A stretch of 64,000 nucleotides of DNA. It comes from Candidatus Poribacteria bacterium. Lineage in GTDB: Bacteria > Poribacteria > WGA-4E > GCA-2687025. This document shows, piece after piece, positions 1 through 64,000 of this stretch (the stretch's first letter is position 1; the number at the start of each line of letters is the position of its first letter). The stretch lies in assembly GCA_018644665.1 (NCBI GenBank), contig JABGQA010000065.1, positions 1-64,000 on the forward strand. Reading direction: 5' to 3'. The translations under genes and the position numbers were made by a program. The notes beneath the pieces were generated by a model. The model saw only the letters and a list, made by a program, of their open reading frames with translations, was not told the origin of the DNA and did not search any database.

Positions 1-2
1 TC

Positions 3-452
3 GTGACGACGGTGTTCATCCTCGAATACGCGGCGAACGCGTACGTCACGAAGCCGACCCGGAAGTACGTGCTGAGCTGGCGCGGGCTCATCGACGCCAT
101 CGCTATCGCACCGGTGCTCCTCACGTGGGCGGCGCTGCCTTACGTGAAGCTCGCGCGGGGTATGCGGGTGGTCAGGTTCGCGCGCGTCCTGCGCTTCCTG
201 CGGCTCCTACGCCTGGCGCGTGTGCTGAAACTCACCAAGGACGTCGCTGGGGACACTTACAAGACGGTCGGTGTGACTCTCCTTGGCGTCGGAGTCGTAG
301 TTGTCGCTATCTGCCGCGGTTTCCGCGCGCTCCTACCCGAAGGCGCGCTACGACCGTTGCTCATTGTCGGAATCATCTGCGTCGTGGTCGGCGACGTCGT
401 CTACATCCTGGCGATAAGGCGTTCGCGGCGAGAACGCCTGCAGCAGGGCTAG
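3..452 (+). CDS. Voltage-sensor ion-channel-like membrane protein, truncated at the window edge
   Basis: The 149-residue readable part contains an S4-type segment (residues about 52-80) with Arg at roughly every third position among Val, Phe and Leu, which is characteristic of voltage sensors of the Ion_trans/Kv superfamily. Two further hydrophobic helices follow (about 85-105 and 115-138), then a short Arg-rich tail. No selectivity-filter motif such as TxGYG is visible between the last two helices, so this may be a voltage-sensor-only or pore-degenerate protein. The GTG at position 3 is simply the first codon in the window and the gene probably starts upstream, with S1-S2 missing. A decayed copy of its last helix lies at 867-1049. 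The family call is from motif pattern only. Confidence 0.6.
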   Translation: MTTVFILEYAANAYVTKPTRKYVLSWRGLIDAIAIAPVLLTWAALPYVKLARGMRVVRFARVLRFLRLLRLARVLKLTKDVAGDTYKTVGVTLLGVGVVVVAICRGFRALLPEGALRPLLIVGIICVVVGDVVYILAIRRSRRERLQQG

Positions 453-505
453 TAGTCCACCTCAGTGATTGTGCTGGAGTACGGTTCGTCCAACGAGGCA
501 TGAGT

Positions 506-588
506 GCCTTCTCCTTGCAGGAGAAGGCGAGGATGAGGTCGGGTGGCGCACCCCGCAAAGCCCATGTGTCAGCCAGTAGCGGGCTGAC
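506..588. repeat. Intergenic hairpin sequence, possible miniature repeat
   Basis: The gap between the channel gene and the transposase remnant holds two inverted repeats: GCCTTCTCCT-TGC-AGGAGAAGGC (506-528, perfect 10-bp stem) and GTCAGCC...GGCTGAC (568-588). The first resembles the extragenic hairpin repeats common in large GC-rich genomes. I see no second close copy in this window, so calling it a dispersed repeat is an inference. No coding frame here looks real. Confidence 0.35.
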
Positions 589-602
589 CGGCGGGCACAC
601 AT

Positions 603-866
603 CCCTACCACGTCTCGCAGATACTGAAGCGCTGGATGCGGCGCTACAACCGATGGGCAAGGGAGTATGGTCGAACGCGTATTGTGCCGTATCGCCTGCC
701 CAAGGCGAGTCCGTGGCCGAATCCCATCGAACCCCATTGGTTGCACTGCAAGCGCGCCGTATACGCCGTCGACCACATACCCACCATCAAAGAGATCCAG
801 TATTCCGTGGACGACTACTTCGACATAAGGAACGCGCGGAATGCACGGAAAGCCGCGAACTCATGA
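603..866 (+). mobile_element. IS630-family transposase remnant (C-terminal DDE_3 fragment)
   Basis: The frame ending at the TGA at 864-866 contains YRLPKASPWPNPIEPHW followed by a KRAV motif. This matches the C-terminal end of IS630-type transposases, where LP..SPWLNPIE carries the last catalytic Glu of the DDE triad. The similarity reaches upstream of the ORF-track Met (636), to about 603. The N-terminal helix-turn-helix and the first two catalytic Asp residues are absent, and a TGA at 585-587 closes the frame. The element is dead, and no terminal inverted repeats could be recognised. It is followed directly by the tail of a second channel-like gene, suggesting that an IS insertion destroyed that gene. 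Confidence 0.75.
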
Positions 867-1049
867 ACGCTGGTTATCGCGGGGATCGCGCTTGTGGGAA
901 TCGGCGACCTCCTCTACATAGGCGCGCTCCGTTTGCGGCCCGTCGCGTCCCGGGATGACGGGCCACGGGAGCGCCGTCGTTGGGCGCCAAGCCTGCGTAG
1001 AGGACGCGCACAGGGGGACGACTCGGGTCGCGGCGATTCGACCGGCTAG
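867..1049 (+). pseudogene. Decayed C-terminal tail of a second voltage-sensor/channel-like gene
   Basis: In the same frame as the transposase remnant, immediately after its stop, the sequence reads VIAGIALVGIGDLLYIGALR and then an Arg-rich tail ending at TAG 1047-1049. It resembles the last helix of the first gene (IVGIICVVVGDVVYILAIR), with about 10 of 22 positions identical by eye and GDxxYI shared. The rest of this copy is missing. I infer a former tandem duplicate of the channel gene disrupted by the IS630 element. The homology is short, so the call is tentative. Confidence 0.4.
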
Positions 1050-1533
1050 CGGCTGCGACGGCCGGGCCCCGCTCAGGTTCGGGACGGTCGAATCGCGCGC
1101 TTTCCCACGCGATTATCCAGATGGTGAAAACTTTCCTGTCCTTTCTCCAAAGAGCCGGATAGTATGCCGGTGAACGAATGTTCGTTCACATGGGGAAACC
1201 CGTCCCGCTCAATGGGAGCGATCGGGATTTCGCTTCGTTAGGAACGAACGGAAAGTCTAAGCGACGATTCCATGTCTCGGGATCGGCTTTGGCAAGATCG
1301 GCGACCTGCTCGACGCGACCGACGGTTTGGACCTTCCCGTAAGGCTCACCCCCGCCTGTCTCGCGCGCTGAAACGCTTTTCCTGCATCGCCTCCGTGACC
1401 GTCCTTCGCGACTCTTCTGTTTTATTCGACACGAACCGCGCGATCGTCGCGCGGCCATCGACTTCGCAGCATAAGCATCCGAGAGTCGGACGTAGCTGCG
1501 GAACCTCAGGAACGCAAACGGAGATACGATACG
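1050..1533. other. Intergenic leader region upstream of the RRM gene
   Basis: This stretch of nearly 500 bases shows no convincing gene. The ORFs predicted here on both strands are Arg/Ala-rich shadows. It contains a perfect 9-2-9 inverted repeat (1170-1189, listed separately) and the presumed promoter and leader of the RRM gene. A GGAG lies about 12 nt upstream of that gene's ATG. Genes for cold-inducible RRM proteins often have long leaders, but no specific leader structure can be assigned here. Confidence 0.4.
1170..1189. promoter_or_regulatory. Perfect inverted repeat resembling a TetR-family operator
   Basis: GTGAACGAA-TG-TTCGTTCAC is a perfect 9-bp inverted repeat with a 2-bp spacer. 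Its architecture (TGAACGnnnnnCGTTCA type) is common for TetR/AcrR-family operators. No TetR gene lies next to it in the window. The nearest downstream gene is the RRM protein, about 345 nt away. The operator role is an inference from symmetry only. Confidence 0.35.
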
Positions 1534-1836
1534 ATGGCGAAACGCCTTTACGTCGGGAACCTGAACTACCAGACCACGAGCGACGGCCTCTCCGAAGTCT
1601 TCAGCGAGTGCGGTGAGGTGTCGGAAGTCACTGTCATCGAGGGCAAGGGCTTCGGCTTCGTCGAGTTCTCGGACGACGCGTCCGCGGACAAGGCGATCGA
1701 GACACTCAACGGCGTCGAGCTCGACGGACGCGAGATCCGCGTCGACGTTGCCAACCCGCGCCCCGAGCGTGGCGGTGGCGGCGGCGGCCGTGGCGGCTAC
1801 GGCGGCGGTGGCGGCCGTGGCGGCGACCGCTGGTAG
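1534..1836 (+). CDS. Glycine-rich RRM RNA-binding protein
   Basis: This is a 100-residue single RRM protein. RNP-2 is LYVGNL (residues 5-10) and RNP-1 is KGFGFVEF (about 38-45), followed by a Gly/Arg-rich tail of GGG and RGG repeats from about residue 80. The length and architecture match bacterial Rbp-type RRM proteins of cyanobacteria, Bacteroidetes and related groups. These bind RNA in the cytoplasm and are often cold-inducible. The ATG follows a weak GGAG about 12 nt upstream. The gene is monocistronic, ending at a strong symmetrical hairpin shared with the convergent gene downstream. Confidence 0.93.
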   Translation: MAKRLYVGNLNYQTTSDGLSEVFSECGEVSEVTVIEGKGFGFVEFSDDASADKAIETLNGVELDGREIRVDVANPRPERGGGGGGRGGYGGGGGRGGDRW

Positions 1837-1861
1837 ACAGCGCGCGTCACACAGACGATGC

Positions 1862-1895
1862 GGAAACGGGCCCGCCATATGGCGGGCCCGTTTCC
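1862..1895. terminator. Bidirectional terminator: perfect 34-bp palindrome
   Basis: GGAAACGGGCCCGCCAT is followed directly by its exact reverse complement, giving a hairpin with a stem of at least 15 bp. It lies between the stops of convergent genes (1836 and 1927). There is no clear T-tract on either side. The position and stability fit a two-way transcription stop. Confidence 0.7.
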
Positions 1896-1926
1896 ACGTA
1901 CGAACACATCGACGGAACGTAGCCGC

Positions 1927-2949
1927 TTAGAACGGGGCCTCCCGGACCTGGTCGGCGGACATGCCCGCGCGAAGGGCGATCACGTGTTCTGGCGCCACCG
2001 TCTGGTTCTCCGGCAGTGGCACATCTCCCGCCGCCTTCCCGAACTCCGCCACGCTGGACAGGTTCTTCAGGGTCTCGGACCCCGCAACAGCGGGCGCGTC
2101 GCTGAAGTAATCGAACCACGGCAGCCCGGCGTCGTTGTACTCCCTCGATGTCGGAGGGACTGTGGGTGGCTGCTCACCGGTGATGGCGCGCCACACGAGC
2201 GAGTTGGCGATGTGCACGTAGCACCGACTCGCGTTCTCGACATCCCAGTCGGCCAGGTCGAAGGGATCCACGTAGATCTCCTGGCGCATGCGGCCTCCAG
2301 GCGCCAGCCCCATGTCGGCGGCCATCGCGGAACACACGACATCACCATCGGGCGGTTCGACGCGAACTCTCCGCGTGATCGGCGGGAATTCGCGGTCGAA
2401 GGCGGCCCGCTTCATCGGGATCACCTCGATCTGCAGACCGCCGTGCTCGGCCTCGCCCGTCACCTGCTCCTCGGCCGTGTAGCCGGCTCCCAGGGGCATC
2501 GCGACGAACTGCCGGATGAACCCCTTCTCGACGCAGTATCCATCGAGCCAGGGCTGCTCGGTCGACACCATGTAGTTCTGCGGCTCGCGCGACAGCGCTT
2601 CCGCGCAATCCGCTCCCGTGACTGCGTCCACCTTCCCCGTTGCGACGCGGATCGCAAACGGGTACTCGGCCCACCTGTCCCCAATGTACGACCCGGCGAA
2701 CGACAGCCACATGGCCTCCGACTGGTACATCGGGAGCATGACGCCGCCCTGGCTCACCCACGAGGCCGGGGCATTCGCAAGATACCGGTCGGTGTGACGT
2801 AGCGGGAACGAGCCGAGGCCGGGCGGCAACGGGTAGTCTCGTCCGTCGTCGGGGATGCGTAGTGTGCGTTGGAAGTCGATGCTCAGGGCGGCATCGTCGT
2901 GGATTTGGGGGAAGGAGAAGACCAGGCTGTCGGGACGCAGGCGGATCAT
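1927..2949 (-). CDS. Conserved protein of unknown function (340 aa)
   Basis: The ATG at 2949 is supported by GGAGGT six bases upstream. The protein has no signal peptide or membrane segment and is rich in aromatic residues. It carries strongly patterned blocks such as EAMWLSFAG, QPWLDGYCVEKG, IRQFVAMPLG and GGLQIEV. I recall these blocks in uncharacterised proteins of actinobacteria and other taxa, but no activity is known to me and I assign none. It is convergent with the RRM gene. The sulfotransferase gene begins 80 nt beyond on the same strand and could be co-transcribed upstream of it. Confidence 0.75.
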   Translation of the reverse strand: MIRLRPDSLVFSFPQIHDDAALSIDFQRTLRIPDDGRDYPLPPGLGSFPLRHTDRYLANAPASWVSQGGVMLPMYQSEAMWLSFAGSYIGDRWAEYPFAIRVATGKVDAVTGADCAEALSREPQNYMVSTEQPWLDGYCVEKGFIRQFVAMPLGAGYTAEEQVTGEAEHGGLQIEVIPMKRAAFDREFPPITRRVRVEPPDGDVVCSAMAADMGLAPGGRMRQEIYVDPFDLADWDVENASRCYVHIANSLVWRAITGEQPPTVPPTSREYNDAGLPWFDYFSDAPAVAGSETLKNLSSVAEFGKAAGDVPLPENQTVAPEHVIALRAGMSADQVREAPF

Positions 2950-3029
2950 GGCGCGACCTCCGGGTGTGTGACGGGACGTCCTTTGGCCGCGGTATGGGAC
3001 GCGTGCGGCCGAGCGTCAAGGCCCGAGGG

Positions 3030-4277
3030 TCAGACGTCGTGGTATCCGAGATCGCGGGCGAGGTCGCGCGTGAGGGGGCTCAGTCGCATATCCGGCGGAT
3101 TCGCACGCCATGCGTCCGCGCGGGATGCGTCGAGTTCCGTACGGACGCGGAGGTTCGGGTCGCCGTGGGCGTCCTGCATGCGGTCGTCGGCGTACGGCCG
3201 CGTCATGCGCTCGTCGTAGGGGATGTCCAGGAACCCGCAAATACGCGCGCACGTGGCCTCGGGACGCCCGAGCACGTCCTCGAACGCGACCCAGAGCGCC
3301 CGTTCGTCTGGAACGAGGTCGGCGAACTCCGTGAGATTCCGGTACGTCGCGGACCACCACTTCTCAGCGTAGCGGTAGGGATCGTCGTCCCATACGCCAA
3401 GATGGCGGCCGAATAGCGTCCCGTGGAACTTCATCCGAGCCCAGGACTCGATGACCGCCATGGGGTGCCGGGTCAGACAGATGTATCTCGGCTCGGAGAA
3501 CAGCGCCTCCGCGTGCCGGAGCACCCGCATATCGAGAGCGTAGGGAGGCGTCTTGTCGACCAGGATGGCGGGCGCGGCCGCGTCCACGAGCATCCGGTAG
3601 ACGTCGCTCATCGGGGTGTCGGCGGTCTCCAGTCGCGCGAGCGTGTCGTCGATCGCGGCCTCCGTCGTGATGCCGAGTTCGACCAGCGTGCGACGGAATC
3701 CACGGTCGAACCACTCGTACCCGTGTGCGTCCATGTCGCGGCGGCGGGCCGCGAGCGAGTCCCACATCAGCAGGAACAGCTCTGGGGCGGCGAACAGCCG
3801 TGGGTTGCCGTGGAGCATGACACGCGTCAGCGTGGAGCCCGCGCGGGCCGCGGACAGCAGGAATACGGCCGGGGACAGACGATTCTGCGTGGGGCGCGCC
3901 ACGGGTGGGGCGAATTCCCAGCGAGCGTCCTCGAACGGGTCGGCGAACGAGCGGTCGCTGATGGCGCACGCTCGCATCTCGGTGAGGACGTAGTCGATTA
4001 CCTCGCGAAGCGTCGTCCGATGTTCCACGGCGGATCCCCCGCCGCTACGTGACCAGAGTTCGTAGACGTAGTACTGGCGGCCGAGGGCGGCCTTGAGGCA
4101 AGCGTCCAGAGTTCCCCGCCAGTCGCGCGTGGCGCGGCTCGCCCACTGGGGGTGTGGCGCGTCGAGCGGCGCGTCCAGATCGATTTCGGCGGGCGGCACT
4201 CCGATCTCGCCGGCCAGAGTTGCGCGCGCGGCGGCGGCCAGACGGCCCGCGGCTTCGAACTGCGTCAGGCCCAACAA
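3030..4277 (-). CDS. Sulfotransferase family protein
   Basis: The protein has the two PAPS-binding signatures of the Sulfotransfer_3 family: a 5'-PSB-type loop FLLSAARAGSTLT (about residues 139-151) and a 3'-PB-type segment RYICLTRHPMAVIESW (about 265-280). It would transfer sulfate from PAPS to a hydroxyl or amino group. The acceptor cannot be told from sequence. The N-terminal roughly 110 residues are helical and unrelated to the core. The only starts in frame are TTG codons (4277 or 4274) with a weak GAAGAG close by, so the N-terminus is uncertain. Soluble, no signal peptide. Confidence 0.85.
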   Translation of the reverse strand: MLGLTQFEAAGRLAAAARATLAGEIGVPPAEIDLDAPLDAPHPQWASRATRDWRGTLDACLKAALGRQYYVYELWSRSGGGSAVEHRTTLREVIDYVLTEMRACAISDRSFADPFEDARWEFAPPVARPTQNRLSPAVFLLSAARAGSTLTRVMLHGNPRLFAAPELFLLMWDSLAARRRDMDAHGYEWFDRGFRRTLVELGITTEAAIDDTLARLETADTPMSDVYRMLVDAAAPAILVDKTPPYALDMRVLRHAEALFSEPRYICLTRHPMAVIESWARMKFHGTLFGRHLGVWDDDPYRYAEKWWSATYRNLTEFADLVPDERALWVAFEDVLGRPEATCARICGFLDIPYDERMTRPYADDRMQDAHGDPNLRVRTELDASRADAWRANPPDMRLSPLTRDLARDLGYHDV

Positions 4278-4682
4278 CTCTTCGCGGGTGGGGTGTCGAA
4301 TCGCCGTTGCTCCCTGCTTCGTTCTGCGGCGGACATCGGCTTGCGCGGATATTCTGGCACATCGGGGACGCGCGAGGAACGCGCCGGGGCATGTCGTCGC
4401 CTCCGGCTGTAGATTCCGGTAAAGACGTGCGCACGTCCGCGTATTGTCTCATCGAGTCGTGAGCAAGACAGCGCATGGCCGATCGGCCATCCCCGCCATG
4501 CGGTGGTGGCCGGTCGGCGCGCGCTGGGTCTGGACGGCTACAAGGCGCCGGCAGAGGACGCCGGTCGGGACGCCAAATGCATCGGCCACCTGTCGCACGG
4601 CGCCATCGAGGCGCTAGCGTATATTGAGGACGCCGTCCGGCCAGGTATTGCATCGCCCGACGCGGAGAGGGTGATCGCCACA
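4278..4682. other. Intergenic region upstream of the WD40 array
   Basis: This divergent region of about 400 bases lies between the sulfotransferase gene and the first WD40 gene. It holds two perfect palindromes that could be operators: GACGTGCGCACGTC (4424-4437) and ATGGCCGATCGGCCAT (4475-4490). The ORF track extends the WD40 frame up to 4503, but that extension precedes the signal peptide and is probably untranslated. A GAGAGG lies about 12 nt before the chosen ATG at 4683. No promoter boxes stand out. Confidence 0.4.
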
Positions 4683-7058
4683 ATGAAACCGATTGCGCAT
4701 AGCAGGCGTGCGAGGGCGCCGGAAAGCGGCCATACGCGCCCGACGCTGCGCCTGCCACTTGCCATCCTCATCGCCCTCATCGCCCTCATCGCCGCCTTGG
4801 CGACCCCGTTCTGCCTCGCCAACGCCATGGAAACCAAGGCAATCGGACGTTTCGGTTTCGACGGCGTCTATACCATGGTCTGTTCGCCCAGCACCGCCAT
4901 GGTCGGCGTCGCGACGGAGCTCCCCGACGTTCAGGTGATAGATGGCAGAACCGGCAGGCCAGTGGTTGCGTTCCGTGAGGTCGCCGGCCGGCCCGTTTTC
5001 AGCCTCGACGAACGAGCCCTGATCGTGCCCGGCCGACTACAGGTCGGTGACTACATCAGCCTTTGGGACATCGAATCCGGGCAGGAAACGAGGCGGCTAC
5101 AGGGTCGCGGCGTTCGCCTGACGCCCAGCCCAGACGGCGACACCATCGCGGGCGTCATCCAGGCGCACGACGCGGACGACGAGCCCGTGCCCGGCTACGG
5201 AGACATAGCGCTCTGGAGCGTCGCCGCGGCGAGGAGAGTCGCGGTTCTTGGCAGCCACAGGTGGGTGCGGCACTTGGCGTTCAACCCCGACGGAGGCACG
5301 CTCGCGAGTTGTGGCGACGACGACGCCGTCAGGCTGTGGGACGTAGCGGGCCGACGAGAGATCGCTACGCTCGTGGGACATACAGGCGGCGTGAAATGCG
5401 TCGCGTTCAGCCCCGACGGAGCCATCCTCGCCAGCGGCAGTGAAGACGCCACCGTGAAGCTATGGGATGTTGGCGCCCGGCGCGAGATCGCCACGCTTGC
5501 GGGACACGCGGGCGCCGTCCGTTGCGTGGCATTCAGCGCCGACGGCGGAGCCCTCGCGAGTGGTAGCGACGACACCATGGTCAGGGTGTGGGACGTCGCC
5601 TCGGCACGCGAGACCGCCGCGCTGACAGGGCACGACTACGGCGTCGTGATGGTCGCGTTCAGACCCGTCGACGGCGCGCTCCTCAGCGGGAACGCTCTCC
5701 CGAGCGTTGGCGGCTGGGACGCCGCCGGAGACACCATCAGGGTCTGGGACGTGCCTTCACAGCGACAGGTCGACTCGTTTGGCCCTCCTGCGGTGCACGT
5801 GGCCGACATCATGTTCAGCCCGGACGGACAGACCATCGTCTCGTCGGCCGCGGGCGAGGCGCTCCTGTGGGACGTCGCGACCGGACGGCGCGTCGGCGCG
5901 ATCACCGCCGCGCGCGGATGGGTGTCTCATCCCACGTTCAGCCCTGACGGGGAGATTCTGGCGGCCGAGGGCTCGGTGGGCATCACTCTGTGGGATGTCG
6001 CGACGCGCAGCCTGGCAGCAACCTTGCCCGGGAACGGCCGCCCCGCCTTTACGCCGGACGGGGCGATCCTCGCGGTCGGCAGTAGGGATCGGGTCGTCAC
6101 GCTCTGGGATGTGGCGTCGCTGGAGCGGGTCGCCACACTCGTGGCGCACGCAGACACGTCCCACACCCTGGCGTTCAGCCCGGACGGAAGCGTACTCGCC
6201 GGAGGTAGCCACAACGGCATTCGGGGGCCGCCCAACACGGTCTGGCTCTGGGATGTCGCCCGGGCGCTCGACGCGGCGAGCGCGATCGGCCCGGACGTGC
6301 CCTTGATGGCCGATTTCGCGCGGTGGCATGGACACAGGGACATGGTCCTGGACGTGGAGTTCAGCCCGGATGGTCGGCTCCTCGCGAGTGGGGGGCGCGA
6401 CATGACCTCGCGGCTGTGGGATGTCGCCGCGAGCAGGGAGGTGGCGGTCCTGGACGCCCCGTACAGAGCCCGAGGGATCGCTTTCCACCCAGACGGACGG
6501 ACCTTGGCAAGCGTCGGGAACGGGGGTCATGTCGAGCTGTGGGACGTCGGGTCGCGTCGGCACATCGGTACTCTCGCCGGATCCGACCGGGGCTTCCCGC
6601 ACGCGATCGGGTTCAGCCCAGACGGGACGCTGCTCGCCACCGGGGACCGCGGGGTGTTTCTCTGGGGCATCGGCGATTCTCCCGGAGAGCCGCCGACGGC
6701 AGTAGACCCGCAGGGCAAGACGGGCTCCACATGGGCGCAAGTGAAACGGGCAGGTCCCACGCCGGGTGGGACGGCGTTCCTCCCCAACTACCCGAACCCA
6801 TTCAACCCCGAGACGTGGGTTCCATTCGACCTCAGCGAGAGCGCCAATATCACGGTGTCGGTGTATGACGCGGAGGGCCACGCCGTCCGCCGGCTCGACC
6901 TCGGGTGGCGGCCGGCAGGCGCGTACCGCGCGCGCGATCGCGCCGCTCACTGGGACGGCCGTAACCAACAGGGCGAGGTCGTCAGCAGCGGGGTTTACTT
7001 CGTGGAGTTGATCGCCGGAGGGCGCCGGATCACACGCCGCATCGTTCTGCGGAAGTAG
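4683..7058 (+). CDS. Secreted WD40 beta-propeller protein with C-terminal sorting-like domain, array member 1
   Basis: The ATG at 4683 (791 aa) was chosen over the upstream ORF start because it opens a signal peptide: basic residues, then a long Leu/Ile/Ala stretch (about 26-45) ending at an NAMET site. The body carries about 13 WD40 repeats of the FSPDG...LWDVAxxREIATL type, probably two propellers. A conserved insertion (GPDVPLMADFARW) separates the last groups. The C-terminal roughly 95 residues form an FlgD-Ig/T9SS-sorting-like domain beginning FLPNYPNPFNPETWVPFDLS and ending RRIVLRK. I associate this domain with exported proteins of Poribacteria-like genomes. It is the first of four tandem paralogs. 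A role as an outer-surface scaffold is inference. Confidence 0.88.
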   Translation: MKPIAHSRRARAPESGHTRPTLRLPLAILIALIALIAALATPFCLANAMETKAIGRFGFDGVYTMVCSPSTAMVGVATELPDVQVIDGRTGRPVVAFREVAGRPVFSLDERALIVPGRLQVGDYISLWDIESGQETRRLQGRGVRLTPSPDGDTIAGVIQAHDADDEPVPGYGDIALWSVAAARRVAVLGSHRWVRHLAFNPDGGTLASCGDDDAVRLWDVAGRREIATLVGHTGGVKCVAFSPDGAILASGSEDATVKLWDVGARREIATLAGHAGAVRCVAFSADGGALASGSDDTMVRVWDVASARETAALTGHDYGVVMVAFRPVDGALLSGNALPSVGGWDAAGDTIRVWDVPSQRQVDSFGPPAVHVADIMFSPDGQTIVSSAAGEALLWDVATGRRVGAITAARGWVSHPTFSPDGEILAAEGSVGITLWDVATRSLAATLPGNGRPAFTPDGAILAVGSRDRVVTLWDVASLERVATLVAHADTSHTLAFSPDGSVLAGGSHNGIRGPPNTVWLWDVARALDAASAIGPDVPLMADFARWHGHRDMVLDVEFSPDGRLLASGGRDMTSRLWDVAASREVAVLDAPYRARGIAFHPDGRTLASVGNGGHVELWDVGSRRHIGTLAGSDRGFPHAIGFSPDGTLLATGDRGVFLWGIGDSPGEPPTAVDPQGKTGSTWAQVKRAGPTPGGTAFLPNYPNPFNPETWVPFDLSESANITVSVYDAEGHAVRRLDLGWRPAGAYRARDRAAHWDGRNQQGEVVSSGVYFVELIAGGRRITRRIVLRK

Positions 7059-7164
7059 GCGATGTTGTGTATGGCAGCGACACGAGGGACCGGCCCGTGT
7101 TTGAACCCGCCGCTGCGTATCGACGCTTCGAGCGGCGCGGGACGTCTAGCGTATCGGAGAACGT

Positions 7165-9510
7165 ATGATCACCGAACGGACTAGGCGCGAAGCTGAGGGC
7201 CGCGTGTCGACGACACTCCTGCCACTTGCCCTTCTCATCACCACGCTCGCGATCGCGCTCTTTCCGACCAACGCAAGCGGAGTGCAACTCAAGGCGATGG
7301 GACGGTTCGGGTTCGACGGCGTCCATTCGATGGTCTACTCGCCAAGGGGTAATCTCATCGCCGTGGGAACAGGCCGCGGCGAAACACAGGTCATCGACGC
7401 CAAGACTGGCAGGCCGGTCGCCATGTTCCCCAGCCGAGTGGCTTTCAGCCCAGACGAGAGGACCATCGCCAGTCCCGTCTCGAGCTTCACGGACTACATC
7501 AGCCTCTGGGACGTCGACTCGGGCCAGGAAACGGTAAGGCTGGCAGGAGGCGGGCGCTCCCTGGCATTCAGTCCAGATGGAAGCCTCGTCGCCGGGGTCG
7601 CATCGGAGTTTGACGAGAACGGGGACTGGGTGTCCAGGCACGGTGGTGACATCGTGGTGTGGAGCCTGGCGACGCGGACGAAGGTCGCCATCCTTGGGAG
7701 CGACAGAAACGCCCGGTGGCTAGCGTTCAGCCCAGACGGCGCCACCGTCGCGACCGGCGGCGGCAGCGAGGACCTCATCAGGCTTTGGGACATCGCCTCA
7801 CGACGAGAGATCGCCACGCTCACCGGACACACGGATACGGTGCTGACCGTCGCGTTCAGTCCGGACGGAAGGGCCCTCGCGAGCGGCAGTAGCGATGGCG
7901 CCACGAAGCTGTGGGACGTGGCCCTGGGGCAGGAGATCGCCACACTTACGGGCCATACGGACGACGTAAGCGCCGTTGCGTTCAGCGCCGACGGAGAGAC
8001 CCTCGCGACCGGCAGCCACGACCACACAGTCAGGCTATGGGACGTCGGATCTGCCCGGGAAACGGCCGTCCTTACCGGACACGAGTCGTGGATCCTGATG
8101 GTGGCGTTCAGCCCGGACGGCGACTCACTCGTGGGTGGCAGTCAGCGGAATGACGCGCCCAATGCGTCGTCGTTGGAGGACGCGATCAGGGTATGGGACC
8201 TCGCATCGCGACAGCAGATCGACTCGTTCGGAGGTCTCGTTGACCATGTGACTGAGCTTGCGTTCAGCCCAGACGGGAACCTCGTCGCGACCTCTGGGGG
8301 CCGCGAGGTCGCCGTGTGGGATGTGGATTTGGGACGGCGTGTAACGACGCTAGCGGCCCCGGGTACACGGATCGATACGCCGGTATTCGGCCCGGACGGC
8401 GCCATCCTCGCGACCGTGAGTCCGGCGGGCGCCACCCTCTGGGACGTCGCGTCATGGCAGCCCGACGCCGTGCTCGCGGGATCTTGGAGAAGTATCGCCT
8501 TCAGTCCCGACGGGAGCTTGCTCGCAACCGGGGGCGGAGACGAGTCCATCGCGCTGTGGGACATCGCCTCGGTGCAACGGGTCGCCACTCTCGTTGGGCA
8601 CGCCGATGGGACCTCCACGCTGGCATTCAGCCCAGACGGAGGCATGCTTGCCGGCGGCGGCTTCGACAAGGCGCGGATCCCCCGCTTCGGGGTCTGGCTC
8701 TGGGACGTCGTTGTGACGGTCGCCGCTGCGCGCGCGATTGGCCCGAACGTTCCTCTCCTTGCCGACTTCGCGCGATGGTATGGATCCGACGATGGGATCC
8801 TGGATCTTGCGTTCAGCCCGGACGGACAACTCCTTGCGTGCGGCGATCGAGCCCAGGCGACAAGGCTTTGGGACGTCGCCACCCGTAGGCAGGTCGCCAT
8901 CCTGGCGGCTCCCGATAGGTCCAGGGCCATCGCGTTCAGCCCGGACGGTCGGATCCTGGCGAGCACGGGGAACGGTGGCAACGGGACGCTTTGGGACGTC
9001 GCGTCGCGCGAGGAAATCGGGACTTTCAAGGGAACCGGCCTCGGACTCGCAGGCGCGTTGGGATTCAGTCCTGACGGCACGTTGCTGGCCACCGGTGACC
9101 GCGGGCTCTTCCTCTGGGGCGTCACCGATTCCCCGGTCGATGTCCCGACGGCGGTAGAGCCACAGGGGAAGGCGCGAGCCACGTGGGCGCAAGTGAAGCA
9201 AGCTGCGCTGACACCAGAGGCGACCGCGTTCCTCCCCAACTTCCCCAACCCGTTCAACCCGGAGACGTGGATCCCGTTCGACCTACGGGACCATGCCCAG
9301 GTCACGATTTCCATCCACGACGTCGCGGGACGCATCGTCCGCAGGCTCGACTTGGGCGCGTATCCCGCCGGCACGTACCGCACGCGAGACCGCGCGGCCC
9401 ATTGGGATGGGCGCAACGAGCAGGGCGAACTCGTCAGCAGCGGCGTGTACTTCGCCGAGTTGAGAGCTGGGGACTACCGGACCACTCGACGCATCGCTCT
9501 GCGGAAGTAG
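7165..9510 (+). CDS. Secreted WD40 beta-propeller protein with C-terminal sorting-like domain, array member 2
   Basis: The ATG at 7165 has GGAGA five bases upstream and opens a signal peptide (hydrophobic core about residues 14-34). The mature part begins with the paralog-shared KAMGRFGFDGV block. About 13 WD40 units follow, with the same GPNVPLLADFARW insertion as its neighbours, then PNFPNPFNPETWIPFDL and a terminal RRIALRK. It is 781 aa long. The gap to the previous gene is 106 bp and to the next only 8 bp, so members 2-4 look like one transcript. From about position 9350 its 3' end is nearly identical to the 3' end of member 3. Confidence 0.88.
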   Translation: MITERTRREAEGRVSTTLLPLALLITTLAIALFPTNASGVQLKAMGRFGFDGVHSMVYSPRGNLIAVGTGRGETQVIDAKTGRPVAMFPSRVAFSPDERTIASPVSSFTDYISLWDVDSGQETVRLAGGGRSLAFSPDGSLVAGVASEFDENGDWVSRHGGDIVVWSLATRTKVAILGSDRNARWLAFSPDGATVATGGGSEDLIRLWDIASRREIATLTGHTDTVLTVAFSPDGRALASGSSDGATKLWDVALGQEIATLTGHTDDVSAVAFSADGETLATGSHDHTVRLWDVGSARETAVLTGHESWILMVAFSPDGDSLVGGSQRNDAPNASSLEDAIRVWDLASRQQIDSFGGLVDHVTELAFSPDGNLVATSGGREVAVWDVDLGRRVTTLAAPGTRIDTPVFGPDGAILATVSPAGATLWDVASWQPDAVLAGSWRSIAFSPDGSLLATGGGDESIALWDIASVQRVATLVGHADGTSTLAFSPDGGMLAGGGFDKARIPRFGVWLWDVVVTVAAARAIGPNVPLLADFARWYGSDDGILDLAFSPDGQLLACGDRAQATRLWDVATRRQVAILAAPDRSRAIAFSPDGRILASTGNGGNGTLWDVASREEIGTFKGTGLGLAGALGFSPDGTLLATGDRGLFLWGVTDSPVDVPTAVEPQGKARATWAQVKQAALTPEATAFLPNFPNPFNPETWIPFDLRDHAQVTISIHDVAGRIVRRLDLGAYPAGTYRTRDRAAHWDGRNEQGELVSSGVYFAELRAGDYRTTRRIALRK

Positions 9511-9518
9511 GGCTGTTC

Positions 9519-11825
9519 ATGGCCGCATGCCGAATCACCAGGCGCGAAGCCGCCGACCGCGGCGCCACGATGCGCCTGCCGCTCGCCTGTCTTCTCGTCG
9601 TCGCGTTGGCCGCGACCCTCCTCCCGTCCGACGCGCCGGCAATGCAACCCAAGGCCATAGGGCGTCTCGGGTTCGATGGTGTCTCCTCCATGGTTCATTC
9701 CCCGATGGGGCATCTCATCGCCGTCACAACGGGGCAAGGCCACATCCAGGTGATCGACGCCACCACTGGCGGCCCGGTCGTCCTGCTGATGGACGCCGGT
9801 CAGGCTCCGGCGTTCAGCCGAGACGAGAAGGCCTTGGCAAGCACAGGTAGGGACGGCACGGAGTGGTACATCCGCCTCTGGGACATCGAGTCCGGCCGGG
9901 AAACGGCACGACTCGCGGCACAGGCCAACACGCTGGCGTTCAGCCCTAGCGGGGCGAGTCTTGCCAGCGGAAGTCTGCTCCCTGGTGGCGGCGACATAAC
10001 GCTCTGGAACGTCGATACGCGCAAGAAGACGGCGACTCTCGTGGGGCACGACCGCGGCGTCGGCTCGTTGGCGTTCAGTCCCGACGGGAGCATCCTCGCA
10101 AGTGGCAGCGGCGACGGCATGGTCAAGCTCTGGGACATGGGCGCCCGCCGAGAGGTCGCCACGCTCCCGGGCCACACGGGCGGCCTCGAATGCGTCACGT
10201 TCAGTGCGGACGGCAGTATCCTCGCAAGCGGGAGCTACGACGCAACCGTCAGGCTGTGGGACGTCGAGTCCGGGCGGGAGATCTCCACGCTCACGGGACA
10301 TGGCGGCGGGGTTCACTCCGTGGCGTTCAGTCCCGATGGCAGGACACTCGTGACCGGCAGCGATGACCACACGACCATGCTCTGGGATGTCGCATCGGCC
10401 CGCAGGACGATGACCCTGGAAGGACACGACGGGCGGGTAATCATGGTGGCGTTCACCCCCAATGGCCACGCCGTCGTGAGCGGGCGCGCCGTGAACGACT
10501 GGAGCGAGACCACAGACGACGCCATACGGCTCTGGGACGTCGCCTCAGGGCGGCAGGTCGACTCGTTCGGCGGCCCGATGACCCTGGTGCGCGCGCTGGC
10601 CTTCAGCCCAGACGGGGAGATCGTCGCGACCTCGGCCGGGTCCTTGGCCGAAGAGGTGACGCTCTGGAATGTCGCGTCCGGCCGGCGCGTCGGCGCTCTC
10701 GCTGGCGGGGCGAGTTCCCTGGCGTTCAGCCCGGAAGGGACAATCGTCGCCGCTGGGGGCAGGTCGGGCACGACCCTCTGGGACGTAGCGTCACGGCAGC
10801 TTGCCGCCACTCTCGCCGGCCAGGGCTCCCCGGCTTTCAGGCCGGACGGGGCCATGCTGGCGACGGCCGGCGGCGAGATCATCGCCCTTTGGGATGTCGC
10901 GTCTTGGCAGCGTGTCGCGACTATTGCCGCGCACCCCGAAGGGAGCTTCGAGCTGGCCTTCAGCCCGAATGGGACCACGCTCGCCGGCTCCGGCAGGGAC
11001 TACACGATCCGCCTCTGGGACGTAGCCGTGGCGGCGGGGGCCGCCCGGGCGCATGGAGCAGACGTTCCTCTGTTGACCGAGGTCGCGCGGCTGCAAGGGC
11101 ACACGGACAGCGTCCTCGATCTCGATTTCAGCTCGGATGGCCGGCTCCTCGCAAGCGCGGGTCGGGACATGACGACGAAGCTCTGGGATGTCGTCGCGCA
11201 CCGGAAGGTCGCCAGTCTTGACGCGGGAGGCAGGTCCAGGGCCGTCGCGTTCAGCCCGAACGGACGGGTCGTGGCAAGCGTCGGCGAGGGAACCAACACG
11301 AGGCTCTGGGATGTCGCATCCCTTCGAAGGATCGCGACTGTCGGTGGGCACGCCAACAGCTTCGTCTACACGCTGGCTTTCAGTCCAGATGGCACGCTCC
11401 TGGCTTCCGGCCGCTACGGGGTCCTGCTCTGGCGCGTCGCCGATACCGCCGTCGTCACGGCGACGGCGGTAGACCCGCGGGGCAAAGCGGACGCCACGTG
11501 GGCCCGGGTGAAGCAAGCTGCTCTTACGGCCGATGAGACAGTCGTCCTCCCCAACTACCCCAACCCATTTAACCCCGAGACGTGGGTCCCCTTCGACCTC
11601 AGCGAGAACGCGAACGTCACTGTCTCGGTGTATGACGCGGAGGGCCGCATCGTCCGCAGGCTCGACTTGGGCGCGTACCCCGCCGGCACGTACCGCACGC
11701 GAGGCCGCGCGGCCCATTGGGATGGGCGCAACGAACAGGGCGAAGTCGTCAGCAGCGGCGTGTACTTCGCCGAGTTGAGAGCTGGGGACTACCGGAGCAC
11801 TCGACGCATCGCTCTGCGGAAGTAG
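9519..11825 (+). CDS. Secreted WD40 beta-propeller protein with C-terminal sorting-like domain, array member 3
   Basis: The ORF track starts this frame at 9183, inside the previous gene. I place the start at the ATG at 9519 (768 aa), 8 nt after that gene's stop, because the N-terminus MAACRITRRE is repeated in member 4 (MAAFRITRRE). A second ATG at 9570 is possible. The order is signal peptide, about 13 WD40 repeats with VPLLTEVARLQGH in the shared insertion, then PNYPNPFNPETWVPFDLS and RRIALRK at the end. No Shine-Dalgarno sequence is obvious, so translation may be coupled to member 2. Confidence 0.87.
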   Translation: MAACRITRREAADRGATMRLPLACLLVVALAATLLPSDAPAMQPKAIGRLGFDGVSSMVHSPMGHLIAVTTGQGHIQVIDATTGGPVVLLMDAGQAPAFSRDEKALASTGRDGTEWYIRLWDIESGRETARLAAQANTLAFSPSGASLASGSLLPGGGDITLWNVDTRKKTATLVGHDRGVGSLAFSPDGSILASGSGDGMVKLWDMGARREVATLPGHTGGLECVTFSADGSILASGSYDATVRLWDVESGREISTLTGHGGGVHSVAFSPDGRTLVTGSDDHTTMLWDVASARRTMTLEGHDGRVIMVAFTPNGHAVVSGRAVNDWSETTDDAIRLWDVASGRQVDSFGGPMTLVRALAFSPDGEIVATSAGSLAEEVTLWNVASGRRVGALAGGASSLAFSPEGTIVAAGGRSGTTLWDVASRQLAATLAGQGSPAFRPDGAMLATAGGEIIALWDVASWQRVATIAAHPEGSFELAFSPNGTTLAGSGRDYTIRLWDVAVAAGAARAHGADVPLLTEVARLQGHTDSVLDLDFSSDGRLLASAGRDMTTKLWDVVAHRKVASLDAGGRSRAVAFSPNGRVVASVGEGTNTRLWDVASLRRIATVGGHANSFVYTLAFSPDGTLLASGRYGVLLWRVADTAVVTATAVDPRGKADATWARVKQAALTADETVVLPNYPNPFNPETWVPFDLSENANVTVSVYDAEGRIVRRLDLGAYPAGTYRTRGRAAHWDGRNEQGEVVSSGVYFAELRAGDYRSTRRIALRK

Positions 11826-11832
11826 GCTGTCC

Positions 11833-14160
11833 ATGGCCGCATTCCGAATCACCAGGCGCGAAGTTGCCGGCCGGGGCGCCACGACGCGCCCGCTCCTTGC
11901 CCTCTATATCGTGGGTCTGTCTGTGCCGCTCTTCCTCGCCAACGCGATGGAGCCGGTAGCTATCGGACGGGTCGGTTTGCCGGGTGTCCGGTCCTTGGTG
12001 TATTCGCCGCGGTCTGAGCTCATAGGCGTCGCGACTGGAAACGTTGGCGAGTCACTGCTTGACGCTCAGGTGATCGACGCGAGGACCGGCAAGCCGATCG
12101 TCATGTTCCCATTCATCCCGCCGACGCCCCACGGGTACCCGGGCTACAGTTCGGCGCCTGCGTTCAGTCCAGACGGCAAGACTGTGGCGTGCGCTACCAC
12201 GGAGGAGTACGTCAGTCTCCTGGACATCGAGTCAGGACGCGAAACAGCAAGATTCGAGGGACGGTCCGGCCATCTGGTATTCAGCCCAGACGGCAGTGTC
12301 CTCGCCGGAGCCTACCGCGACATAGCGCTGTGGAACGTCGGTCGGCCCGCAGAGGCCCCCGTACTCCTGGGTCACAGGTTCGTCAACTCGCTGGCGTTCA
12401 GTCCAGACGGGAATACCCTCGCGAGCGCCAGCGGCGACGACACGGTCAAGCTGTGGGATGTTGCGACCCGGCAGGAGGCCGCCACGCTGGCAGGACACAC
12501 GGACAACGTCCAGACCGTCGTATTCAGTCCGAGCGGGACGACTCTCGCAACCGGTGGCGACGACGGTACCGTCCGTCTGTGGGACGTCGTCGCCCAGCAG
12601 GAGATCGCCATTCTCGCCGGGCACAGCGACGCGGTCCGTTCGGTAGCCATGAGTCCCGACGGGAGCACACTCGCCAGCGGGAGCGCGGACCACACGATCA
12701 AGCTCTGGGACGTCCCATCCGCCCGCGAGACCGCAACCCTAACAGGGCACGAAGGGCCGGTTGTCATGGTGGCGTTCAGCGAGGATGGGGCATCCCTTGT
12801 GAGCGGGCGTTCGGGCCCCTGGATGTGGGACGAGACCGACACCGGTGAACCCGTGATCCGACGCTGGGATGTCGCCTCTCGGCGGCCGACCGGGTCGTTC
12901 GGAGATCACTTCCAACATGTGTGGACGCTGGCGTTCAGCCCGGACGGTAACACACTCGCGACTACGGACGGGGGCGAGAGCATCGTCCTCTGGGATGTCC
13001 CATCGCACCGACGCGGCGCCATTCTCGCCGGGGACGCCCAGGAGGTCTTCTCTCTCGCGTTCGGTCCAGACGGCGCGGTCCTCGCCGCTGGAACCGAGGA
13101 CGGCGTCCACGTCTGGGATGTCGAGCGACGACGGCAAGTCACCACGTTCGGCAGCGGCGGGGTGGCCTCGCTCGCCTTCACGCCGGGCGGCGACACCCTC
13201 GTGACCGCGGGCGAGAAGGTCATCCTCTGGGACGTTGCATCAGGCGGGCACGTCGCCACTCTCATCGGACACGCTGAACGGAACCCTACTGTGGCCATAA
13301 GCCCAGACGGAACCATCCTGGCCGCGGGCGGCGGCGACCATACGATCCGCCTCTGGGACGTTGACCAGGTGATGGACGCCGCCAGCGCGGTTGGCCCGGA
13401 GATCCCCTTGTTCGCCGAGTTCGCGATGTTGCGTGGACACACGTTGCACATCATGGAGCTTGCGTTCAGCCCGGACGGGCGGACCCTCGCGAGCGGGAGT
13501 CGAGACGGAACCGTGAGGCTGTGGGACATCGCCACGCGCAGCGAAGTGGCCAACCTGAACGCCCTCGGCAGGTCCCGAGCGATCGCCTTCAGCCCGGACG
13601 GTCGCATCCTCGCCAGCGTGGGCTATGGGAACAATACCAGGCTGTGGGATGTCGCATCACGTCAAGAAATCGCGACGGTCGGTGGGCACCGCTACCCGTA
13701 CATATACACGCTCGAGTTCAGCCCGGACGGCACGCTCCTCGCCTCAGGAGGCGACGGCGTCCTCCTCTGGCGCGTAGCTGATTCCCCTGTTGGCCCGACG
13801 GCGGTAGACCCGCAGGGCAAGGCGAGCTCGACATGGGCGCACGTGAAGCAGGGAGGCCTCACGCCAGGCGAGACGGTCTTTCTCCCCAACTACCCCAACC
13901 CATTCAACCCCGAGACATGGGTCCCCTTCGACCTCAGCGAGAGCGCCAATGTCGCCGTCTCGGTGTATGACGCGGAGGGCCGACTCGTCCGTCGGCTCGA
14001 CCTCGGGCGGCAGCCGGCAGGCGCGTACCGCACACGCGACCGCGCCGCCTACTGGGACGGCCGCAACCAGCGGGGCGAGACTGTCGGCAGCGGCGTGTAC
14101 CTCATGGAGTTGAACGCCGGGAGGCATCGCAGCACGCGGCGGGTGGTACTGAGGAAGTAG
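11833..14160 (+). CDS. Secreted WD40 beta-propeller protein with C-terminal sorting-like domain, array member 4
   Basis: It starts 8 nt after the stop of member 3 and encodes 775 aa. A signal peptide (core about residues 20-36, ending at FLANAME) precedes about 13 WD40 repeats, including the canonical LASGSADHTIKLWD. The same EIPLFAEFAMLRGH insertion is present. The C-terminal domain reads PNYPNPFNPETWVPFDLSES...RRVVLRK. The mature N-terminus (AIGRVGLPGV) is the most divergent of the four. It is the last of the sorting-domain paralogs; the next two genes keep the WD40 repeats but replace the export signals with a lipobox. Confidence 0.88.
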   Translation: MAAFRITRREVAGRGATTRPLLALYIVGLSVPLFLANAMEPVAIGRVGLPGVRSLVYSPRSELIGVATGNVGESLLDAQVIDARTGKPIVMFPFIPPTPHGYPGYSSAPAFSPDGKTVACATTEEYVSLLDIESGRETARFEGRSGHLVFSPDGSVLAGAYRDIALWNVGRPAEAPVLLGHRFVNSLAFSPDGNTLASASGDDTVKLWDVATRQEAATLAGHTDNVQTVVFSPSGTTLATGGDDGTVRLWDVVAQQEIAILAGHSDAVRSVAMSPDGSTLASGSADHTIKLWDVPSARETATLTGHEGPVVMVAFSEDGASLVSGRSGPWMWDETDTGEPVIRRWDVASRRPTGSFGDHFQHVWTLAFSPDGNTLATTDGGESIVLWDVPSHRRGAILAGDAQEVFSLAFGPDGAVLAAGTEDGVHVWDVERRRQVTTFGSGGVASLAFTPGGDTLVTAGEKVILWDVASGGHVATLIGHAERNPTVAISPDGTILAAGGGDHTIRLWDVDQVMDAASAVGPEIPLFAEFAMLRGHTLHIMELAFSPDGRTLASGSRDGTVRLWDIATRSEVANLNALGRSRAIAFSPDGRILASVGYGNNTRLWDVASRQEIATVGGHRYPYIYTLEFSPDGTLLASGGDGVLLWRVADSPVGPTAVDPQGKASSTWAHVKQGGLTPGETVFLPNYPNPFNPETWVPFDLSESANVAVSVYDAEGRLVRRLDLGRQPAGAYRTRDRAAYWDGRNQRGETVGSGVYLMELNAGRHRSTRRVVLRK

Positions 14161-14233
14161 GCGGGCGTTTCCGGCCACGCCCAGAGTCGATACAACCGCG
14201 CGGCCGTTCCATCCCTCACTGGGGAGTTCACCG

Positions 14234-15970
14234 ATGGCCCGTTTCCGAACGCTCGTTGCTTGTGTGCTGGCGCTCACGGCCTTGGGGATCGCGTGCGGTG
14301 GTGATCAAGAGGATCCCCCAACGTCCGTGAACGATGCGGACGCTCTCGCCTTCGTGTACGCGAGCCGGCCGACCACGCCCGTGCTGGTCGTGTACAAGTC
14401 TGGCGAGGCGTTGACCGTATTGAGCGAGGATGGCGGCGCCACGGCTTCCGGCGCGGTGTTCAGCGCACCCGGTCTCGCGGCTCTCCTGGTGGAAGGAGGC
14501 GATGACGACCTACCCGCACGCGCTTACGTTCAAGGCTACACGTTCATCTTTCGCAACTGGCACCCGACCATGGTCGACGTGGGCGTTGTCGATCCCGCGG
14601 GTCTCGCAGCGGGGTACACGCGCGTCCCCTGGCCGGAAACGCGCATCGCCTCGCGGTTGTTGGGCGGATCCGCCTCCGCGAAGTCAGCCGTCAGGGCTGG
14701 CCGAGGACTCATCAACGCCGCAGCATGCGTGATAGGGGAGGTAGCCCCGATCCTGAGTGGCGACGGGCCGCCTCCGATAGCCGCGGTCGCGTGCCGGAGA
14801 TTCGCGGCGAACGCCACGGTGATGGTCCTGATAGAGGGCGCGCCAGATTCGCCGTGGAGCGAGGGCATGACCCTAGCCGACACAGCGCTTGCGAACGCCG
14901 GCTGCACGCGCTCACACCTTGGACCCGCAACAGGATGTGTCGACGCCGTGCTGATGACCACGACGGCCGCCGTCAACGAGGCCAACGGCGCCGCGCGCCT
15001 GACTGGACAAGCTCTCCGCGCGCTGGACGACCCAGTGCGCGTCGGGCCGGGCGATCCGTGGACGGGCGGTGAACTGCTCGCAACCCTCCCGGCCGGCTCG
15101 GGGTATATCAACTCCACGGTCTTCTCACCTGACGGCGATATCCTCGCGACCGGCGGCGCCACCGCGGTGAAGCTCTGGGACGTCAAGGCGCGAGCAGAGA
15201 TCGCCAAGCTACACACATTGGAGAGACCGTCGAAGATGTCCGTGGCCTTCTCGCCGGACGGCGACACGCTGGCGATGGGCCGCGGCTGGGGGGTGGCGCT
15301 TTGGGACGTCAGGGCGGAAGAAGAAGTCGCAGTACTGCGAGGACACGAGTGGAACGTCTGGTGCGTCGCGTTTTCGCCGGACGGAAGGACGATCGCAAGC
15401 GGCGACACCGACGACACCGTGAAGCTCTGGGATGTCAAAAGCAGACAGGAAATCGCCACGCTGGAGGGGTCGACTTTCAGTGCAAATGCCGTGGCCTTCT
15501 CGCCGGATGGGCGCATCCTGGCCACTGCCAGCTACGGCCGGGAGGGGCTGAAGCTGTGGAACGTAAGCCGTGCAAAGGAGATCGCGACGCTGGAGGGGCA
15601 CGCGGATAACGCCCGTTCCATCGCGTTCTCACCGGACGGTGCGTTCCTCGCGAGCGGCAGCGACGATGGCACGGTGAAGGTCTGGGACGTCAAGACCCAA
15701 CGGGAAGTCACAACCCTGGACGACGGGCGCCCGCGTGAAGGGCGGTCGGGAGCCGTCTACGCCGTGGCTTTCTCGCCCGACGGACAGACACTCGCGTCCG
15801 GGGTCCGCGACCGAACGGTGCACCTCTGGGACACCGACGGCTGGCGCGAGATCGCCACGCTCACCGCGCACACACGGGGTGTGTTGTCCGTCGGGTTCTC
15901 ACCCGACGGCGAACTGCTGGCGAGCGGAAGCGGTGACGGCAGCGTGCGGTTCTGGGGCAAGACACGGTAG
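14234..15970 (+). CDS. WD40 lipoprotein A: unknown N-terminal domain plus seven-bladed propeller
   Basis: The ATG at 14234 follows GGGGAG by seven bases. Residues 1-21 form a lipoprotein signal with lipobox LGIAC and then GGDQED. Residues about 28-275 form a domain I do not recognise (DADALAFVYAS, TTPVLVVYKSGEALTVLS, then a Cys-containing helical part). Residues about 285-578 hold seven WD40 blades with FSPDG and LWDVK motifs, ending FWGKTR. It is therefore probably a membrane-anchored sensor or scaffold. It lacks the PNPFNPETW domain of the four upstream genes. It is a close paralog of the next gene. Confidence 0.85.
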   Translation: MARFRTLVACVLALTALGIACGGDQEDPPTSVNDADALAFVYASRPTTPVLVVYKSGEALTVLSEDGGATASGAVFSAPGLAALLVEGGDDDLPARAYVQGYTFIFRNWHPTMVDVGVVDPAGLAAGYTRVPWPETRIASRLLGGSASAKSAVRAGRGLINAAACVIGEVAPILSGDGPPPIAAVACRRFAANATVMVLIEGAPDSPWSEGMTLADTALANAGCTRSHLGPATGCVDAVLMTTTAAVNEANGAARLTGQALRALDDPVRVGPGDPWTGGELLATLPAGSGYINSTVFSPDGDILATGGATAVKLWDVKARAEIAKLHTLERPSKMSVAFSPDGDTLAMGRGWGVALWDVRAEEEVAVLRGHEWNVWCVAFSPDGRTIASGDTDDTVKLWDVKSRQEIATLEGSTFSANAVAFSPDGRILATASYGREGLKLWNVSRAKEIATLEGHADNARSIAFSPDGAFLASGSDDGTVKVWDVKTQREVTTLDDGRPREGRSGAVYAVAFSPDGQTLASGVRDRTVHLWDTDGWREIATLTAHTRGVLSVGFSPDGELLASGSGDGSVRFWGKTR

Positions 15971-16007
15971 AGCGCCACTCAGCCACCCAGCAGACGGGAG
16001 TCCATCG

Positions 16008-17732
16008 ATGACCCGTTTCCAGACGCTCGTCCCTTACGTGATGACGCTCACGGTCTTCGCGGCCGCGTGTGGTGGCGATCACGACGATCCGCCGACTTCT
16101 GTGGAGGATGCGGACGCTCTCGCCTTCGTCTATGCGAGCAAGCCAACGACCCCCGTGTTGGTCGTCTACAGGTCCGGCGAGGCGTTGACCGTCCTGAGCG
16201 ACGATGGTGGCGCCACGGCTTCCGGCGCAGTGTTTGGCGTCCCGGACCTCGCGCCTCTCCTGGTCGAAGGCGGCGATGACGACCTGCCCACACGCGCTTA
16301 CGTCGACGGGTACACGTTCGTCTTCCGCAACTGGCAGCAGACCACGGTCGATGTCGGCGTGGTCAATCCAGACGGCGTCGCGGAACTTTTTCCAGGCGTC
16401 GACTGGTCCGACGTGGACATCAACTCGCCGATGCTCGTGCAGGGCTCTCCCTCGGCACAATCAGCCATTGGGGTGGCTCAAGGTTTCATCAACGCGGGAG
16501 CATGCGTGATAGGCGAAGTCGTCGCCGTCCGGAACGGAGGCCTCGCGATACCGATTGGCGAGATCGCGTGTAGGACGCTCGCGGCGCCGGCGGCTGTGGT
16601 CGTCCTCGAGGAAACTGCGCCGGACTCTCCGTGGGCAGAAGGCGTGGAGATCGCGGGCAGCGCCCTTGCGGCGGCCGGATGCGCCATCGCGGGCCCTCGA
16701 TCCGCGGCGGGGTGTCTTGATGTCGCGCTGACCGTCGTTACGGGAGCCATCGATGAGGCTAGCGCTGTTGCGCAGTCGGCCGGAGAGGCCCTCCAAGAGC
16801 TGAGTGACGCTCTCCGATCGGCGGATGTTTGGCAAGGCGCTGAACTGCTTGAGACGCTACGACACAGAGGATTCGTCAGGTCCGTGGCGTTCTCGCCCGA
16901 TGGTGACACCCTCGTGAGCGGAAGCGATGACACCGTACGGCTCTGGGACGTCGATGCGCGACAGGAGATCGCAGCGCGACCTGTACCCGGCTCCTACGGG
17001 TACGTGGCCTTCTCACCCGACGGGGACACCCTCGCGATCGACCGCGGATGGTCCATAACGCTTTGGGACGCCAACGCGCGAGAGGAGATCGCCGTACTGC
17101 GCGGACACGAGCGTTCTGTCTTTGCCATCGCGTTCTCGCGGAACGGAAGGACCCTCGCCAGCGCAGGCGGCGACGACACCGCGAGACTTTGGGATGTCAG
17201 AGGCAGACAGGAGATCGCGACACTAGATATTCCGGGATTCGTGGTCAATGCCGTGGCCTTCTCACCGGGTGGCGGCATACTGGCGACCGGCAGCTACATG
17301 GCGGAGCCGCTGAGGCTCTGGGATGTCAGGACCGCGAAGCAGATCGCGGCGCTACACGGACATACGGACAACGTCCGTGCGGTCGCGTTTTCGCCCGACG
17401 GAATGATCCTCGCAAGCGGCAGCGACGACGGAACAGTGAAACTCTGGGACGTCCACGCGCGACAGGAGGTCGGAACACTTGACGACGGGCGTCCTCGACA
17501 AGGTCGTTCGGGAGCCGTCTATTCCGTCGTGTTCTCGCCCGACGGGCAGACACTCGCCGCCGGGGTCCGCGACGAGTTGGTGCACCTCTGGGACGTCAAC
17601 GCCCGACGGGAGGTCGCCGCTCTCGCCGGACACAGACACGGCTTCGTTTCGGTCGCGTTCTCACCAGACGGGGAAACACTCGCAAGCGGCAGCGGCGACG
17701 GCATGGTGAAGCTCTGGGGCAAGACGCCGTAG
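16008..17732 (+). CDS. WD40 lipoprotein B: unknown N-terminal domain plus seven-bladed propeller
   Basis: The ORF track starts at 15735 inside the previous gene. The ATG at 16008 (574 aa) is preferred because it follows ACGGGAG by seven bases and opens a lipoprotein signal (FAAAC, then GGDHDD). The N-terminal domain repeats that of lipoprotein A (DADALAFVYASKPTTPVLVV). The C-terminal half has seven WD40 blades ending VKLWGKTP. The 37-bp gap between A and B suggests co-transcription. The 3' end and its flank recur as a decayed fragment at 19374-19459, showing that at least one more copy once existed. Confidence 0.86.
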   Translation: MTRFQTLVPYVMTLTVFAAACGGDHDDPPTSVEDADALAFVYASKPTTPVLVVYRSGEALTVLSDDGGATASGAVFGVPDLAPLLVEGGDDDLPTRAYVDGYTFVFRNWQQTTVDVGVVNPDGVAELFPGVDWSDVDINSPMLVQGSPSAQSAIGVAQGFINAGACVIGEVVAVRNGGLAIPIGEIACRTLAAPAAVVVLEETAPDSPWAEGVEIAGSALAAAGCAIAGPRSAAGCLDVALTVVTGAIDEASAVAQSAGEALQELSDALRSADVWQGAELLETLRHRGFVRSVAFSPDGDTLVSGSDDTVRLWDVDARQEIAARPVPGSYGYVAFSPDGDTLAIDRGWSITLWDANAREEIAVLRGHERSVFAIAFSRNGRTLASAGGDDTARLWDVRGRQEIATLDIPGFVVNAVAFSPGGGILATGSYMAEPLRLWDVRTAKQIAALHGHTDNVRAVAFSPDGMILASGSDDGTVKLWDVHARQEVGTLDDGRPRQGRSGAVYSVVFSPDGQTLAAGVRDELVHLWDVNARREVAALAGHRHGFVSVAFSPDGETLASGSGDGMVKLWGKTP

Positions 17733-17886
17733 AAAGTCAGTGTGCAGCGCCGTACTGGCACCACGCGTGCTGTCCTGCGACCGGAGCGTGTGGCGGCGAG
17801 CCGAGGCGCGTCCCATCGGGGTCCCGGAGATGGCGGGCCTCGAGCTGCCGACAGAGGCCACTGAAAGGCCAGGACGGCGAGGTCGC

Positions 17887-18804
17887 TCAGTCCACCTCCT
17901 TGCCTAGCTGATGGCCTGTTCCCGCGATGCTGAAGCCCTCCGCCGCGTACAGCATGATCGCGCGATGGTTGTCCGGCAGGACGCACAGACTCGCATTCGT
18001 GAAGCCGACTCGTCGAGCTTCCCACAGGGCTCGCCGTAGCAGGTAACGGCCGTGGCCGGACCGCTGAAACGCCTCGTGTACCTCGAGGTCGTGCACAAAC
18101 ACCGCGGTCTGTGCGGCTTCTGCCTGGAGGAAATGTCCGCGCGACTCCAACTCACAGGAGCCGATTCCCGTTCCGTCGCGCATCAGCCGAGTGACGACAT
18201 TCGGCCGCCGGCCCCTGCTCTCGCGCGCCTCGACGTCTACGTTCATCGAACGGTCCCGCAGGGCCGGCTTGTCCACGCCGATGCGCTCGCATGTCATGAT
18301 GTGCTGAGTGCGTTCTACGGCGTACCTGTTCAGGCGCGCCAGGCTGAGCAGATGCGGCTGTAGGGTGGACGGTTCCTCCCTGCCCGAGTGCATGAAGCGA
18401 ACGCCCGCGGACCACGGCGCGAGCACGATCTTCTCAACGGGATCAGACATCAGCCGCGCTTCCGACGCCTCCAGCAGACACTGCCCCGCTGCCCGATCGC
18501 CGGGCGCAAACGCGAAGAGTCGGATGAGGCCTCGTCGCGTATCGCGTCCGTCTGTCGTCACCGCTTCCGTGGCGATGTGCGATAGCGCGACCGGCTTGCC
18601 GGCCCGCTCGACCGCGAGGAGGCGCAGGGCGTGGACCCCTACTGCGCTCATGGGACTGTCGTGCCTCAGGGTCTGCGTCAGCCCGACCGCGAATTCCTGC
18701 TCAGTCACGGGATGGCAGTGCGGGTCGGAGCCGTCGGCGAAGCGCTCGTTGTAGAGAGACGCTAGGTGGCGACCGTCGTCGATAGTGTGCTCGATGACCT
18801 TCAT
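17887..18804 (-). CDS. GNAT-family N-acetyltransferase
   Basis: In this 305-residue protein the C-terminal third carries GNAT motif A (VHEAFQRSGHGRYLLRRAL, about residues 240-258), followed by FTNASLCVLPDNHRAIMLYAAEGF. This is the usual acetyl-CoA pyrophosphate loop and the beta6/alpha4 region. The N-terminal two-thirds may be a second, degenerate GNAT-like unit, since it has mixed beta patterning and no clear acetyl-CoA loop. The substrate is unknown. The gene interrupts the WD40 region on the opposite strand and stands alone. Confidence 0.8.
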   Translation of the reverse strand: MKVIEHTIDDGRHLASLYNERFADGSDPHCHPVTEQEFAVGLTQTLRHDSPMSAVGVHALRLLAVERAGKPVALSHIATEAVTTDGRDTRRGLIRLFAFAPGDRAAGQCLLEASEARLMSDPVEKIVLAPWSAGVRFMHSGREEPSTLQPHLLSLARLNRYAVERTQHIMTCERIGVDKPALRDRSMNVDVEARESRGRRPNVVTRLMRDGTGIGSCELESRGHFLQAEAAQTAVFVHDLEVHEAFQRSGHGRYLLRRALWEARRVGFTNASLCVLPDNHRAIMLYAAEGFSIAGTGHQLGKEVD

Positions 18805-19059
18805 GGAGCGGCGCCGGGACTGGCGATCGGAGGGATTTGCATCGCGTTCGTTCCTGTTGCAACGTGTATGGCGCGCGCCGTCACCCGCGCGAGCCGGAGA
18901 ATCGACGGGTTGCGCCTATACCCACGCCTAGAGGCATCTCGTCAGGCCCTGCGTGCGTGGATCGCCGACACAGCGCGGCGAGCGCGTACTAACGGGACCA
19001 GGATGGCCGTACAGGCCCGCAGCGCAACTGCGCAACGGGCCACGGACGAGAACAGAACG

Positions 19060-19335
19060 CGGGAAGCCCCATTTCCGCTCGGCCAGAGGGAGCGCGACGT
19101 GCAGATGGGCGGCGGCGCCGACGTGGCGCAGCATGCGCAGCCCGAGGGTGTGGAAACGCAGACGCGTCAGACCGTTGTGCAGTTCGGATCGGCCCTTCGT
19201 ACGCAGGTCCACGGCATGGGCGTAGCCGTCGTCCTGAACGTAGTGCAGGGAGGAGCCTCGTGTGGCAGGCCCGTCTCGTCGTAGTCGTCCAGCTCGCGCG
19301 CAACATCAGTAAGGACTAGCGTGTCGTCGTCGGAA
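19060..19335 (-). pseudogene. Broken partial copy of the M15-like peptidase gene (C-terminal fragment, frameshifted)
   Basis: On the minus strand the segment reads DDTLVLTDVARELDDYDETGLP in one frame and AVDLRTKGRSELHNGLTRL...HLHVALPLAER in another. Both match the C-terminal 90 or so residues of the intact gene at 20847-21488. A single missing base near 19260 (GGCCTGCC against GGCCTCGCC in the parent) explains the frame change. The N-terminal membrane part is absent. The fragment lies within the 18805-19505 stretch, which otherwise holds no intact gene, and abuts the WD40 remnant on the other strand. Confidence 0.75.
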
Positions 19336-19373
19336 GGGAGATCGCGGGCCATATCGCACACAGGCGCTCCGCC

Positions 19374-19459
19374 ACTTCCGTGGCCTTCGCACCCGACGGC
19401 GAACACTCGCGACCAGCGGCGTAGGCGGCACGGTGAAGCTCTGGGGCAGGACACCGTAG
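19374..19459 (+). pseudogene. 3' remnant of a further WD40 lipoprotein gene
   Basis: The plus strand encodes SVAFAPDGE and, after one missing base near 19402, TLATSGVGGTVKLWGRTP and a TAG. This closely matches the last blade of lipoprotein B (SVAFSPDGETLASGS...VKLWGKTP). The 3' flank (GACTCAG...GGGAGTCCA) also resembles the spacer between lipoproteins A and B. Everything upstream has been lost. It marks a former third lipoprotein-type member of the array, about 1.6 kb from the present end. Confidence 0.75.
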
Positions 19460-19505
19460 CGCGCGACTCAGTCGCTACGCCCGGCACAGGGAGTCCAGTG
19501 GTCCG

Positions 19506-20633
19506 TCAACCGAACAGATATCTTTGGACGACGTCTTCCCGCACAGTGACGCCTAGCCCTGGGGTGTCACGCACGGCAACGTGGCCGTTCTCCGGGATCC
19601 ACGGGTCGCTGACCAGTTCGTGCTGCATAGGCGATTCGTGGGGCTTGAAATCCATGCAATCCGCATGCCTCGAACTCGCCAGCATGTGCAGGCTTGCGGC
19701 GGTGTTCAGAGCGCTACTCCACGTGTGCGCGCTGAAGCGCAGGTTCTCGGCTTCGATCAGCTTGATGACGTGGTGGCTGCCGGTGAGCCCATGGCAGCGC
19801 CCTGGGTCAATCTGAATGATGTCGACCCCACCGGACTCGATGAGACGCTTGTAGCTTTCGACGTCCCATTCATCTTCACCGGTGCCGATGGGCGTTGACA
19901 CTGCCGCCCGCAGTTGAGCGTACGCGGGCAGATTCTCGGGTGGCAGCGGTTGCTCGATCCATTTGAGTCGGTAGGGCTCGAGATCGCGGAAGCGCTGAAT
20001 CGCTGTCGGGACATCCCAGAGCCCGCGTTGGCCAGGTGTATCGACGACCAGCTCCAGATCGTCGCCGATGACGTCGCGGACAGCGCGGACGACTTCGATG
20101 TCACGCGCTCGGTCCAGACCGAATACCGCCTCCGGTCGCATTCCCCAGCCGCCCTTTACAACGCCATAGCCTTCCTCGCGCAGCCAGCGGAACTCGTTCA
20201 CCGTCCACTCGATATCTTCCATGTCGAAGATAATCGACGCCATTGCGGTGACTCGGTCGTGTAGCTTGCCGCCGAGCAGTTGGCAGACAGGCGCCCCAAG
20301 CGCTTTGCCTTTCAGATCCCACAACGCCATATCCACCGCGCTGACTGCGAACGCGGCGATGCCTTCTGGACCGTACCACCAGATACGGTCAAGCATTTTG
20401 TGCCAGAGTCGTTCGACATCCAGCGCGTTTTCCCCGGCGAGTAACGGCGCGAACCCCTGTTCGATGATCACCTTCGTTGCGAGCGTCGCCTCTGGGAATT
20501 GGGAGATGCATTCTCCCCACCCGACGAGCCCGTCGTCGCTCTCCACGCGGGCGAGGGTGATGTACCGTTCGATTCCCTTGTAGTGGGGTTCCGGGTAGGC
20601 GAGCGGAAAGGCCTGGATTTCGCGAATTCTCAT
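19506..20633 (-). CDS. Mandelate racemase / muconate lactonizing enzyme family protein (enolase superfamily)
   Basis: At 375 aa this has the usual length for the family. The N-terminal capping domain contains GWGECISQFPE. In the barrel, Lys160 (VVKGGWG), metal ligands Asp198 (VVDTPG), Glu227 (IEQPLPPEN) and Glu253 (GTGEDEW), and His303 (SAHTWSSALNT) are present. It should abstract an alpha proton from a carboxylate, probably a sugar acid, in the cytoplasm. The substrate cannot be read off. The second Lys of the classical KxK motif is Gly, as in subgroups with a K.GWG signature. It stands beside lyase and dioxygenase genes on the same strand. Confidence 0.9.
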   Translation of the reverse strand: MRIREIQAFPLAYPEPHYKGIERYITLARVESDDGLVGWGECISQFPEATLATKVIIEQGFAPLLAGENALDVERLWHKMLDRIWWYGPEGIAAFAVSAVDMALWDLKGKALGAPVCQLLGGKLHDRVTAMASIIFDMEDIEWTVNEFRWLREEGYGVVKGGWGMRPEAVFGLDRARDIEVVRAVRDVIGDDLELVVDTPGQRGLWDVPTAIQRFRDLEPYRLKWIEQPLPPENLPAYAQLRAAVSTPIGTGEDEWDVESYKRLIESGGVDIIQIDPGRCHGLTGSHHVIKLIEAENLRFSAHTWSSALNTAASLHMLASSRHADCMDFKPHESPMQHELVSDPWIPENGHVAVRDTPGLGVTVREDVVQRYLFG

Positions 20634-20846
20634 CGTGCGCTTACCTCAATGAAACAGGCATTTCCCGTCTGGATGACAGGGAACCGACACCTCCGACTTA
20701 TCCCGCGCCCACGCTAGCAGGTCAGGCTTCCCGAGGCAACGAACTGGCGTCGTACCGGGATTCGCGGGCAATGTCGCGGCCTGCTTGCCGGATGGCCGGG
20801 CCCAGGTGTGCGACGTGTCACGATAGGCAGTTGGACGCCGCGAGCG

Positions 20847-21488
20847 CTATCGCCGGTCGGAGATCGGCAGGGCTACGTGGAGATGGTCCGCCGTGCCGAC
20901 GTGGCGCAGCGTGTGGAGCCCCAGGGCATGGAAATACAGACGCGTCAGACCGTTGTGCAGTTCGGATCGGCCCTTCGTGCGCAGGTCTACGGCGTGCGCG
21001 TAGCCGTCGTCCTGAATGTAGTGCAGGGACGACCCGCGCGTGGCGAGGCCCATCTCCCCGTAGTCGTCTGGCTCGCGCGCGATGTCGGTCAGGAGGAGGG
21101 TGTCGTCGCCGATCACGGCCGTTCCGACAGCCAGTCTCAGGCACGGGTGCAGTGTGCGGAGTTCCCGCCGTACCTCGCCCGTCTTCGCGTTGGCGCCCGA
21201 TATGCTGAGGATGGCGTAGACGCAGTAGCCTACCATCAGAGCGACGATCGTCAGGACTCGAGGGCGCAACGGCCGTCGACGCCTGCGCGACCGGCGTGGC
21301 AACACGCGCGTGCACACGGCCAGCGCGACGGCGACCGTGATCACGCTGGCGCCGAGACCCACCCACGCTCCCAGACCGAAACGCGCGTAGAACTCCACGG
21401 CTACGCGCGGCACGAGTATGCCCACAGCCACGATCGGGAGCACGACCATGAGCGCCAAGCTGACCATGCCTTTGAGAATGCGCGTCAT
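20847..21488 (-). CDS. Membrane-anchored M15-like (hedgehog/D,D-peptidase fold) protein
   Basis: The ATG at 21488 (213 aa) is chosen over the track start because GAGGAG lies six bases upstream and the first residues (MTRILKGMVSLALMVV) open a membrane segment. Three hydrophobic helices fall within residues 1-90. The C-terminal domain has SSLHYIQDDGYAHAVDLRTKG and DHLHVALP. I read these as the zinc-ligand pattern SxH...GxAxD...HxH of M15-type peptidases, which cleave cell-wall peptides. The match is by eye. A broken copy of its C-terminus lies at 19060-19335. Confidence 0.55.
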   Translation of the reverse strand: MTRILKGMVSLALMVVLPIVAVGILVPRVAVEFYARFGLGAWVGLGASVITVAVALAVCTRVLPRRSRRRRRPLRPRVLTIVALMVGYCVYAILSISGANAKTGEVRRELRTLHPCLRLAVGTAVIGDDTLLLTDIAREPDDYGEMGLATRGSSLHYIQDDGYAHAVDLRTKGRSELHNGLTRLYFHALGLHTLRHVGTADHLHVALPISDRR

Positions 21489-21616
21489 TGCGGGCTCCTC
21501 GGACTGGATTCGTGGAACGAGGATGCCCCGGGGTCGCGGACGACACCCAGGACGCTTACGGCCGTCGAGGCCCTCGCGGTACGGCCACGGGCGTCCGTCG
21601 GCGGCCGGTACGTTCT

Positions 21617-23494
21617 TCATGTCCGCGGCGGTCGCAATTGCTCGGTAAGCTGCATGTCTCGTGACCAGCCCTTTCCTTCGGCACGGACGGACAGTCGCTT
21701 GCCGTCAGAGGCGATGGCCACGTTAGCCGCGGCGCGGCCTGGCACGAGGAGCGTCGCCATGGCCATGCGCGTCTGCTGCGCGCGCGTGCACCAGCGCAAC
21801 ATCGTGTGGGGCGCCTGCGTCGGGGTGGTAGGTGCGGTGGTCGCCGTGGTGAGGAGCGCCGGGACGCTGCACGCGTATGCCACACGCATCCGTTCCGAGC
21901 GTCCCTTCAGCAGCGCGCTGGCTTGGAACGCGTCTACATCGACGGGCGAGAACATACGCGATTCGAGGCGTCCCGCGCGTGGCAGGATCGCGTGGTCGAC
22001 GATCAGGAAGGCCCGCTCCGGCAGCAGGAGGACCAGGCGGCCGCAGAACGTCGCCGCGGGGCCGTCGCGCATTGCGCCCATCGCCGATGTCGCGACCATG
22101 CGGACGCCTTCGGCGCCATCCACGGAAGCGCGCTCCGTGCGGTCGAGCGCCGACCCTATCGCGATGCCGACGCCGTTCACGAGCAGCGTGTTCTTCGACG
22201 CGGGGCCGACCTCGAACAGTTCCTCTCGGCGGTTCGAGAAGGTCGTATCCAGGTACTCGCCGACGCCGACGTTCTCGATCAGCCGTTCATCACCGACAAC
22301 GCAGTGAAAGCTCAGCAGGTCGCGATGCCCGTGGGGCACTTGTGACGTGCCACCACGCACCGTCATGTGCAGCGACGGCTCGGCGGCGCGGTCCGTCAGC
22401 TTGGCCCAGTCCAAGCCGCGATACAGCTTCGCTCTTGGGCGGTTCGCGCTCGCCGATGCCGGCTGCGCCTTGCCAGGGTGGAACGCCAGCCACTCGGCAG
22501 GATTGGGGGCCGCGCCGCCGTTCGCGAGCCGTTGCGTGATCCTGTCCAGATGCCCGTCCAGGTCCGCCATCACGTCGGGCAGGTCGAACCGCTCCGCGGC
22601 GGCGTAGTGGAAGGGCGCGGGGCGCCAACTGTTGCTATCGCCGAACCCACAGGCGATGCCGGCCGGGCTGAAGTCCAGCGGGAAGCGTAGGGTGTCGCGC
22701 ATGCACCGCTTGCGCATCAGAGGATGGGCGGCGCCGCTCGCGCGTTCGTGGCTCGTCAGATAGCGGAAGGCGTACATCATCCCGTACGCCCAGTACCCAA
22801 CTCCCTCGCTCCATCCGCCGTCGGAACGGTCGGCCTCCTCGACGAACGCCGGCATGGAGCCTTCGGCGAGTTTCAGCGCTCTGCGCGCCTCAGGCAGATC
22901 CTCGTGTATCGCCAGGGCGAGGACGCCCGCGCCGCCCGCACACACGGCGTTCCAGTTGTTCGTGCCGCCGTACCACGACGGCGGCTTCTCAGTGTCGACG
23001 TGGTGCACGAACGGGCCGAGAGCCCGGCGGCGCGCAACATCGACCATCATCGCGCGCTCGTCTTCGGAGAGCGCGTCGTACAGCAGGTCGTACGCCAGGG
23101 CGAGCGTGACGCTGTTCTCGCCATAGCTCAGGTCGAAGATGGCGTTCGGGTCGGGATCGTCGCGTCGCCATGTGATCCACGACCAGTACTCCCACGCGTC
23201 CATCATCTCGACATGCGCCAGCACCGCGTCGCGGAAGCGCGCCTCGCCGGTTTGGGCCCACCGGGCCAGCAGTGCCAGCACGCGGGTCTGCGCCTCACGC
23301 GCGCGTATCAAGTGCTCGTTGTGCACATTGCGGGCGTAGGTGAGTGGCGGCATGTCGACGTAGCGGTCGGCGTCTAGAACGACCTGCTGGGCCGCGAGAT
23401 TGAGGAACGGCGTCGTCGGCTGCGTGCGGAGACGGGCCAACTCGGGCGCGCCGAGGTAGAGTCGCGGATGCGGCGCGAACGAGGCGGCGGGCAT
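21617..23494 (-). CDS. Heparinase II/III-family polysaccharide lyase-like protein
   Basis: This 625-residue protein has an N-terminal alpha/alpha-toroid (residues about 10-330) with SWYGGTNNWNAVCAGG (173-188) and GGWSEGVGYWAYGM, followed by a beta-rich domain with HGHRDLLSFHCVVGDERLIENVG. This matches the architecture and conserved Asn, Tyr and His blocks of heparinase II/III-type and alginate-lyase-like enzymes. These eliminate uronate-containing polysaccharides. No signal peptide is evident, so it may act on imported oligosaccharides. It is followed 13 nt away by the PhyH gene on the same strand, suggesting an operon in which PhyH is first. Confidence 0.85.
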   Translation of the reverse strand: MPAASFAPHPRLYLGAPELARLRTQPTTPFLNLAAQQVVLDADRYVDMPPLTYARNVHNEHLIRAREAQTRVLALLARWAQTGEARFRDAVLAHVEMMDAWEYWSWITWRRDDPDPNAIFDLSYGENSVTLALAYDLLYDALSEDERAMMVDVARRRALGPFVHHVDTEKPPSWYGGTNNWNAVCAGGAGVLALAIHEDLPEARRALKLAEGSMPAFVEEADRSDGGWSEGVGYWAYGMMYAFRYLTSHERASGAAHPLMRKRCMRDTLRFPLDFSPAGIACGFGDSNSWRPAPFHYAAAERFDLPDVMADLDGHLDRITQRLANGGAAPNPAEWLAFHPGKAQPASASANRPRAKLYRGLDWAKLTDRAAEPSLHMTVRGGTSQVPHGHRDLLSFHCVVGDERLIENVGVGEYLDTTFSNRREELFEVGPASKNTLLVNGVGIAIGSALDRTERASVDGAEGVRMVATSAMGAMRDGPAATFCGRLVLLLPERAFLIVDHAILPRAGRLESRMFSPVDVDAFQASALLKGRSERMRVAYACSVPALLTTATTAPTTPTQAPHTMLRWCTRAQQTRMAMATLLVPGRAAANVAIASDGKRLSVRAEGKGWSRDMQLTEQLRPPRT

Positions 23495-23507
23495 GGGATG
23501 CTCCCGT

Positions 23508-24341
23508 CTAGCGCCGTTGCGGGCGCGAGTGTCCCTGGTGCATGTAGTCGATGCGCGCGTCGAGGAAGACGGCGTCTGTGGTGAGCACGGGGTGGTCTAA
23601 GAACTCCTCCGCGCCCTTCTCGAACTCGATCCCGCCGCTGCCCAACCATCCACACTGCTGCACCATGGCGAGCATCGGCCGCGGCGTGTCGGAAGTGTTC
23701 GGCATGCCGCCGTGCCACACGCGCATGTCGCGCAGGACGACATCTCCGCGTCGCGTCAGGACGCGCTCTGACGGACGCACGGTCTCCCGTTCCGCGATCA
23801 TGTCATCCGTGGGGAAGCGATCGCTCCCGTAGAACCGGGGGTCGTGGTGCGTGCCAGGCCAATGGACCGTCGCGCCGTTGGCCTCGGTCACGTCGACGAG
23901 CGGGATGTTCACGACGAGGCGAGCGCAGGGCGTCGGGCGCTTGAGGCTTGGCCACAACTGAGTGCTGTCCGTGTGAACACGCTGCGGCTTGGAGCCTACG
24001 AACGCGGTGTTCGCACCGTACGTGACCTGCCGGACTCCGTCGCCCAGGATGCGATGAGAGATGGCTATGACGATCTCGTTCAGGACGATGTCGGCGAAGA
24101 GGAACGGGTGGAACGGCGGTGGCCGCAGGCCCTGGTAGTTGTTCCCGATCTCGTTCGTCTTGGCGTACACGCGGATGTCGTCGAGCATCTTGTCCGCAAG
24201 AGCGTCGATGTGGTCCGTGTCGACGATGCCGGGGAGGGCGACGACGCCGTCCTCCTCGAACGCGCGCAGAGCCGCGTCCATACAGGTCGCGTCTACCGCG
24301 CCGGTCTCGATGTCTCGTGGCGGGATCTCGACGAACTCCAT
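23508..24341 (-). CDS. Phytanoyl-CoA dioxygenase (PhyH) family protein
   Basis: This is a 277-residue Fe(II)/2-oxoglutarate oxygenase. The metal triad is visible as His123-x-Asp125 (RVHTDSTQLW) and His210 (RVWHGGMPN), with Arg221 (TPRPML) positioned to bind 2-oxoglutarate. Between them lies NIPLVDVTEANGATVHWPGTHH, typical of PhyH. The substrate is unknown. These families are strongly expanded in Poribacteria-like genomes and act on many small molecules. It is first in a likely two-gene operon with the heparinase-like gene. Confidence 0.92.
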   Translation of the reverse strand: MEFVEIPPRDIETGAVDATCMDAALRAFEEDGVVALPGIVDTDHIDALADKMLDDIRVYAKTNEIGNNYQGLRPPPFHPFLFADIVLNEIVIAISHRILGDGVRQVTYGANTAFVGSKPQRVHTDSTQLWPSLKRPTPCARLVVNIPLVDVTEANGATVHWPGTHHDPRFYGSDRFPTDDMIAERETVRPSERVLTRRGDVVLRDMRVWHGGMPNTSDTPRPMLAMVQQCGWLGSGGIEFEKGAEEFLDHPVLTTDAVFLDARIDYMHQGHSRPQRR

Positions 24342-24494
24342 ACGCGCTCCTCACCGGTGGCGCCACTGGACGACGGCGGCAGGATCGTACATGCGCGCGG
24401 AGATGGTGGCAAACTGGCGGTGGCCGTCGGGTGTGGCCACAGACAGTCTGTGAGCGGGGCTGTCGGAAGATTATGGACGTACGGCGAGGCCTGG

Positions 24495-24553
24495 ACCCCA
24501 TCGCTCAGAAGCACACCGTGCTTCTTCGTTCCCCAGCAAGGGAAGACGTTCAC
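24495..24553. repeat. Dispersed double-hairpin repeat, copy 1
   Basis: CCCATCGCTCAG is followed by the hairpin GAAGCAC-ACC-GTGCTTC, then TTCGTTCCCCAGCAAGGGAAGACGTTC in two adjoining blocks. A second copy at 39523-39580 keeps the flanks and loop but has a different, still perfectly paired stem. It sits in the 287-base gap between the PhyH gene and the flavodoxin-like gene, where nothing else was recognised. Confidence 0.75.
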
Positions 24554-24628
24554 CAGTTTCGCCGGCCGGTGGAAGTCGGCGGCCCGGCTCGCGCGGACCA
24601 CCCCATGGCCAGACTCGACGCGGCCCTG

Positions 24629-25198
24629 CTACTGCGCGTCGGTCTCGTCAGCGACTTGCGCGAGCCATCGACCGGTGACGCGTAGCACGTCGAGCTTGAG
24701 GTCGAGGTTCTGCCTGCGCGCGGGCACCATGTCGGCGACGTCGAAGCCGATCGTCTGCAATACGCCTTCGAGGCTAACGGCGCACTTGGGACCCCCGCCG
24801 CCTCCGCCTCCCGCGACGCAGATGCCGACTGCAGGCGTGCCGACGATGCCGTGTTCGCCGTTCTCATGCGTGCAGATGCGGCGGAGCCGGTCGAGGAACG
24901 CCCGAATGCTCTCGCTCAGGTCGCCATAGTAGACGGGTGTCGCGAACGCGACCATGTCCGCGGCTCGGATCGCTGCCACGAGTCGGGCGAAGTCGTCCTC
25001 GATCACGCACGATCCCTCGGCGCGGCACTCTCCCCAGCCATCGTCGTCACACTGCCGGCAGCGTTCGAGGTCCACAGCCGGCAGGAAGACCGTGTCGCAC
25101 GTGGCCCCTTCGGCCTCCAGCCCCTCGGCCAGAGCTGCCATGGCTTGCGCGGTGCGCCCCTCGAGGTCTCGACTGCCTGAGATGATCAACGCGTTCAT
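24629..25198 (-). CDS. Flavodoxin-fold NAD(P)H-dependent FMN reductase / iron-sulfur flavoprotein-like
   Basis: The 189-residue protein begins MNALIISGSRDLEGRT, the phosphate-binding loop of the NADPH-dependent FMN reductase/flavodoxin_2 fold. CRQC and two more Cys follow (residues about 47-64), the spacing seen in iron-sulfur flavoproteins. FATPVYYGDLSESIRAFLDR is the second FMN-contact block. A GGGGGGGP run at about 130 is unusual. The predicted role is electron transfer or quinone/metal reduction in the cytoplasm, with an unknown partner. The gene stands alone, upstream of the dispersed repeat. Confidence 0.85.
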   Translation of the reverse strand: MNALIISGSRDLEGRTAQAMAALAEGLEAEGATCDTVFLPAVDLERCRQCDDDGWGECRAEGSCVIEDDFARLVAAIRAADMVAFATPVYYGDLSESIRAFLDRLRRICTHENGEHGIVGTPAVGICVAGGGGGGGPKCAVSLEGVLQTIGFDVADMVPARRQNLDLKLDVLRVTGRWLAQVADETDAQ

Positions 25199-25258
25199 GC
25201 TGTCGCCCCTTCCCGCGTGCTGACTTGGTAGGAGCGTTAGCCCGCGTCGCGGGGGAGG

Positions 25259-26305
25259 TCAACCCGCGGACGGTCGGAAGGCGTCGATGTCCACGTGCGT
25301 TTCGGCCAGGCGCTGCCACGCGTCCACGGTCTTGGGGTCATCGCCCGTGAGGAGCGGTTCGGCGGCGTCCACGCGTTCGGCGACCTTGAACGTGTCCTGC
25401 GGCGCGAGTAGGAGAGGCACGTTCTCGACCGAGGCGCGAGACAGGATGTTCGGCGGCGGGACGATGTCGTTCGAAAGGACGATCCCGACGCAGCCACTCT
25501 CCAGGGCCGCTAGGATCATGTCGCTGCGGTCGCCACTGGTTATGACGAGCTTGTTCGACGGACGGAAGGCGGGAAGCCGCAGCACCTCATGCGCCGACAT
25601 GGCCCCGACCACGACGGTACCGACCGTTTGATCCAGGCCCTGCTCGCCCGCAATGACCTTCGCGAACAGGTGTTCCGCCAGGTAGCCCACCGAGAGTCGT
25701 TCGAGACTCGCCTCGTATGGGATGGCGCCGAGGAGCCGCACCTCCATCTGATCGAGGGTCCGCGCGTGCGTCGTACGGAACTCGTCGCCGTCTGGCAGCC
25801 GGTTCGCAATCAGCCCCTTGATGCGTACGTCGCCTGTATTCACACGTCGTGAGAAGAAGGTCACGTCGTCCATGATGGACTCGCCATCGCCACTTGCGAC
25901 CAGCACGAGTTCGGCGTCGAGTTGCTCCGCCACCGTGAGCGCATCGAGGTGGACAGAGGCGCCGTAGAGCAGGTCGCGTCCGCCCTCGGCGAAGAGAATG
26001 TCCACGCCGGCGCCCGCGCGCGCGGCAAGGTCGCTCAGCCGTTCGGCGGTCGCGGCGGCGTCGTACATGTAGTGGAGCTTCGACGGGTCGAACCCGATCG
26101 TCATCGCCTCGGGGTCTGCCTCCATACCGAGCGCCTTCGTCACGGCGGATGCGTCGAGATCCCAAAGCCGCTTCCTGCGGTATAGGAGTCTGTCGCCCAG
26201 CGGCTTCAGGTACCCGGCCGACTCTCCAAGAGCGCGCGCCACGCCCACGAGGACGCCGGTCTTCCCCGCGCTCGGCCGAACAGACGCGAAGAGAACTCTA
26301 CGCAT
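25259..26305 (-). CDS. BioD-like/DRTGG-domain protein (phosphotransacetylase N-terminal-type)
   Basis: A P-loop-like SVRPSAGKTGVLVG at the N-terminus and an AEGG block indicate a BioD/AAA_26 ATPase-like domain (residues 1-200). A DRTGG-type domain follows (about 210-330; VVVGAMSAHEVL, then VITSGDRSDMILAAL). The same pair forms the regulatory N-terminus of long phosphotransacetylases, but the catalytic Pta domain is absent. I use the ATG at 26305 rather than the GTG at 26314, because AGGGAG is better placed for it. The start overlaps the acetyl-CoA synthetase stop, so the two are co-translated. A regulatory role in acetyl-CoA metabolism is inference. Confidence 0.85.
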   Translation of the reverse strand: MRRVLFASVRPSAGKTGVLVGVARALGESAGYLKPLGDRLLYRRKRLWDLDASAVTKALGMEADPEAMTIGFDPSKLHYMYDAAATAERLSDLAARAGAGVDILFAEGGRDLLYGASVHLDALTVAEQLDAELVLVASGDGESIMDDVTFFSRRVNTGDVRIKGLIANRLPDGDEFRTTHARTLDQMEVRLLGAIPYEASLERLSVGYLAEHLFAKVIAGEQGLDQTVGTVVVGAMSAHEVLRLPAFRPSNKLVITSGDRSDMILAALESGCVGIVLSNDIVPPPNILSRASVENVPLLLAPQDTFKVAERVDAAEPLLTGDDPKTVDAWQRLAETHVDIDAFRPSAG

Positions 26306-28421
26306 CGCCTCCACTCCCTGGGTCGTCGAGAATCACGCGCACATCGACCGCTCGCGTCCCCTCGCCTTCGTCGTACACCACCAATGGGTTGATCTCGATG
26401 TCCGAGATGTCCGGGTTCGCGGCGAGAACGGCTCCCACGCGCAGCACGGCGTCCACGACCGCCTCCACGTCCTTCCGCGACTCGCCGCGCACGCCCAATA
26501 GCAGAGGATACGACCGTACTTCCTTGATCATCGTCAACGCTTCGGCGCGGTCCAGCGGGTATGCCCGGAACGCCACGTCCTTCATCACCTCGACGTAGAC
26601 GCCGCCGAGCCCGCACATCACCACCGGACCGAACGACGGGTCGCGCCTCGCGCCGACGATCGTCTCCGTGCCGGAGCGGACCATCTCGGACACCTCGATG
26701 CCGTCGATGACCGCGTGCGGCACTGCCTGTCGGCAGCGGTGCAGGATGGCCTCGTATGCCGCGATCAGCTCGCCGCGGTCCTCGAGGTCGAGGGCGATAC
26801 CGCCCACGTCGCTCTTGTGTAGGATGTGCCGCGACACCACCTTGAGCACCACGGGATAGCCAATCGCCTCGGCGTGACGCACCGCGTCCTGCATGCTGCT
26901 CGCGACTGCCGACGCGGGCGGCCGGATACCGGCCGCGATCGCCAACGCTCGCGTCTCGTGAGCGAGCAGGAACCCGCGCTCCTCGGCCCGAGCGCTGTCG
27001 ACGACCTCGCGTATCGCGGCGCCGTCAATGTCCGCGGGTGTCTCCGGGGCCGTCATCGTCGCCGGCCGACGCTCGTAGGCATAGAGCGCGCCCAAGGCGG
27101 AGACGGCCTCGTAGACGTCGCCGTAGATGGGCACGCCTCGCGGCCGCAGCTCCTCGACGACGACGTCCATGGCGGCGCCACCGAGGAACGACATCACGAC
27201 GGGCGTGTCGCTCGCCGCGCGTTGGGCGACGGACTCGAGCGTCCGGGTAAGCGGCTCGGGTTCGAGAAGGGCCGTCTCGCAACCCAGGCAGATCACGGAG
27301 TGGATGTCCTCGCTGGCCAACGCCGCGTCCAGAGAGCGCCGATAGTCGTCGACCGTGCCCTGCCCCGTGATGTCCACCGGGTTTCTCGTGGACCCGAACG
27401 CCGGGACAGCGTCGGAGAAAGTTTCGTTGAGCGTCGCCAGATCGTCGTAGAGGCCGACGCCGAACCGCTCCGCGGCGTCGGCCGCCATCACGCCGATCCC
27501 GCCTCCGTTCGTGATGATGACGGCGTTGCTTCCACGCGGTCTCGGCGATGTCGCGAGGAACTTCGAGAGGTTGAGCGCCTCCGCGATCGTGTCGACGCGA
27601 AGGACGCCGCATTGGCGCATGACGTCGGAGAACACCTCGTCGGCGCCCGCGAGTGAACCGGTGTGTGACGCCGCCGCGAGGGCTCCGCGTCGGCTCCGTC
27701 CCGACTTGATGACGAGGACCGGCTTTCTCGGTGTGACCTCGCGCAACTCGCGCACGAGTCTCTCGCCGTCCTGGATGCCCTCGACGTACATCAGGATCGC
27801 CTTGGTCGCCGGGTCGTCCGCGAGGTATGACAGCAGGTCCGCTTCGGCTATGTCCGCCTTGTTGCCCACGGAGACGACGGCCGAGACGCCGATGTTCTCC
27901 GCCCGAGTCTTGCCCATCATGGCGATGCCAAGGGCGCCGCTCTGCGTGATGATCGCGATGTTGCCCGCCTGGATGTCGCGGGGGCCGAACGTGGCGTTCA
28001 TCGAGCACGCCGCGGAGTAGATGCCGAAGATGTTCGGGCCCAGGATGCGCGTGCCACGCTCCGCCGCGTAGGCGACCATCTCGCGTTCCTCGGCCAGAGC
28101 GCCGACCTCGGCGAAGCCGGAGGTGATGACCGCAACATACGGCACGCCGCGGTCGGCGCAGGCGCGCACGGCCTCTCCCGCGAACTTGGCGGGAATGGCG
28201 ATGCACGCGAGGTCGACATCGTCGTCGATCGCGTCTATGGAAGGGACGGCCGGCAGGTCGAGCACCGTTCCGCCGGAGGGGTTCACCGGGTAGACGCTGC
28301 CCTTGTAGCCGCTCGCAAGGATGTTGTCTACGAGCTTGTGCCCGATCTTCGCGGGGTTGCGCGACGCGCCGACAATCGCCACGGCGCGTGGTTCAAAGAG
28401 CCGGCGTATGTCCTCGGCCAT
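26298..28421 (-). CDS. Acetyl-CoA synthetase, ADP-forming (alpha-beta fusion)
   Basis: In this 707-residue protein, the domain order is CoA-binding Rossmann (VAIVGASRNPAKIGHK, 14-29), succinyl-CoA-ligase-like flavodoxin domains, and an ATP-grasp domain from about residue 480 (YPVVLKVVSRHILHKSDVGG). The phospho-transfer His is seen as His253 in AASHTGSLAG. The full-length alpha-beta fusion is the usual bacterial form. It interconverts acyl-CoA plus ADP and Pi with acid plus ATP in the cytoplasm. It is the middle gene of a three-gene operon: five bases after the CoA-transferase and overlapping the DRTGG gene. Confidence 0.93.
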   Translation of the reverse strand: MAEDIRRLFEPRAVAIVGASRNPAKIGHKLVDNILASGYKGSVYPVNPSGGTVLDLPAVPSIDAIDDDVDLACIAIPAKFAGEAVRACADRGVPYVAVITSGFAEVGALAEEREMVAYAAERGTRILGPNIFGIYSAACSMNATFGPRDIQAGNIAIITQSGALGIAMMGKTRAENIGVSAVVSVGNKADIAEADLLSYLADDPATKAILMYVEGIQDGERLVRELREVTPRKPVLVIKSGRSRRGALAAASHTGSLAGADEVFSDVMRQCGVLRVDTIAEALNLSKFLATSPRPRGSNAVIITNGGGIGVMAADAAERFGVGLYDDLATLNETFSDAVPAFGSTRNPVDITGQGTVDDYRRSLDAALASEDIHSVICLGCETALLEPEPLTRTLESVAQRAASDTPVVMSFLGGAAMDVVVEELRPRGVPIYGDVYEAVSALGALYAYERRPATMTAPETPADIDGAAIREVVDSARAEERGFLLAHETRALAIAAGIRPPASAVASSMQDAVRHAEAIGYPVVLKVVSRHILHKSDVGGIALDLEDRGELIAAYEAILHRCRQAVPHAVIDGIEVSEMVRSGTETIVGARRDPSFGPVVMCGLGGVYVEVMKDVAFRAYPLDRAEALTMIKEVRSYPLLLGVRGESRKDVEAVVDAVLRVGAVLAANPDISDIEINPLVVYDEGEGTRAVDVRVILDDPGSGGDA

Positions 28422-28426
28422 CGCCG

Positions 28427-30325
28427 TCAGTCTCCGGGGAATGTCATGCGCAGTTCGTAGACGCCCGCGTCCGCGCGTCGCTGGATGTCGAAGCCCATCC
28501 CCTCAAAGAGCGCGAGCATGGGCCGGTTGTCCACCAGCACCTCCGCGGTGAACCCGAGCAGCCCCTGCCGCTTCGCCAGGAGCGTGAGGTAGGCGACGAG
28601 TTCCGCGCCGATGCCCGTGCGCTGCATGTCGTCTCGCACAACTACGGCGATCTCCGCCGTGCGCGTCGTCTCCTCGATGCCGTACTGACCGACGCCCAAC
28701 ACCGGCGCGCGATCCTCCTCGGACTCCACGGCGAGCAGGACCATCTCCCGCGTGTAGTCGATGACGGCGAACTGCTGCAGCCGCTCGTGCGGGACGTCCG
28801 CGCGCGCGGATATGAACCGCCGGTACAGCGACCTGTCCGACAGGGAGTAGAAGAAGTCCTTAAGCACCGGCTCGTCGCTGATTTTCACTGGCCTCAGGAA
28901 CACCTGCGAGCCGCTGCGCGTCGTGCGCCACGCCTCCATGTCCTGAGGATAGTGCCCGCGCTTGCCCGGCACGAACGCCTGGTCCGAGTAGATGAGGTTG
29001 CGCCGCTTGGCCTCCTCGATCAGCCACGGCTGGAACTTCGGGTCGGCGATGCCTATCAGCTCCATCGCGCGTTCGCGCACGTTCTTGCCGTGCAGGTAGG
29101 CGATACCGTGTTCCGTGACGACATAGCGCGTGTCGCCTCGGTTCAGAGTCACGCCGGCCCCCTCACTCAGGGCGGGGGTGATGCGTGAGACGGAGCCGTC
29201 CTCAGCGGTCGAGGGGAGGGCGAGTATGGTGACGCCGTTGCGCGCGAGGACGGCGCCGCGCATGAAGTCGGCCTGTCCGCCGATGCCGCTGTAGAAGAGG
29301 GCGCCGATGGACTCCGCCGACGCCTGCCCTGTGAGGTCGATCTCGAGCGCGCTGTTGATCGCCGTCATGTTGTCCTGGCGGGCGATCACCAGCGGGTCGT
29401 TCGTGTAGTCGATCGGCTGAAGCTGCACGCCGGGGTTGTCGTCGATGAAGTCGTACGTGGGGCGCGTGCCCATGCTGAACGACGCGACGGTCAGCCCGGG
29501 GTCGACCGTCTTGCGCGCGTTGGTGACGGCTCCGCTCTGGATGAGTTGCACGAGGCCGTCGGACAGCAACTCCGTGTGCACCCCGAGGTCGCGCTTGTCC
29601 GTCAGGTTGGCGCAGACGGCGTTTGGGATGCTGCCGTAGCCGACCTGGATGGTCGCGCCGTCCCGCACGAGTCGGGACACGTTGCGCCCGATCTCCGCGG
29701 CCAACTCGGTGTTGGCGTCCTGCGCGTACTCAAGGATCGGCTCGTCGTATTCGACGATATAGTCCACGTCCCGCACATGAATGACGCCGGAGCCGTGCGC
29801 GCGCGGCATCTGCGGGTTCGCTTGCGCGATCACCGTGCGCGCGGCCTGCGTCGCCGCGAGCGCTATGTCCACGCTGACGCCGAGGCTCATGTAGCCGTGC
29901 GCGTCCGGCGGAGAGGCCTGTATCAGCGCCACGTCGAGCGTGACGAAGCCGCGGCGGAACTGCTCGGGCACGCGGGACAGGAATATCGGTGTGTAGTCGG
30001 CGAGGCCGCTGTTGACCGCCTCGCGCGTGTGGTCGCCGACGAAGAAGGAGTTGTGACGGAAGTTGGGGCGGTACTCGCGGCGGGTGTACGGCGCCACGCC
30101 GAGCGTCCACAGGTGCAGCACTTCGGCGTCGAAGATCTCGCCGGGGTTCGACTCGACGTATCGGACGAGTTCCTCGATGAGGCGGCGAGGCTCGCCGCAG
30201 CCAGTGCTGACGAAGATGCGGTCGCCCCGGTGGATAGACCGGAACGCGTGCTGCGCGGATACAACACGGGCCGCGCCCTGCCGACCGCCGTTCTCTTCCC
30301 CCGCGCTGCGCATGGCCCTGCCCAC
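28427..30325 (-). CDS. Acetyl-CoA hydrolase/CoA-transferase fused to a GNAT domain
   Basis: In this 632-residue protein, residues about 20-440 are an acetyl-CoA hydrolase/4-hydroxybutyrate CoA-transferase-type domain, including GYGSIPNAV, YSGIGGQADFMRGA and EHGIAYLHGKNVRERAMELI. Residues about 465-630 form a GNAT domain (RPVKISDEPVLKDFFYSLS, then VRDDMQRTGIGAELVAYL). Such fusions occur in bacteria that tie acetate/acetyl-CoA balance to acylation. The start may be GTG 30325 or ATG 30313. It heads the operon with the ADP-forming synthetase and the DRTGG ATPase. Confidence 0.9.
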   Translation of the reverse strand: MGRAMRSAGEENGGRQGAARVVSAQHAFRSIHRGDRIFVSTGCGEPRRLIEELVRYVESNPGEIFDAEVLHLWTLGVAPYTRREYRPNFRHNSFFVGDHTREAVNSGLADYTPIFLSRVPEQFRRGFVTLDVALIQASPPDAHGYMSLGVSVDIALAATQAARTVIAQANPQMPRAHGSGVIHVRDVDYIVEYDEPILEYAQDANTELAAEIGRNVSRLVRDGATIQVGYGSIPNAVCANLTDKRDLGVHTELLSDGLVQLIQSGAVTNARKTVDPGLTVASFSMGTRPTYDFIDDNPGVQLQPIDYTNDPLVIARQDNMTAINSALEIDLTGQASAESIGALFYSGIGGQADFMRGAVLARNGVTILALPSTAEDGSVSRITPALSEGAGVTLNRGDTRYVVTEHGIAYLHGKNVRERAMELIGIADPKFQPWLIEEAKRRNLIYSDQAFVPGKRGHYPQDMEAWRTTRSGSQVFLRPVKISDEPVLKDFFYSLSDRSLYRRFISARADVPHERLQQFAVIDYTREMVLLAVESEEDRAPVLGVGQYGIEETTRTAEIAVVVRDDMQRTGIGAELVAYLTLLAKRQGLLGFTAEVLVDNRPMLALFEGMGFDIQRRADAGVYELRMTFPGD

Positions 30326-30634
30326 TCCCGGTACATGAGTAGCCTACAGGCAGGCTTCGCGGACAGTCTGTCCGTGGCCGTTGCGCCAAGGTGTCATGGG
30401 GATCGCCGCGCGCCGTTACCTCACGACGATCCCGCGGCGCATCGAGTAGTGCGCCCCGGCCGCGGGTTTGTGCACGTACACGCCGCTGACCTTTCGCTCA
30501 CCGAGGTCATTCGAGTCGTCCCCGCCGACGCCACGATGCGCCAGCCGGTAGTCTGATGTTTGCTCGGGGATCGCCACGGCTGTAATTGGCGGCACCCCGG
30601 GGATCAGGGGATCCCATGCGGAGTTGGTGCGCCC
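30326..30634. other. Non-coding gap, no recognised feature
   Basis: This is the first part of the roughly 400-base divergent region between the CoA-transferase and the nuclease. No ORF in it looks real. The promoter of the leftward CoA operon should lie here but cannot be identified. Confidence 0.4.
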
Positions 30635-30663
30635 TTCCTAATCAATGTGTAATATGGTATATT
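30635..30663 (+). promoter_or_regulatory. Putative promoter of the nuclease gene in an AT-rich pocket
   Basis: TTCCTA and TATATT are separated by 17 bases in an AT-rich island of an otherwise GC-rich region, about 70 nt before the nuclease ATG. The segment AATAT-GGT-ATATT (30651-30663) is also symmetrical and could be bound by a regulator. The -35 match is poor, so this is tentative. Confidence 0.3.
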
Positions 30664-30730
30664 AAGCCGTCGCGGAAATCTGTGAAGCTGCTGCCCGCAT
30701 ACATTCCGCGTCGCACGGAGGGAGAGTTAG

Positions 30731-31708
30731 ATGAGCTTCGATGACTCGCTTCGGCAGGGCTATGACGAGAACTTCCTAGGGCAAGAGGCAGTCGTCCCGC
30801 TTCCCACGCCCGGCGTCGCGCTGGCGGGCGATGTGCTCGTCAACGACGGGCTGGCGGACGGCTACCGCGTCGACTACATGCACTACTCCGTCGTCATGAG
30901 CGCCACGAGCAGGCTGGCCCTGTTCTCGGCTGCCAACCTGGATCAGGGCAAGTACCGCACTGTCAAAGGGCGGAGGTGGTTCGTCGATCACAGGGTCGGG
31001 GCCGCAAACCAGATCGGCCCCGATGCCTATAGCGACAACCGGTGGGATCGCGGACACCTCACGCGCCGCACTGCCGTGACGTGGGGCTCCGCGGGCGTCG
31101 CCCGGCGCGCGAGCAACGACTCCTGCTCCTACGCGAACGCGTGTATGCAGCACGCGAACTTCAATCAGGACGAGTGGCGCGTCCCCGAGATCATCGTCCA
31201 GAAGTTCGGCAAGGACAAAGACGGCCGTCTGTGTGTGCTCACCGGCCCCGTGCTGACGGACACCGACCGCTGGTACACGCGCGAAGGCATCAGCAACGCC
31301 GTGCGCATCCCGTCGGGGTTCTGGAAGGTGGTCGCGTACATCGACAAGACGACCGGGAAGCTCGCGTGCCAGGCGTACGTCATGTACCAGGACGATCAGT
31401 CCATGGCGGACATGCGCGGGGGACGCAAGGCGAAGCCCAAGACCTACCAGGTCACGATCACGGAGGTGGAGCGCGTCACCGGGCTCGAATTCGCGGACGG
31501 GCTGTACGAGGGCAACCCGCTGTTCTACACGGCCCGGGCGGGGATCAACGAGACGGGGCCCGAAGGGTTCGTCGCGCCGAGGGGTCCTGAGGACCCGGCG
31601 TTCGAGGCCGGGGTCGTGTTCTCGCGAGAGGATCTCGATAACCCCGCCGTGGCCGGAAGACGCCGCGACATCCGCGAAGCGGCGTTGGACTCCGTGGCGA
31701 TCTCCTGA
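30731..31708 (+). CDS. DNA/RNA non-specific endonuclease (beta-beta-alpha-metal, NucA/Endonuclease_NS)
   Basis: This 325-residue protein has the family signature DRGHLTRR with catalytic His109, a downstream Asn-rich block with the metal-ligand Asn (ACMQHANFNQDEW) and a core VLTGPVL. GGAGGGAG lies a few bases before the ATG. There is no signal peptide, unlike most secreted members, so it may act inside the cell or be exported by another route. It is monocistronic and convergent with the sigma-factor pair. An effector or defence role is possible, but nothing nearby supports one. Confidence 0.9.
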   Translation: MSFDDSLRQGYDENFLGQEAVVPLPTPGVALAGDVLVNDGLADGYRVDYMHYSVVMSATSRLALFSAANLDQGKYRTVKGRRWFVDHRVGAANQIGPDAYSDNRWDRGHLTRRTAVTWGSAGVARRASNDSCSYANACMQHANFNQDEWRVPEIIVQKFGKDKDGRLCVLTGPVLTDTDRWYTREGISNAVRIPSGFWKVVAYIDKTTGKLACQAYVMYQDDQSMADMRGGRKAKPKTYQVTITEVERVTGLEFADGLYEGNPLFYTARAGINETGPEGFVAPRGPEDPAFEAGVVFSREDLDNPAVAGRRRDIREAALDSVAIS

Positions 31709-31718
31709 CGGCCGTTCA

Positions 31719-31766
31719 CGCGCGAGACCGTCGGGGACTTCGAGCGTCCCGTGGCGGCCTCGCGCG
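31719..31766. terminator. Composite hairpin between convergent genes
   Basis: CGCGCGAG (31719-31726) pairs with CTCGCGCG (31759-31766), enclosing a second pairing GGGAC/GTCCC. It lies between the nuclease stop (31708) and the stop of the convergent gene (31785). There is no T-tract. Confidence 0.4.
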
Positions 31767-31784
31767 CGAAACGCCCGACGCGGC

Positions 31785-32627
31785 TCAGCGAGGCTCCTCG
31801 GTCTTGACGGGCGGGACGGGCGGCGTCGGGGGCGAGGGGGGCGACGGGATGCGTGGCTGCTGTATGGCCGCCATACGTCGCCGTATCTCCTCGATGTCCG
31901 TCAGCTTGTCCGCCTGGATGTCCTCGACGACCTTCGTGATTTCCCGCTGCATCATGTCAACGCTCGATACGACCTCGGCGTGCATCCACTCGGGCATCGC
32001 CTCGCGGACGAGTTCGCCGATGTCCTTGAGTTCGCGTCCGGTTCGTGGGACGTCGGGCAGTTGTGGGTCGGGGTCGTCGAAGCCATCTTCGACATAGGCC
32101 GCCAACTGCTGCGCCGCGACGGCCACCTCACCCATCGTGCCGGATTCCTCGTCGAGGGCGTCGAACAGGTCGGCCGGGACGACGCCCGTGGCGCCCAGGC
32201 TGCCCTGAACGGCGTTGTACAATCCTGCGAGTCGGGACCGGCCGCCTCCGAGATGCCCCGTCATGCTTGCGCGCTCCGCCATCTTCCCAACCGCGCGCAG
32301 GATGTGGTGCGCCGAACGGTAGGGGTGCGTGGCGCCCTCCTCGGCGTCTTCGTGGGCGCCGTCGAGGCATTTATCGAGCAGGCCCGCCGAAACGGCAATC
32401 GCGTCATAGCCTGCATCCTCCGATAGCGGCGCGAAGGCGGCGCGATAGACCGGGTCGTCAAGCAGGCCTTCGCCGATGCAGTGCCGAGCGATGTGGTTGT
32501 ATTGGCGCACGCAACGCGTCTCGCCCCCGTCCAGGGCGCCGGTCATGGACGCGTGCTGCGCCTGTCGCGCGATGGTGTGCAGCACCTTTCGTAGCCGCGC
32601 GTGTTCCGTGTTCGGTCGATCGGTCAT
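31785..32627 (-). CDS. Internally duplicated protein translationally coupled to an ECF sigma factor
   Basis: The start is placed at ATG 32627 (280 aa) because it forms an ATGA overlap with the sigma-factor stop. The protein contains two copies of a unit of about 75 residues (about 8-85 and 90-165). Each has HASMTGALDGG or RASMTGHLGGG, then a YN motif, and ends in LLDKCLDG or LAAYVEDG. A charged, probably coiled-coil region follows (about 200-255), then a Pro-rich tail (PSPPSPPTPPVPP). No zinc-binding HxxxCxxC anti-sigma motif or membrane helix is present. I do not recognise the family. An anti-sigma or sigma-partner role is inferred from coupling only. Confidence 0.75.
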   Translation of the reverse strand: MTDRPNTEHARLRKVLHTIARQAQHASMTGALDGGETRCVRQYNHIARHCIGEGLLDDPVYRAAFAPLSEDAGYDAIAVSAGLLDKCLDGAHEDAEEGATHPYRSAHHILRAVGKMAERASMTGHLGGGRSRLAGLYNAVQGSLGATGVVPADLFDALDEESGTMGEVAVAAQQLAAYVEDGFDDPDPQLPDVPRTGRELKDIGELVREAMPEWMHAEVVSSVDMMQREITKVVEDIQADKLTDIEEIRRRMAAIQQPRIPSPPSPPTPPVPPVKTEEPR

Positions 32628-33205
32628 TTTCCCGTTCCTTTCAGACATCTCCCGAGCCTCTCGCGCAGATGCTTGCGCGCCGTATGTAGTCGCCACTGAA
32701 CCGTCGTCACGGGCAGATCGAGGAAGGCCGCGATGCGCTTCTGAGGCATGTCCGCCCAGTAGTAGAGCTGCACGACCTGACGATGGTCCGCATCGAGGGC
32801 GTCCACGGCGTCGCGTAGCTGGCGCATCGTCTCGTCCGCGTCGACCTGCTGCGCTGGCGTCGCGACGAGATGCCGCGTAGACGCGAGGATCAGTTCGTCG
32901 ACGTCCTCGCGGTACTCGACGCGTCCGCCACGCCTCGCGTATTCCAGCGCCTGTCTGGACGTGATGGCGCGCAGCCACCCTCCAAACCGTGACGCGTCGT
33001 CGAGTTGTGGCAGCGCCTTAAACGCAAGTATCAGGGCGTCTTGGACGACGTCCTCCGCGGCCTCTGGCTGCCGCACGACGCGGTAAGCCACGCTGATTAG
33101 CGCCCGGCGATAACGCCGAGCCAACTCGTCGAAGGCGTCGAGGCTCCCCACTAATGCGGCGAGCACGAGCCCCTCGTCCGAGTATGTTTCGTAGGCGGTC
33201 GCCAT
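32624..33205 (-). CDS. ECF-type RNA polymerase sigma factor
   Basis: The ATG at 33205 (193 aa) was chosen because AGGA lies six bases upstream and the region-2 helix follows at the usual distance. Sigma region 2 (FDELARRYRRALISVAYRV, then AEDVVQDALILAFKAL) and region 4 (ALDADHRQVVQLYYWADMPQKRIAAFLDLPVTTVQWRLHTARKHLRERL) are both clear. It directs RNA polymerase to promoters that cannot be predicted here. The stop overlaps the start of the duplicated partner gene by four bases (ATGA), so the two proteins are made in fixed proportion. Confidence 0.92.
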   Translation of the reverse strand: MATAYETYSDEGLVLAALVGSLDAFDELARRYRRALISVAYRVVRQPEAAEDVVQDALILAFKALPQLDDASRFGGWLRAITSRQALEYARRGGRVEYREDVDELILASTRHLVATPAQQVDADETMRQLRDAVDALDADHRQVVQLYYWADMPQKRIAAFLDLPVTTVQWRLHTARKHLRERLGRCLKGTGK

Positions 33206-33266
33206 GCGCGGTTCCTGCTGCTCACCTGTTAGGAGGGACGTGGGCGGCGGGCGCATAGGGCGAATG

Positions 33267-34322
33267 TCACGCGATGGGGAAGGCGGACGGTCGCTCGCCT
33301 GGCTGGCGACGCACGGCGAAGAGGTCCACGGCCACCTCCTTGCCCTTTAGCGCCGTCGCCCCCAGCGCTTCGGCGGCATACGCTTCGGGCAGGTTCAGAC
33401 GGCCCATGAGGTCGCCCGATATCAGGAGATCGACCCCGAGTTCGCCACACTTCTCCTGGATGCGCGAGGTGGTGTTCACGACATCGCCGTTGTAGACGAT
33501 CTCCCGCTTGATGTCCCCGATCTGCGCGCTGATGACACGGCCACAGTGCAGCCCAGCCTTGTACTCCGGCACCACGCCATACTTCTGCCGGTACTCCTCC
33601 GCGCGGGCGGCGACCGCTTCGTTGATGAGCGTGTAGACTCGGATGCAGTTCGCGTCACGCACGCCACGATCGAGTTCCCACGTGAGCACGACCTCGTCGC
33701 CGACGTATTGGTATATCTCGGCGCGCGCCATCATGACGGGGTGAGAGATGTCGTGGAAGAAGTCGTCCAGCAGTCGGTAGTACGTCGCGCCGAGCCCCTC
33801 CGCGATGGTCGTGCTGCCCTTCAGGTCGAGAAACATGAAGACCCGGTCCTCCTCGGTGGGGCGATGGTATCGACCTCGGAGGAACTTCATCAGCACGTCC
33901 TGCCCCAGAACCCGATTGACCTGCAGGAAGAACACGACAAGAGCGAACAGGGCCAGGGAGACGACGATCAGCGTCCATTGCTCGACGTCGAGCAGAGCCA
34001 CCCAGAACTCGTCCATCGTCCTCCCGTCGCGCAGCCCAAGGACCAGGCTCAGCGTGTTGACCACGACGAACGTCCCGACAGTGTACAGGGCCGCCTTGAC
34101 GACTATCAGTCGTCCGAAGGACATCGACCGCAGGCGCCCGCCCCACCTGTCCAGCACAAACAGTTCCGATACCCCGACCAGCAATCCGATAGGGACGCCC
34201 ACGACCACGCTGTCGAACGTCAGTTCGTCGTTGTCGACGAGTTGGTACAGCACGCCCGCGCCTGCGGTGAAGGCACATATCAGCAGCAGGAGCTTCAGCT
34301 TACGCACTAACACCGGTGACAC
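33267..34322 (-). CDS. Membrane-bound class III adenylate/guanylate cyclase, paralog 1
   Basis: The start is set at the GTG at 34322 (351 aa), which has GGAGGAG nine bases upstream and gives MSPVLVRKLK, matching the paralog. Four hydrophobic helices (residues about 10-160) are followed by a catalytic domain. FMFLDLKGSTTIAE carries the first metal-binding Asp and YQYVGDEVVLTW the second. GDVVNTTSRIQE is the third core block. It should make cAMP or cGMP at the inner membrane face. The next gene on the same strand is a close paralog (about 70% identity in the catalytic part by eye). Confidence 0.9.
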   Translation of the reverse strand: MSPVLVRKLKLLLLICAFTAGAGVLYQLVDNDELTFDSVVVGVPIGLLVGVSELFVLDRWGGRLRSMSFGRLIVVKAALYTVGTFVVVNTLSLVLGLRDGRTMDEFWVALLDVEQWTLIVVSLALFALVVFFLQVNRVLGQDVLMKFLRGRYHRPTEEDRVFMFLDLKGSTTIAEGLGATYYRLLDDFFHDISHPVMMARAEIYQYVGDEVVLTWELDRGVRDANCIRVYTLINEAVAARAEEYRQKYGVVPEYKAGLHCGRVISAQIGDIKREIVYNGDVVNTTSRIQEKCGELGVDLLISGDLMGRLNLPEAYAAEALGATALKGKEVAVDLFAVRRQPGERPSAFPIA

Positions 34323-34413
34323 GGGCCGTCTCCTCCGGCAAGTCGTCATGATGGCGTCTGCGGGATCACCGCGGCCCGTGGTGGGCGGCACACATCTGGC
34401 TTCGGCACTCCCG

Positions 34414-35442
34414 CTAGCCGGCCCGGCGGCCGATGGCAAAGAGTTCCACCTGGCGCTCCTTGCCCTTCAACTCAGTGGGTCCCAATTCCTCGGCGGCATA
34501 CGCTTCGGGCAGGTCCAGGAGGCCCATCAGGTCGCCGGACACGAGGAGATCGACACCGAGTTCGCCGCACTGCTCCTGGATGCGCGACGTGGTGTTCACG
34601 ACGTCGCCGTTGTAGACGATCTCGCGCTTGATGTCGCCGATCTGGGCGCTTATCACGCGGCCACAGTGCAACCCAGCCTTGTATTCGGGCACGACGCCGT
34701 ACTTCCGGCGATACTCCTCCGCGCGCGCCGCCACTGCGTCGTCTATGAGCGTGTAGACCCGGATGCAGTTCGCGTCCTGTAGGCCTCGATCGATCTCCCA
34801 GGTGAGCACCACTTCGTCACCGACGTATTGGTAGATCTCCGCGCGCGCCGTCATGACAGGGTGCGAGATGTCGTGGAAGAAGTCGTTGAGGAGCTGATAA
34901 TACGTCGCCCCCAACCTCTCGGCGATAGTCGTACTGCCCTTCAGGTCCAGGAACATGAACACGCGATCCTCCTCCGTAGCCCGCAAGTATCGGCCGCGGA
35001 GGAACTTCATCAGGACGTCCTGGCCGACCATCCGGTTCATCTGCACGAAGAAAGCCATCATGCCGTAGGAGGCGAGCGTCACCAGTAGCAGCGCCCAGTT
35101 CTCCCCGTCCACGAGCGACACCCAGAATTCGTGGAGTTCCTTGCCTGTGAAGAGGCCCTCGAGAAACCCGATTGTGTGTGAGGTGGTGAACACGACGAGC
35201 GTGTAGATCGTCGCCTTCGCGAGTATGAGGGGGCCGAACGCGAGAGAGTGCAGTCTTCGTCCCCACGCCTCGAGAGCGAACAACTCCATGACCCCGAACG
35301 ACAGCCCGAGCAGGCCTCCGACAATGACGCTCGAAATGCCTAGTGGGTCTGGGCCCACGAGCTGGTAGAGCACGCCGACCCCAGCCATGAAGGCGCACAT
35401 CACCGCAAGCAGCTTCATCTTGCGGATCAATACCGGCGACAA
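34414..35442 (-). CDS. Membrane-bound class III adenylate/guanylate cyclase, paralog 2
   Basis: A TTG start at 35442 is supported by GAGGAG nine bases upstream and by alignment of MSPVLIRKMK with paralog 1. It has 342 residues with the same layout: four membrane helices, then FMFLDLKGSTTIAE, YQYVGDEVVLTWE and GDVVNTTSRIQE. The membrane half has diverged more than the cyclase half, suggesting different input signals and the same output. It is upstream of paralog 1 in one likely operon (91-base gap). Confidence 0.9.
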   Translation of the reverse strand: MSPVLIRKMKLLAVMCAFMAGVGVLYQLVGPDPLGISSVIVGGLLGLSFGVMELFALEAWGRRLHSLAFGPLILAKATIYTLVVFTTSHTIGFLEGLFTGKELHEFWVSLVDGENWALLLVTLASYGMMAFFVQMNRMVGQDVLMKFLRGRYLRATEEDRVFMFLDLKGSTTIAERLGATYYQLLNDFFHDISHPVMTARAEIYQYVGDEVVLTWEIDRGLQDANCIRVYTLIDDAVAARAEEYRRKYGVVPEYKAGLHCGRVISAQIGDIKREIVYNGDVVNTTSRIQEQCGELGVDLLVSGDLMGLLDLPEAYAAEELGPTELKGKERQVELFAIGRRAG

Positions 35443-35476
35443 GGGCCATCTCCTCAGACAGCTCGGCGCGCGCAGG

Positions 35477-36346
35477 TCAGCGCGCGCCGTTCAGTTCCGC
35501 GCGCCACTTGCGCGTCTCCTCGAGGACATCGTCCCGCCCGTCGAACGGCTTGTAGGCCACGCGCGCGCGGAACCCGTACGTCTCGCCGACGGCGTAGTCC
35601 GGGATGAGATACTGGAAATCCCACGCGGGATTCGTCGTTCGCGCCTCCGAGGAGTCGCCGCCTCCGCTCGGAGAGTGCGAGAAGCGGACGCCGCTCATCC
35701 GATCGAACATCAGGATGTACGCCATCCCATGGAAGCGGGCGTAGTAGAACGGCTCGTCGAACCGGAACGGCGATTCGTTCGAGTAGAGCATGTCCGGGTG
35801 ATCGCCGGTGAACTCGGGCATGCGCTCGTCGTCGGCGTTCGGCAGGACGGTGCTCTCATCGTTGTGGCGCTGCGTGCAGAACTGCGCCCAGCGATCCCGG
35901 CTCAGGAAGTAGATGCTCTTGTCGAGCGGGGCGTTGATGTAACTCGCCCAGAACAGGCCGATGTAGCCGTGGCGGTAGACATCCTCGTGGGCGACGCACT
36001 CGAAGGTCATGTCGATGTAGTGCGGGGCGCGTAGGGTGAACGTCGTCGTGCTTTCGAGCCGGAAGTGGGGTGTCGGCGGCTGATGCAGCCTCGCCGTGCT
36101 CGCGTCGACGCGCTCGAAGGTCATCGGCGCCGTGCGCGGCTCGAAGATGAGACCGCGATCGAAGGCGGCCCCGTCGAACACGTGCTCCAGGTTGAGACCC
36201 GAGTACGCAGGCACGAACAGCGTCTCGTCCTCGTGCCGGGACGTGAGGGAGAAGACCCCGTTGTACCCGGCGCGATGCGCGCCGTGCTCGCCGTTGTCGC
36301 CGATCACGGCGGTGAGATCGCCGACGCTGAACCTGTCGCATGCCAT
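35477..36346 (-). CDS. Conserved hypothetical protein (289 aa)
   Basis: Three in-frame ATGs are available (36361, 36352, 36346). GGAGGT lies six bases before the last, so I use that one. There is no signal peptide or membrane helix. The sequence is beta-rich with many aromatic residues (HYIDMTFECVAHED, YIGLFWASYINAP, FEPRTAPMTF), which suggests a jelly-roll or carbohydrate-active fold. I recall similar hypothetical proteins in Planctomycetes and Poribacteria-like genomes but no function. It lies 34 nt upstream of the cyclase pair on the same strand. Confidence 0.7.
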   Translation of the reverse strand: MACDRFSVGDLTAVIGDNGEHGAHRAGYNGVFSLTSRHEDETLFVPAYSGLNLEHVFDGAAFDRGLIFEPRTAPMTFERVDASTARLHQPPTPHFRLESTTTFTLRAPHYIDMTFECVAHEDVYRHGYIGLFWASYINAPLDKSIYFLSRDRWAQFCTQRHNDESTVLPNADDERMPEFTGDHPDMLYSNESPFRFDEPFYYARFHGMAYILMFDRMSGVRFSHSPSGGGDSSEARTTNPAWDFQYLIPDYAVGETYGFRARVAYKPFDGRDDVLEETRKWRAELNGAR

Positions 36347-36490
36347 GCGCATACCTCCCATCAGGCGGTTCGGGGCGAGTCGCAGCTTACGACGGTTCTC
36401 GTGCGCGCAGAAGCGCGGCGTTGCGGTCGCGCTTGTGTTGGTCTATCACTGGAACGCGTCGCACACGATGCCTCACGGGAAAGCCGTACA

Positions 36491-38599
36491 ATGCCCACTC
36501 TCCCCCGCCGCGCCCTGTTCGTCGTATTCGCAGCATCGATCATGGGAAGCCTGATGAGTCTCACCGCCTCCGCGTCCGGCCAACGCGTCGAGATCACGCG
36601 CGATGAGTGGGGCGTGCCACACATCCATGCCGATACGGAGCTGGGCGCCATCTACGGGCAAGGGTACGCCGTCGCGGAGGACCGGCTGGCGACGGTGATG
36701 CGCCTCTACCGAATGGCGCTGGGTCGCATGGCGGAGGCGTTCGGGCCTGACCACGTGGACGACGACTACATCAGCCGCCTGTCACGACATGAGGAGATCG
36801 CCCGCGAGCGATTCGGCGACATCCCTCAGGAGTATCAGGACGCCCTGACGGCCTATGTGGCAGGCATCCGCGCGTACATGGCGGAACACCCAGAACGCGT
36901 GCCGGACTACGCGATCGACCCCGAGCCGCATCACCCGGTGGCCGCGGGCAGGCAGTTCATCTGGGGATGGCCCCTCGGTCAGGCGTTCGACGACCTGTCC
37001 CACGCCGACGACGAGGAGCAGGAGGACTCGGGTCGAGGCTCCAACCAATGGACCGTGTCCGGTCGCCGCACGAAGGACGGCCATCCGATCCTCGTGTTCG
37101 ACCCGCATCTCAGTTGGCGCGGCGCATCGCTCCTGTGGGAGTCACACCTTCACGGAGGCGACCTACACGCCTACGGCTTCGGCGTGCCGGGTACGCCGTA
37201 CATCGGACTGGGCCACAACGACCACGTCGCGTGGGCGATGACGACCGGCGGGCCGGACACGGCCGACGTGTACGAACTCACGCTGAATCCACTGAATCCG
37301 ATGCAGTATCGCTACGATGACGAATGGCGACCCCTCACGCGCAGGACGATCGAGATCGCGGTGAAGACGGACTCGGGCGTGGAGACGGTCAGCCGTCCCG
37401 CGTTCGCGTCACATCACGGCCCCATCGGCGAACTACGCGGGAGCAAAGCGTACGCCTTCAAGCTGGCCCACATGGACGAAGTCGGCCTCGTGGAACAACT
37501 CGCCGAGATGAACAAGTCTCGGAACGTCGGCGAGTTCCTCGCGGCGATGTCGATGGCGCAGCTCATGCCGCAGAACGTGATGTACGCGGACGTGCACGGG
37601 AACACCTACTACCAGCGCACAGGACGCGTGCCGATACGGCCGGACGGGTACGACTGGCGCAAACCGGTCCCCGGTGACACGTCGGATTCGGAGTGGCTGG
37701 GCATCCACGATACAGCGGACCTCGTGCAAATACTCAACCCGGCCGCGGGGTGGATGCAGAACTGCAACATCTCGCCCGGTACGATGACCGAAAACAGCCC
37801 GATGACCGCCGATCGCTACCCCTACTACATCTACATGAACTCCACCGACGGCGCGAACCCGCGCGGCCGGCGCGCCGTTGAGCTTCTGTCGGTGGCCGAG
37901 GGGTTGACGCTCGCCGACGCGACCGCGATAGCCAACGACCACTACGCACACGGCGAGAAGCCCTGGCGCGAGGCGCTGCTCCGCGCGTTCGACGCCGATC
38001 CCCGCGCGGAGTTGAGCGATGCTGCGGAAATGCTCCGAGCGTGGGACGGACACGCGCATCGAGACTCGGTTGGAATGACCCTGTTCCTCGCCGTCTTACA
38101 CGCCTTGGGCGAGGAACGGCGCGCCTTCCGCGGCGCGGCTCTCAACGGCGAGGACGCTCTCACCGCGTCGGAGACTGAGGCACTGCTCAGCGCTCTGGCA
38201 GGCGGTGTAGCTCACATGCGGGACACCTACGGTCGGCTGGACGTGCCGTGGGGCGACGTGTGGCGCGGTCGGCGGGGAGACGAGAGCTGGCCCGTGAGCG
38301 GCGTTTCGGGCGAGGCGGGGCTGTCAACATTGCGAGCGGTGAACGGCAGTTGGGAAGACGACGGTGTTGGGTACATCCGCGCGGGGCAGCTCTGCACGAC
38401 GGTTGTCATGCTGGAGCCGGGCGCTGTGCGGTCGTACAGCGCGACGCCGTACGGGCAGAGCGACGATCCCGAATCACCTCACTACACGGACCAGGGACGC
38501 CTGCTCTTCGCGGAAGAGAAGCTGAAGGACTCGCGGTATCGGCGGGACATCCCGGCGGATCAGGTGGGGTCGCGCGTCGTTCTACAGTACGGGGAGTGA
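36491..38599 (+). CDS. Penicillin acylase family protein (Ntn hydrolase)
   Basis: The ATG at 36491 (702 aa) is used because a signal peptide follows directly (ALFVVFAASIMGSLMSLTASA); the track start at 36065 lies inside the divergent gene. VEITRDEWGVPHIHADTELGAIYGQGYA is the alpha-chain block. GRGSNQWTVSGRRT carries the nucleophile Ser184, which becomes the beta-chain N-terminus after self-cleavage. Asn and Arg blocks of the oxyanion site appear later. It would be periplasmic and cleave amide-linked acyl groups such as N-acyl-homoserine lactones or beta-lactams. The natural substrate is unknown. Confidence 0.9.
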   Translation: MPTLPRRALFVVFAASIMGSLMSLTASASGQRVEITRDEWGVPHIHADTELGAIYGQGYAVAEDRLATVMRLYRMALGRMAEAFGPDHVDDDYISRLSRHEEIARERFGDIPQEYQDALTAYVAGIRAYMAEHPERVPDYAIDPEPHHPVAAGRQFIWGWPLGQAFDDLSHADDEEQEDSGRGSNQWTVSGRRTKDGHPILVFDPHLSWRGASLLWESHLHGGDLHAYGFGVPGTPYIGLGHNDHVAWAMTTGGPDTADVYELTLNPLNPMQYRYDDEWRPLTRRTIEIAVKTDSGVETVSRPAFASHHGPIGELRGSKAYAFKLAHMDEVGLVEQLAEMNKSRNVGEFLAAMSMAQLMPQNVMYADVHGNTYYQRTGRVPIRPDGYDWRKPVPGDTSDSEWLGIHDTADLVQILNPAAGWMQNCNISPGTMTENSPMTADRYPYYIYMNSTDGANPRGRRAVELLSVAEGLTLADATAIANDHYAHGEKPWREALLRAFDADPRAELSDAAEMLRAWDGHAHRDSVGMTLFLAVLHALGEERRAFRGAALNGEDALTASETEALLSALAGGVAHMRDTYGRLDVPWGDVWRGRRGDESWPVSGVSGEAGLSTLRAVNGSWEDDGVGYIRAGQLCTTVVMLEPGAVRSYSATPYGQSDDPESPHYTDQGRLLFAEEKLKDSRYRRDIPADQVGSRVVLQYGE

Positions 38600-38618
38600 G
38601 TCGGCCGTCGGATAGGGC

Positions 38619-39455
38619 TTATTCGGGGGGCGGGCGTATTCCGCCGCGCGCTGCCAGGGCCGCCGCCGCGCGTGTCGCGATCTCCAGGCCAACGGCCTCC
38701 TCGCCTATGCTCTGCAGGGGCCCGCGTTCGTACTCGTCGACGCCGAGGCCGTCGACATAGTGCGCTAGGGCCCATCGGTCGCGTTCCGCTAGAGCGTCGC
38801 CGAACGACGGCATTGGCGTCCCGGCCAATCCGGTGACGAACACCCGGTAGAGGTCCTCGACGCGGTCGCCTGTCTTGCGCGGTCGATAGCTCAGATCGCG
38901 AGGCTGTATGGAACGGCCTTGCGCGTCCGTCTGGGAGAATGCGGACGGGCCGTCGCCGTAACCCCTGTCGCCGTGGCAGCGCGGGCACTCCATCTGCTGG
39001 TAGAGGCCCTTACCTCGGCTCATGGTCTCGTCGGTGCGCGGTGGGGCGTCGGCAACTTGCAGGAGTTCCGGGGCGTCGTCACCGCGGGGTCGCCGGATCA
39101 GGCCGAGGAGGTAGTCGGCGAGAAGCCAGGCCTCGTGCTCGCTGAGCTGGGCCTGAGGCAGCATCGGCGTCGTGGCGACGCCCTGCGTGATCGAGCGGAA
39201 CACGTCCTCGCGGAGCGGCGGCTCGCCCTGGGCGGTCGTCCTGAACTTGTATCGGCCCGATGTGAAGTCCGGCGGCTTCGTCCGCAGCTTGTAGACGAGC
39301 ACGCCGTCACCTGCGCCGGTCACGCCATGGCAGGGCGCGCAGTCCTCCAGGTACAGGAGCTCCACGGGCCCTAGGGGCGGGCCTTCGTCGCCGCCCAGCG
39401 CGGGGATGGAGGTCACCCAACTAATGGCCGCCAGGGCCAGCAACAGCCGTCGCAT
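38619..39455 (-). CDS. Secreted dihaem cytochrome c family protein
   Basis: In this 278-residue protein a signal peptide (1-22) precedes two c-type haem sites, CAPCH (about 39-43) and CPRCH (about 157-161). Possible axial Met ligands follow each (TTPMLPQ and GTPMPSF). The second haem domain resembles those linked to respiratory oxidoreductases, but no oxidoreductase is adjacent. It is probably a periplasmic electron carrier. It is convergent with the penicillin acylase gene (19-base gap) and lies downstream of the Vsr-Dcm gene on the same strand. Confidence 0.88.
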   Translation of the reverse strand: MRRLLLALAAISWVTSIPALGGDEGPPLGPVELLYLEDCAPCHGVTGAGDGVLVYKLRTKPPDFTSGRYKFRTTAQGEPPLREDVFRSITQGVATTPMLPQAQLSEHEAWLLADYLLGLIRRPRGDDAPELLQVADAPPRTDETMSRGKGLYQQMECPRCHGDRGYGDGPSAFSQTDAQGRSIQPRDLSYRPRKTGDRVEDLYRVFVTGLAGTPMPSFGDALAERDRWALAHYVDGLGVDEYERGPLQSIGEEAVGLEIATRAAAALAARGGIRPPPE

Positions 39456-39522
39456 GTTCGCGTGGATCTCCCGGGGCGCGCGCCTGAACCTACACCCAAA
39501 TCGTAGCTCGTCCTCCCCGGAG

Positions 39523-39580
39523 ACCCATCGCTCAGAGGCCCACCGGGCCTCTTCGTTCCCCTGCGAGGGGAAGACGTTCG
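39523..39580. repeat. Dispersed double-hairpin repeat, copy 2, overlapping the end of the Vsr-Dcm gene
   Basis: It aligns with 24495-24553: CCCATCGCTCAG, then hairpin GAGGCCC-ACC-GGGCCTC, then TTCGTTCCCCTGCGAGGGGAAGACGTTC, itself a second hairpin (TTCCCCT-GCG-AGGGGAA). The stem differs from copy 1 at paired positions yet stays perfectly complementary. Read on the minus strand it encodes the last 15 residues and the stop of the methyltransferase fusion. Confidence 0.75.
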
Positions 39581-41196
39581 CTGCTCGCCGACGCTAACGA
39601 CTCGATGCTGTCGGCGCGGAGCGGAACGCCGTGGATCATCTCGTTGACCAACGGGTCGAGGTAGTACCGCGCGATCCACTCGATGACGGGGACGCATACG
39701 GCGTCCCCGAAGCCGAAGAGGGCGCGGTTCAGGGAGCCGTCCAGCCGGTAGTCGTCTGCGCCCATCAGTCGAGCGCACTCGCGACCGGATAGCAGACGGA
39801 CTGCGTAGCGCCCTTTCCCCGCCTGGAACAGGATCTGTCGCGCGCTGCCTCCGCGCGGGGTCCGAAGGCATCCCGCGATGCCGTCCGTGCGTAGTTCCGC
39901 CCGCGTGACGCCCTTACGGACGCGCCTGAACACGGCTCCGTGGCTGACGCGGCCGCCATCGATCATCCGGTCGGCGATCTCTCGGTGCTTGGGACTCATC
40001 TGACTGAGCAGGTACGATGCGCGGTCCTCGCTCCACCAGGCGTCGTCCGTCGGCGGGAGGTCATCCAACACGTCCGACAGCGCCAGATCCGACCGCGGGG
40101 GCTGAGGAAGCGAGCGCACTGCCCATCGGATGCCGGGTCGTCCGTCGATGAAGTCGAAAAGCGCGCGGGGGCGTAGGTCGCTCTCGTCCAGCGGAGCGTC
40201 GGCGGACGGCCGCTCGTCCAGGCAGCCGTCCAGCGTAGCCACGATGAACACGCGTCGACGGCTCTGCGGGACGAAGTGGCGCGCGTCGAGCGCGAATACA
40301 TCGACCGAGTATCCGAGGTCGTTTAGGGCGCCGAGGGCGACTTCGAGATCGGCCCCTTTCCGCGACGTAAGGAACCCCGGCACGTTCTCCAGCATGATGA
40401 GCGGAGGCCGTCGCTCCCGCATCTCATCGATGACGCGTGTGAACCCCCAGAACGCGGACGAATGGGGGCCGGCCAGGCCGCGCCGCCCACCGGCCAGCGA
40501 CAGGTCGTTGCAGGGAAACGACGCGATGGCCAGCGACACGTCCGGCACATCGGACGCGGATAGGTCGTGCACGTCGAGCACGTGGTAATGGGGGTCGTCG
40601 TCCCGGAAGTGGGCGTCGTGCATCTCTCGCTTGGCGGGGTCGATGTCGTTGGCGAAGACGGTCGACCACCCATGCCGCTCCAACGCGTACCGATGCAAGC
40701 CGATACCCGCGAAGAAGTCCGCGACGGTCTTGCGCGGCGCCAGCGCGCGGCCGGTAGGGGCCGTGTCGCCGTCGACGGCCTGCATCACGGTGTCCGCGCA
40801 CGCATCGACGTCACGCTCAACGGAACTCTCCCACAGCCTGACGACCGTCCAGCCGTCGCTCAAGAGGTCGCGCGTGACCCGGGCGTCGCGCGCCATGTTC
40901 CCGCGTATCTTCGCCAGCCAGTAGTCACGCCTGCTCGCGCGCGTGAACTGATCTTCCAGGCATGCCAGGCCGCGCCGTCGCCATTGCCCGCCGTGCCAGT
41001 AGTCGCCGTCCACGAAGACGGCCAGTTTGCGCGTCCGGGACGCGATGTCCGGCTTGCCCGGCAGGTCGGCGTTCCCTGTGCGGTATCGCAGTCCTCGCGC
41101 CCACAAGGCGCGACGCAGCGCGACCTCCGGCGGGGTGTCCTTCGACCCGACGCGACGCATTCTCGTAGACACAGATGCCGGGATTGCCTCGGTCAT
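39532..41196 (-). CDS. Vsr endonuclease-DNA cytosine-5 methyltransferase fusion
   Basis: The start is placed at ATG 41196 (554 aa); a GTG or ATG upstream is possible. Residues about 5-115 are Vsr-like (TRMRRVGSKDTPPEVALRRAL, LPGKPDIA with the catalytic Asp, VFVDGDYWHGG, RRDYWLAKIRGN). Residues about 150-540 are a C5-methyltransferase with motif I DFFAGIGLHRYALE, motif IV FPCNDLS with the catalytic Cys, motif VI ENVPG, motif VIII QSRRRVFIVA and motif X DAVCVPVIEW. Vsr normally nicks T:G mismatches arising from 5mC deamination. The zinc-binding CxWHxC of Vsr is DYWHGG here. No restriction enzyme is adjacent. The last 15 residues come from a repeat. Confidence 0.9.
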   Translation of the reverse strand: MTEAIPASVSTRMRRVGSKDTPPEVALRRALWARGLRYRTGNADLPGKPDIASRTRKLAVFVDGDYWHGGQWRRRGLACLEDQFTRASRRDYWLAKIRGNMARDARVTRDLLSDGWTVVRLWESSVERDVDACADTVMQAVDGDTAPTGRALAPRKTVADFFAGIGLHRYALERHGWSTVFANDIDPAKREMHDAHFRDDDPHYHVLDVHDLSASDVPDVSLAIASFPCNDLSLAGGRRGLAGPHSSAFWGFTRVIDEMRERRPPLIMLENVPGFLTSRKGADLEVALGALNDLGYSVDVFALDARHFVPQSRRRVFIVATLDGCLDERPSADAPLDESDLRPRALFDFIDGRPGIRWAVRSLPQPPRSDLALSDVLDDLPPTDDAWWSEDRASYLLSQMSPKHREIADRMIDGGRVSHGAVFRRVRKGVTRAELRTDGIAGCLRTPRGGSARQILFQAGKGRYAVRLLSGRECARLMGADDYRLDGSLNRALFGFGDAVCVPVIEWIARYYLDPLVNEMIHGVPLRADSIESLASASSERLPLAGERRGPVGL

Positions 41197-41274
41197 GCTC
41201 AGTCCGGCTTGGGACGCGTCGCGGACGCGGTAAGGGAATACGGCAGCCACGGCCGGTCGGGTACGTCCTTGGAC

Positions 41275-42210
41275 TTACTCCGCGATCAGCGCGTGCAGAT
41301 CGCGCCAGCCGACGAGTTTCACGTTCTGCTCGTCGAGGAACTGCGCCATCGCTGGGTCGGTGAAGATGCGATAGTCGTTGTGCCGCCGACGCCAGGCACT
41401 CGTGATCGCGCGCGTCTCCGCGCTGTCTGTCGCGAGGTGCACGATGATCTGTGTGACCCCGGCCGGCAGGCCACGGATGACGTCGCGGTAATCCTGCGTC
41501 CGGGCGTCGAGTTCGTCGTTCGCAACTCCCGTGATGAGTTCGTCGATGGCGGGCAGCGGCCCGTTGCGTACGATGTCGAGATAACGGTCGTCGATCGGGT
41601 AGCCCTCCGCCTGCGCCCGCGCAATGGCGGGGCCTGTCGGACTGGAGACCATCACGGGAATCCCGTATTCGACGCCGAGCCGGTAGTAGACCTCGAAGAA
41701 CTCGGGCCGCGCGTAGACCGCGCCCATATGCGTGTCGAGGTGCGTTGGGTCGATGCCCAGCGCGATCACGCGGTCGATCTGAGCGCGCAACTCGCGCTCG
41801 ACCTCCTCTGGCTTGGCGCGCAGGGCCACGCTGACGATGTCCTTGTACATGTAGCCATCGTCGTCTAGGAGGCCGGGGACATCGGCCGCAGATGCCACGG
41901 ATCCCCAGCGGTACCGTTTCCATTCGGACGTCAGGGCCAGGTGCACGCCGACATCCCAGTCAGGATTGTCGCGGCAGAGCGCCGCGATCTCGGGCAGCCA
42001 CGGCGCCGGCGCCATGACGCTGAATGAGGATACGGACCCGGTCTCGACGGCCTCTGCGGTCGCCACGTTGACCCCGTGGGAGAGACCCACGTCATCAGCA
42101 TGCACGATGAGCAGACGCGTGTCCGCGTCGTAGCCGAGACGCTCCGCGAGGTTCATGGTCGAGGACGCCGCTGCGAGTGCGAAGGCGAGCGTTAAGCCGA
42201 CGTGCGACAT
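41275..42210 (-). CDS. Secreted ChbG/YdjC-family carbohydrate deacetylase
   Basis: In this 311-residue protein an N-terminal hydrophobic stretch (1-18) suggests export. The core begins LLIVHADDVGLSHGVN with the metal and catalytic Asp pair, then WDVGVHLALTSEW and PTHLDTHMG, the His ligands of the YdjC/ChbG fold. Family members deacetylate N-acetylated oligosaccharides such as chito-oligosaccharides. The protein has the usual length. It ends 79 nt upstream of the Vsr-Dcm start on the same strand; the two look functionally unrelated. Confidence 0.9.
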   Translation of the reverse strand: MSHVGLTLAFALAAASSTMNLAERLGYDADTRLLIVHADDVGLSHGVNVATAEAVETGSVSSFSVMAPAPWLPEIAALCRDNPDWDVGVHLALTSEWKRYRWGSVASAADVPGLLDDDGYMYKDIVSVALRAKPEEVERELRAQIDRVIALGIDPTHLDTHMGAVYARPEFFEVYYRLGVEYGIPVMVSSPTGPAIARAQAEGYPIDDRYLDIVRNGPLPAIDELITGVANDELDARTQDYRDVIRGLPAGVTQIIVHLATDSAETRAITSAWRRRHNDYRIFTDPAMAQFLDEQNVKLVGWRDLHALIAE

Positions 42211-42334
42211 GGTTCCATCCTATCGCCGTGGACGCCTGTCGGCGCCTGTTGGGGCGTAGGGTAACATAGTACCACGTCAGTCAGGCCGCCCAGCGCATCG
42301 CAAGGGCGGTCGTAACCCTGGGGAAGGGCGAACA

Positions 42335-43117
42335 GTGAACAAGGGTTCAGCAGTAGTGTGGCTTCTGGGGGCCGCGCTGGCGGTCGGGTCGGCGCCCGCG
42401 ATCGGCGCCGAGCATGATGCGGCGGACGTGGATTCATACCCCGTGGTCGGACGCGGGCCGATCGAGATGGACATCGACCTCGAGTTCGGCGACTGGCGCC
42501 TCGCCAACGAGGTGCTTGTGATGGGCGAAGATAGCTGGGAGCCGCTGGGCGGGACATGGGACGACGAGGACGACCAGTCCGCCACCCTACAGATCGTCTG
42601 GGAACCGGGCGGGCTGTTTTTCAAGTTCATCGTAAAGGACGACGAGTTCATCGCCCAGGGCGGGAACCCGTGGGAGAACGACGGCATCCAGATGGCCATC
42701 GATGGGAGCGCCGGTGAGATTCCCGCCGGCTTCCCGAACGGGACCACGCATCTGTACAACTTCGGCATCGCCGACGGCTGGCAGCCGGAGGCGGGCGACT
42801 TCCAGGGCGACGCCGAGATCGTCATGGAACGCGACGACGCGGCGGCAGAGAATCAGTTCGAGTGGTACATGCCCGTAGAGATATTCGCCGAGAAGGGCAC
42901 GGTGCTGTCCGGGGGCATGGAGATCGCCTTCGCCATCATCGTTAACGACTCGGACCCGGGCGCCGAGGGGCAGACCGGGTGGATCGGCTGGGGGAACCAC
43001 ACGATTGTCTTCGGGAAGCAGCCCGAGGAGATGCAGACGCTGGAACTGCAAGACGAGGTGCTCGCCGTAGACGCGGCTGGCAAGCTCGCGACGGCGTGGG
43101 GCGCGCTGAAGCGCTAG
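42335..43117 (+). CDS. Secreted CBM9/DOMON-like carbohydrate-binding protein
   Basis: In this 260-residue protein a signal peptide ends near AIGAEHD (about residue 25). The rest is a beta-sandwich with many Asp, Glu and Trp residues. Blocks LQIVWEPGGLFFKFIVKDD, NPWENDGIQMAID and FEWYMPVEIF match the family-9 carbohydrate-binding/DOMON-like domain. This domain binds sugars or haem and usually accompanies secreted glycan-degrading enzymes. Here it stands alone, between a predicted deacetylase and an MBL hydrolase. It ends at a strong hairpin. Confidence 0.8.
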   Translation: MNKGSAVVWLLGAALAVGSAPAIGAEHDAADVDSYPVVGRGPIEMDIDLEFGDWRLANEVLVMGEDSWEPLGGTWDDEDDQSATLQIVWEPGGLFFKFIVKDDEFIAQGGNPWENDGIQMAIDGSAGEIPAGFPNGTTHLYNFGIADGWQPEAGDFQGDAEIVMERDDAAAENQFEWYMPVEIFAEKGTVLSGGMEIAFAIIVNDSDPGAEGQTGWIGWGNHTIVFGKQPEEMQTLELQDEVLAVDAAGKLATAWGALKR

Positions 43118-43135
43118 ATCACCGCACGCATTGGA

Positions 43136-43165
43136 GTGAAGGGCGCGGGGAACCGCGCCCTTCAC
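43136..43165. terminator. Bidirectional terminator hairpin
   Basis: GTGAAGGGCGCGG-GGAA-CCGCGCCCTTCAC is a perfect 13-bp stem with a stable GGAA tetraloop, 18 nt after the CBM9-like gene stop and 39 nt before the convergent MBL gene stop. Confidence 0.75.
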
Positions 43166-43204
43166 CACTTCAGACGGGGCCGAACCATGCGGGGCGGCTG
43201 GCCT

Positions 43205-44074
43205 CTACTGCGTCAGGCTGTCGTAGAGCGACCCCACCCACCGGTCGGGGTTGATGAACCCGCCGCCCCACTCGTCGTCGTAGTCGGCGTTTGGTTTGGC
43301 GGCGATCGCGTCTTCGCGGCTTGTCCCGGCGTCGATTAGGGCCTGCACCCGATCACGACAGGTCGTCAGCACGGCGCGGTAGTGGCGGAGGTCCCCCGGG
43401 CCGGAGAGCGGGCCGTGACCCGGGATGATCTTCGTGTCGCTGTCGATCAGAGGCGTGACCTCGTCCACCGCGGCAATGGCCCCAGCGATCGACCCACCGC
43501 TCCCGACATCGATGAACGGGTAGCGACCGCTGAAGAACGTGTCGCCCATGTGGATCACGTTCGCGTTGCGGAAGTGAACGACAGAGTCGCCGTCCGTGTG
43601 CGCGTTGGCGACATGGAAGACGTGGATGTCGTCGCCGTTCTGGTGGAAGGTCACGGCGTCGCGGAACGTGAGGACCGGCAATGCTCCGGCCGGGCCGTCG
43701 CTCAGGCGGACGCGGACGTTCTCGTGAGCGACGATCGCCGCGCCTGCCGCCGCGATGTTCTCGTTGCCGCCCGTGTGGTCGCCATGATGATGGGTGTTTA
43801 TCAGGAAGCGCACCGGCCTATCCGTCACACTGCCGACGGCGGCGAGTATCTTCTCCGTCAACGGCGCGAACTGGTCGTCTATCAGGAACGCGCCATCATC
43901 GCCGACGGATAGGCCGATGTTCCCGCCTTGCCCCGTGAGCATGTAGACGCCGTCAGCGACTTCGTTGACGCCGATCGTGACGTCGTCATCTTGGGCCGAG
44001 GCTGCCGATACCAAGGCGGCGAGCAGGCAAGCCGAAACCAATGAGCGCGCGTTCAGTAGTCGTGCGTAAGGCAT
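43205..44074 (-). CDS. Secreted metallo-beta-lactamase-fold hydrolase
   Basis: In this 289-residue protein a signal peptide (1-27, ending SAASAQ) precedes the zinc-binding sequence THHHGDHTGGNE (His95-His100), the His in VANAHTDGD, the Asp in HMGDTFF and the His in IPGHGP. All ligands of a dinuclear MBL site are present. Layout and spacing match the periplasmic MBL-fold hydrolases found with cyclase-like or quinoprotein-relay proteins rather than a dedicated beta-lactamase. The substrate is unknown. It is divergent from the next lipoprotein gene. Confidence 0.88.
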   Translation of the reverse strand: MPYARLLNARSLVSACLLAALVSAASAQDDDVTIGVNEVADGVYMLTGQGGNIGLSVGDDGAFLIDDQFAPLTEKILAAVGSVTDRPVRFLINTHHHGDHTGGNENIAAAGAAIVAHENVRVRLSDGPAGALPVLTFRDAVTFHQNGDDIHVFHVANAHTDGDSVVHFRNANVIHMGDTFFSGRYPFIDVGSGGSIAGAIAAVDEVTPLIDSDTKIIPGHGPLSGPGDLRHYRAVLTTCRDRVQALIDAGTSREDAIAAKPNADYDDEWGGGFINPDRWVGSLYDSLTQ

Positions 44075-44210
44075 AGGGCCCCAATCGTGTGGTCGGCGCT
44101 CTCATAGCTGATGTGCGCCAGCGTTCCATTGCAGCCCGCATGCTACGTTCTGCGGCGGTCTTGCGGCAACGAAGGGCGGCAAACGCACAAACGAACGAGG
44201 GAGGTCTCGA

Positions 44211-44927
44211 ATGCTTGGACAGAGGGTCGTCTCGATCGCTGCGATTGGTTGGTTGGCGGTGTCCATGTCCTGTGGGAGGCCCGCTGGCGTCGGAAACCAA
44301 GAGTCGCCAGATGCGCGCCCTCCCAAACCGCAGATCAGGAAGCCCCAAGTGGAGCAGCGGCGCGAACGCCCCGCCGACCCGGCGCCGCCAAGCGGTGGCG
44401 GGGGGCGTCGCGACCCGATTTGGGCGATGAACACTGCGTGGGGCGAGAGCGACGACGGGCCGGCGGGACTACACTCGGCGGATGTGCCAGTCCTCCGCTA
44501 CACCCCCGGAGATGCGCCTCACGCGTCGGCAGTGCAATGGCGCCGCTCTTCGGAGGGAGGGGACAAGGTGATGATGGCGCTAGGCGACTATGACGGCATG
44601 AATGGCGTGGTGCGCCTGTTCGATGACGAGACACCGGAAGCTCCGGCGCGGCCGAACGTCGGCGTGCAGTTGCACCCCAAGGGCCCCAGCTACTTCGTCG
44701 GCGGCAATGTCGGCATCGGAACGACGGAGCCCACGGCGCGCCTCGACGTCGACTCGGACGCGATCCGCGTGCGGCGGCCGCGCAAGAAGGGCGCACTCGG
44801 GCCGGGCGAAAGGGGCGAGATCGTCTGGGCGCGAGACGACGCCGGGAAGCATTACATCTACGTGAACGTGGACGGCACCCAGTGGCAGGGCGTAGAGCTG
44901 ACTCTGAGCGAGCCCGCGCGTCCGTGA
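44211..44927 (+). CDS. Putative lipoprotein with a tail-fibre-type GNVGIGTTEPTA motif
   Basis: GGGAGGT precedes the ATG by a few bases. The signal ends in a lipobox-like VSMSC (Cys21). A Pro/Arg-rich linker (25-65) and a beta-rich C-terminal domain follow. The motif GGNVGIGTTEPTARLDV (about 165-181) is the one commonly seen at the start of tail-fibre or surface-adhesin stalks. No intramolecular chaperone domain follows. The protein is probably surface-exposed; its function is not known. Confidence 0.6.
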   Translation: MLGQRVVSIAAIGWLAVSMSCGRPAGVGNQESPDARPPKPQIRKPQVEQRRERPADPAPPSGGGGRRDPIWAMNTAWGESDDGPAGLHSADVPVLRYTPGDAPHASAVQWRRSSEGGDKVMMALGDYDGMNGVVRLFDDETPEAPARPNVGVQLHPKGPSYFVGGNVGIGTTEPTARLDVDSDAIRVRRPRKKGALGPGERGEIVWARDDAGKHYIYVNVDGTQWQGVELTLSEPARP

Positions 44928-45009
44928 CGTTGGCCGGGCGCGCGGCCGCCTGTATGCTTGACGCCTGCGCGCGCTCCGCCATAAACCGACCACCAACCGG
45001 ACACGCAGA

Positions 45010-46959
45010 GTGGACACCGACACAGCACTACAGGAAGCCCACGCCCTCTGGCGACAGGCCGATTACGAAGGGGCCGAGCGCACCCTCCGCGCCATCGTGC
45101 GGCACGATCCGGCGCATGTCGACGCCACGCACGAGTTGGGGGCGCTTCTCGTGCACGTCGGGCAGCATCAGCTCGGTGTTTCGGTTCTGAAGCGCGCGGC
45201 TACCCTGGATCCCAGCGCCTCGCGGCTCAACGCTCTCGGGCTGGCGCATGTGGCTGCCGGCGATCTCGCGCAGGCGCTCACCGCGTTCCGGGCCGCTGTG
45301 GGCGTGGACGCAGAATTCGCAGAAGGCTACAACAGCCTGGGCCGTGTGCTGGCGCATGCCGGACATATCGAGCCGGCGGCGGGCGCTCTCGCCCGAGCGC
45401 TGCAACTGGACGAATACTCCGCGTCCGCGTGGGACAGGTTCTGCGCGGCCCTGCGGGAGGCCTCCTCGCCCGGGGCGAATGACCTCCTGGCGGACGAGAT
45501 CGCGCGAGGGCTGTCGATCGCCGGGGCGCATCGGGCAGAGCTTGTCACGTTCGCGATAGGGATCGTCACGGCGGATACCGCGCTGCAAGTGATCCTGCGC
45601 GCCGCCGCGCTGGGTGAGATGGAGACCGTCCGCGCGAACCTGATGGGCGACGCGGTCGCGCGCGTCATGGACGGCTCGTTGATGGCTCGGCTACTCGCCG
45701 TTGGCGTGCTCCCAAGTCGGCCGTACGAAACGCTATTCACGGAGCTGCGCCGACGCTTCGCGCTGGACATCCATGCGGGGCAGTTCGGCGCGAACCACGA
45801 CAAGCTGCCGTTCCTGTGTGGTCTCGCGCGGCAGTGCTTCCTCAACGGGTACGCGTGGCACGAGCAGGACGACGAATTCGCCGCCGTGCGCGCCCTCGTA
45901 GGCGAGACGGCCGCCGAGATCGAGAGCCCGACTCCTACGACCCCGCTCCGCATCGCGATACTCGCCGCGTACGCGCCTCTGAGCGCCTTGCCGTACGCCG
46001 CCGGCATCGCTCGATACGCCGATGCGCAGGCGTCGCCAGAGTTGCATGACCTGGTACTCGCGCAGATTGAGGAGCCCGAACGCGAGCTGCGCCTCTTGGC
46101 GGGGGACGCGGCGTCCGCTGGCGAACTCCGGGGTGGCGCGCGCGTGCGCTGGGTGGATCCGCCGCCCATGCAGCCCGTCGCGCTGACGGCGATGCTCGGG
46201 CTACGGTTCCCTGACCTGCGCCGTGAGGGGTTCAGCGGGCTCGACAGCCCCCGAATCCTCGTGCACGGCTGTGGGCCGGGGAAGGACGCGATCGCCTGGG
46301 CGCGGAACGTCGAGAACGCGTCCGTCGTGGGCGTCGAGCAGAACCCGGCGGAACTGGGCTTCGCCCGTCGCAAGGCTGAAGAGCTGGGACAGGCGAACGT
46401 GGAGTTCGCCGCGGCCCCGCCAGAAGGCGGCTTCGACCTCGTGGCGTGCCCGATGCTTCGGGGCTCTGGGGGAGACGCCGCGTCCGCCCTTGGCGCGTTG
46501 GTCGACTGTGTCCGACCGGGCGGATTGCTGCACGTGAGCATACGGGCGGAGGCCTCGCGACCTCACATCACGGCGGTTCGGGAGTTCGCGCGCGAGGGCG
46601 GCTACGACGACACGGCAGCCGGCATACGCGCATGCCGACGCGCGTTTCTCGCCCTGCCAGACGAGACCGAGTGGAAGGGCGTCTCCACGCACTTCGATGT
46701 TCACACCCGCGCGGGATGCCACGCTCTGTTCTTCGACGACGGATCGCCATACACGACGATCCCAGCTCTGGCCGCGGCGCTGGAGGCGCACTCGGTTGAG
46801 TTCCTCGGGTTCGAGGACGAGGGCGCGTTGGCCGCGTACCGCAACACATTCCCGCGCGACGAGACCGCCCGCGATCTCGACGCCTGGGCCAAGCTCGAGG
46901 GCGACGCCCCCGCGTTGTTCATGCCGGTGTACACGTTCTGGGCGAGAACCGCCGCGTAG
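45010..46959 (+). CDS. TPR protein with C-terminal class I SAM methyltransferase domain
   Basis: In this 649-residue protein, residues about 1-150 contain at least four TPR units (AHALWRQADYEGAERTLRAI, then similar). The middle is helical. A Rossmann methyltransferase begins at about 415: ILVHGCGPGKDAIAWARNV is the SAM-binding motif I, with an acidic loop VVGVEQNP, and FDLVACPML in place of motif IV. The GTG start at 45010 has only a weak SD. Proteins with this order resemble TPR-methyltransferases that modify proteins or small molecules. The acceptor is unknown. Confidence 0.8.
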   Translation: MDTDTALQEAHALWRQADYEGAERTLRAIVRHDPAHVDATHELGALLVHVGQHQLGVSVLKRAATLDPSASRLNALGLAHVAAGDLAQALTAFRAAVGVDAEFAEGYNSLGRVLAHAGHIEPAAGALARALQLDEYSASAWDRFCAALREASSPGANDLLADEIARGLSIAGAHRAELVTFAIGIVTADTALQVILRAAALGEMETVRANLMGDAVARVMDGSLMARLLAVGVLPSRPYETLFTELRRRFALDIHAGQFGANHDKLPFLCGLARQCFLNGYAWHEQDDEFAAVRALVGETAAEIESPTPTTPLRIAILAAYAPLSALPYAAGIARYADAQASPELHDLVLAQIEEPERELRLLAGDAASAGELRGGARVRWVDPPPMQPVALTAMLGLRFPDLRREGFSGLDSPRILVHGCGPGKDAIAWARNVENASVVGVEQNPAELGFARRKAEELGQANVEFAAAPPEGGFDLVACPMLRGSGGDAASALGALVDCVRPGGLLHVSIRAEASRPHITAVREFAREGGYDDTAAGIRACRRAFLALPDETEWKGVSTHFDVHTRAGCHALFFDDGSPYTTIPALAAALEAHSVEFLGFEDEGALAAYRNTFPRDETARDLDAWAKLEGDAPALFMPVYTFWARTAA

Positions 46960-46972
46960 CCATTCCCGGCCA

Positions 46973-48103
46973 CTATTCCGTTGCCCCGCGGGCGACGAGG
47001 AAATCGACGATCTTGCCCTTCTCGCTCTGACGCGCGTAGTGCAGCGGGGTCTGTCCGAGGTCGTCGCGCGCGTTCATGTCCGCTCCGTGATCCAGTAGCA
47101 ATCCGACGACGCGGACGCCTGAGTTGCGGTCCGCCGCGAGATGTAGCGTGGTCCGGCCGTCCTCGACGCGGAGCGATGGGTCAGCGCCACGGGCCAGCAG
47201 CCACGTGGTCGCCTGCACGTCCTCGTGCCGGGCGGCGCCGAGAAGGATGGGCGCCAGGTCGTACTCCCCGTGTCTCAGCAGCACGTCGCAGATGCGCGAA
47301 TACCGGTCGCCTTGCCGCCGCATCGTGCGCAACGCCTCGTACAGCGGCCCCTCGTCGGGAGGATTCGCGGCGCGGTCCAGCAGCAGTTCGACAAGCGGGA
47401 GATTGCCACTGTGACCGGCGGCGACGCTGAGGGGTCGTAGGTAGGACTCCGGGGCCGCCTCGGCGTCGGCGCCCCAATCGATGAGCAACCCCGCGATGTC
47501 CGCGAGGCGTGTCTCAACAGCCCCGTCTGACCGGCCGAGCGCCGACTGCGCGCAATACACCAGGGCCGTCATGCCGTTCTCGTCTTGCGCCTTCGCGGTC
47601 GCAGGTCGGACGTTGAGTTCCCGGCGAACCGCGTCCACGGCGCCGAGGGCCGCTGCGGTATAGAACGTCTCCGGCGCCCCGCGTTCATGGAGCAAGTCCA
47701 CCAGGCGCGCAACACCGGATCGCGCGGCGAGGCAAAGCATGGGCATACCCATCGCGCCCCGTGCGCCTGGATCGGCTCCCATGTCGAGCAGGTATGTCGC
47801 GACATCGCCAAAGCGCGACGCCTTTGTCTCCGTCGCCCAGGCGAGGGTCGTGCCGAGGAGGCGTGTGAGGTCAGGCGATCCGTCGCGCTCCACGGCCGCA
47901 CGCAGAGCCGCGATGTCGCCCTTCTTCGCGGCCGCTTGCGCGCTCATCGGCGCACGGGGATTCGTCCGCGCGCGCCGTGTGGACGCCCGTCTACGACGGT
48001 TGACGCACGCGCGGCATCGCGCCGCCTTGCCGTCGGGCGCCTTGCTGCTGCTGTTGAAATGCCCGAGTGGCTTCTCCTCGTTGCAGCCTGGGCAGAGCTT
48101 CAT
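46973..48103 (-). CDS. Ankyrin-repeat protein with an N-terminal zinc-ribbon-like domain
   Basis: Residues 1-36 (CPGCNEEKPLGHF, then CRACVNRRRR) form a CxxC-CxxC zinc site of the kind often found beside HNH nucleases and in small nucleic-acid-binding proteins. A basic linker leads to ankyrin repeats (about 50-376), with the clearest units at the C-terminus (TTLHLAADRNSGVRVVGLLLDHGADMNARDDLGQTPLHYAR). No nuclease domain is present. The product is cytoplasmic and probably mediates protein or nucleic-acid binding. It is convergent with the TPR-methyltransferase (13-base gap) and divergent from the Gfo/Idh gene. Confidence 0.85.
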   Translation of the reverse strand: MKLCPGCNEEKPLGHFNSSSKAPDGKAARCRACVNRRRRASTRRARTNPRAPMSAQAAAKKGDIAALRAAVERDGSPDLTRLLGTTLAWATETKASRFGDVATYLLDMGADPGARGAMGMPMLCLAARSGVARLVDLLHERGAPETFYTAAALGAVDAVRRELNVRPATAKAQDENGMTALVYCAQSALGRSDGAVETRLADIAGLLIDWGADAEAAPESYLRPLSVAAGHSGNLPLVELLLDRAANPPDEGPLYEALRTMRRQGDRYSRICDVLLRHGEYDLAPILLGAARHEDVQATTWLLARGADPSLRVEDGRTTLHLAADRNSGVRVVGLLLDHGADMNARDDLGQTPLHYARQSEKGKIVDFLVARGATE

Positions 48104-48264
48104 CGCGAACGCCTCCTATCCCGTCACCCGGCGCGGTCCCAAGGGGATACGTGGACGTGGACGGCGACGGTACGGCCCGCGTGGGGCTGTGCGTCAGCGC
48201 TGGGCATGCCCTACAATCTGCGCTGGCACGACTGACCTGGCTGATTGGCGTCGAGAGGACAGGC

Positions 48265-49236
48265 ATGAACGCGTTGCGAGTGGGGATCATCGGATCGGGC
48301 GGGATGGCGCGGGCGCACGCGAACGTCCTCGAGAACACAGCGGACGCGCGCGTGGTCGCCGTGGCTTCGCGAAACGCCGAGACCGGCCAAAGCCTCGCCG
48401 ACGACCACGGAGCCACCTTCTACCCGAACTCCCGTGACGCGATGCGTCGTGATGACATCGACGGCGTCATCATCTGTACGCACAACGACTCCCACGGCGA
48501 GATCGCGCAGGACGCCCTCACCCACGGTAAGCATGTCCTGACCGAGTATCCGCTCGCGCGATCGATCCAGGAAGGCGAGGACACGCTGTCTCTCGCGGCG
48601 TCCGAAGGGCTGGTGTTGCGCGTGACGCACTCCGAGGTGACTTCCGCGGGGCACCTCGCGTTGCGGGAGGCCGTCGCGAACTCGGGCGACCTCATGTTGT
48701 ATGCGTTCCATCGCCTTACGCCCGGTCGAGGCGCTCGCCCGGAGATTCTGCTGAATCTGCCCGTGTCGGGGCCGCCCGCGCACTTCTTCATCTACCACAT
48801 CTATGCCGCGGTCGACCTGTTCGGCCCCGCCGAGTGGGTGGAGGCGTCGGCGCAGTACGAAGGGCTCCGCGAAGGCGGCCGCTACGACTGCTTCGTGAAC
48901 ACGATGACCGTGGGGTTCGCGCGCGGCGGGCTCGGGACGTGGTCGTGGGCCGGCGGTGTGGCTACGGAAAACGCCGACCAGCATGAGCGCATCGTCCTCA
49001 CGGACGCCACCCTCACGCGCGAGGGCGGGCGGTGGCTCCGTTCCACCGGGGACGGCACGGAAGACATCGCGACAGTGGATGCCGATCTGCCCTCGAAACA
49101 TGACCTGTGGGTCCGCGAGGCGCTGTCGGGCGACAACGATCAGGCGCTCGTGGATGGGCGCGTCGCGCTCGACGCCATCCGCGTCAGCCTATCCGCCGAA
49201 CGCGCGATGAACGAGGGACGGCGCATCGAGGTATAG
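48265..49236 (+). CDS. Gfo/Idh/MocA-family oxidoreductase
   Basis: The ATG at 48265 (323 aa) follows GAGAGG and directly opens the NAD(P)-binding loop VGIIGSGGMARAHA (6-19); the ORF track extends upstream without basis. The N-terminal Rossmann domain and C-terminal beta-sheet domain (about 120-320) have the usual size. The family EKP motif reads EYPLA here, so the usual catalytic Lys is replaced by Tyr, as in the biliverdin-reductase-like branch. It probably oxidises a sugar or cyclitol, or a related substrate. The next gene follows after 13 nt, suggesting co-transcription. Confidence 0.88.
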   Translation: MNALRVGIIGSGGMARAHANVLENTADARVVAVASRNAETGQSLADDHGATFYPNSRDAMRRDDIDGVIICTHNDSHGEIAQDALTHGKHVLTEYPLARSIQEGEDTLSLAASEGLVLRVTHSEVTSAGHLALREAVANSGDLMLYAFHRLTPGRGARPEILLNLPVSGPPAHFFIYHIYAAVDLFGPAEWVEASAQYEGLREGGRYDCFVNTMTVGFARGGLGTWSWAGGVATENADQHERIVLTDATLTREGGRWLRSTGDGTEDIATVDADLPSKHDLWVREALSGDNDQALVDGRVALDAIRVSLSAERAMNEGRRIEV

Positions 49237-49249
49237 GCGCGGAGAAGGG

Positions 49250-50110
49250 ATGATGGGCGACGGCGCGCTATCCATCACGCTGCCCGGCGACGGGCCGACG
49301 GTGGAGTTCGTGACCATCCCCGAAGGCCCCTTCCTCATGGGCGACGTGATGGGTCGCAGCCCCGAAGCTGACACGCGGCCCGTGCACGAAGTTTGGCTCG
49401 ACGCGTATCGCCTCGCCACGACGCCCATCACCAACGAACAGTTCGCGTGGTTCACGCGAGAGACCGCGTACATGACCACCAGGGAGCAACCGGGCGGCGG
49501 CCCTCCCTACTGGCATCAGTATGCTGAGCCCGGCCGGGAACTCTACCCAGTCATCTGCGTCAACTGGATCGATGTGGCCGCCTTCGCCACGTGGGCCGGA
49601 TGCCGACTCCCTACCGAGGCGGAGTGGGAGAAGGGCAGTCGTGGCGGCATCGAGCGCGCCGACTACCCGTGGGGCGACGCCGAGCCCGGTGACCACTGCA
49701 ACTGGCGCGGAGCCACCGTCAAACCCGACGTCGTGGCGCTGAACGGCCACGGGTGGGGCATAACGCCCGTAGGATCGTACCCGCCGAACGGCTACGCCCT
49801 GTACGACATGAGCGGGAATGTGTGGGAGTGGTGCTCCGACGCCTACAGCTCGACCTACTACGCCGACGCTCCCGCGCGGAATCCCGCCGGACCGACGGTC
49901 GACGAGCACGGCTCGCCGGCGCCGATCGTCACGTGGGACGGCTCCGACCACCTCGACGCCGACCCCGATGTGTACAGGTCCATTCGCGGTGGGTGCTGGG
50001 AGAACAACGCGTTCGGCATCCGCTGCTGCGAGCGCATCTACGCGCGGGCGGGCTCGCACCGTAAGCCGTTGGTGGGCGGGGGTCGCCTCGCGATGAGCAT
50101 CGACGCCTAG
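49250..50110 (+). CDS. Formylglycine-generating-enzyme (SUMF1/FGE-sulfatase) family protein
   Basis: In this 286-residue protein the start is either of two adjacent ATGs, with GGAG and AAGG just upstream. Hallmarks of the SUMF1 fold are FVTIPEGPFLMG, PVHEVWLDAYRLATTPITNEQFAWF, CRLPTEAEWEKGSRGG, GNVWEWCSD and RSIRGGCW. The family includes sulfatase activators and non-catalytic or sulfoxide-synthase-like members. The usual C-terminal catalytic Cys arrangement is not clearly present, so a non-FGE role is possible. No sulfatase lies in the window. It shares overlapping stop codons with the convergent three-Cys gene. Confidence 0.88.
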   Translation: MMGDGALSITLPGDGPTVEFVTIPEGPFLMGDVMGRSPEADTRPVHEVWLDAYRLATTPITNEQFAWFTRETAYMTTREQPGGGPPYWHQYAEPGRELYPVICVNWIDVAAFATWAGCRLPTEAEWEKGSRGGIERADYPWGDAEPGDHCNWRGATVKPDVVALNGHGWGITPVGSYPPNGYALYDMSGNVWEWCSDAYSSTYYADAPARNPAGPTVDEHGSPAPIVTWDGSDHLDADPDVYRSIRGGCWENNAFGIRCCERIYARAGSHRKPLVGGGRLAMSIDA

Positions 50111-50880
50111 CCGGCCATCCCCGGCAGCAGCAGTTGCGGCGACGGCGCGGGATGGCTCTTCGGCGGGGGCGTGACGGGCGGCATCTCGTCCCACGTCCTG
50201 CCTTCGAACTCGCGTCCGGCTTTCTTCCTGTGCCGTCCGCCCCACTGCATGAAGTAGAAATGCACGCCGTCGGCGACGCACCGATCGCGCACGTCCGTTG
50301 CCCACGAGGCGTCCATTGGACGCGCGCCGGGCCCGGACTCGCCGCCTACGATCACCCAGTCGATGCCTGTCAGGTCGATGTCGGGAAATGGGCCGAGTAG
50401 CGGGACTAGCGACAGGAACTTCACGTGGCCCGTCGTCGCGCGGAGCTGATCGACGCGCCACGCGTAGTCGTCGTTCTCGACGCTGACGCCCATCCAGATG
50501 TGCGGCGCCCACGGCAGTGTCGGGTCCAGGTCGAGGAGGCGTTCCGAGCGTTTCGTCAGGATCTGGTACGTGTGCCAGTCCGCGGCGCGCATCGTGTCGA
50601 ACATGCGGAGAATGAACTCGTCCGGCACGTCCTCATGCAGGAGGTCGCTCATGGAGTTCACGAAGATCATGCGCGGCCGCTTCCACGTGAGTGGGATCTC
50701 CAGCGCGTGCTCGTGCAGAGCCAGGTCGAAGCCCTCGGCGTAGTTGCGCTGGCCCATCGCTTGCAGGCGCAGGGCTACGCGTTCGGCGTAGCAGTTCTTG
50801 CACCCCGGGCTGATCTTAGTGCAACCCGTGACGGGGTTCCACGTCGCTTCGGTCCACTCGATGTCAGACTTGTCGCCCAC
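50107..50880 (-). CDS. DUF5131/phage Gp37-Gp68-like three-Cys-motif protein, copy A
   Basis: This 257-residue protein has an N-terminal [12 protein letters not shown] box followed by the three-cysteine motif Cys20-x6-Cys27-x2-Cys30 (GCTKISPGCKNCYAE). This is a radical-SAM-like cluster site with a wider first spacing than CxxxCxxC. Further family blocks are [53 protein letters not shown] and FMQWGG. It belongs to the phage Gp37/Gp68 (DUF5131) family, whose members commonly accompany TcmP. It is last of four co-directional genes, 40 nt after copy B. Its activity is unknown; RNA or DNA modification is inferred by fold. Confidence 0.9.
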   Translation of the reverse strand: MGDKSDIEWTEATWNPVTGCTKISPGCKNCYAERVALRLQAMGQRNYAEGFDLALHEHALEIPLTWKRPRMIFVNSMSDLLHEDVPDEFILRMFDTMRAADWHTYQILTKRSERLLDLDPTLPWAPHIWMGVSVENDDYAWRVDQLRATTGHVKFLSLVPLLGPFPDIDLTGIDWVIVGGESGPGARPMDASWATDVRDRCVADGVHFYFMQWGGRHRKKAGREFEGRTWDEMPPVTPPPKSHPAPSPQLLLPGMAG

Positions 50881-50920
50881 GGCGTGCCCCGATGGGAAGG
50901 TGTGCGTGTGGAGGCGGCCG

Positions 50921-51679
50921 TCAGATGCCGCGCAAGGTCAACTGCGGCATTCTCAGGCGCCGCGTGTCGGGCGGTCTAGGCATCTCGTCCCATGTCCTGC
51001 CTTCGAGGTCTCGTCCCGCCTTCTTCTTGTTCACGCCGCCCCACTGCTTGAAGAAGAAGGGGACGCGCTTCTCGCGGCATCGGTCGCGAAGGCCCGTGAC
51101 CCACGTTGGGTCCATCGGTCGCGCGCCGGGGCCGGATTCGCCGCCTACGATCGCCCAGTCGATCCCCGTGAGGTCGATGTCGGGCAGGGGGCCAAGCAGA
51201 GGTTCGAGCGAGAGAAACTTCACGCGCGCGCCGCTCTCGCGCAGGTGGTCGATGCGCCACGCGTAGTCGGCGTTTTCGACGCTCACGCCCATCCAGATGT
51301 GCTGCGCCCACGGGAGCATGTCGCGCATACTCGCTACGCGCTCTGAGCGCTTCGTCAGGACCTGGTACGTGTGCCAGTCGGCGGCGTGCATGGCCTGGAA
51401 CACGCGCAGGATGTAGTCGTCCGGGACGTCCTCGTGGAACAGGTCGCTCATGGAGTTCACGAAGATCATCTGCGGCCGCTTCCACTTGAGCGGGTCGCGC
51501 AACGTGTATTCGTGCAGCGTGACGTCGAAGCCGTTGGCGTATTTGCGCTGACCCATCGCCCGCAAGCGCAGGGCGAGGAGTTCGGCGTAGCAGTGCTTAC
51601 ACCCCGGGCTGACCTTCGTGCAGCCGGTGACGGGGTTCCACGTCGCTTCGGTCCACTCGATGTTCGACTTCTCAGCCAT
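50921..51679 (-). CDS. DUF5131/phage Gp37-Gp68-like three-Cys-motif protein, copy B
   Basis: In this 252-residue protein the register is identical to copy A: WNPVTG, Cys20, Cys27, Cys30, [69 protein letters not shown] and FKQWGG. All conserved blocks are intact, so it is probably functional. It lies 58 nt downstream of tcmP and 40 nt upstream of copy A. Its differences from A are spread evenly, implying an old duplication rather than recent gene conversion. Confidence 0.9.
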
Positions 51680-51737
51680 GCCTGCCTTTGGCGCCCAGCA
51701 CGCACACGCATAGCGGCTTCAGCGCGGGATACATGGG

Positions 51738-52853
51738 TCAGGTGTCGGATGGGAACAGCTTCATATCGTCATTGTGCCGACGCGTGCCTCTGACGTCTTC
51801 CCATCCAACGCGGCCATCTTCGTCTAGAGTCTTCACCGCAGCATTGTAGTCCCTGTCCGCGTATTCCATGAAGTGGCTCTGGGCGATCCTCACTCGCACC
51901 TGCCGACGGGACTGGCCTGGGAACTCCGTCACCGTTCTAAGCACGACATCTCGTAGGGCGGCCTGGTGGTTGTTCATCTCCGACTCTCGAATGCCTGGCA
52001 GGGTACAGTCCCACCTAGAGCCTTCGACTGCTTCATGATACGCGCGATGCATGTTGTCATTCATGATCACAAGCGCGTCCTCATGCCGAGAACAGAAAGT
52101 GACGATGCGCTGGATCTTGCCATCGTGCCCATCTCTTATGGGACATGAACCGGTATATAGCATCCCCGCCGACTGAAGCTGGCTTCGGTAACCCGACATC
52201 ACTGCGATTATCCGTTCCTCCGCACTGGAGCCCGTGTCCCACATGAGGTCTTTCCAGTAGTCACCACCCAGCACGGCCGACAGCCTGTCGTGGTAGCTCC
52301 GCATCGTCGACGGGTCCTTACGCCCGTCCAGCACAACGTTCCTCGTGGCCAATCGGTGAATGGCGCCGGCGTCCAGGCTCGTCAGGATCTCGGTGCTGTA
52401 TCGGCGGTCGCGATCGAGGAACGGCTGTAGGATCGAGAACTCGCAGCCCTTCAGTCCAAACGGGTCCATGTATAGGAACACGGTGCGGTCGCCTAGCTGT
52501 GTCCCAAGATCCTTCAGCCATTCTTCCGCGGAGCCCCTCAGCGTCACTACGCTCCCCGCCTCAACCCATCGGCTGAGAAGATGGCTGAGCTTGGTGTGCG
52601 ACCCCCTGTCCTTGTTGATGAAGACAGCGTCGTAGCGGCCCTTCGCGTGTTTCTCGGCTGCCTGGCAGATGATAAGGGGCGATCCGGCGGTTCCATCGTC
52701 GAACTTCCCGGCACCGGCAAAGGCGTCGACGATGACAATGCGGCGGCGCCGTTTGGCGACCTTGGCGAGATATGGTGGCAAGTAATCCCCGAGTGTTCTG
52801 TCCTTTAGCCTCGACCAAGATCTCTTGCCGGCGAAGAAGCCCTTGTCTTGCAC
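51738..52853 (-). CDS. tcmP: Three-Cys-motif partner protein TcmP
   Basis: A GTG start at 52853 is well placed behind GGAGG. The 371-residue protein begins with a lysine-rich segment and then IVIVDAFAGAGKFDDGTAGSPL (about 39-60), resembling the SAM-binding motif I of class I methyltransferases. FLYMDPFGLKG (about 126-136) resembles motif IV. These features match the TcmP family, named for its genomic pairing with three-Cys proteins. The C-terminal third is helical, possibly with a winged-helix end. Its biochemistry is unknown to me. Here it is embedded among three paralogous partners in one operon. Confidence 0.85.
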   Translation of the reverse strand: MQDKGFFAGKRSWSRLKDRTLGDYLPPYLAKVAKRRRRIVIVDAFAGAGKFDDGTAGSPLIICQAAEKHAKGRYDAVFINKDRGSHTKLSHLLSRWVEAGSVVTLRGSAEEWLKDLGTQLGDRTVFLYMDPFGLKGCEFSILQPFLDRDRRYSTEILTSLDAGAIHRLATRNVVLDGRKDPSTMRSYHDRLSAVLGGDYWKDLMWDTGSSAEERIIAVMSGYRSQLQSAGMLYTGSCPIRDGHDGKIQRIVTFCSRHEDALVIMNDNMHRAYHEAVEGSRWDCTLPGIRESEMNNHQAALRDVVLRTVTEFPGQSRRQVRVRIAQSHFMEYADRDYNAAVKTLDEDGRVGWEDVRGTRRHNDDMKLFPSDT

Positions 52854-52945
52854 GTCGTTCCTCCGACTCCGGGATACGTCGTACGACCCCTTTCTACACT
52901 GTGCGAATCATAGCTGATAATCTGGGCAGCTGTGTTAGGCGCTGC

Positions 52946-53704
52946 CTACATGCGAATCAGCAACTGCTCCGGCAGCGAACCCGCTGGGCGTGGCGGCACA
53001 GGCGGCAAGTCCCGATGTCGGATGCCCTCCAGCGCGCGTCCGGCGCGCTTCCTCCTGCGGCCGCGCCGTTGCTTGTGGGTGAAGGAGACGCCTTGCTCGT
53101 CGCATTGGTCACGGATGTCCGTCACCCAGCGTGGGTCCATCGGTCGCGCGTTGGGGCCGGATTCGGGGCCGACGAACACCCGGTCGATGCCTGCCAGATC
53201 CAGGTCGGGAAGCGGGCCGAGGAGCGGCTCCAGCGACAGGAACTTCACGCGCGCGCCCGTCTGCCGCAGATGGCCGATGCGCCACGCGTACTCCGCATTC
53301 TCGACCGTGACGCCCATGGAGATGTGCGACGCCCACGGGAGAATTGCGTCGATGCGTGAAAGGCGTTCCGCGCGCTTCGTGAGCGCCATGTACGCGTGCT
53401 GTCGCGCGGCGTGCATGACGTTGAACACGCGTAGGATGAACTCGTCGGGTACGTCGTCGTGGAAGAGGTCGCTCATCGAGTTCACGAACACCCGACGCGG
53501 GCGCTTCCACTTGTGCGGCCGCTGCAACGCGTCCTGGTGCAGCGTCACGCGGAAGCCGTTGGCGTACTTCGGTTGGCCGATCGCTTGGAGGCGCAACGCG
53601 ATCCTCTCGGCGTAGCAGTGCTTGCAGCCGGGACTGACCTTTGTGCACCCCGTGATGGGGTTCCACGTTTCGGTCGTGCATCCAGAGTTCGCGTTGTTAC
53701 GCAA
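52946..53704 (-). CDS. DUF5131-like three-Cys-motif protein, copy C (divergent, possibly inactive)
   Basis: The ORF track begins at 53818. I place the start at TTG 53704 because AGGAGA lies seven bases upstream, the length becomes 252 aa as in copy B, and the cysteines fall at 20, 27 and 30 exactly as in A and B. The EWTEATW box reads GCTTETW, GGESG is GPESG and the terminal QWGG is QRRG, so several invariant positions are altered. It is first in the operon, 92 nt before tcmP. It may be specialised or decaying. Confidence 0.82.
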   Translation of the reverse strand: MRNNANSGCTTETWNPITGCTKVSPGCKHCYAERIALRLQAIGQPKYANGFRVTLHQDALQRPHKWKRPRRVFVNSMSDLFHDDVPDEFILRVFNVMHAARQHAYMALTKRAERLSRIDAILPWASHISMGVTVENAEYAWRIGHLRQTGARVKFLSLEPLLGPLPDLDLAGIDRVFVGPESGPNARPMDPRWVTDIRDQCDEQGVSFTHKQRRGRRRKRAGRALEGIRHRDLPPVPPRPAGSLPEQLLIRM

Positions 53705-53847
53705 TGACCGTTCTCCTAGCCGAACCGACATGACCGGATGCGTGCACGGGCGCGCGTCGTCAATGGCCGACTGTCGGGCCAGAACGCGCGTCGATCGCTG
53801 TGTGAGGACGTTTCGCAACTGAATACAGGATCGAGGATGCCGCGCCT

Positions 53848-55842
53848 ATGCCCGCCCTCCCCGTTCGGCCCGACCACGACCTTCCTGCCGGCGTAACGCT
53901 TCGGCGGACGTTCCGCGGTCATTCAGGAGCTGTATGGGACGTATCGTGGTCGCCCGACGGCGATCGTGTGGCGAGCTGTGGCGGGGACGATCACGTCATA
54001 CGCGTCTGGGATGTCGCGACCGGCGGGCAGATCTACGAACTCGAGGGACACACGGAGAGTGTGGAGTGCGTCTCCTGGTCGCCCGACGGCGAGCACATCG
54101 CGTCCGGCGGATACGATGGCTCCGTGTGCGGATGGAACGCCCGAAGCGGCGAGCAGACGCAGAAGTTGGAAGCGAACGCGCATCACATCCACACTGCGTC
54201 GTGGTCGCCCGACGGGCGCTTCATCGCGGCCGGTGGCGACGATTGCGAGGAGCCAGATGCCGACAGCCCGGTGCGCATCTGGGACGCCAGGACCGGACAG
54301 GAAGCACGACGGCTCACGGGGCACGTGGACACCGTATGGAGCGTGGCGTGGTCGCCTAACGGGAGATTCATCGCGTCGGGCGGACGTGGTGGCGTCATAC
54401 GCGTCTGGGACGCGGAGACAGGCGAGCAGACCCGAGCACTCGCGGGACATGCGGGCGTTTCGGAGGAGTACACGGGGTATGTGATGCGCGTATCGTGGTC
54501 GCCTGACGGGGGTTCTATTGCGTCCTGTGGCTCCGACAGGCTTGTGCGCATCTGGGACCCGGAAACGGGGACGGAGACGCGGCAACTCGAGGGACACCCG
54601 GACGGTGTAGACAGCGTCTCATGGCTGCCCGATGGCAGGCGCATCGCCTGCGACGAGGGAGATGGCTGCGTTCGCATCTGGGACGCGCAGGGAGGCGCCG
54701 AGGTTCGCAAACTAGAGGCGCGCTGGGGCGTTTCGTGGTCACCCAACGGCAGCCTCATCGCATTCTGGGACCGCAACTGCGCAGTGTGCGTCGCGGACGC
54801 CCAGACCGATCAGGGCGGCCGCAAGCTGGGAACACACACGGGCTGGGCCAAGAGCGTGTCGTGGTCGCCGGACGGCAAGCTCATCGCGTCGTACGGCCAC
54901 GATCACGTTGTCCGCGTCTGGGACTGCGAAACCGGCGAGGAAACCGCGACGCTGGTGGGGCATACCGATAGCGTGCAGGACCTTGCCTGGTCACCCGACG
55001 GACGGTTCATCGCATCCGGCGGAGAGGATCTCGGCGTGCGTGTTTGGGATGTCCACGCCAGCACGCAAGTCTGGAGGTCCCCATACCGCAGGGGATGGGT
55101 GCTAAGCGTTCATTGGTCGTCGGACGGGCGATGCATCGTGTCCGGCGATGCGCTTGGCGTCGTGCGCGTCTGGGATCTACAGACCGGAAAGGAGACGTGG
55201 ACGCTCGCAGAAGCCGCCCCCTGCTCCTGGTCGTCTGACGGCCGGCTCATGGCGCGCGGGGACTCTCGAGGCGCTGTGCGCGTATGGGATATGGAGACAA
55301 GGAAACTGAGGCGGACACTCGACGGACACACGGGACGCGTGGGCGGCATCTCGTGGTCATCCGACGAGAGATTGGTTGTGTGTCGTGACTCCGCCGGCGT
55401 CGTGCGCGTCTGGGATACGCACGCGGGGGAGGAGATCCACAGGCTTGAAGAGCCTGCGGGCGCGCTCTCCTGGTCGCCTGACGGGCGACGGCTTCTGTCT
55501 GTCAGCCACCGCGATCTGCGGGTGTGGGACGCGCAGACCGGACAGACCGCCGAGAGACCCCTCAAGGCAGAGCGGCGCCGCCTACTCAGCATCTCGTGGT
55601 CGCCCGACGGACGAATCCTCGTCTTGAAGCTGGACGACGGCGCACTTGAGGTCTGGGATACGGCCACGTGGGAGGTCGTCGCCGCCGTGTACGAGGGTGG
55701 CATCGGCCTTCCCTGGCAGCCGCCGGACGAACGCGCCTTCCACCCGACGCGGCCGCTCTTGGCGACGAAGGGTGTCCGCCCGTCCGAGCGCATTCGCATA
55801 CTGGAGTTCGATGTCGACGCCCTTGTCGGCGCAAGCGGCTGA
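53848..55842 (+). CDS. Cytoplasmic WD40 protein with about 14 repeats
   Basis: In this 664-residue protein with no signal peptide, about fourteen units of the form SWSPDGxxIASGGxDxxVRVWDxxTGEExxxL fill the whole length, enough for two seven-bladed propellers. The WSPDG signature differs from the FSPDG repeats of the 4.7-17.7 kb array, so it is a separate lineage. A non-catalytic scaffold role is likely. It is divergent from the TcmP operon with a 143-base shared upstream region, so co-regulation is conceivable but not shown. Confidence 0.88.
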   Translation: MPALPVRPDHDLPAGVTLRRTFRGHSGAVWDVSWSPDGDRVASCGGDDHVIRVWDVATGGQIYELEGHTESVECVSWSPDGEHIASGGYDGSVCGWNARSGEQTQKLEANAHHIHTASWSPDGRFIAAGGDDCEEPDADSPVRIWDARTGQEARRLTGHVDTVWSVAWSPNGRFIASGGRGGVIRVWDAETGEQTRALAGHAGVSEEYTGYVMRVSWSPDGGSIASCGSDRLVRIWDPETGTETRQLEGHPDGVDSVSWLPDGRRIACDEGDGCVRIWDAQGGAEVRKLEARWGVSWSPNGSLIAFWDRNCAVCVADAQTDQGGRKLGTHTGWAKSVSWSPDGKLIASYGHDHVVRVWDCETGEETATLVGHTDSVQDLAWSPDGRFIASGGEDLGVRVWDVHASTQVWRSPYRRGWVLSVHWSSDGRCIVSGDALGVVRVWDLQTGKETWTLAEAAPCSWSSDGRLMARGDSRGAVRVWDMETRKLRRTLDGHTGRVGGISWSSDERLVVCRDSAGVVRVWDTHAGEEIHRLEEPAGALSWSPDGRRLLSVSHRDLRVWDAQTGQTAERPLKAERRRLLSISWSPDGRILVLKLDDGALEVWDTATWEVVAAVYEGGIGLPWQPPDERAFHPTRPLLATKGVRPSERIRILEFDVDALVGASG

Positions 55843-55900
55843 CGAACGGCAATCGCGCCCGCCCCACGGCTGACGAAGCAATCCCACACAGCACGCCAAC

Positions 55901-55925
55901 GCCTCAACGCCCATCGGCGTTAGGC
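55901..55925 (+). terminator. Hairpin after the WD40 gene
   Basis: GCCTcAACGCC-CATC-GGCGTTAGGC forms a stem of about 10 bp with one bulged base, 58 nt after the stop of the WD40 gene and 52 nt before the next ATG. Confidence 0.45.
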
Positions 55926-55976
55926 ATGGCAGGAACTCATCGCGCCGGTGAGTAGAACAGCCACGGAGAACCCGCC

Positions 55977-57839
55977 ATGCGACTCGCTACACGTATCGCC
56001 TTGATCGTCTGCCTGGCATCTGCGTTCGTAGGGTGCTTCGCGCTCTCACGCCAGCGAGCCAAGGAGGAAACCGCGGCCGCGCCTACCGCAAACGCGCCCG
56101 CCACGTCGGCGCCCGCGGCGGGGGCCGACGCGACGCCGGCTCCCGTGGTCACGCCAGAGATCGCCGTGGAGGCGCGCGAAAATAAGAGGGGGGCCGCGGC
56201 GTCGGAGAGTGAGGTCGCGCCGCAGCGAGGCGCCAAGCTCGAACGGCTACAGACCGCCCAGCAGCCATCGCGGGGGCGCCTATCGGTCGACACGCTGCAG
56301 GACGCGAGTGCAGGCATCAGGGTGAGCGGCAGCGCAATGAGTTCGGGTCGCGCGATGAGCCAGTTAGCCGCCGCGCCAGGCCTGCTCTACTTCGTCGCCC
56401 CCGGCGAGATGCAGGAGTCGTACGACGCCATCACGGACAACAGCTTCCGCTCGCCCATTGGTCATCCGCTGTCCACGTTCTCGATCGACGTCGGAACGGC
56501 GTCGTACAGCAACATCCGCCGGTTCATCAACCGCGGCGACAAGCCGCCCATCGACGCCGTTCGCGTCGAGGAGATGATCAACTACTTCCGCTACGACTAC
56601 CCGGAGCCCGAGGGCGACGCGCCATTCGCCGTGTACACGGAAATCGGGGACGCGCCGTGGAGGCCGGAGCATCACCTCGTGCACATCGGCCTGCAGGGAA
56701 AGCGCGTCGACCACGCCGACCGCCCCGCGAGCAACCTCGTGTTCCTGATGGACGTGTCCGGCTCGATGCGGTCGCCGAACAAGCTGCCCCTCCTGAAGCA
56801 GGCGTTCCGACTGCTCGTGGGCGAACTCGACGCGCGAGATCGCGTCGCGATCGTGACCTACGCCGGTCAGGCCGGCCTCGCCCTGGAACCGACCTCGGGA
56901 GCGGAGAAGCAGCAGATACTGGAAGTCGTTGCCGCCCTGGGAGCCGGGGGATCGACCGCGGGAGCCGACGGCATTCGGACGGCGTATGAACTCGCGCGCA
57001 AGAGCTACATCCCCGGTGGCATCAACCGCGTGATCCTCGCCACCGACGGCGACTTCAACGTCGGCATTTCGGACGACGGCGCGCTCGTCCGCATGATCGA
57101 AGAGAAGCGCGAGGGCGGCGTGTTCCTCACCGTCCTCGGCTTCGGCGAGGGCAACCTCAAAGACGCGAAGATGCACAAGCTCGCGGACAAGGGGAACGGG
57201 GCGTACCACTACATCGACTCGATCTTCGAGGCGAAGAAAGTGCTCATCGACGAGATGGGCGCGACGCTCCAGACCATCGCGAAGGACGTGAAGATACAGG
57301 TCGAGTTCAACCCGGCGCACGTCGCGGCGTACCGGCTCGTGGGGTATGAGACTCGCCTGCTCGCGGCAGAGGACTTCGCGGACGACAAGAAGGACGCCGG
57401 TGAGCTGGGCGCGGGGCACACCGTGACGGCGCTCTACGAGGTGATCCCGCGCGGCGTGGACTCGCCCGAGCTGGAAGGCTTGCAGATCCCGCTCAAATAC
57501 CAGGAGCAAGACCTGAGCGAAGCGGCCGAGGGGTCCGGCGAGATGCTCACGGTGAAGCTGCGCTACAAGCAGCCTGAGGGCGACACAAGCCAGCTCATCA
57601 CGCAGGCGGTGTCCTCGGACGCGGGCGGCGGCGACTGCACGGACTGCTTCGAGTTCTCGGCAGCGGTCGCGCTGTTCGGGATGCTGCTCCGCGACTCGCC
57701 GGCCGCGGGCGACGCTACGTATGACGACGCGGTCAAGCTGGCCCGAGGCTCCCTCGGCGCGGACGAGGATGGGTACCGGCGCGCCTTCGTGGACATGGTC
57801 GAGATATACGGGAAGCTGGCCGCCACGCAGGTGAACTAG
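55977..57839 (+). CDS. VWA-domain lipoprotein (vWF_A_N-VWA-DUF3520 architecture, YfbK-like)
   Basis: In this 620-residue protein a lipobox-like FVGC (Cys20) is followed by a low-complexity Ala/Pro linker (25-130). A vWF_A_N-type segment comes next (PLSTFSIDVGTASYSNIRRFIN), then a VWA domain with the MIDAS motif DVSGSM (about residue 260), and a C-terminal DUF3520-like part ending with VDMVEIYGKLA. This is the layout of YfbK-like proteins found on the surface of many Gram-negative lineages. A metal-dependent binding role is expected; the partner is unknown. It is monocistronic and convergent with the next gene. Confidence 0.9.
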   Translation: MRLATRIALIVCLASAFVGCFALSRQRAKEETAAAPTANAPATSAPAAGADATPAPVVTPEIAVEARENKRGAAASESEVAPQRGAKLERLQTAQQPSRGRLSVDTLQDASAGIRVSGSAMSSGRAMSQLAAAPGLLYFVAPGEMQESYDAITDNSFRSPIGHPLSTFSIDVGTASYSNIRRFINRGDKPPIDAVRVEEMINYFRYDYPEPEGDAPFAVYTEIGDAPWRPEHHLVHIGLQGKRVDHADRPASNLVFLMDVSGSMRSPNKLPLLKQAFRLLVGELDARDRVAIVTYAGQAGLALEPTSGAEKQQILEVVAALGAGGSTAGADGIRTAYELARKSYIPGGINRVILATDGDFNVGISDDGALVRMIEEKREGGVFLTVLGFGEGNLKDAKMHKLADKGNGAYHYIDSIFEAKKVLIDEMGATLQTIAKDVKIQVEFNPAHVAAYRLVGYETRLLAAEDFADDKKDAGELGAGHTVTALYEVIPRGVDSPELEGLQIPLKYQEQDLSEAAEGSGEMLTVKLRYKQPEGDTSQLITQAVSSDAGGGDCTDCFEFSAAVALFGMLLRDSPAAGDATYDDAVKLARGSLGADEDGYRRAFVDMVEIYGKLAATQVN

Positions 57840-57864
57840 CCCCGCAGCGATGCGGCCGGCGCGC

Positions 57865-58851
57865 TCATGTTCGGCGCCGGTCGAGGACGGCCGCGTTGGC
57901 GACGAACTCCGGCGTCCCACCGCGGCACACGGCGAGAACGTCCCGCGCCAACCGACGCGACAGCGACACCCGCGTGGCGTCGGAATACGCCGCCGTATGC
58001 GCCGTGAGCGTCACGTTATCCATCGCGCACAGGGGATGATCGGCGTCGATAGGTTCCGTCTCGAACACGTCGAGACCGGCACCCGCAATCTGGCCGTCGC
58101 GCAACGCCTCGACAAGGTCCGCCTCGTTCACGACGGGGCCGCGACCAGTGTTGATGAAGTACGCCGTCGGCTTCATGTGGCCGAAGAACGTCGCGTCGAG
58201 CATGGCCCGCGTGGCGTCGTTCAGCGGGAGATGGCACGAGACGTAATCGGAGCGACTCGCGAGCTGCTCCAGCGTGACGGACTCGACGTCGGCCTCACGG
58301 AACGCGTCGGCATCGGCGTACGGGTCATGCGCGATCACGGACATGTCAAGCGCCTGGCCACGCAGCGCCATCGCCCGCGCGATGTTCCCGAAGGCGACCA
58401 ACCCGAGCGTCTCGCCGTGGATAGACCCCATGGGCGCCAGGGAGAAGCCGCGCCACTTGCCGTCGCGCACGGCGCGGTCCTGGATCACGAGCTTCTTGGC
58501 GCCCGCGAGCATGTGCGTCAGGGCGTGGTTCGCCACCTCTTCGATGCAGAAGTCTGGGAAGTGCCCCACCATCACGCCGTGTCTCGTCGCGGCGTCGAGA
58601 TCGACCGTGTCCACGCCGACGCCGTACCGGATCACCATCTTCAGCTTCGGGGCGGCGGCGAACACCTCGTCTGTGTACGGCTCGGAGCCGCATAGGGCGA
58701 CATCGGCGTCGCGCACTGCCTCGGCCACCGCCTCGGGGGTGCGGCACTTCCCGGCCAGCCGGAATTCGACGTCGGGGACGTCGAGCCCCTCGCGTTCTTC
58801 CGTCATCGCGGCGTCCGGCCCGGCGGCGGTGTGTACGGCGATCTTCTTCAT
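57865..58851 (-). CDS. D-isomer-specific 2-hydroxyacid dehydrogenase family protein
   Basis: In this 328-residue protein the nucleotide-binding loop is GLVAFGNIARAMA (about 149-161), with Ala where most members have Gly (GxGxxG). The catalytic residues can be seen in the usual order: Arg in NTGRGPVVNE, Glu in FETEPID and His in LTAHTAAYS. It should reduce a 2-keto acid or oxidise the D-hydroxy acid using NAD(P)H. The SDR gene begins upstream on the same strand (67-base gap), possibly in one operon for a hydroxy-acid or sugar-acid pathway. Confidence 0.88.
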   Translation of the reverse strand: MKKIAVHTAAGPDAAMTEEREGLDVPDVEFRLAGKCRTPEAVAEAVRDADVALCGSEPYTDEVFAAAPKLKMVIRYGVGVDTVDLDAATRHGVMVGHFPDFCIEEVANHALTHMLAGAKKLVIQDRAVRDGKWRGFSLAPMGSIHGETLGLVAFGNIARAMALRGQALDMSVIAHDPYADADAFREADVESVTLEQLASRSDYVSCHLPLNDATRAMLDATFFGHMKPTAYFINTGRGPVVNEADLVEALRDGQIAGAGLDVFETEPIDADHPLCAMDNVTLTAHTAAYSDATRVSLSRRLARDVLAVCRGGTPEFVANAAVLDRRRT

Positions 58852-58918
58852 ACGCGCGGACGTCCCCCAGGTGGCTGATTGGAGCGTGCTTCTGGCGTGT
58901 TCTCGTGTGTGTCGCGGG

Positions 58919-59665
58919 TCAGTATATCACCTGTCCCGCCGACACGTTCAGGTCGGCGCCGACGATCCATCCCGCACGATCCGAGCAGAGGAAGACGATC
59001 GGGTCCGCGATGTCCCGCGCGTCTCCGATGCGCCCGAACACGACCTGCTTGCGCACGCTCTCCTCGCGCGCGGGGTCGGAGAACATCCACTCGGTCATTG
59101 GGCTGCGCACGTTCCCGGGCGAGACGCAGTTCATGTTGATCCCATGGCGACCGAGACCGCGGGCGCCGCCCAGCGTGAGCTGACTGATCGCAGCCTTCGC
59201 GGCGCAGTACGCGCTCATGCCGCCCTGACCGCTGTGGTTGCACAGGGACGAGACGTTCACGATCTTGCCGTAGCCCTTGGGGATCATCGCGCGATCCGTT
59301 ACCTCCTTGATGCACGCCGCCGTCCCACGAACGTGCACGGCGAACTGCCGATCCCATCCCTCGACATCGGCCACGGACGCCACGCCTCGTCCCCCGATCC
59401 CGGCGGTGTTGATGAGGATGTCGATCGTGCCGAACCGCTCCAGAGCGGCGTCGACCATGCGCGTGACGTCGTCCGGCTCGGTCACGTCGGTGTGGACGTA
59501 TAGGGCGTCGCCCAACTCGCGCGCGAGTTCCTCGCCGCCGTCGTCCCGAAGATCCGCGAGGACAACCTTCGCTCCCTCATCGATGAGGATGCGCGCGCAC
59601 GCCTCGCCCATTCCCCCGACCGCGCCCGTGATGACAGCCACCTTGTCCGTCAGACCCAGGTCCAT
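58919..59665 (-). CDS. Short-chain dehydrogenase/reductase (classical SDR)
   Basis: This 248-residue protein has the classical SDR motifs TGAVGGMGEA (cofactor loop), NTAG, the catalytic Ser in VNVSSLCNHSG and YCAAK. VLADLRD places an Asp after beta2, which favours NAD over NADP. GAGG lies just upstream of the ATG. The substrate is unknown. It belongs with the dehydrogenase downstream and the GH74-like gene 43 nt beyond on the same strand. Confidence 0.92.
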   Translation of the reverse strand: MDLGLTDKVAVITGAVGGMGEACARILIDEGAKVVLADLRDDGGEELARELGDALYVHTDVTEPDDVTRMVDAALERFGTIDILINTAGIGGRGVASVADVEGWDRQFAVHVRGTAACIKEVTDRAMIPKGYGKIVNVSSLCNHSGQGGMSAYCAAKAAISQLTLGGARGLGRHGINMNCVSPGNVRSPMTEWMFSDPAREESVRKQVVFGRIGDARDIADPIVFLCSDRAGWIVGADLNVSAGQVIY

Positions 59666-59707
59666 CCGCGCCTCCTCTACGTGTTCACGGTCGTCGCGTC
59701 GGCGTTG

Positions 59708-61900
59708 TCATCGGGCCGGCGTTGGATCGCCGACGACGATGCCCCTGCCGTTCGTGGCGAGATACACCCGCCCGAAGACACGCGGGTCTCCGATGACAAC
59801 GCGGTCGATGCCGCCATACTGATGCCGGTCGTCGTTTATTCGCGTCCACGCCTCGGCGCCGTCGGTGGAGCGATAGACGCCCGCCACACCGCGCACCGTG
59901 CCGGTCATGTAGACCGTGTCGAGTGGGTGGCCCGGCGCGGCTTTCCCGAACCCGACTGCGTACGCCTCTTCCACGCCTGGCGCCTTCGAGAACGGTTGCC
60001 CTCGCGCGGCGGCGCGGTAGAGGCCGTGCGAACGGACGGCGATCCACAGATCGCCGGCTTCGCTCGGGGCCGCAGTGAGTTGTCCTCGGCCGGACGGTAG
60101 CCCGGCTGCCATCACCGTGAACGTGACGCCTGCATCTACGGAGACGTGCACATCGCCATCCGCCGGGTCGCGCGCGTAGAAGACGCCCGCCGCGTTTCGA
60201 TCGGAAATGGCGGCCGCGCGCTCGGGTAGCCCCTTACAGCGGCGCCATGTCTTACCTAGGTCATGCGAGACGTGGGCCCGCGCGCCGTCCGGCGTCCAGA
60301 CGATCGCTTGGGCGTCAGCGGAGATGGCGACCGCCCCGCGCCCGTCCTCGTTCGCTGGCTCCGTCTCGAACGCCGTCCATGCGCGGCCGCCGTCCATCGA
60401 GTACGCACCGTGAGGATCGCCGTCGCGGGTGCTGCCTACGCGCACCACGAACTCGGGGTCGTGGGCGGCGAAGTCCAGGCTCGTGCCGGTGACGAAGCGC
60501 GGGTCGTCGAACGCGCCATCCGACGGCGACTGGGTGATGTCATCGTGGCGGAATCCGCCGAGATCTCCGAGGGCACTGAGCAGAGGCGCGCCCACCGGCG
60601 GGCTGATGAGGTCGAGCACGGCCGTCTCCTCAATGCCCATCGCCGCCACCTTCCATCGCGTCGGCTGCCCGGCGTCAGCGGCGGTCAGATCGTCGGAGCC
60701 CCACACCGTCGCGCCTGTTGCGTATAGCGCATTGTCGGAGTCGTACGGGTCGATGCCGATGGATCCGATCCAATGCCCTAGCTCGACGGATTGACGTCCC
60801 CAGCGAAGGTATGGCGAGGCGGAGCCGTCCCGGGCGGCCGTCTCGCCGAGCGCAGTCCAATGCGCGCCGGCGTCGGTGGTTCGGAACAACTCATCGCGTG
60901 GCCACCAGCGGTTCATGGTTGCCACAACAACGACGCCAGGCATCTGCGGATCGACCGCCAGCCCGGCGTAGCCAAAGTCGCCTTCGCTACCCTCGCCCGG
61001 CGAGATTGGCGTGACGTCGTCCCACGCTCCGACGTCGGGTCGGTGGCGCCAAACCGCGCCGTCGGTCATGCCGTTCGGGCCGGGCGCGGAGGCGTACGTC
61101 ACGTAGAGGTCGCCGGCGCGGCCGAACGCAACGTGATGCGGCAGAAGACCGCGTGGCTGCCCCGCCACTGCGAGCCATGACACGCCCCCGTCGTCCGTGT
61201 GATAGAGGCTGACGGCCGGGTCCGCGACGGCGACATACACGCTCTGTGTAGGCACGCCCGGCGTGCTGACGCGTGGGTCGAACGCAATGCCCGTGACGCC
61301 GATCTTCGCAGTTCCGCGGGCCTGGAAGCTCGCGACCGGCGTCCACGTACGGCCGTAGTCGTAGCTGCGCCACAGGCCGTCGTCGCGCGTGCCGAGATAC
61401 AGACAGCGGCCATCGTTGCGATCGACGACGAGCCGCTCTCCCATGGAGCGTCCGTCCTCGTTGCCACCCATCCGCAGCGGGAGGTCGATCCTCTCCCAAC
61501 TGTCGCCTCGGTCCTCGGATCGTAGGATCGCGGCGTTGGGCGCCCAGTCCTGGTTGTATGCGCCGGCCGCCAGATACACTCGGCGGGCGTCGCTGGGGTC
61601 GAGGGCCAACCCATCGATGCCGAGCAGGTTCCAGTCCGACATGCCGATCCAGTCGGTGAGGGGCGTCCAGCGTTCCGCTGCCGGGCCCCACCGATAGACT
61701 CCGCCGATGTCCGTCCGCGCGTAGATGAGGTCCCGCTCCGCCTCACTGAACGCGATGCCCGTCACGAAGCCGCCGCCGACGATGGCGACATTGCGCCACT
61801 CGTATCGCTCGGCGTCTCCCCACGGGGCGGACATCGCGGCGAGTGCCACCAGAGCGAGGAGTAGCATTGGGGCCGCGCTACGCCGGACGGCAGTCGCCAC
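59708..61900 (-). CDS. Secreted GH74-like (xyloglucanase-type) beta-propeller glycoside hydrolase
   Basis: The GTG at 61900 (730 aa) is chosen because GAGGAG lies six bases upstream and a signal peptide follows (VRRSAAPMLLLALVALAAMSA). The tandem propeller pattern is typical of GH74: WRNVAIVGGGFVTGIAFS, YARTDIGGVYRW with the first catalytic-type Asp, SDWNLLGIDGLALDPSD, and later IGIDPYDSDNALYATGATVWGSDDL, where the second acidic residue is expected. It would cleave beta-1,4-glucan backbones such as xyloglucan outside the cell. BNR-like Asp boxes (SEDRGDSWERI) are present. It is the most upstream of a co-directional set with the SDR and dehydrogenase. Confidence 0.87.
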   Translation of the reverse strand: MATAVRRSAAPMLLLALVALAAMSAPWGDAERYEWRNVAIVGGGFVTGIAFSEAERDLIYARTDIGGVYRWGPAAERWTPLTDWIGMSDWNLLGIDGLALDPSDARRVYLAAGAYNQDWAPNAAILRSEDRGDSWERIDLPLRMGGNEDGRSMGERLVVDRNDGRCLYLGTRDDGLWRSYDYGRTWTPVASFQARGTAKIGVTGIAFDPRVSTPGVPTQSVYVAVADPAVSLYHTDDGGVSWLAVAGQPRGLLPHHVAFGRAGDLYVTYASAPGPNGMTDGAVWRHRPDVGAWDDVTPISPGEGSEGDFGYAGLAVDPQMPGVVVVATMNRWWPRDELFRTTDAGAHWTALGETAARDGSASPYLRWGRQSVELGHWIGSIGIDPYDSDNALYATGATVWGSDDLTAADAGQPTRWKVAAMGIEETAVLDLISPPVGAPLLSALGDLGGFRHDDITQSPSDGAFDDPRFVTGTSLDFAAHDPEFVVRVGSTRDGDPHGAYSMDGGRAWTAFETEPANEDGRGAVAISADAQAIVWTPDGARAHVSHDLGKTWRRCKGLPERAAAISDRNAAGVFYARDPADGDVHVSVDAGVTFTVMAAGLPSGRGQLTAAPSEAGDLWIAVRSHGLYRAAARGQPFSKAPGVEEAYAVGFGKAAPGHPLDTVYMTGTVRGVAGVYRSTDGAEAWTRINDDRHQYGGIDRVVIGDPRVFGRVYLATNGRGIVVGDPTPAR

Positions 61901-62054
61901 GGATCGCTCCTCAGATTCGATAGGCGGGGTCACAAACGCGCGGCGAGTATAGCACCCGCCCGCGCCGACAGATGTCGCGCGGCGTTGTGACCGGGGCGCT
62001 CTGATGGTAGACACAGTGCGATGCTCACACGGTCAGGCCCACGGGGACGAAATC

Positions 62055-63335
62055 ATGCGTTGGAGACTCACTAGCGAGACGCGACGCGCATTGCTGCGGC
62101 GGGCCGCCGGGTTCGTGTGCGTCGTGTGCCTGGCCGCATCCGCAGGCCCAGCAGTCGGCGCTACAGGCGGTACGACTGGAACCACAGACTCCATCCAAAT
62201 CGTGACAACTGAAGAGGAATTCCGCCAGGCCGTGGACGCGGCGGGCCCGAGCACGACCATACTTGTCGCGGCCGGCGAGTACCCCGGGAGCATGCGTTTT
62301 TCCAACGTCCAGGGGGCGGAGGGCGCGCCGATCGTCGTCGCTGCGGCGGACCCGGACAACCCGCCGGTGTTCCGATCCATCCAACTCTCTGACGCGGCGT
62401 ACTTGGAACTGCGTAATCTAACCTTCCGCGGATCGCCCACGAACGGGCTGAATATCGACGACGGCGGCTCCTACGACACGCCGTCGCACCACGTCGTCCT
62501 GCACGGCCTCACCGTCACGGATGTCGGGCCGGACGGAAATCGCGATGGCATCAAGCTGTCAGGCCTGGACGACTTCCGGGTGGAGGAGTGCCACCTCGAA
62601 CGTTGGGGCAGCGGCGGCTCGGGAGTCGACATGGTCGGCTGCCATCGGGGGCTGATCGTCGACAACGTGTTCCGCTACTCGAACGACGTCTCCGCGAACG
62701 CCGTACAGATGAAGGGCGGGACGTCGGACATTACCGTCCGCGGGAACCGGTTCGACCATCCGGGCTCGCGCGCGGTGAACGTCGGCGGCAGCACGGGATT
62801 CCCGTATTTCAGGCCTCCTGTCGCCATCGACGGGAGCGAGCCGGTGAACGCGGAGGCGCGGGACATCGTGGTCGAGGGGAACGAGTTCATCGGCGGCATG
62901 TCCCCCATCGCCTTCGTCGGCGTGGACGGCGCGATCGTGCGCTACAACACCATCTACCGGCCCGGGCGATGGGCGCTGCGCATCTTGCAGGAGACGCATC
63001 ACGAGACGTTCGTGCCGTCACGGGGCGGCGCGTTCACGGACAACCTCATCGTATTCCGTTCCGACGAGTGGGCGTCGGGCGGGGTGAACATCGGCCCGAA
63101 CACGGACCCCACGACGTTCTTGTTCGCCCGGAATTGGTGGCACTGCATGGACGACCCCGGCGCGAGTCGGCCGACCCTCCCCACGGACGAAGTCGACGGC
63201 GTGTACGGCCGCGATCCCATGCTCGCAGACCCCGACGCTGGGGATCTCCGCCCGGCAGAGGGCAGCCCCGCGAGTCGTGTCGGCGCGACGGCGCTCCCGG
63301 CGGCACTCCCGGCGGCACTCCCGGCGGCACAATGA
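62055..63335 (+). CDS. Secreted right-handed parallel beta-helix protein
   Basis: The ATG at 62055 (426 aa) is preferred; the track start at 62004 only adds a short tail. A signal peptide (residues about 13-35) precedes stacked Asn/Asp-rich coils such as NGLNIDDGG, HHVVLHGLTVTDVG and DITVRGNRFDHPG. These are typical of pectate-lyase-like or carbohydrate-binding beta-helices. No conserved lyase active site could be assigned. The C-terminus ends in four repeats of ALPA from a 12-bp tandem repeat, so its length may vary between strains. It is divergent from the GH74-like gene. Confidence 0.82.
   Translation: MRWRLTSETRRALLRRAAGFVCVVCLAASAGPAVGATGGTTGTTDSIQIVTTEEEFRQAVDAAGPSTTILVAAGEYPGSMRFSNVQGAEGAPIVVAAADPDNPPVFRSIQLSDAAYLELRNLTFRGSPTNGLNIDDGGSYDTPSHHVVLHGLTVTDVGPDGNRDGIKLSGLDDFRVEECHLERWGSGGSGVDMVGCHRGLIVDNVFRYSNDVSANAVQMKGGTSDITVRGNRFDHPGSRAVNVGGSTGFPYFRPPVAIDGSEPVNAEARDIVVEGNEFIGGMSPIAFVGVDGAIVRYNTIYRPGRWALRILQETHHETFVPSRGGAFTDNLIVFRSDEWASGGVNIGPNTDPTTFLFARNWWHCMDDPGASRPTLPTDEVDGVYGRDPMLADPDAGDLRPAEGSPASRVGATALPAALPAALPAAQ
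63291..63326 (+). repeat. Short tandem repeat at the end of the beta-helix gene
   Basis: Three units of 12 bp (GCGCTCCCGGCG, then GCACTCCCGGCG twice) plus a partial fourth encode repeated ALPA residues. In-frame, so it changes only the length of the tail. Confidence 0.8.
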
Positions 63336-63353
63336 CGACGAGGATCGCGCCCC

Positions 63354-63719
63354 GTGGATAACGGCGCCGTGGTGAACATCGGACCTCGTGAGCGAAGGCG
63401 TCGGCTGACGATGGGCATCGTCACGCTCGTCATCGGCGCTTTTCTCGGACTCGCCATGGTGCTGTACGGTCTGGACCGCTGGTGGCGCCTCGGTCTCTTC
63501 GTCCCGTTCTGGCTGGGCAGTCTTGGCGTGCATCAGGCTCGCGAGAAGACCTGAGTGGTCCTCGCTGCGCGAGGTTCGCGCAACCCAGACACCGGCGTCG
63601 AACCGGTCGACGATCCCGACGAACAGCGGACGCTGCGTCGCCAGGCGCGGCTCGTGTATATCCAGACCACGGCAGCTTCGCTGATACCTACCGCGCTGGG
63701 TTTGGTTATCCCCGCTTAA
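63354..63719 (+). CDS. Small two-domain membrane protein with an in-frame UGA (possible selenoprotein)
   Basis: Conventional reading stops at TGA 63552-63554 after 66 residues (ending QAREKT). The same frame then continues for 54 sense codons to TAA 63717-63719, and its translation is protein-like (VVLAARGSRN, then RRQARLVYIQTTAASLIP). The N-terminal part has NIGPRERRRR and two membrane helices (about 20-40 and 45-58). I recall relatives with REKTC at this position, so the UGA falls on a Cys codon. A hairpin with a GGU loop follows 18 nt later (63566-63582). Either selenocysteine is inserted, giving 121 aa, or the gene carries a nonsense mutation. The GTG start at 63354 is weakly supported. 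Confidence 0.6.
63566..63582 (+). promoter_or_regulatory. SECIS-like hairpin downstream of the in-frame UGA
   Basis: TGCGCGA-GGT-TCGCGCA is a perfect 7-bp stem with loop GGU. The loop begins 18 nt after the UGA. Bacterial SECIS elements need a small apical loop with G in its first two positions, 16-37 nt from the UGA, and SelB contacts a GU in the loop. All three hold. A competing hairpin CCTCGC-TGC-GCGAGG (63560-63574) is also possible, which lowers certainty. Confidence 0.45.
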
Positions 63720-63746
63720 GGCTCCGGGCGTACGAAAGGATGCGAT

Positions 63747-64000
63747 GTGATCATCGAGTGGAACGCGCATATGTTCAGTTCGGACACGTCACGGTACCCG
63801 TTCCACCCGCGGGCGGCGTACACGCCGGACGCGTCGCGGTTCGAGGCCGACCCCCTGGCCGCCTACGTGGAGCGGATGGAGGCGTTCGGGATCGACCGCG
63901 CGGTCCTCGTGCACCCGGAGCCGTATGGCGACGATCACCGGTTGGTCCTGGACTGCCTCGAGCGCGAACCCGACCGTTTGCTGGGGACGAGTCTGTTCTA
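63747..64000 (+). CDS. Amidohydrolase family 2 protein, truncated by the window end
   Basis: It is not in the ORF track because it is open at the edge. A GTG at 63747 follows AAAGGA by six bases and gives VIIEWNAHMFSSD...RYPFHPRAAY, then AYVERMEAFGIDRAVLVHPEPYGDDH. This is the opening of the amidohydrolase_2 TIM barrel: the first metal-site segment (here NAHMF), then AVLVHPEPYG where family members carry a conserved strand. At least 84 residues lie in the window. Such enzymes hydrolyse or decarboxylate small cyclic carboxylates; the substrate is unknown. An ATG at 63745 is followed by a stop and is not used. Confidence 0.8.
   Translation, partial: MIIEWNAHMFSSDTSRYPFHPRAAYTPDASRFEADPLAAYVERMEAFGIDRAVLVHPEPYGDDHRLVLDCLEREPDRLLGTSLF

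Follow-up and report, generated by a model that had tools for sequence, protein, structure and literature searches.

A candidate selenoprotein gene with an in-frame UGA codon and a conserved downstream hairpin in Poribacteria and Bacillota

Positions 63354-63719 of the window, i.e., the whole stretch of 64,000 nucleotides of Candidatus Poribacteria DNA which was analysed, very probably encode a selenoprotein of 121 residues, in which UGA at codon 67 would be translated as selenocysteine (Sec) under the direction of a hairpin; Sec insertion itself we infer from sequence data. The UGA is almost certainly a Sec codon, because UGA and hairpin are shared by distant bacteria, and because Cys occupies the site in other members and genes for making Sec were found in every genome with a UGA form. 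The initial annotation had proposed a selenoprotein from the in-frame UGA and the hairpin behind it; this reading is supported by the shared UGA, the Cys relatives, the covarying hairpin, purifying selection and the presence of Sec genes.

The features of the gene are given in Table 1. The UGA lies within an open coding region, as in bacterial selenoproteins generally, and the 54 sense codons which had been counted between TGA and TAA were confirmed in the sequence. TAA or TAG is the final stop in all six UGA genes known to us from this work. An antisense open reading frame of 250 codons (63018-63770, minus strand) overlaps the candidate gene.

Table 1. Positions of the candidate selenoprotein gene and its predicted features in the window.
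Feature	Position	Strand	Remarks
Possible Shine-Dalgarno sequence AGGA	63342..63345	+	8 nt 5' of GTG
Candidate selenoprotein gene, 121 aa	63354..63719	+	GTG start at 63354, Sec at residue 67, TAA stop at 63717-63719
Predicted membrane helix 1, residues 11-38	63384..63467	+	AF2 model, hydropathy
Predicted membrane helix 2, residues 42-64	63477..63545	+	AF2 model; hydropathy weak in window protein
In-frame UGA, codon 67	63552..63554	+	Inferred selenocysteine; Cys in relatives
bSECIS-like hairpin, 6-bp stem GCGCGA/UCGCGC, loop GGU	63567..63581	+	UGA-to-loop 18 nt
Predicted helix 3, residues 88-118	63615..63707	+	Begins with conserved RRQAR..V; AF2 model, alignment

A TGA at the identical codon was present in five other genomes from two phyla, namely one Poribacteria MAG, three Thermoactinomycetales and one further member of the Bacillota; the TGA is thus neither a lone sequencing error nor a lone nonsense mutation, a possibility the initial annotation had raised. 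The gene of the Poribacteria MAG, ARS61, is 86% identical at the amino acid level, shares the position of the TGA and ends in TAG; a search of the phylum detected the gene in 2 of 85 genomes. A relative of 129 residues from Melghirimyces thermohalophilus, QAREKTCVFLAARG, has Cys at the site (REKTCV). A profile search of the order to which Melghirimyces belongs yielded three new genomes (G493, G494, G495), all three with TGA at the equivalent of codon 67. When 399 Bacillota and afterwards one class were searched, a TGA form (G529, RRRT-UGA-V) and a Cys form (G417, RRRTCV) were obtained. A search of plasmids gave no relatives except one distant gene from Halarchaeum, whose product has Cys at the site and could be aligned along its length; the tblastn match was weak (E about 1), and profile comparison supports the relationship. 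This gene, from a plasmid of Halarchaeum sp. CBA1220 (L030:2968-3351), encodes the N-terminus CNIG..ERRRRY and lies between genes for a PKD-domain protein and an ABC transporter. No relatives were found by a search of viral contigs and phages. Altogether six UGA forms, two clear Cys forms and one distant Cys form are available, and the statement of the initial annotation that relatives have Cys after REKT proved to be correct. The tree, which is poorly resolved, requires three changes between Sec and Cys, two of them forced by well-supported branches; one exchange separates Melghirimyces from G495/G494, another separates G417 from G529, and the third concerns the distant Halarchaeum protein, so that a Sec/Cys exchange is found within both groups of Bacillota.

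For bacterial SECIS elements (bSECIS), limits have been given of a loop of 3-9 nt, a stem of 4-16 bp, a G in loop position 1 or 2, a distance of 16-37 nt from the UGA and an energy of at most -7.5 kcal/mol (PMC13188914). The window hairpin lies within all of these (GGU loop, 6 bp, 18 nt, -9.6 kcal/mol), and its positions as reported earlier, with a start 12 nt and a loop 18 nt past the UGA, were verified. The isolated window RNA (48 nt) folds best into a competing hairpin which includes the UGA (-15.5 kcal/mol); the conserved hairpin becomes the best fold (-10.7 kcal/mol) once the first 9 nt past the UGA are omitted, which would roughly mimic a ribosome paused there. Comparable hairpins, counted as stems of at least six Watson-Crick pairs obeying the loop and spacing rules, follow 47 of the 1362 TGA triplets in the window (3.5%), and the case from a single genome is therefore weak. 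For 138 TGAs of the window the frame was open over at least 60 codons on the 5' side and at least 50 on the 3' side, and six of these 138 also had a comparable hairpin. The case is carried by conservation, not by the single sequence.

Across the six UGA sequences, which represent about three lineages, 97.2% of the cells of the six-pair stem were paired, and three of the six pairs (18-28, 20-26, 21-25) were altered on both sides; the covariation score was equalled by 4 of 500 shuffles. At pair 20-26 both base changes are non-synonymous, replacing Arg by Gln and Ser by Leu, and pairing was therefore kept across changes in the protein. RNAalifold recovered the same stem in the UGA genes; this stem is short, the top pair is lost in the hairpin of G493, and the loop of G529 is GGC, as opposed to GGU. 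In the Cys genes the stem contained mismatches and had little stability at that place (-3.3 kcal/mol for Melghirimyces, -3.1 kcal/mol for Halarchaeum); G417 retains three of the six stem pairs.

The sequence past the TGA was compared within two pairs of genes. Values for the window and ARS61 were dN 0.13, dS 0.43 and dN/dS 0.30, and for G495 and G494 dN 0.26, dS 1.22 and dN/dS 0.21; shifted frames gave ratios above 1 for the window and ARS61. Changes were in excess at third codon positions (p=0.013 and 0.0013). Judging from these alignments, purifying selection acts past the TGA, with dN/dS of 0.2-0.3.

The sel genes, whose absence from the genome had been named beforehand as grounds for rejection, were sought in the assembly to which the window belongs (7.47 Mb, 175 contigs), and selA, selB, selD and tRNA-Sec were all detected. 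The selB gene (G000:C144:64970-66859, 343 bits) adjoins selA (564 bits) on the same strand, the pair spanning G000:C144:64970-68268; the tRNA-Sec gene (74 bits, anticodon UCA) is on the same contig, about 34 kb from selA/selB. The selD gene (346 bits, L023:1501-2421, equivalent to G000:C129:63230-64150) is itself a Sec form, with an in-frame TGA at the known catalytic Sec site, reading GUASK. In addition, selA was detected in Melghirimyces as well as in each of the six UGA genomes, and tRNA-Sec in every one of these that was probed for it, among them five UGA genomes, namely that of the window and the four others besides G529. The Cys-form genome G417 (L029, L041) has a tRNA-Sec (UCA), and a search of its assembly for selA gave no match; either the assembly is incomplete or the use of Sec is being lost.

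AlphaFold models of the window protein (pLDDT 81) and the G495 protein (pLDDT 85), which were based on shallow alignments and showed some spread between models, both consist of three long helices, with Sec just ahead of a short helix following helix 2. The hydropathy peak of helix 2 exceeds 1.4 in the Bacillota homologues. Residues invariant in eight proteins include N8, I9, W43, A62, R63, T66, U/C67, V68, A71, A72, G74, Q97, A98 and V101. Positive charges are located ahead of helix 1 (RERRRR) and around the Sec loop (AREKT and RRQAR), and suggest that the N-terminus and the Sec loop are cytosolic. The Poribacteria proteins are devoid of Cys; any resolving thiol for the window protein would therefore have to come from elsewhere. 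The Thermoactinomycetales proteins possess Cys5 or Cys6, and those of G529 and G417 one Cys nine residues past U/C. Sequence searches of the PDB gave nothing significant, and a fold search of the PDB with Foldseek gave no match at E <= 0.001. A thioredoxin (Trx)-like fold was not found: the models are helical with three transmembrane segments, and TUVVL contains neither CxxU nor UxxC.

The neighbours of the gene are a beta-helix protein and an amidohydrolase in Poribacteria. In the Thermoactinomycetales (L031, L032, L033, L009) a conserved gene, YERFQVEDVLTFI.., of about 270-470 aa, invariably comes next downstream, and two copies of it gave no match in a Pfam scan. Since neighbours are not conserved between the phyla, they provide no functional pointer, and neither the neighbouring genes nor known folds point to a reaction.

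No model of Pfam or NCBIfam fits the window protein, its best matches being far below the curated cut-offs, and no credible family was found in PHROGs. A 2026 catalogue lists 119 bacterial selenoprotein families or subfamilies in its Table 1 (PMC13188914), none of which was recognisable as this protein by name, domain or motif. The family is thus probably uncatalogued, with reference to that table, from which GOS_A is absent; the same paper also cites candidates of Deng et al. A new selenoprotein family, one of the two possibilities suggested earlier, is the best reading. In-frame UGA, Cys homologues, a hairpin within the bSECIS limits and SelA, SelB, SelD and tRNA-Sec are common to this case and to bSECIS-decoded bacterial selenoproteins; the listed families differ in that none could be recognised as a three-helix protein with the motif [RK]T-U-V..AA.G. 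Sec likewise occurs in integral membrane or transport proteins such as the putative mercuric transport protein (PF02411), YeeE/YedE (PF04143) and SaoP, a likeness drawn partly from general knowledge, but their Pfam and NCBIfam models do not match the window protein. The catalogue gives the motifs C/SxxU for the PF02411 protein and GUxSG for YeeE/YedE (PMC13188914). In contrast, the window protein has a lone Sec in TUV. By description, the predicted product resembles the eukaryotic selenoproteins K and S, which are likewise small and membrane-bound and have a single cytosol-facing Sec; unlike it, these are single-pass, with Sec near the C-terminus. Another likeness, again by description, is with GOS_A, a hypothetical protein and uncharacterised marine selenoprotein candidate without a conserved domain (PMC2398784). 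No reports of selenoproteins were found in the literature for Poribacteria, for Thermoactinomyces or Thermoactinomycetaceae, or for several genera of the latter.

Several other explanations of the UGA have to be weighed. The gene could encode an ordinary protein of 66 residues ending at the UGA, the downstream frame and the hairpin being products of chance in GC-rich DNA; such hairpins and open frames are indeed common by chance in the window, but the QA..V motif and the third helix are conserved across two phyla under purifying selection, and the Cys relatives continue straight past the site, which makes a chance arrangement highly improbable. Since a single base separates TGC or TGT from TGA, a Cys gene with a recent nonsense mutation or sequencing error might look similar; with the same TGA codon in six genomes of separate assemblies and two phyla, and a hairpin that covaries, the probability of this is negligible. 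The open frame beyond the UGA would also be expected if UGA were translated as another residue, either because the codon means Trp or Gly throughout the genome or by plain read-through, without selenium. However, the neighbouring beta-helix gene terminates at TGA, the residue in the relatives is Cys and neither Trp nor Gly, and the genome has a full Sec system, including a SelD whose known Sec site is encoded by TGA; we regard such decoding as very unlikely. That the antisense frame is the real gene and the source of the sequence constraint would agree with its being open in both Poribacteria (window and ARS61), but stops interrupt it in Melghirimyces, G529 and the three UGA genes of Thermoactinomycetales, and it is the third positions of the plus-strand frame that carry the substitutions; this explanation is extremely improbable.

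Under the preferred reading, Sec insertion at the UGA, a ribosome arriving at codon 67 would encounter the downstream hairpin bound by SelB with selenocysteyl-tRNA(Sec), which SelA would make using selenophosphate from SelD; Sec would be inserted and translation would proceed through the hairpin as far as the TAA. The predicted product would span the inner membrane with three helices, both its N-terminus and its Sec loop lying on the cytosolic side. Placed between the end of helix 2 and the short helix, its lone Sec would most likely serve as a nucleophilic selenol for redox chemistry at the membrane surface, perhaps the reduction of peroxides or disulfides, or the handling of persulfide or selenide. 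A redox role of a membrane-bound selenol is probable by analogy with the general pattern of Sec/Cys pairs; confidence in this chemical role is far lower than that in the decoding. A genuine selenoprotein in which Sec is structural or binds metal, e.g., for handling selenium or metals at the membrane, instead of being a redox catalyst, would be consistent with the lack of a second Cys in the Poribacteria proteins, with partner Cys positions that vary among subgroups and with the lack of a Trx-like fold; but Sec in place of Cys at a single conserved position is usually redox-active (general knowledge; PMC13188914), and we consider this alternative rather unlikely. For the complete redox proposal, i.e., an unreported family with a fold unlike solved structures, a lone cytosol-facing Sec, no partner Cys in Poribacteria and redox chemistry at the membrane surface, we would estimate the chances as about even.

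The gene seems to represent an additional selenoprotein family in the Poribacteria and Thermoactinomycetales, and standard gene calling would cut it short at the UGA. Its small product, predicted to lie in the membrane and to lack a Trx fold, may show Sec chemistry outside the redoxin scaffold. The swaps between Cys and Sec within one order, with Sec machinery kept in a species with the Cys form, offer a natural experiment on the retention and loss of Sec.
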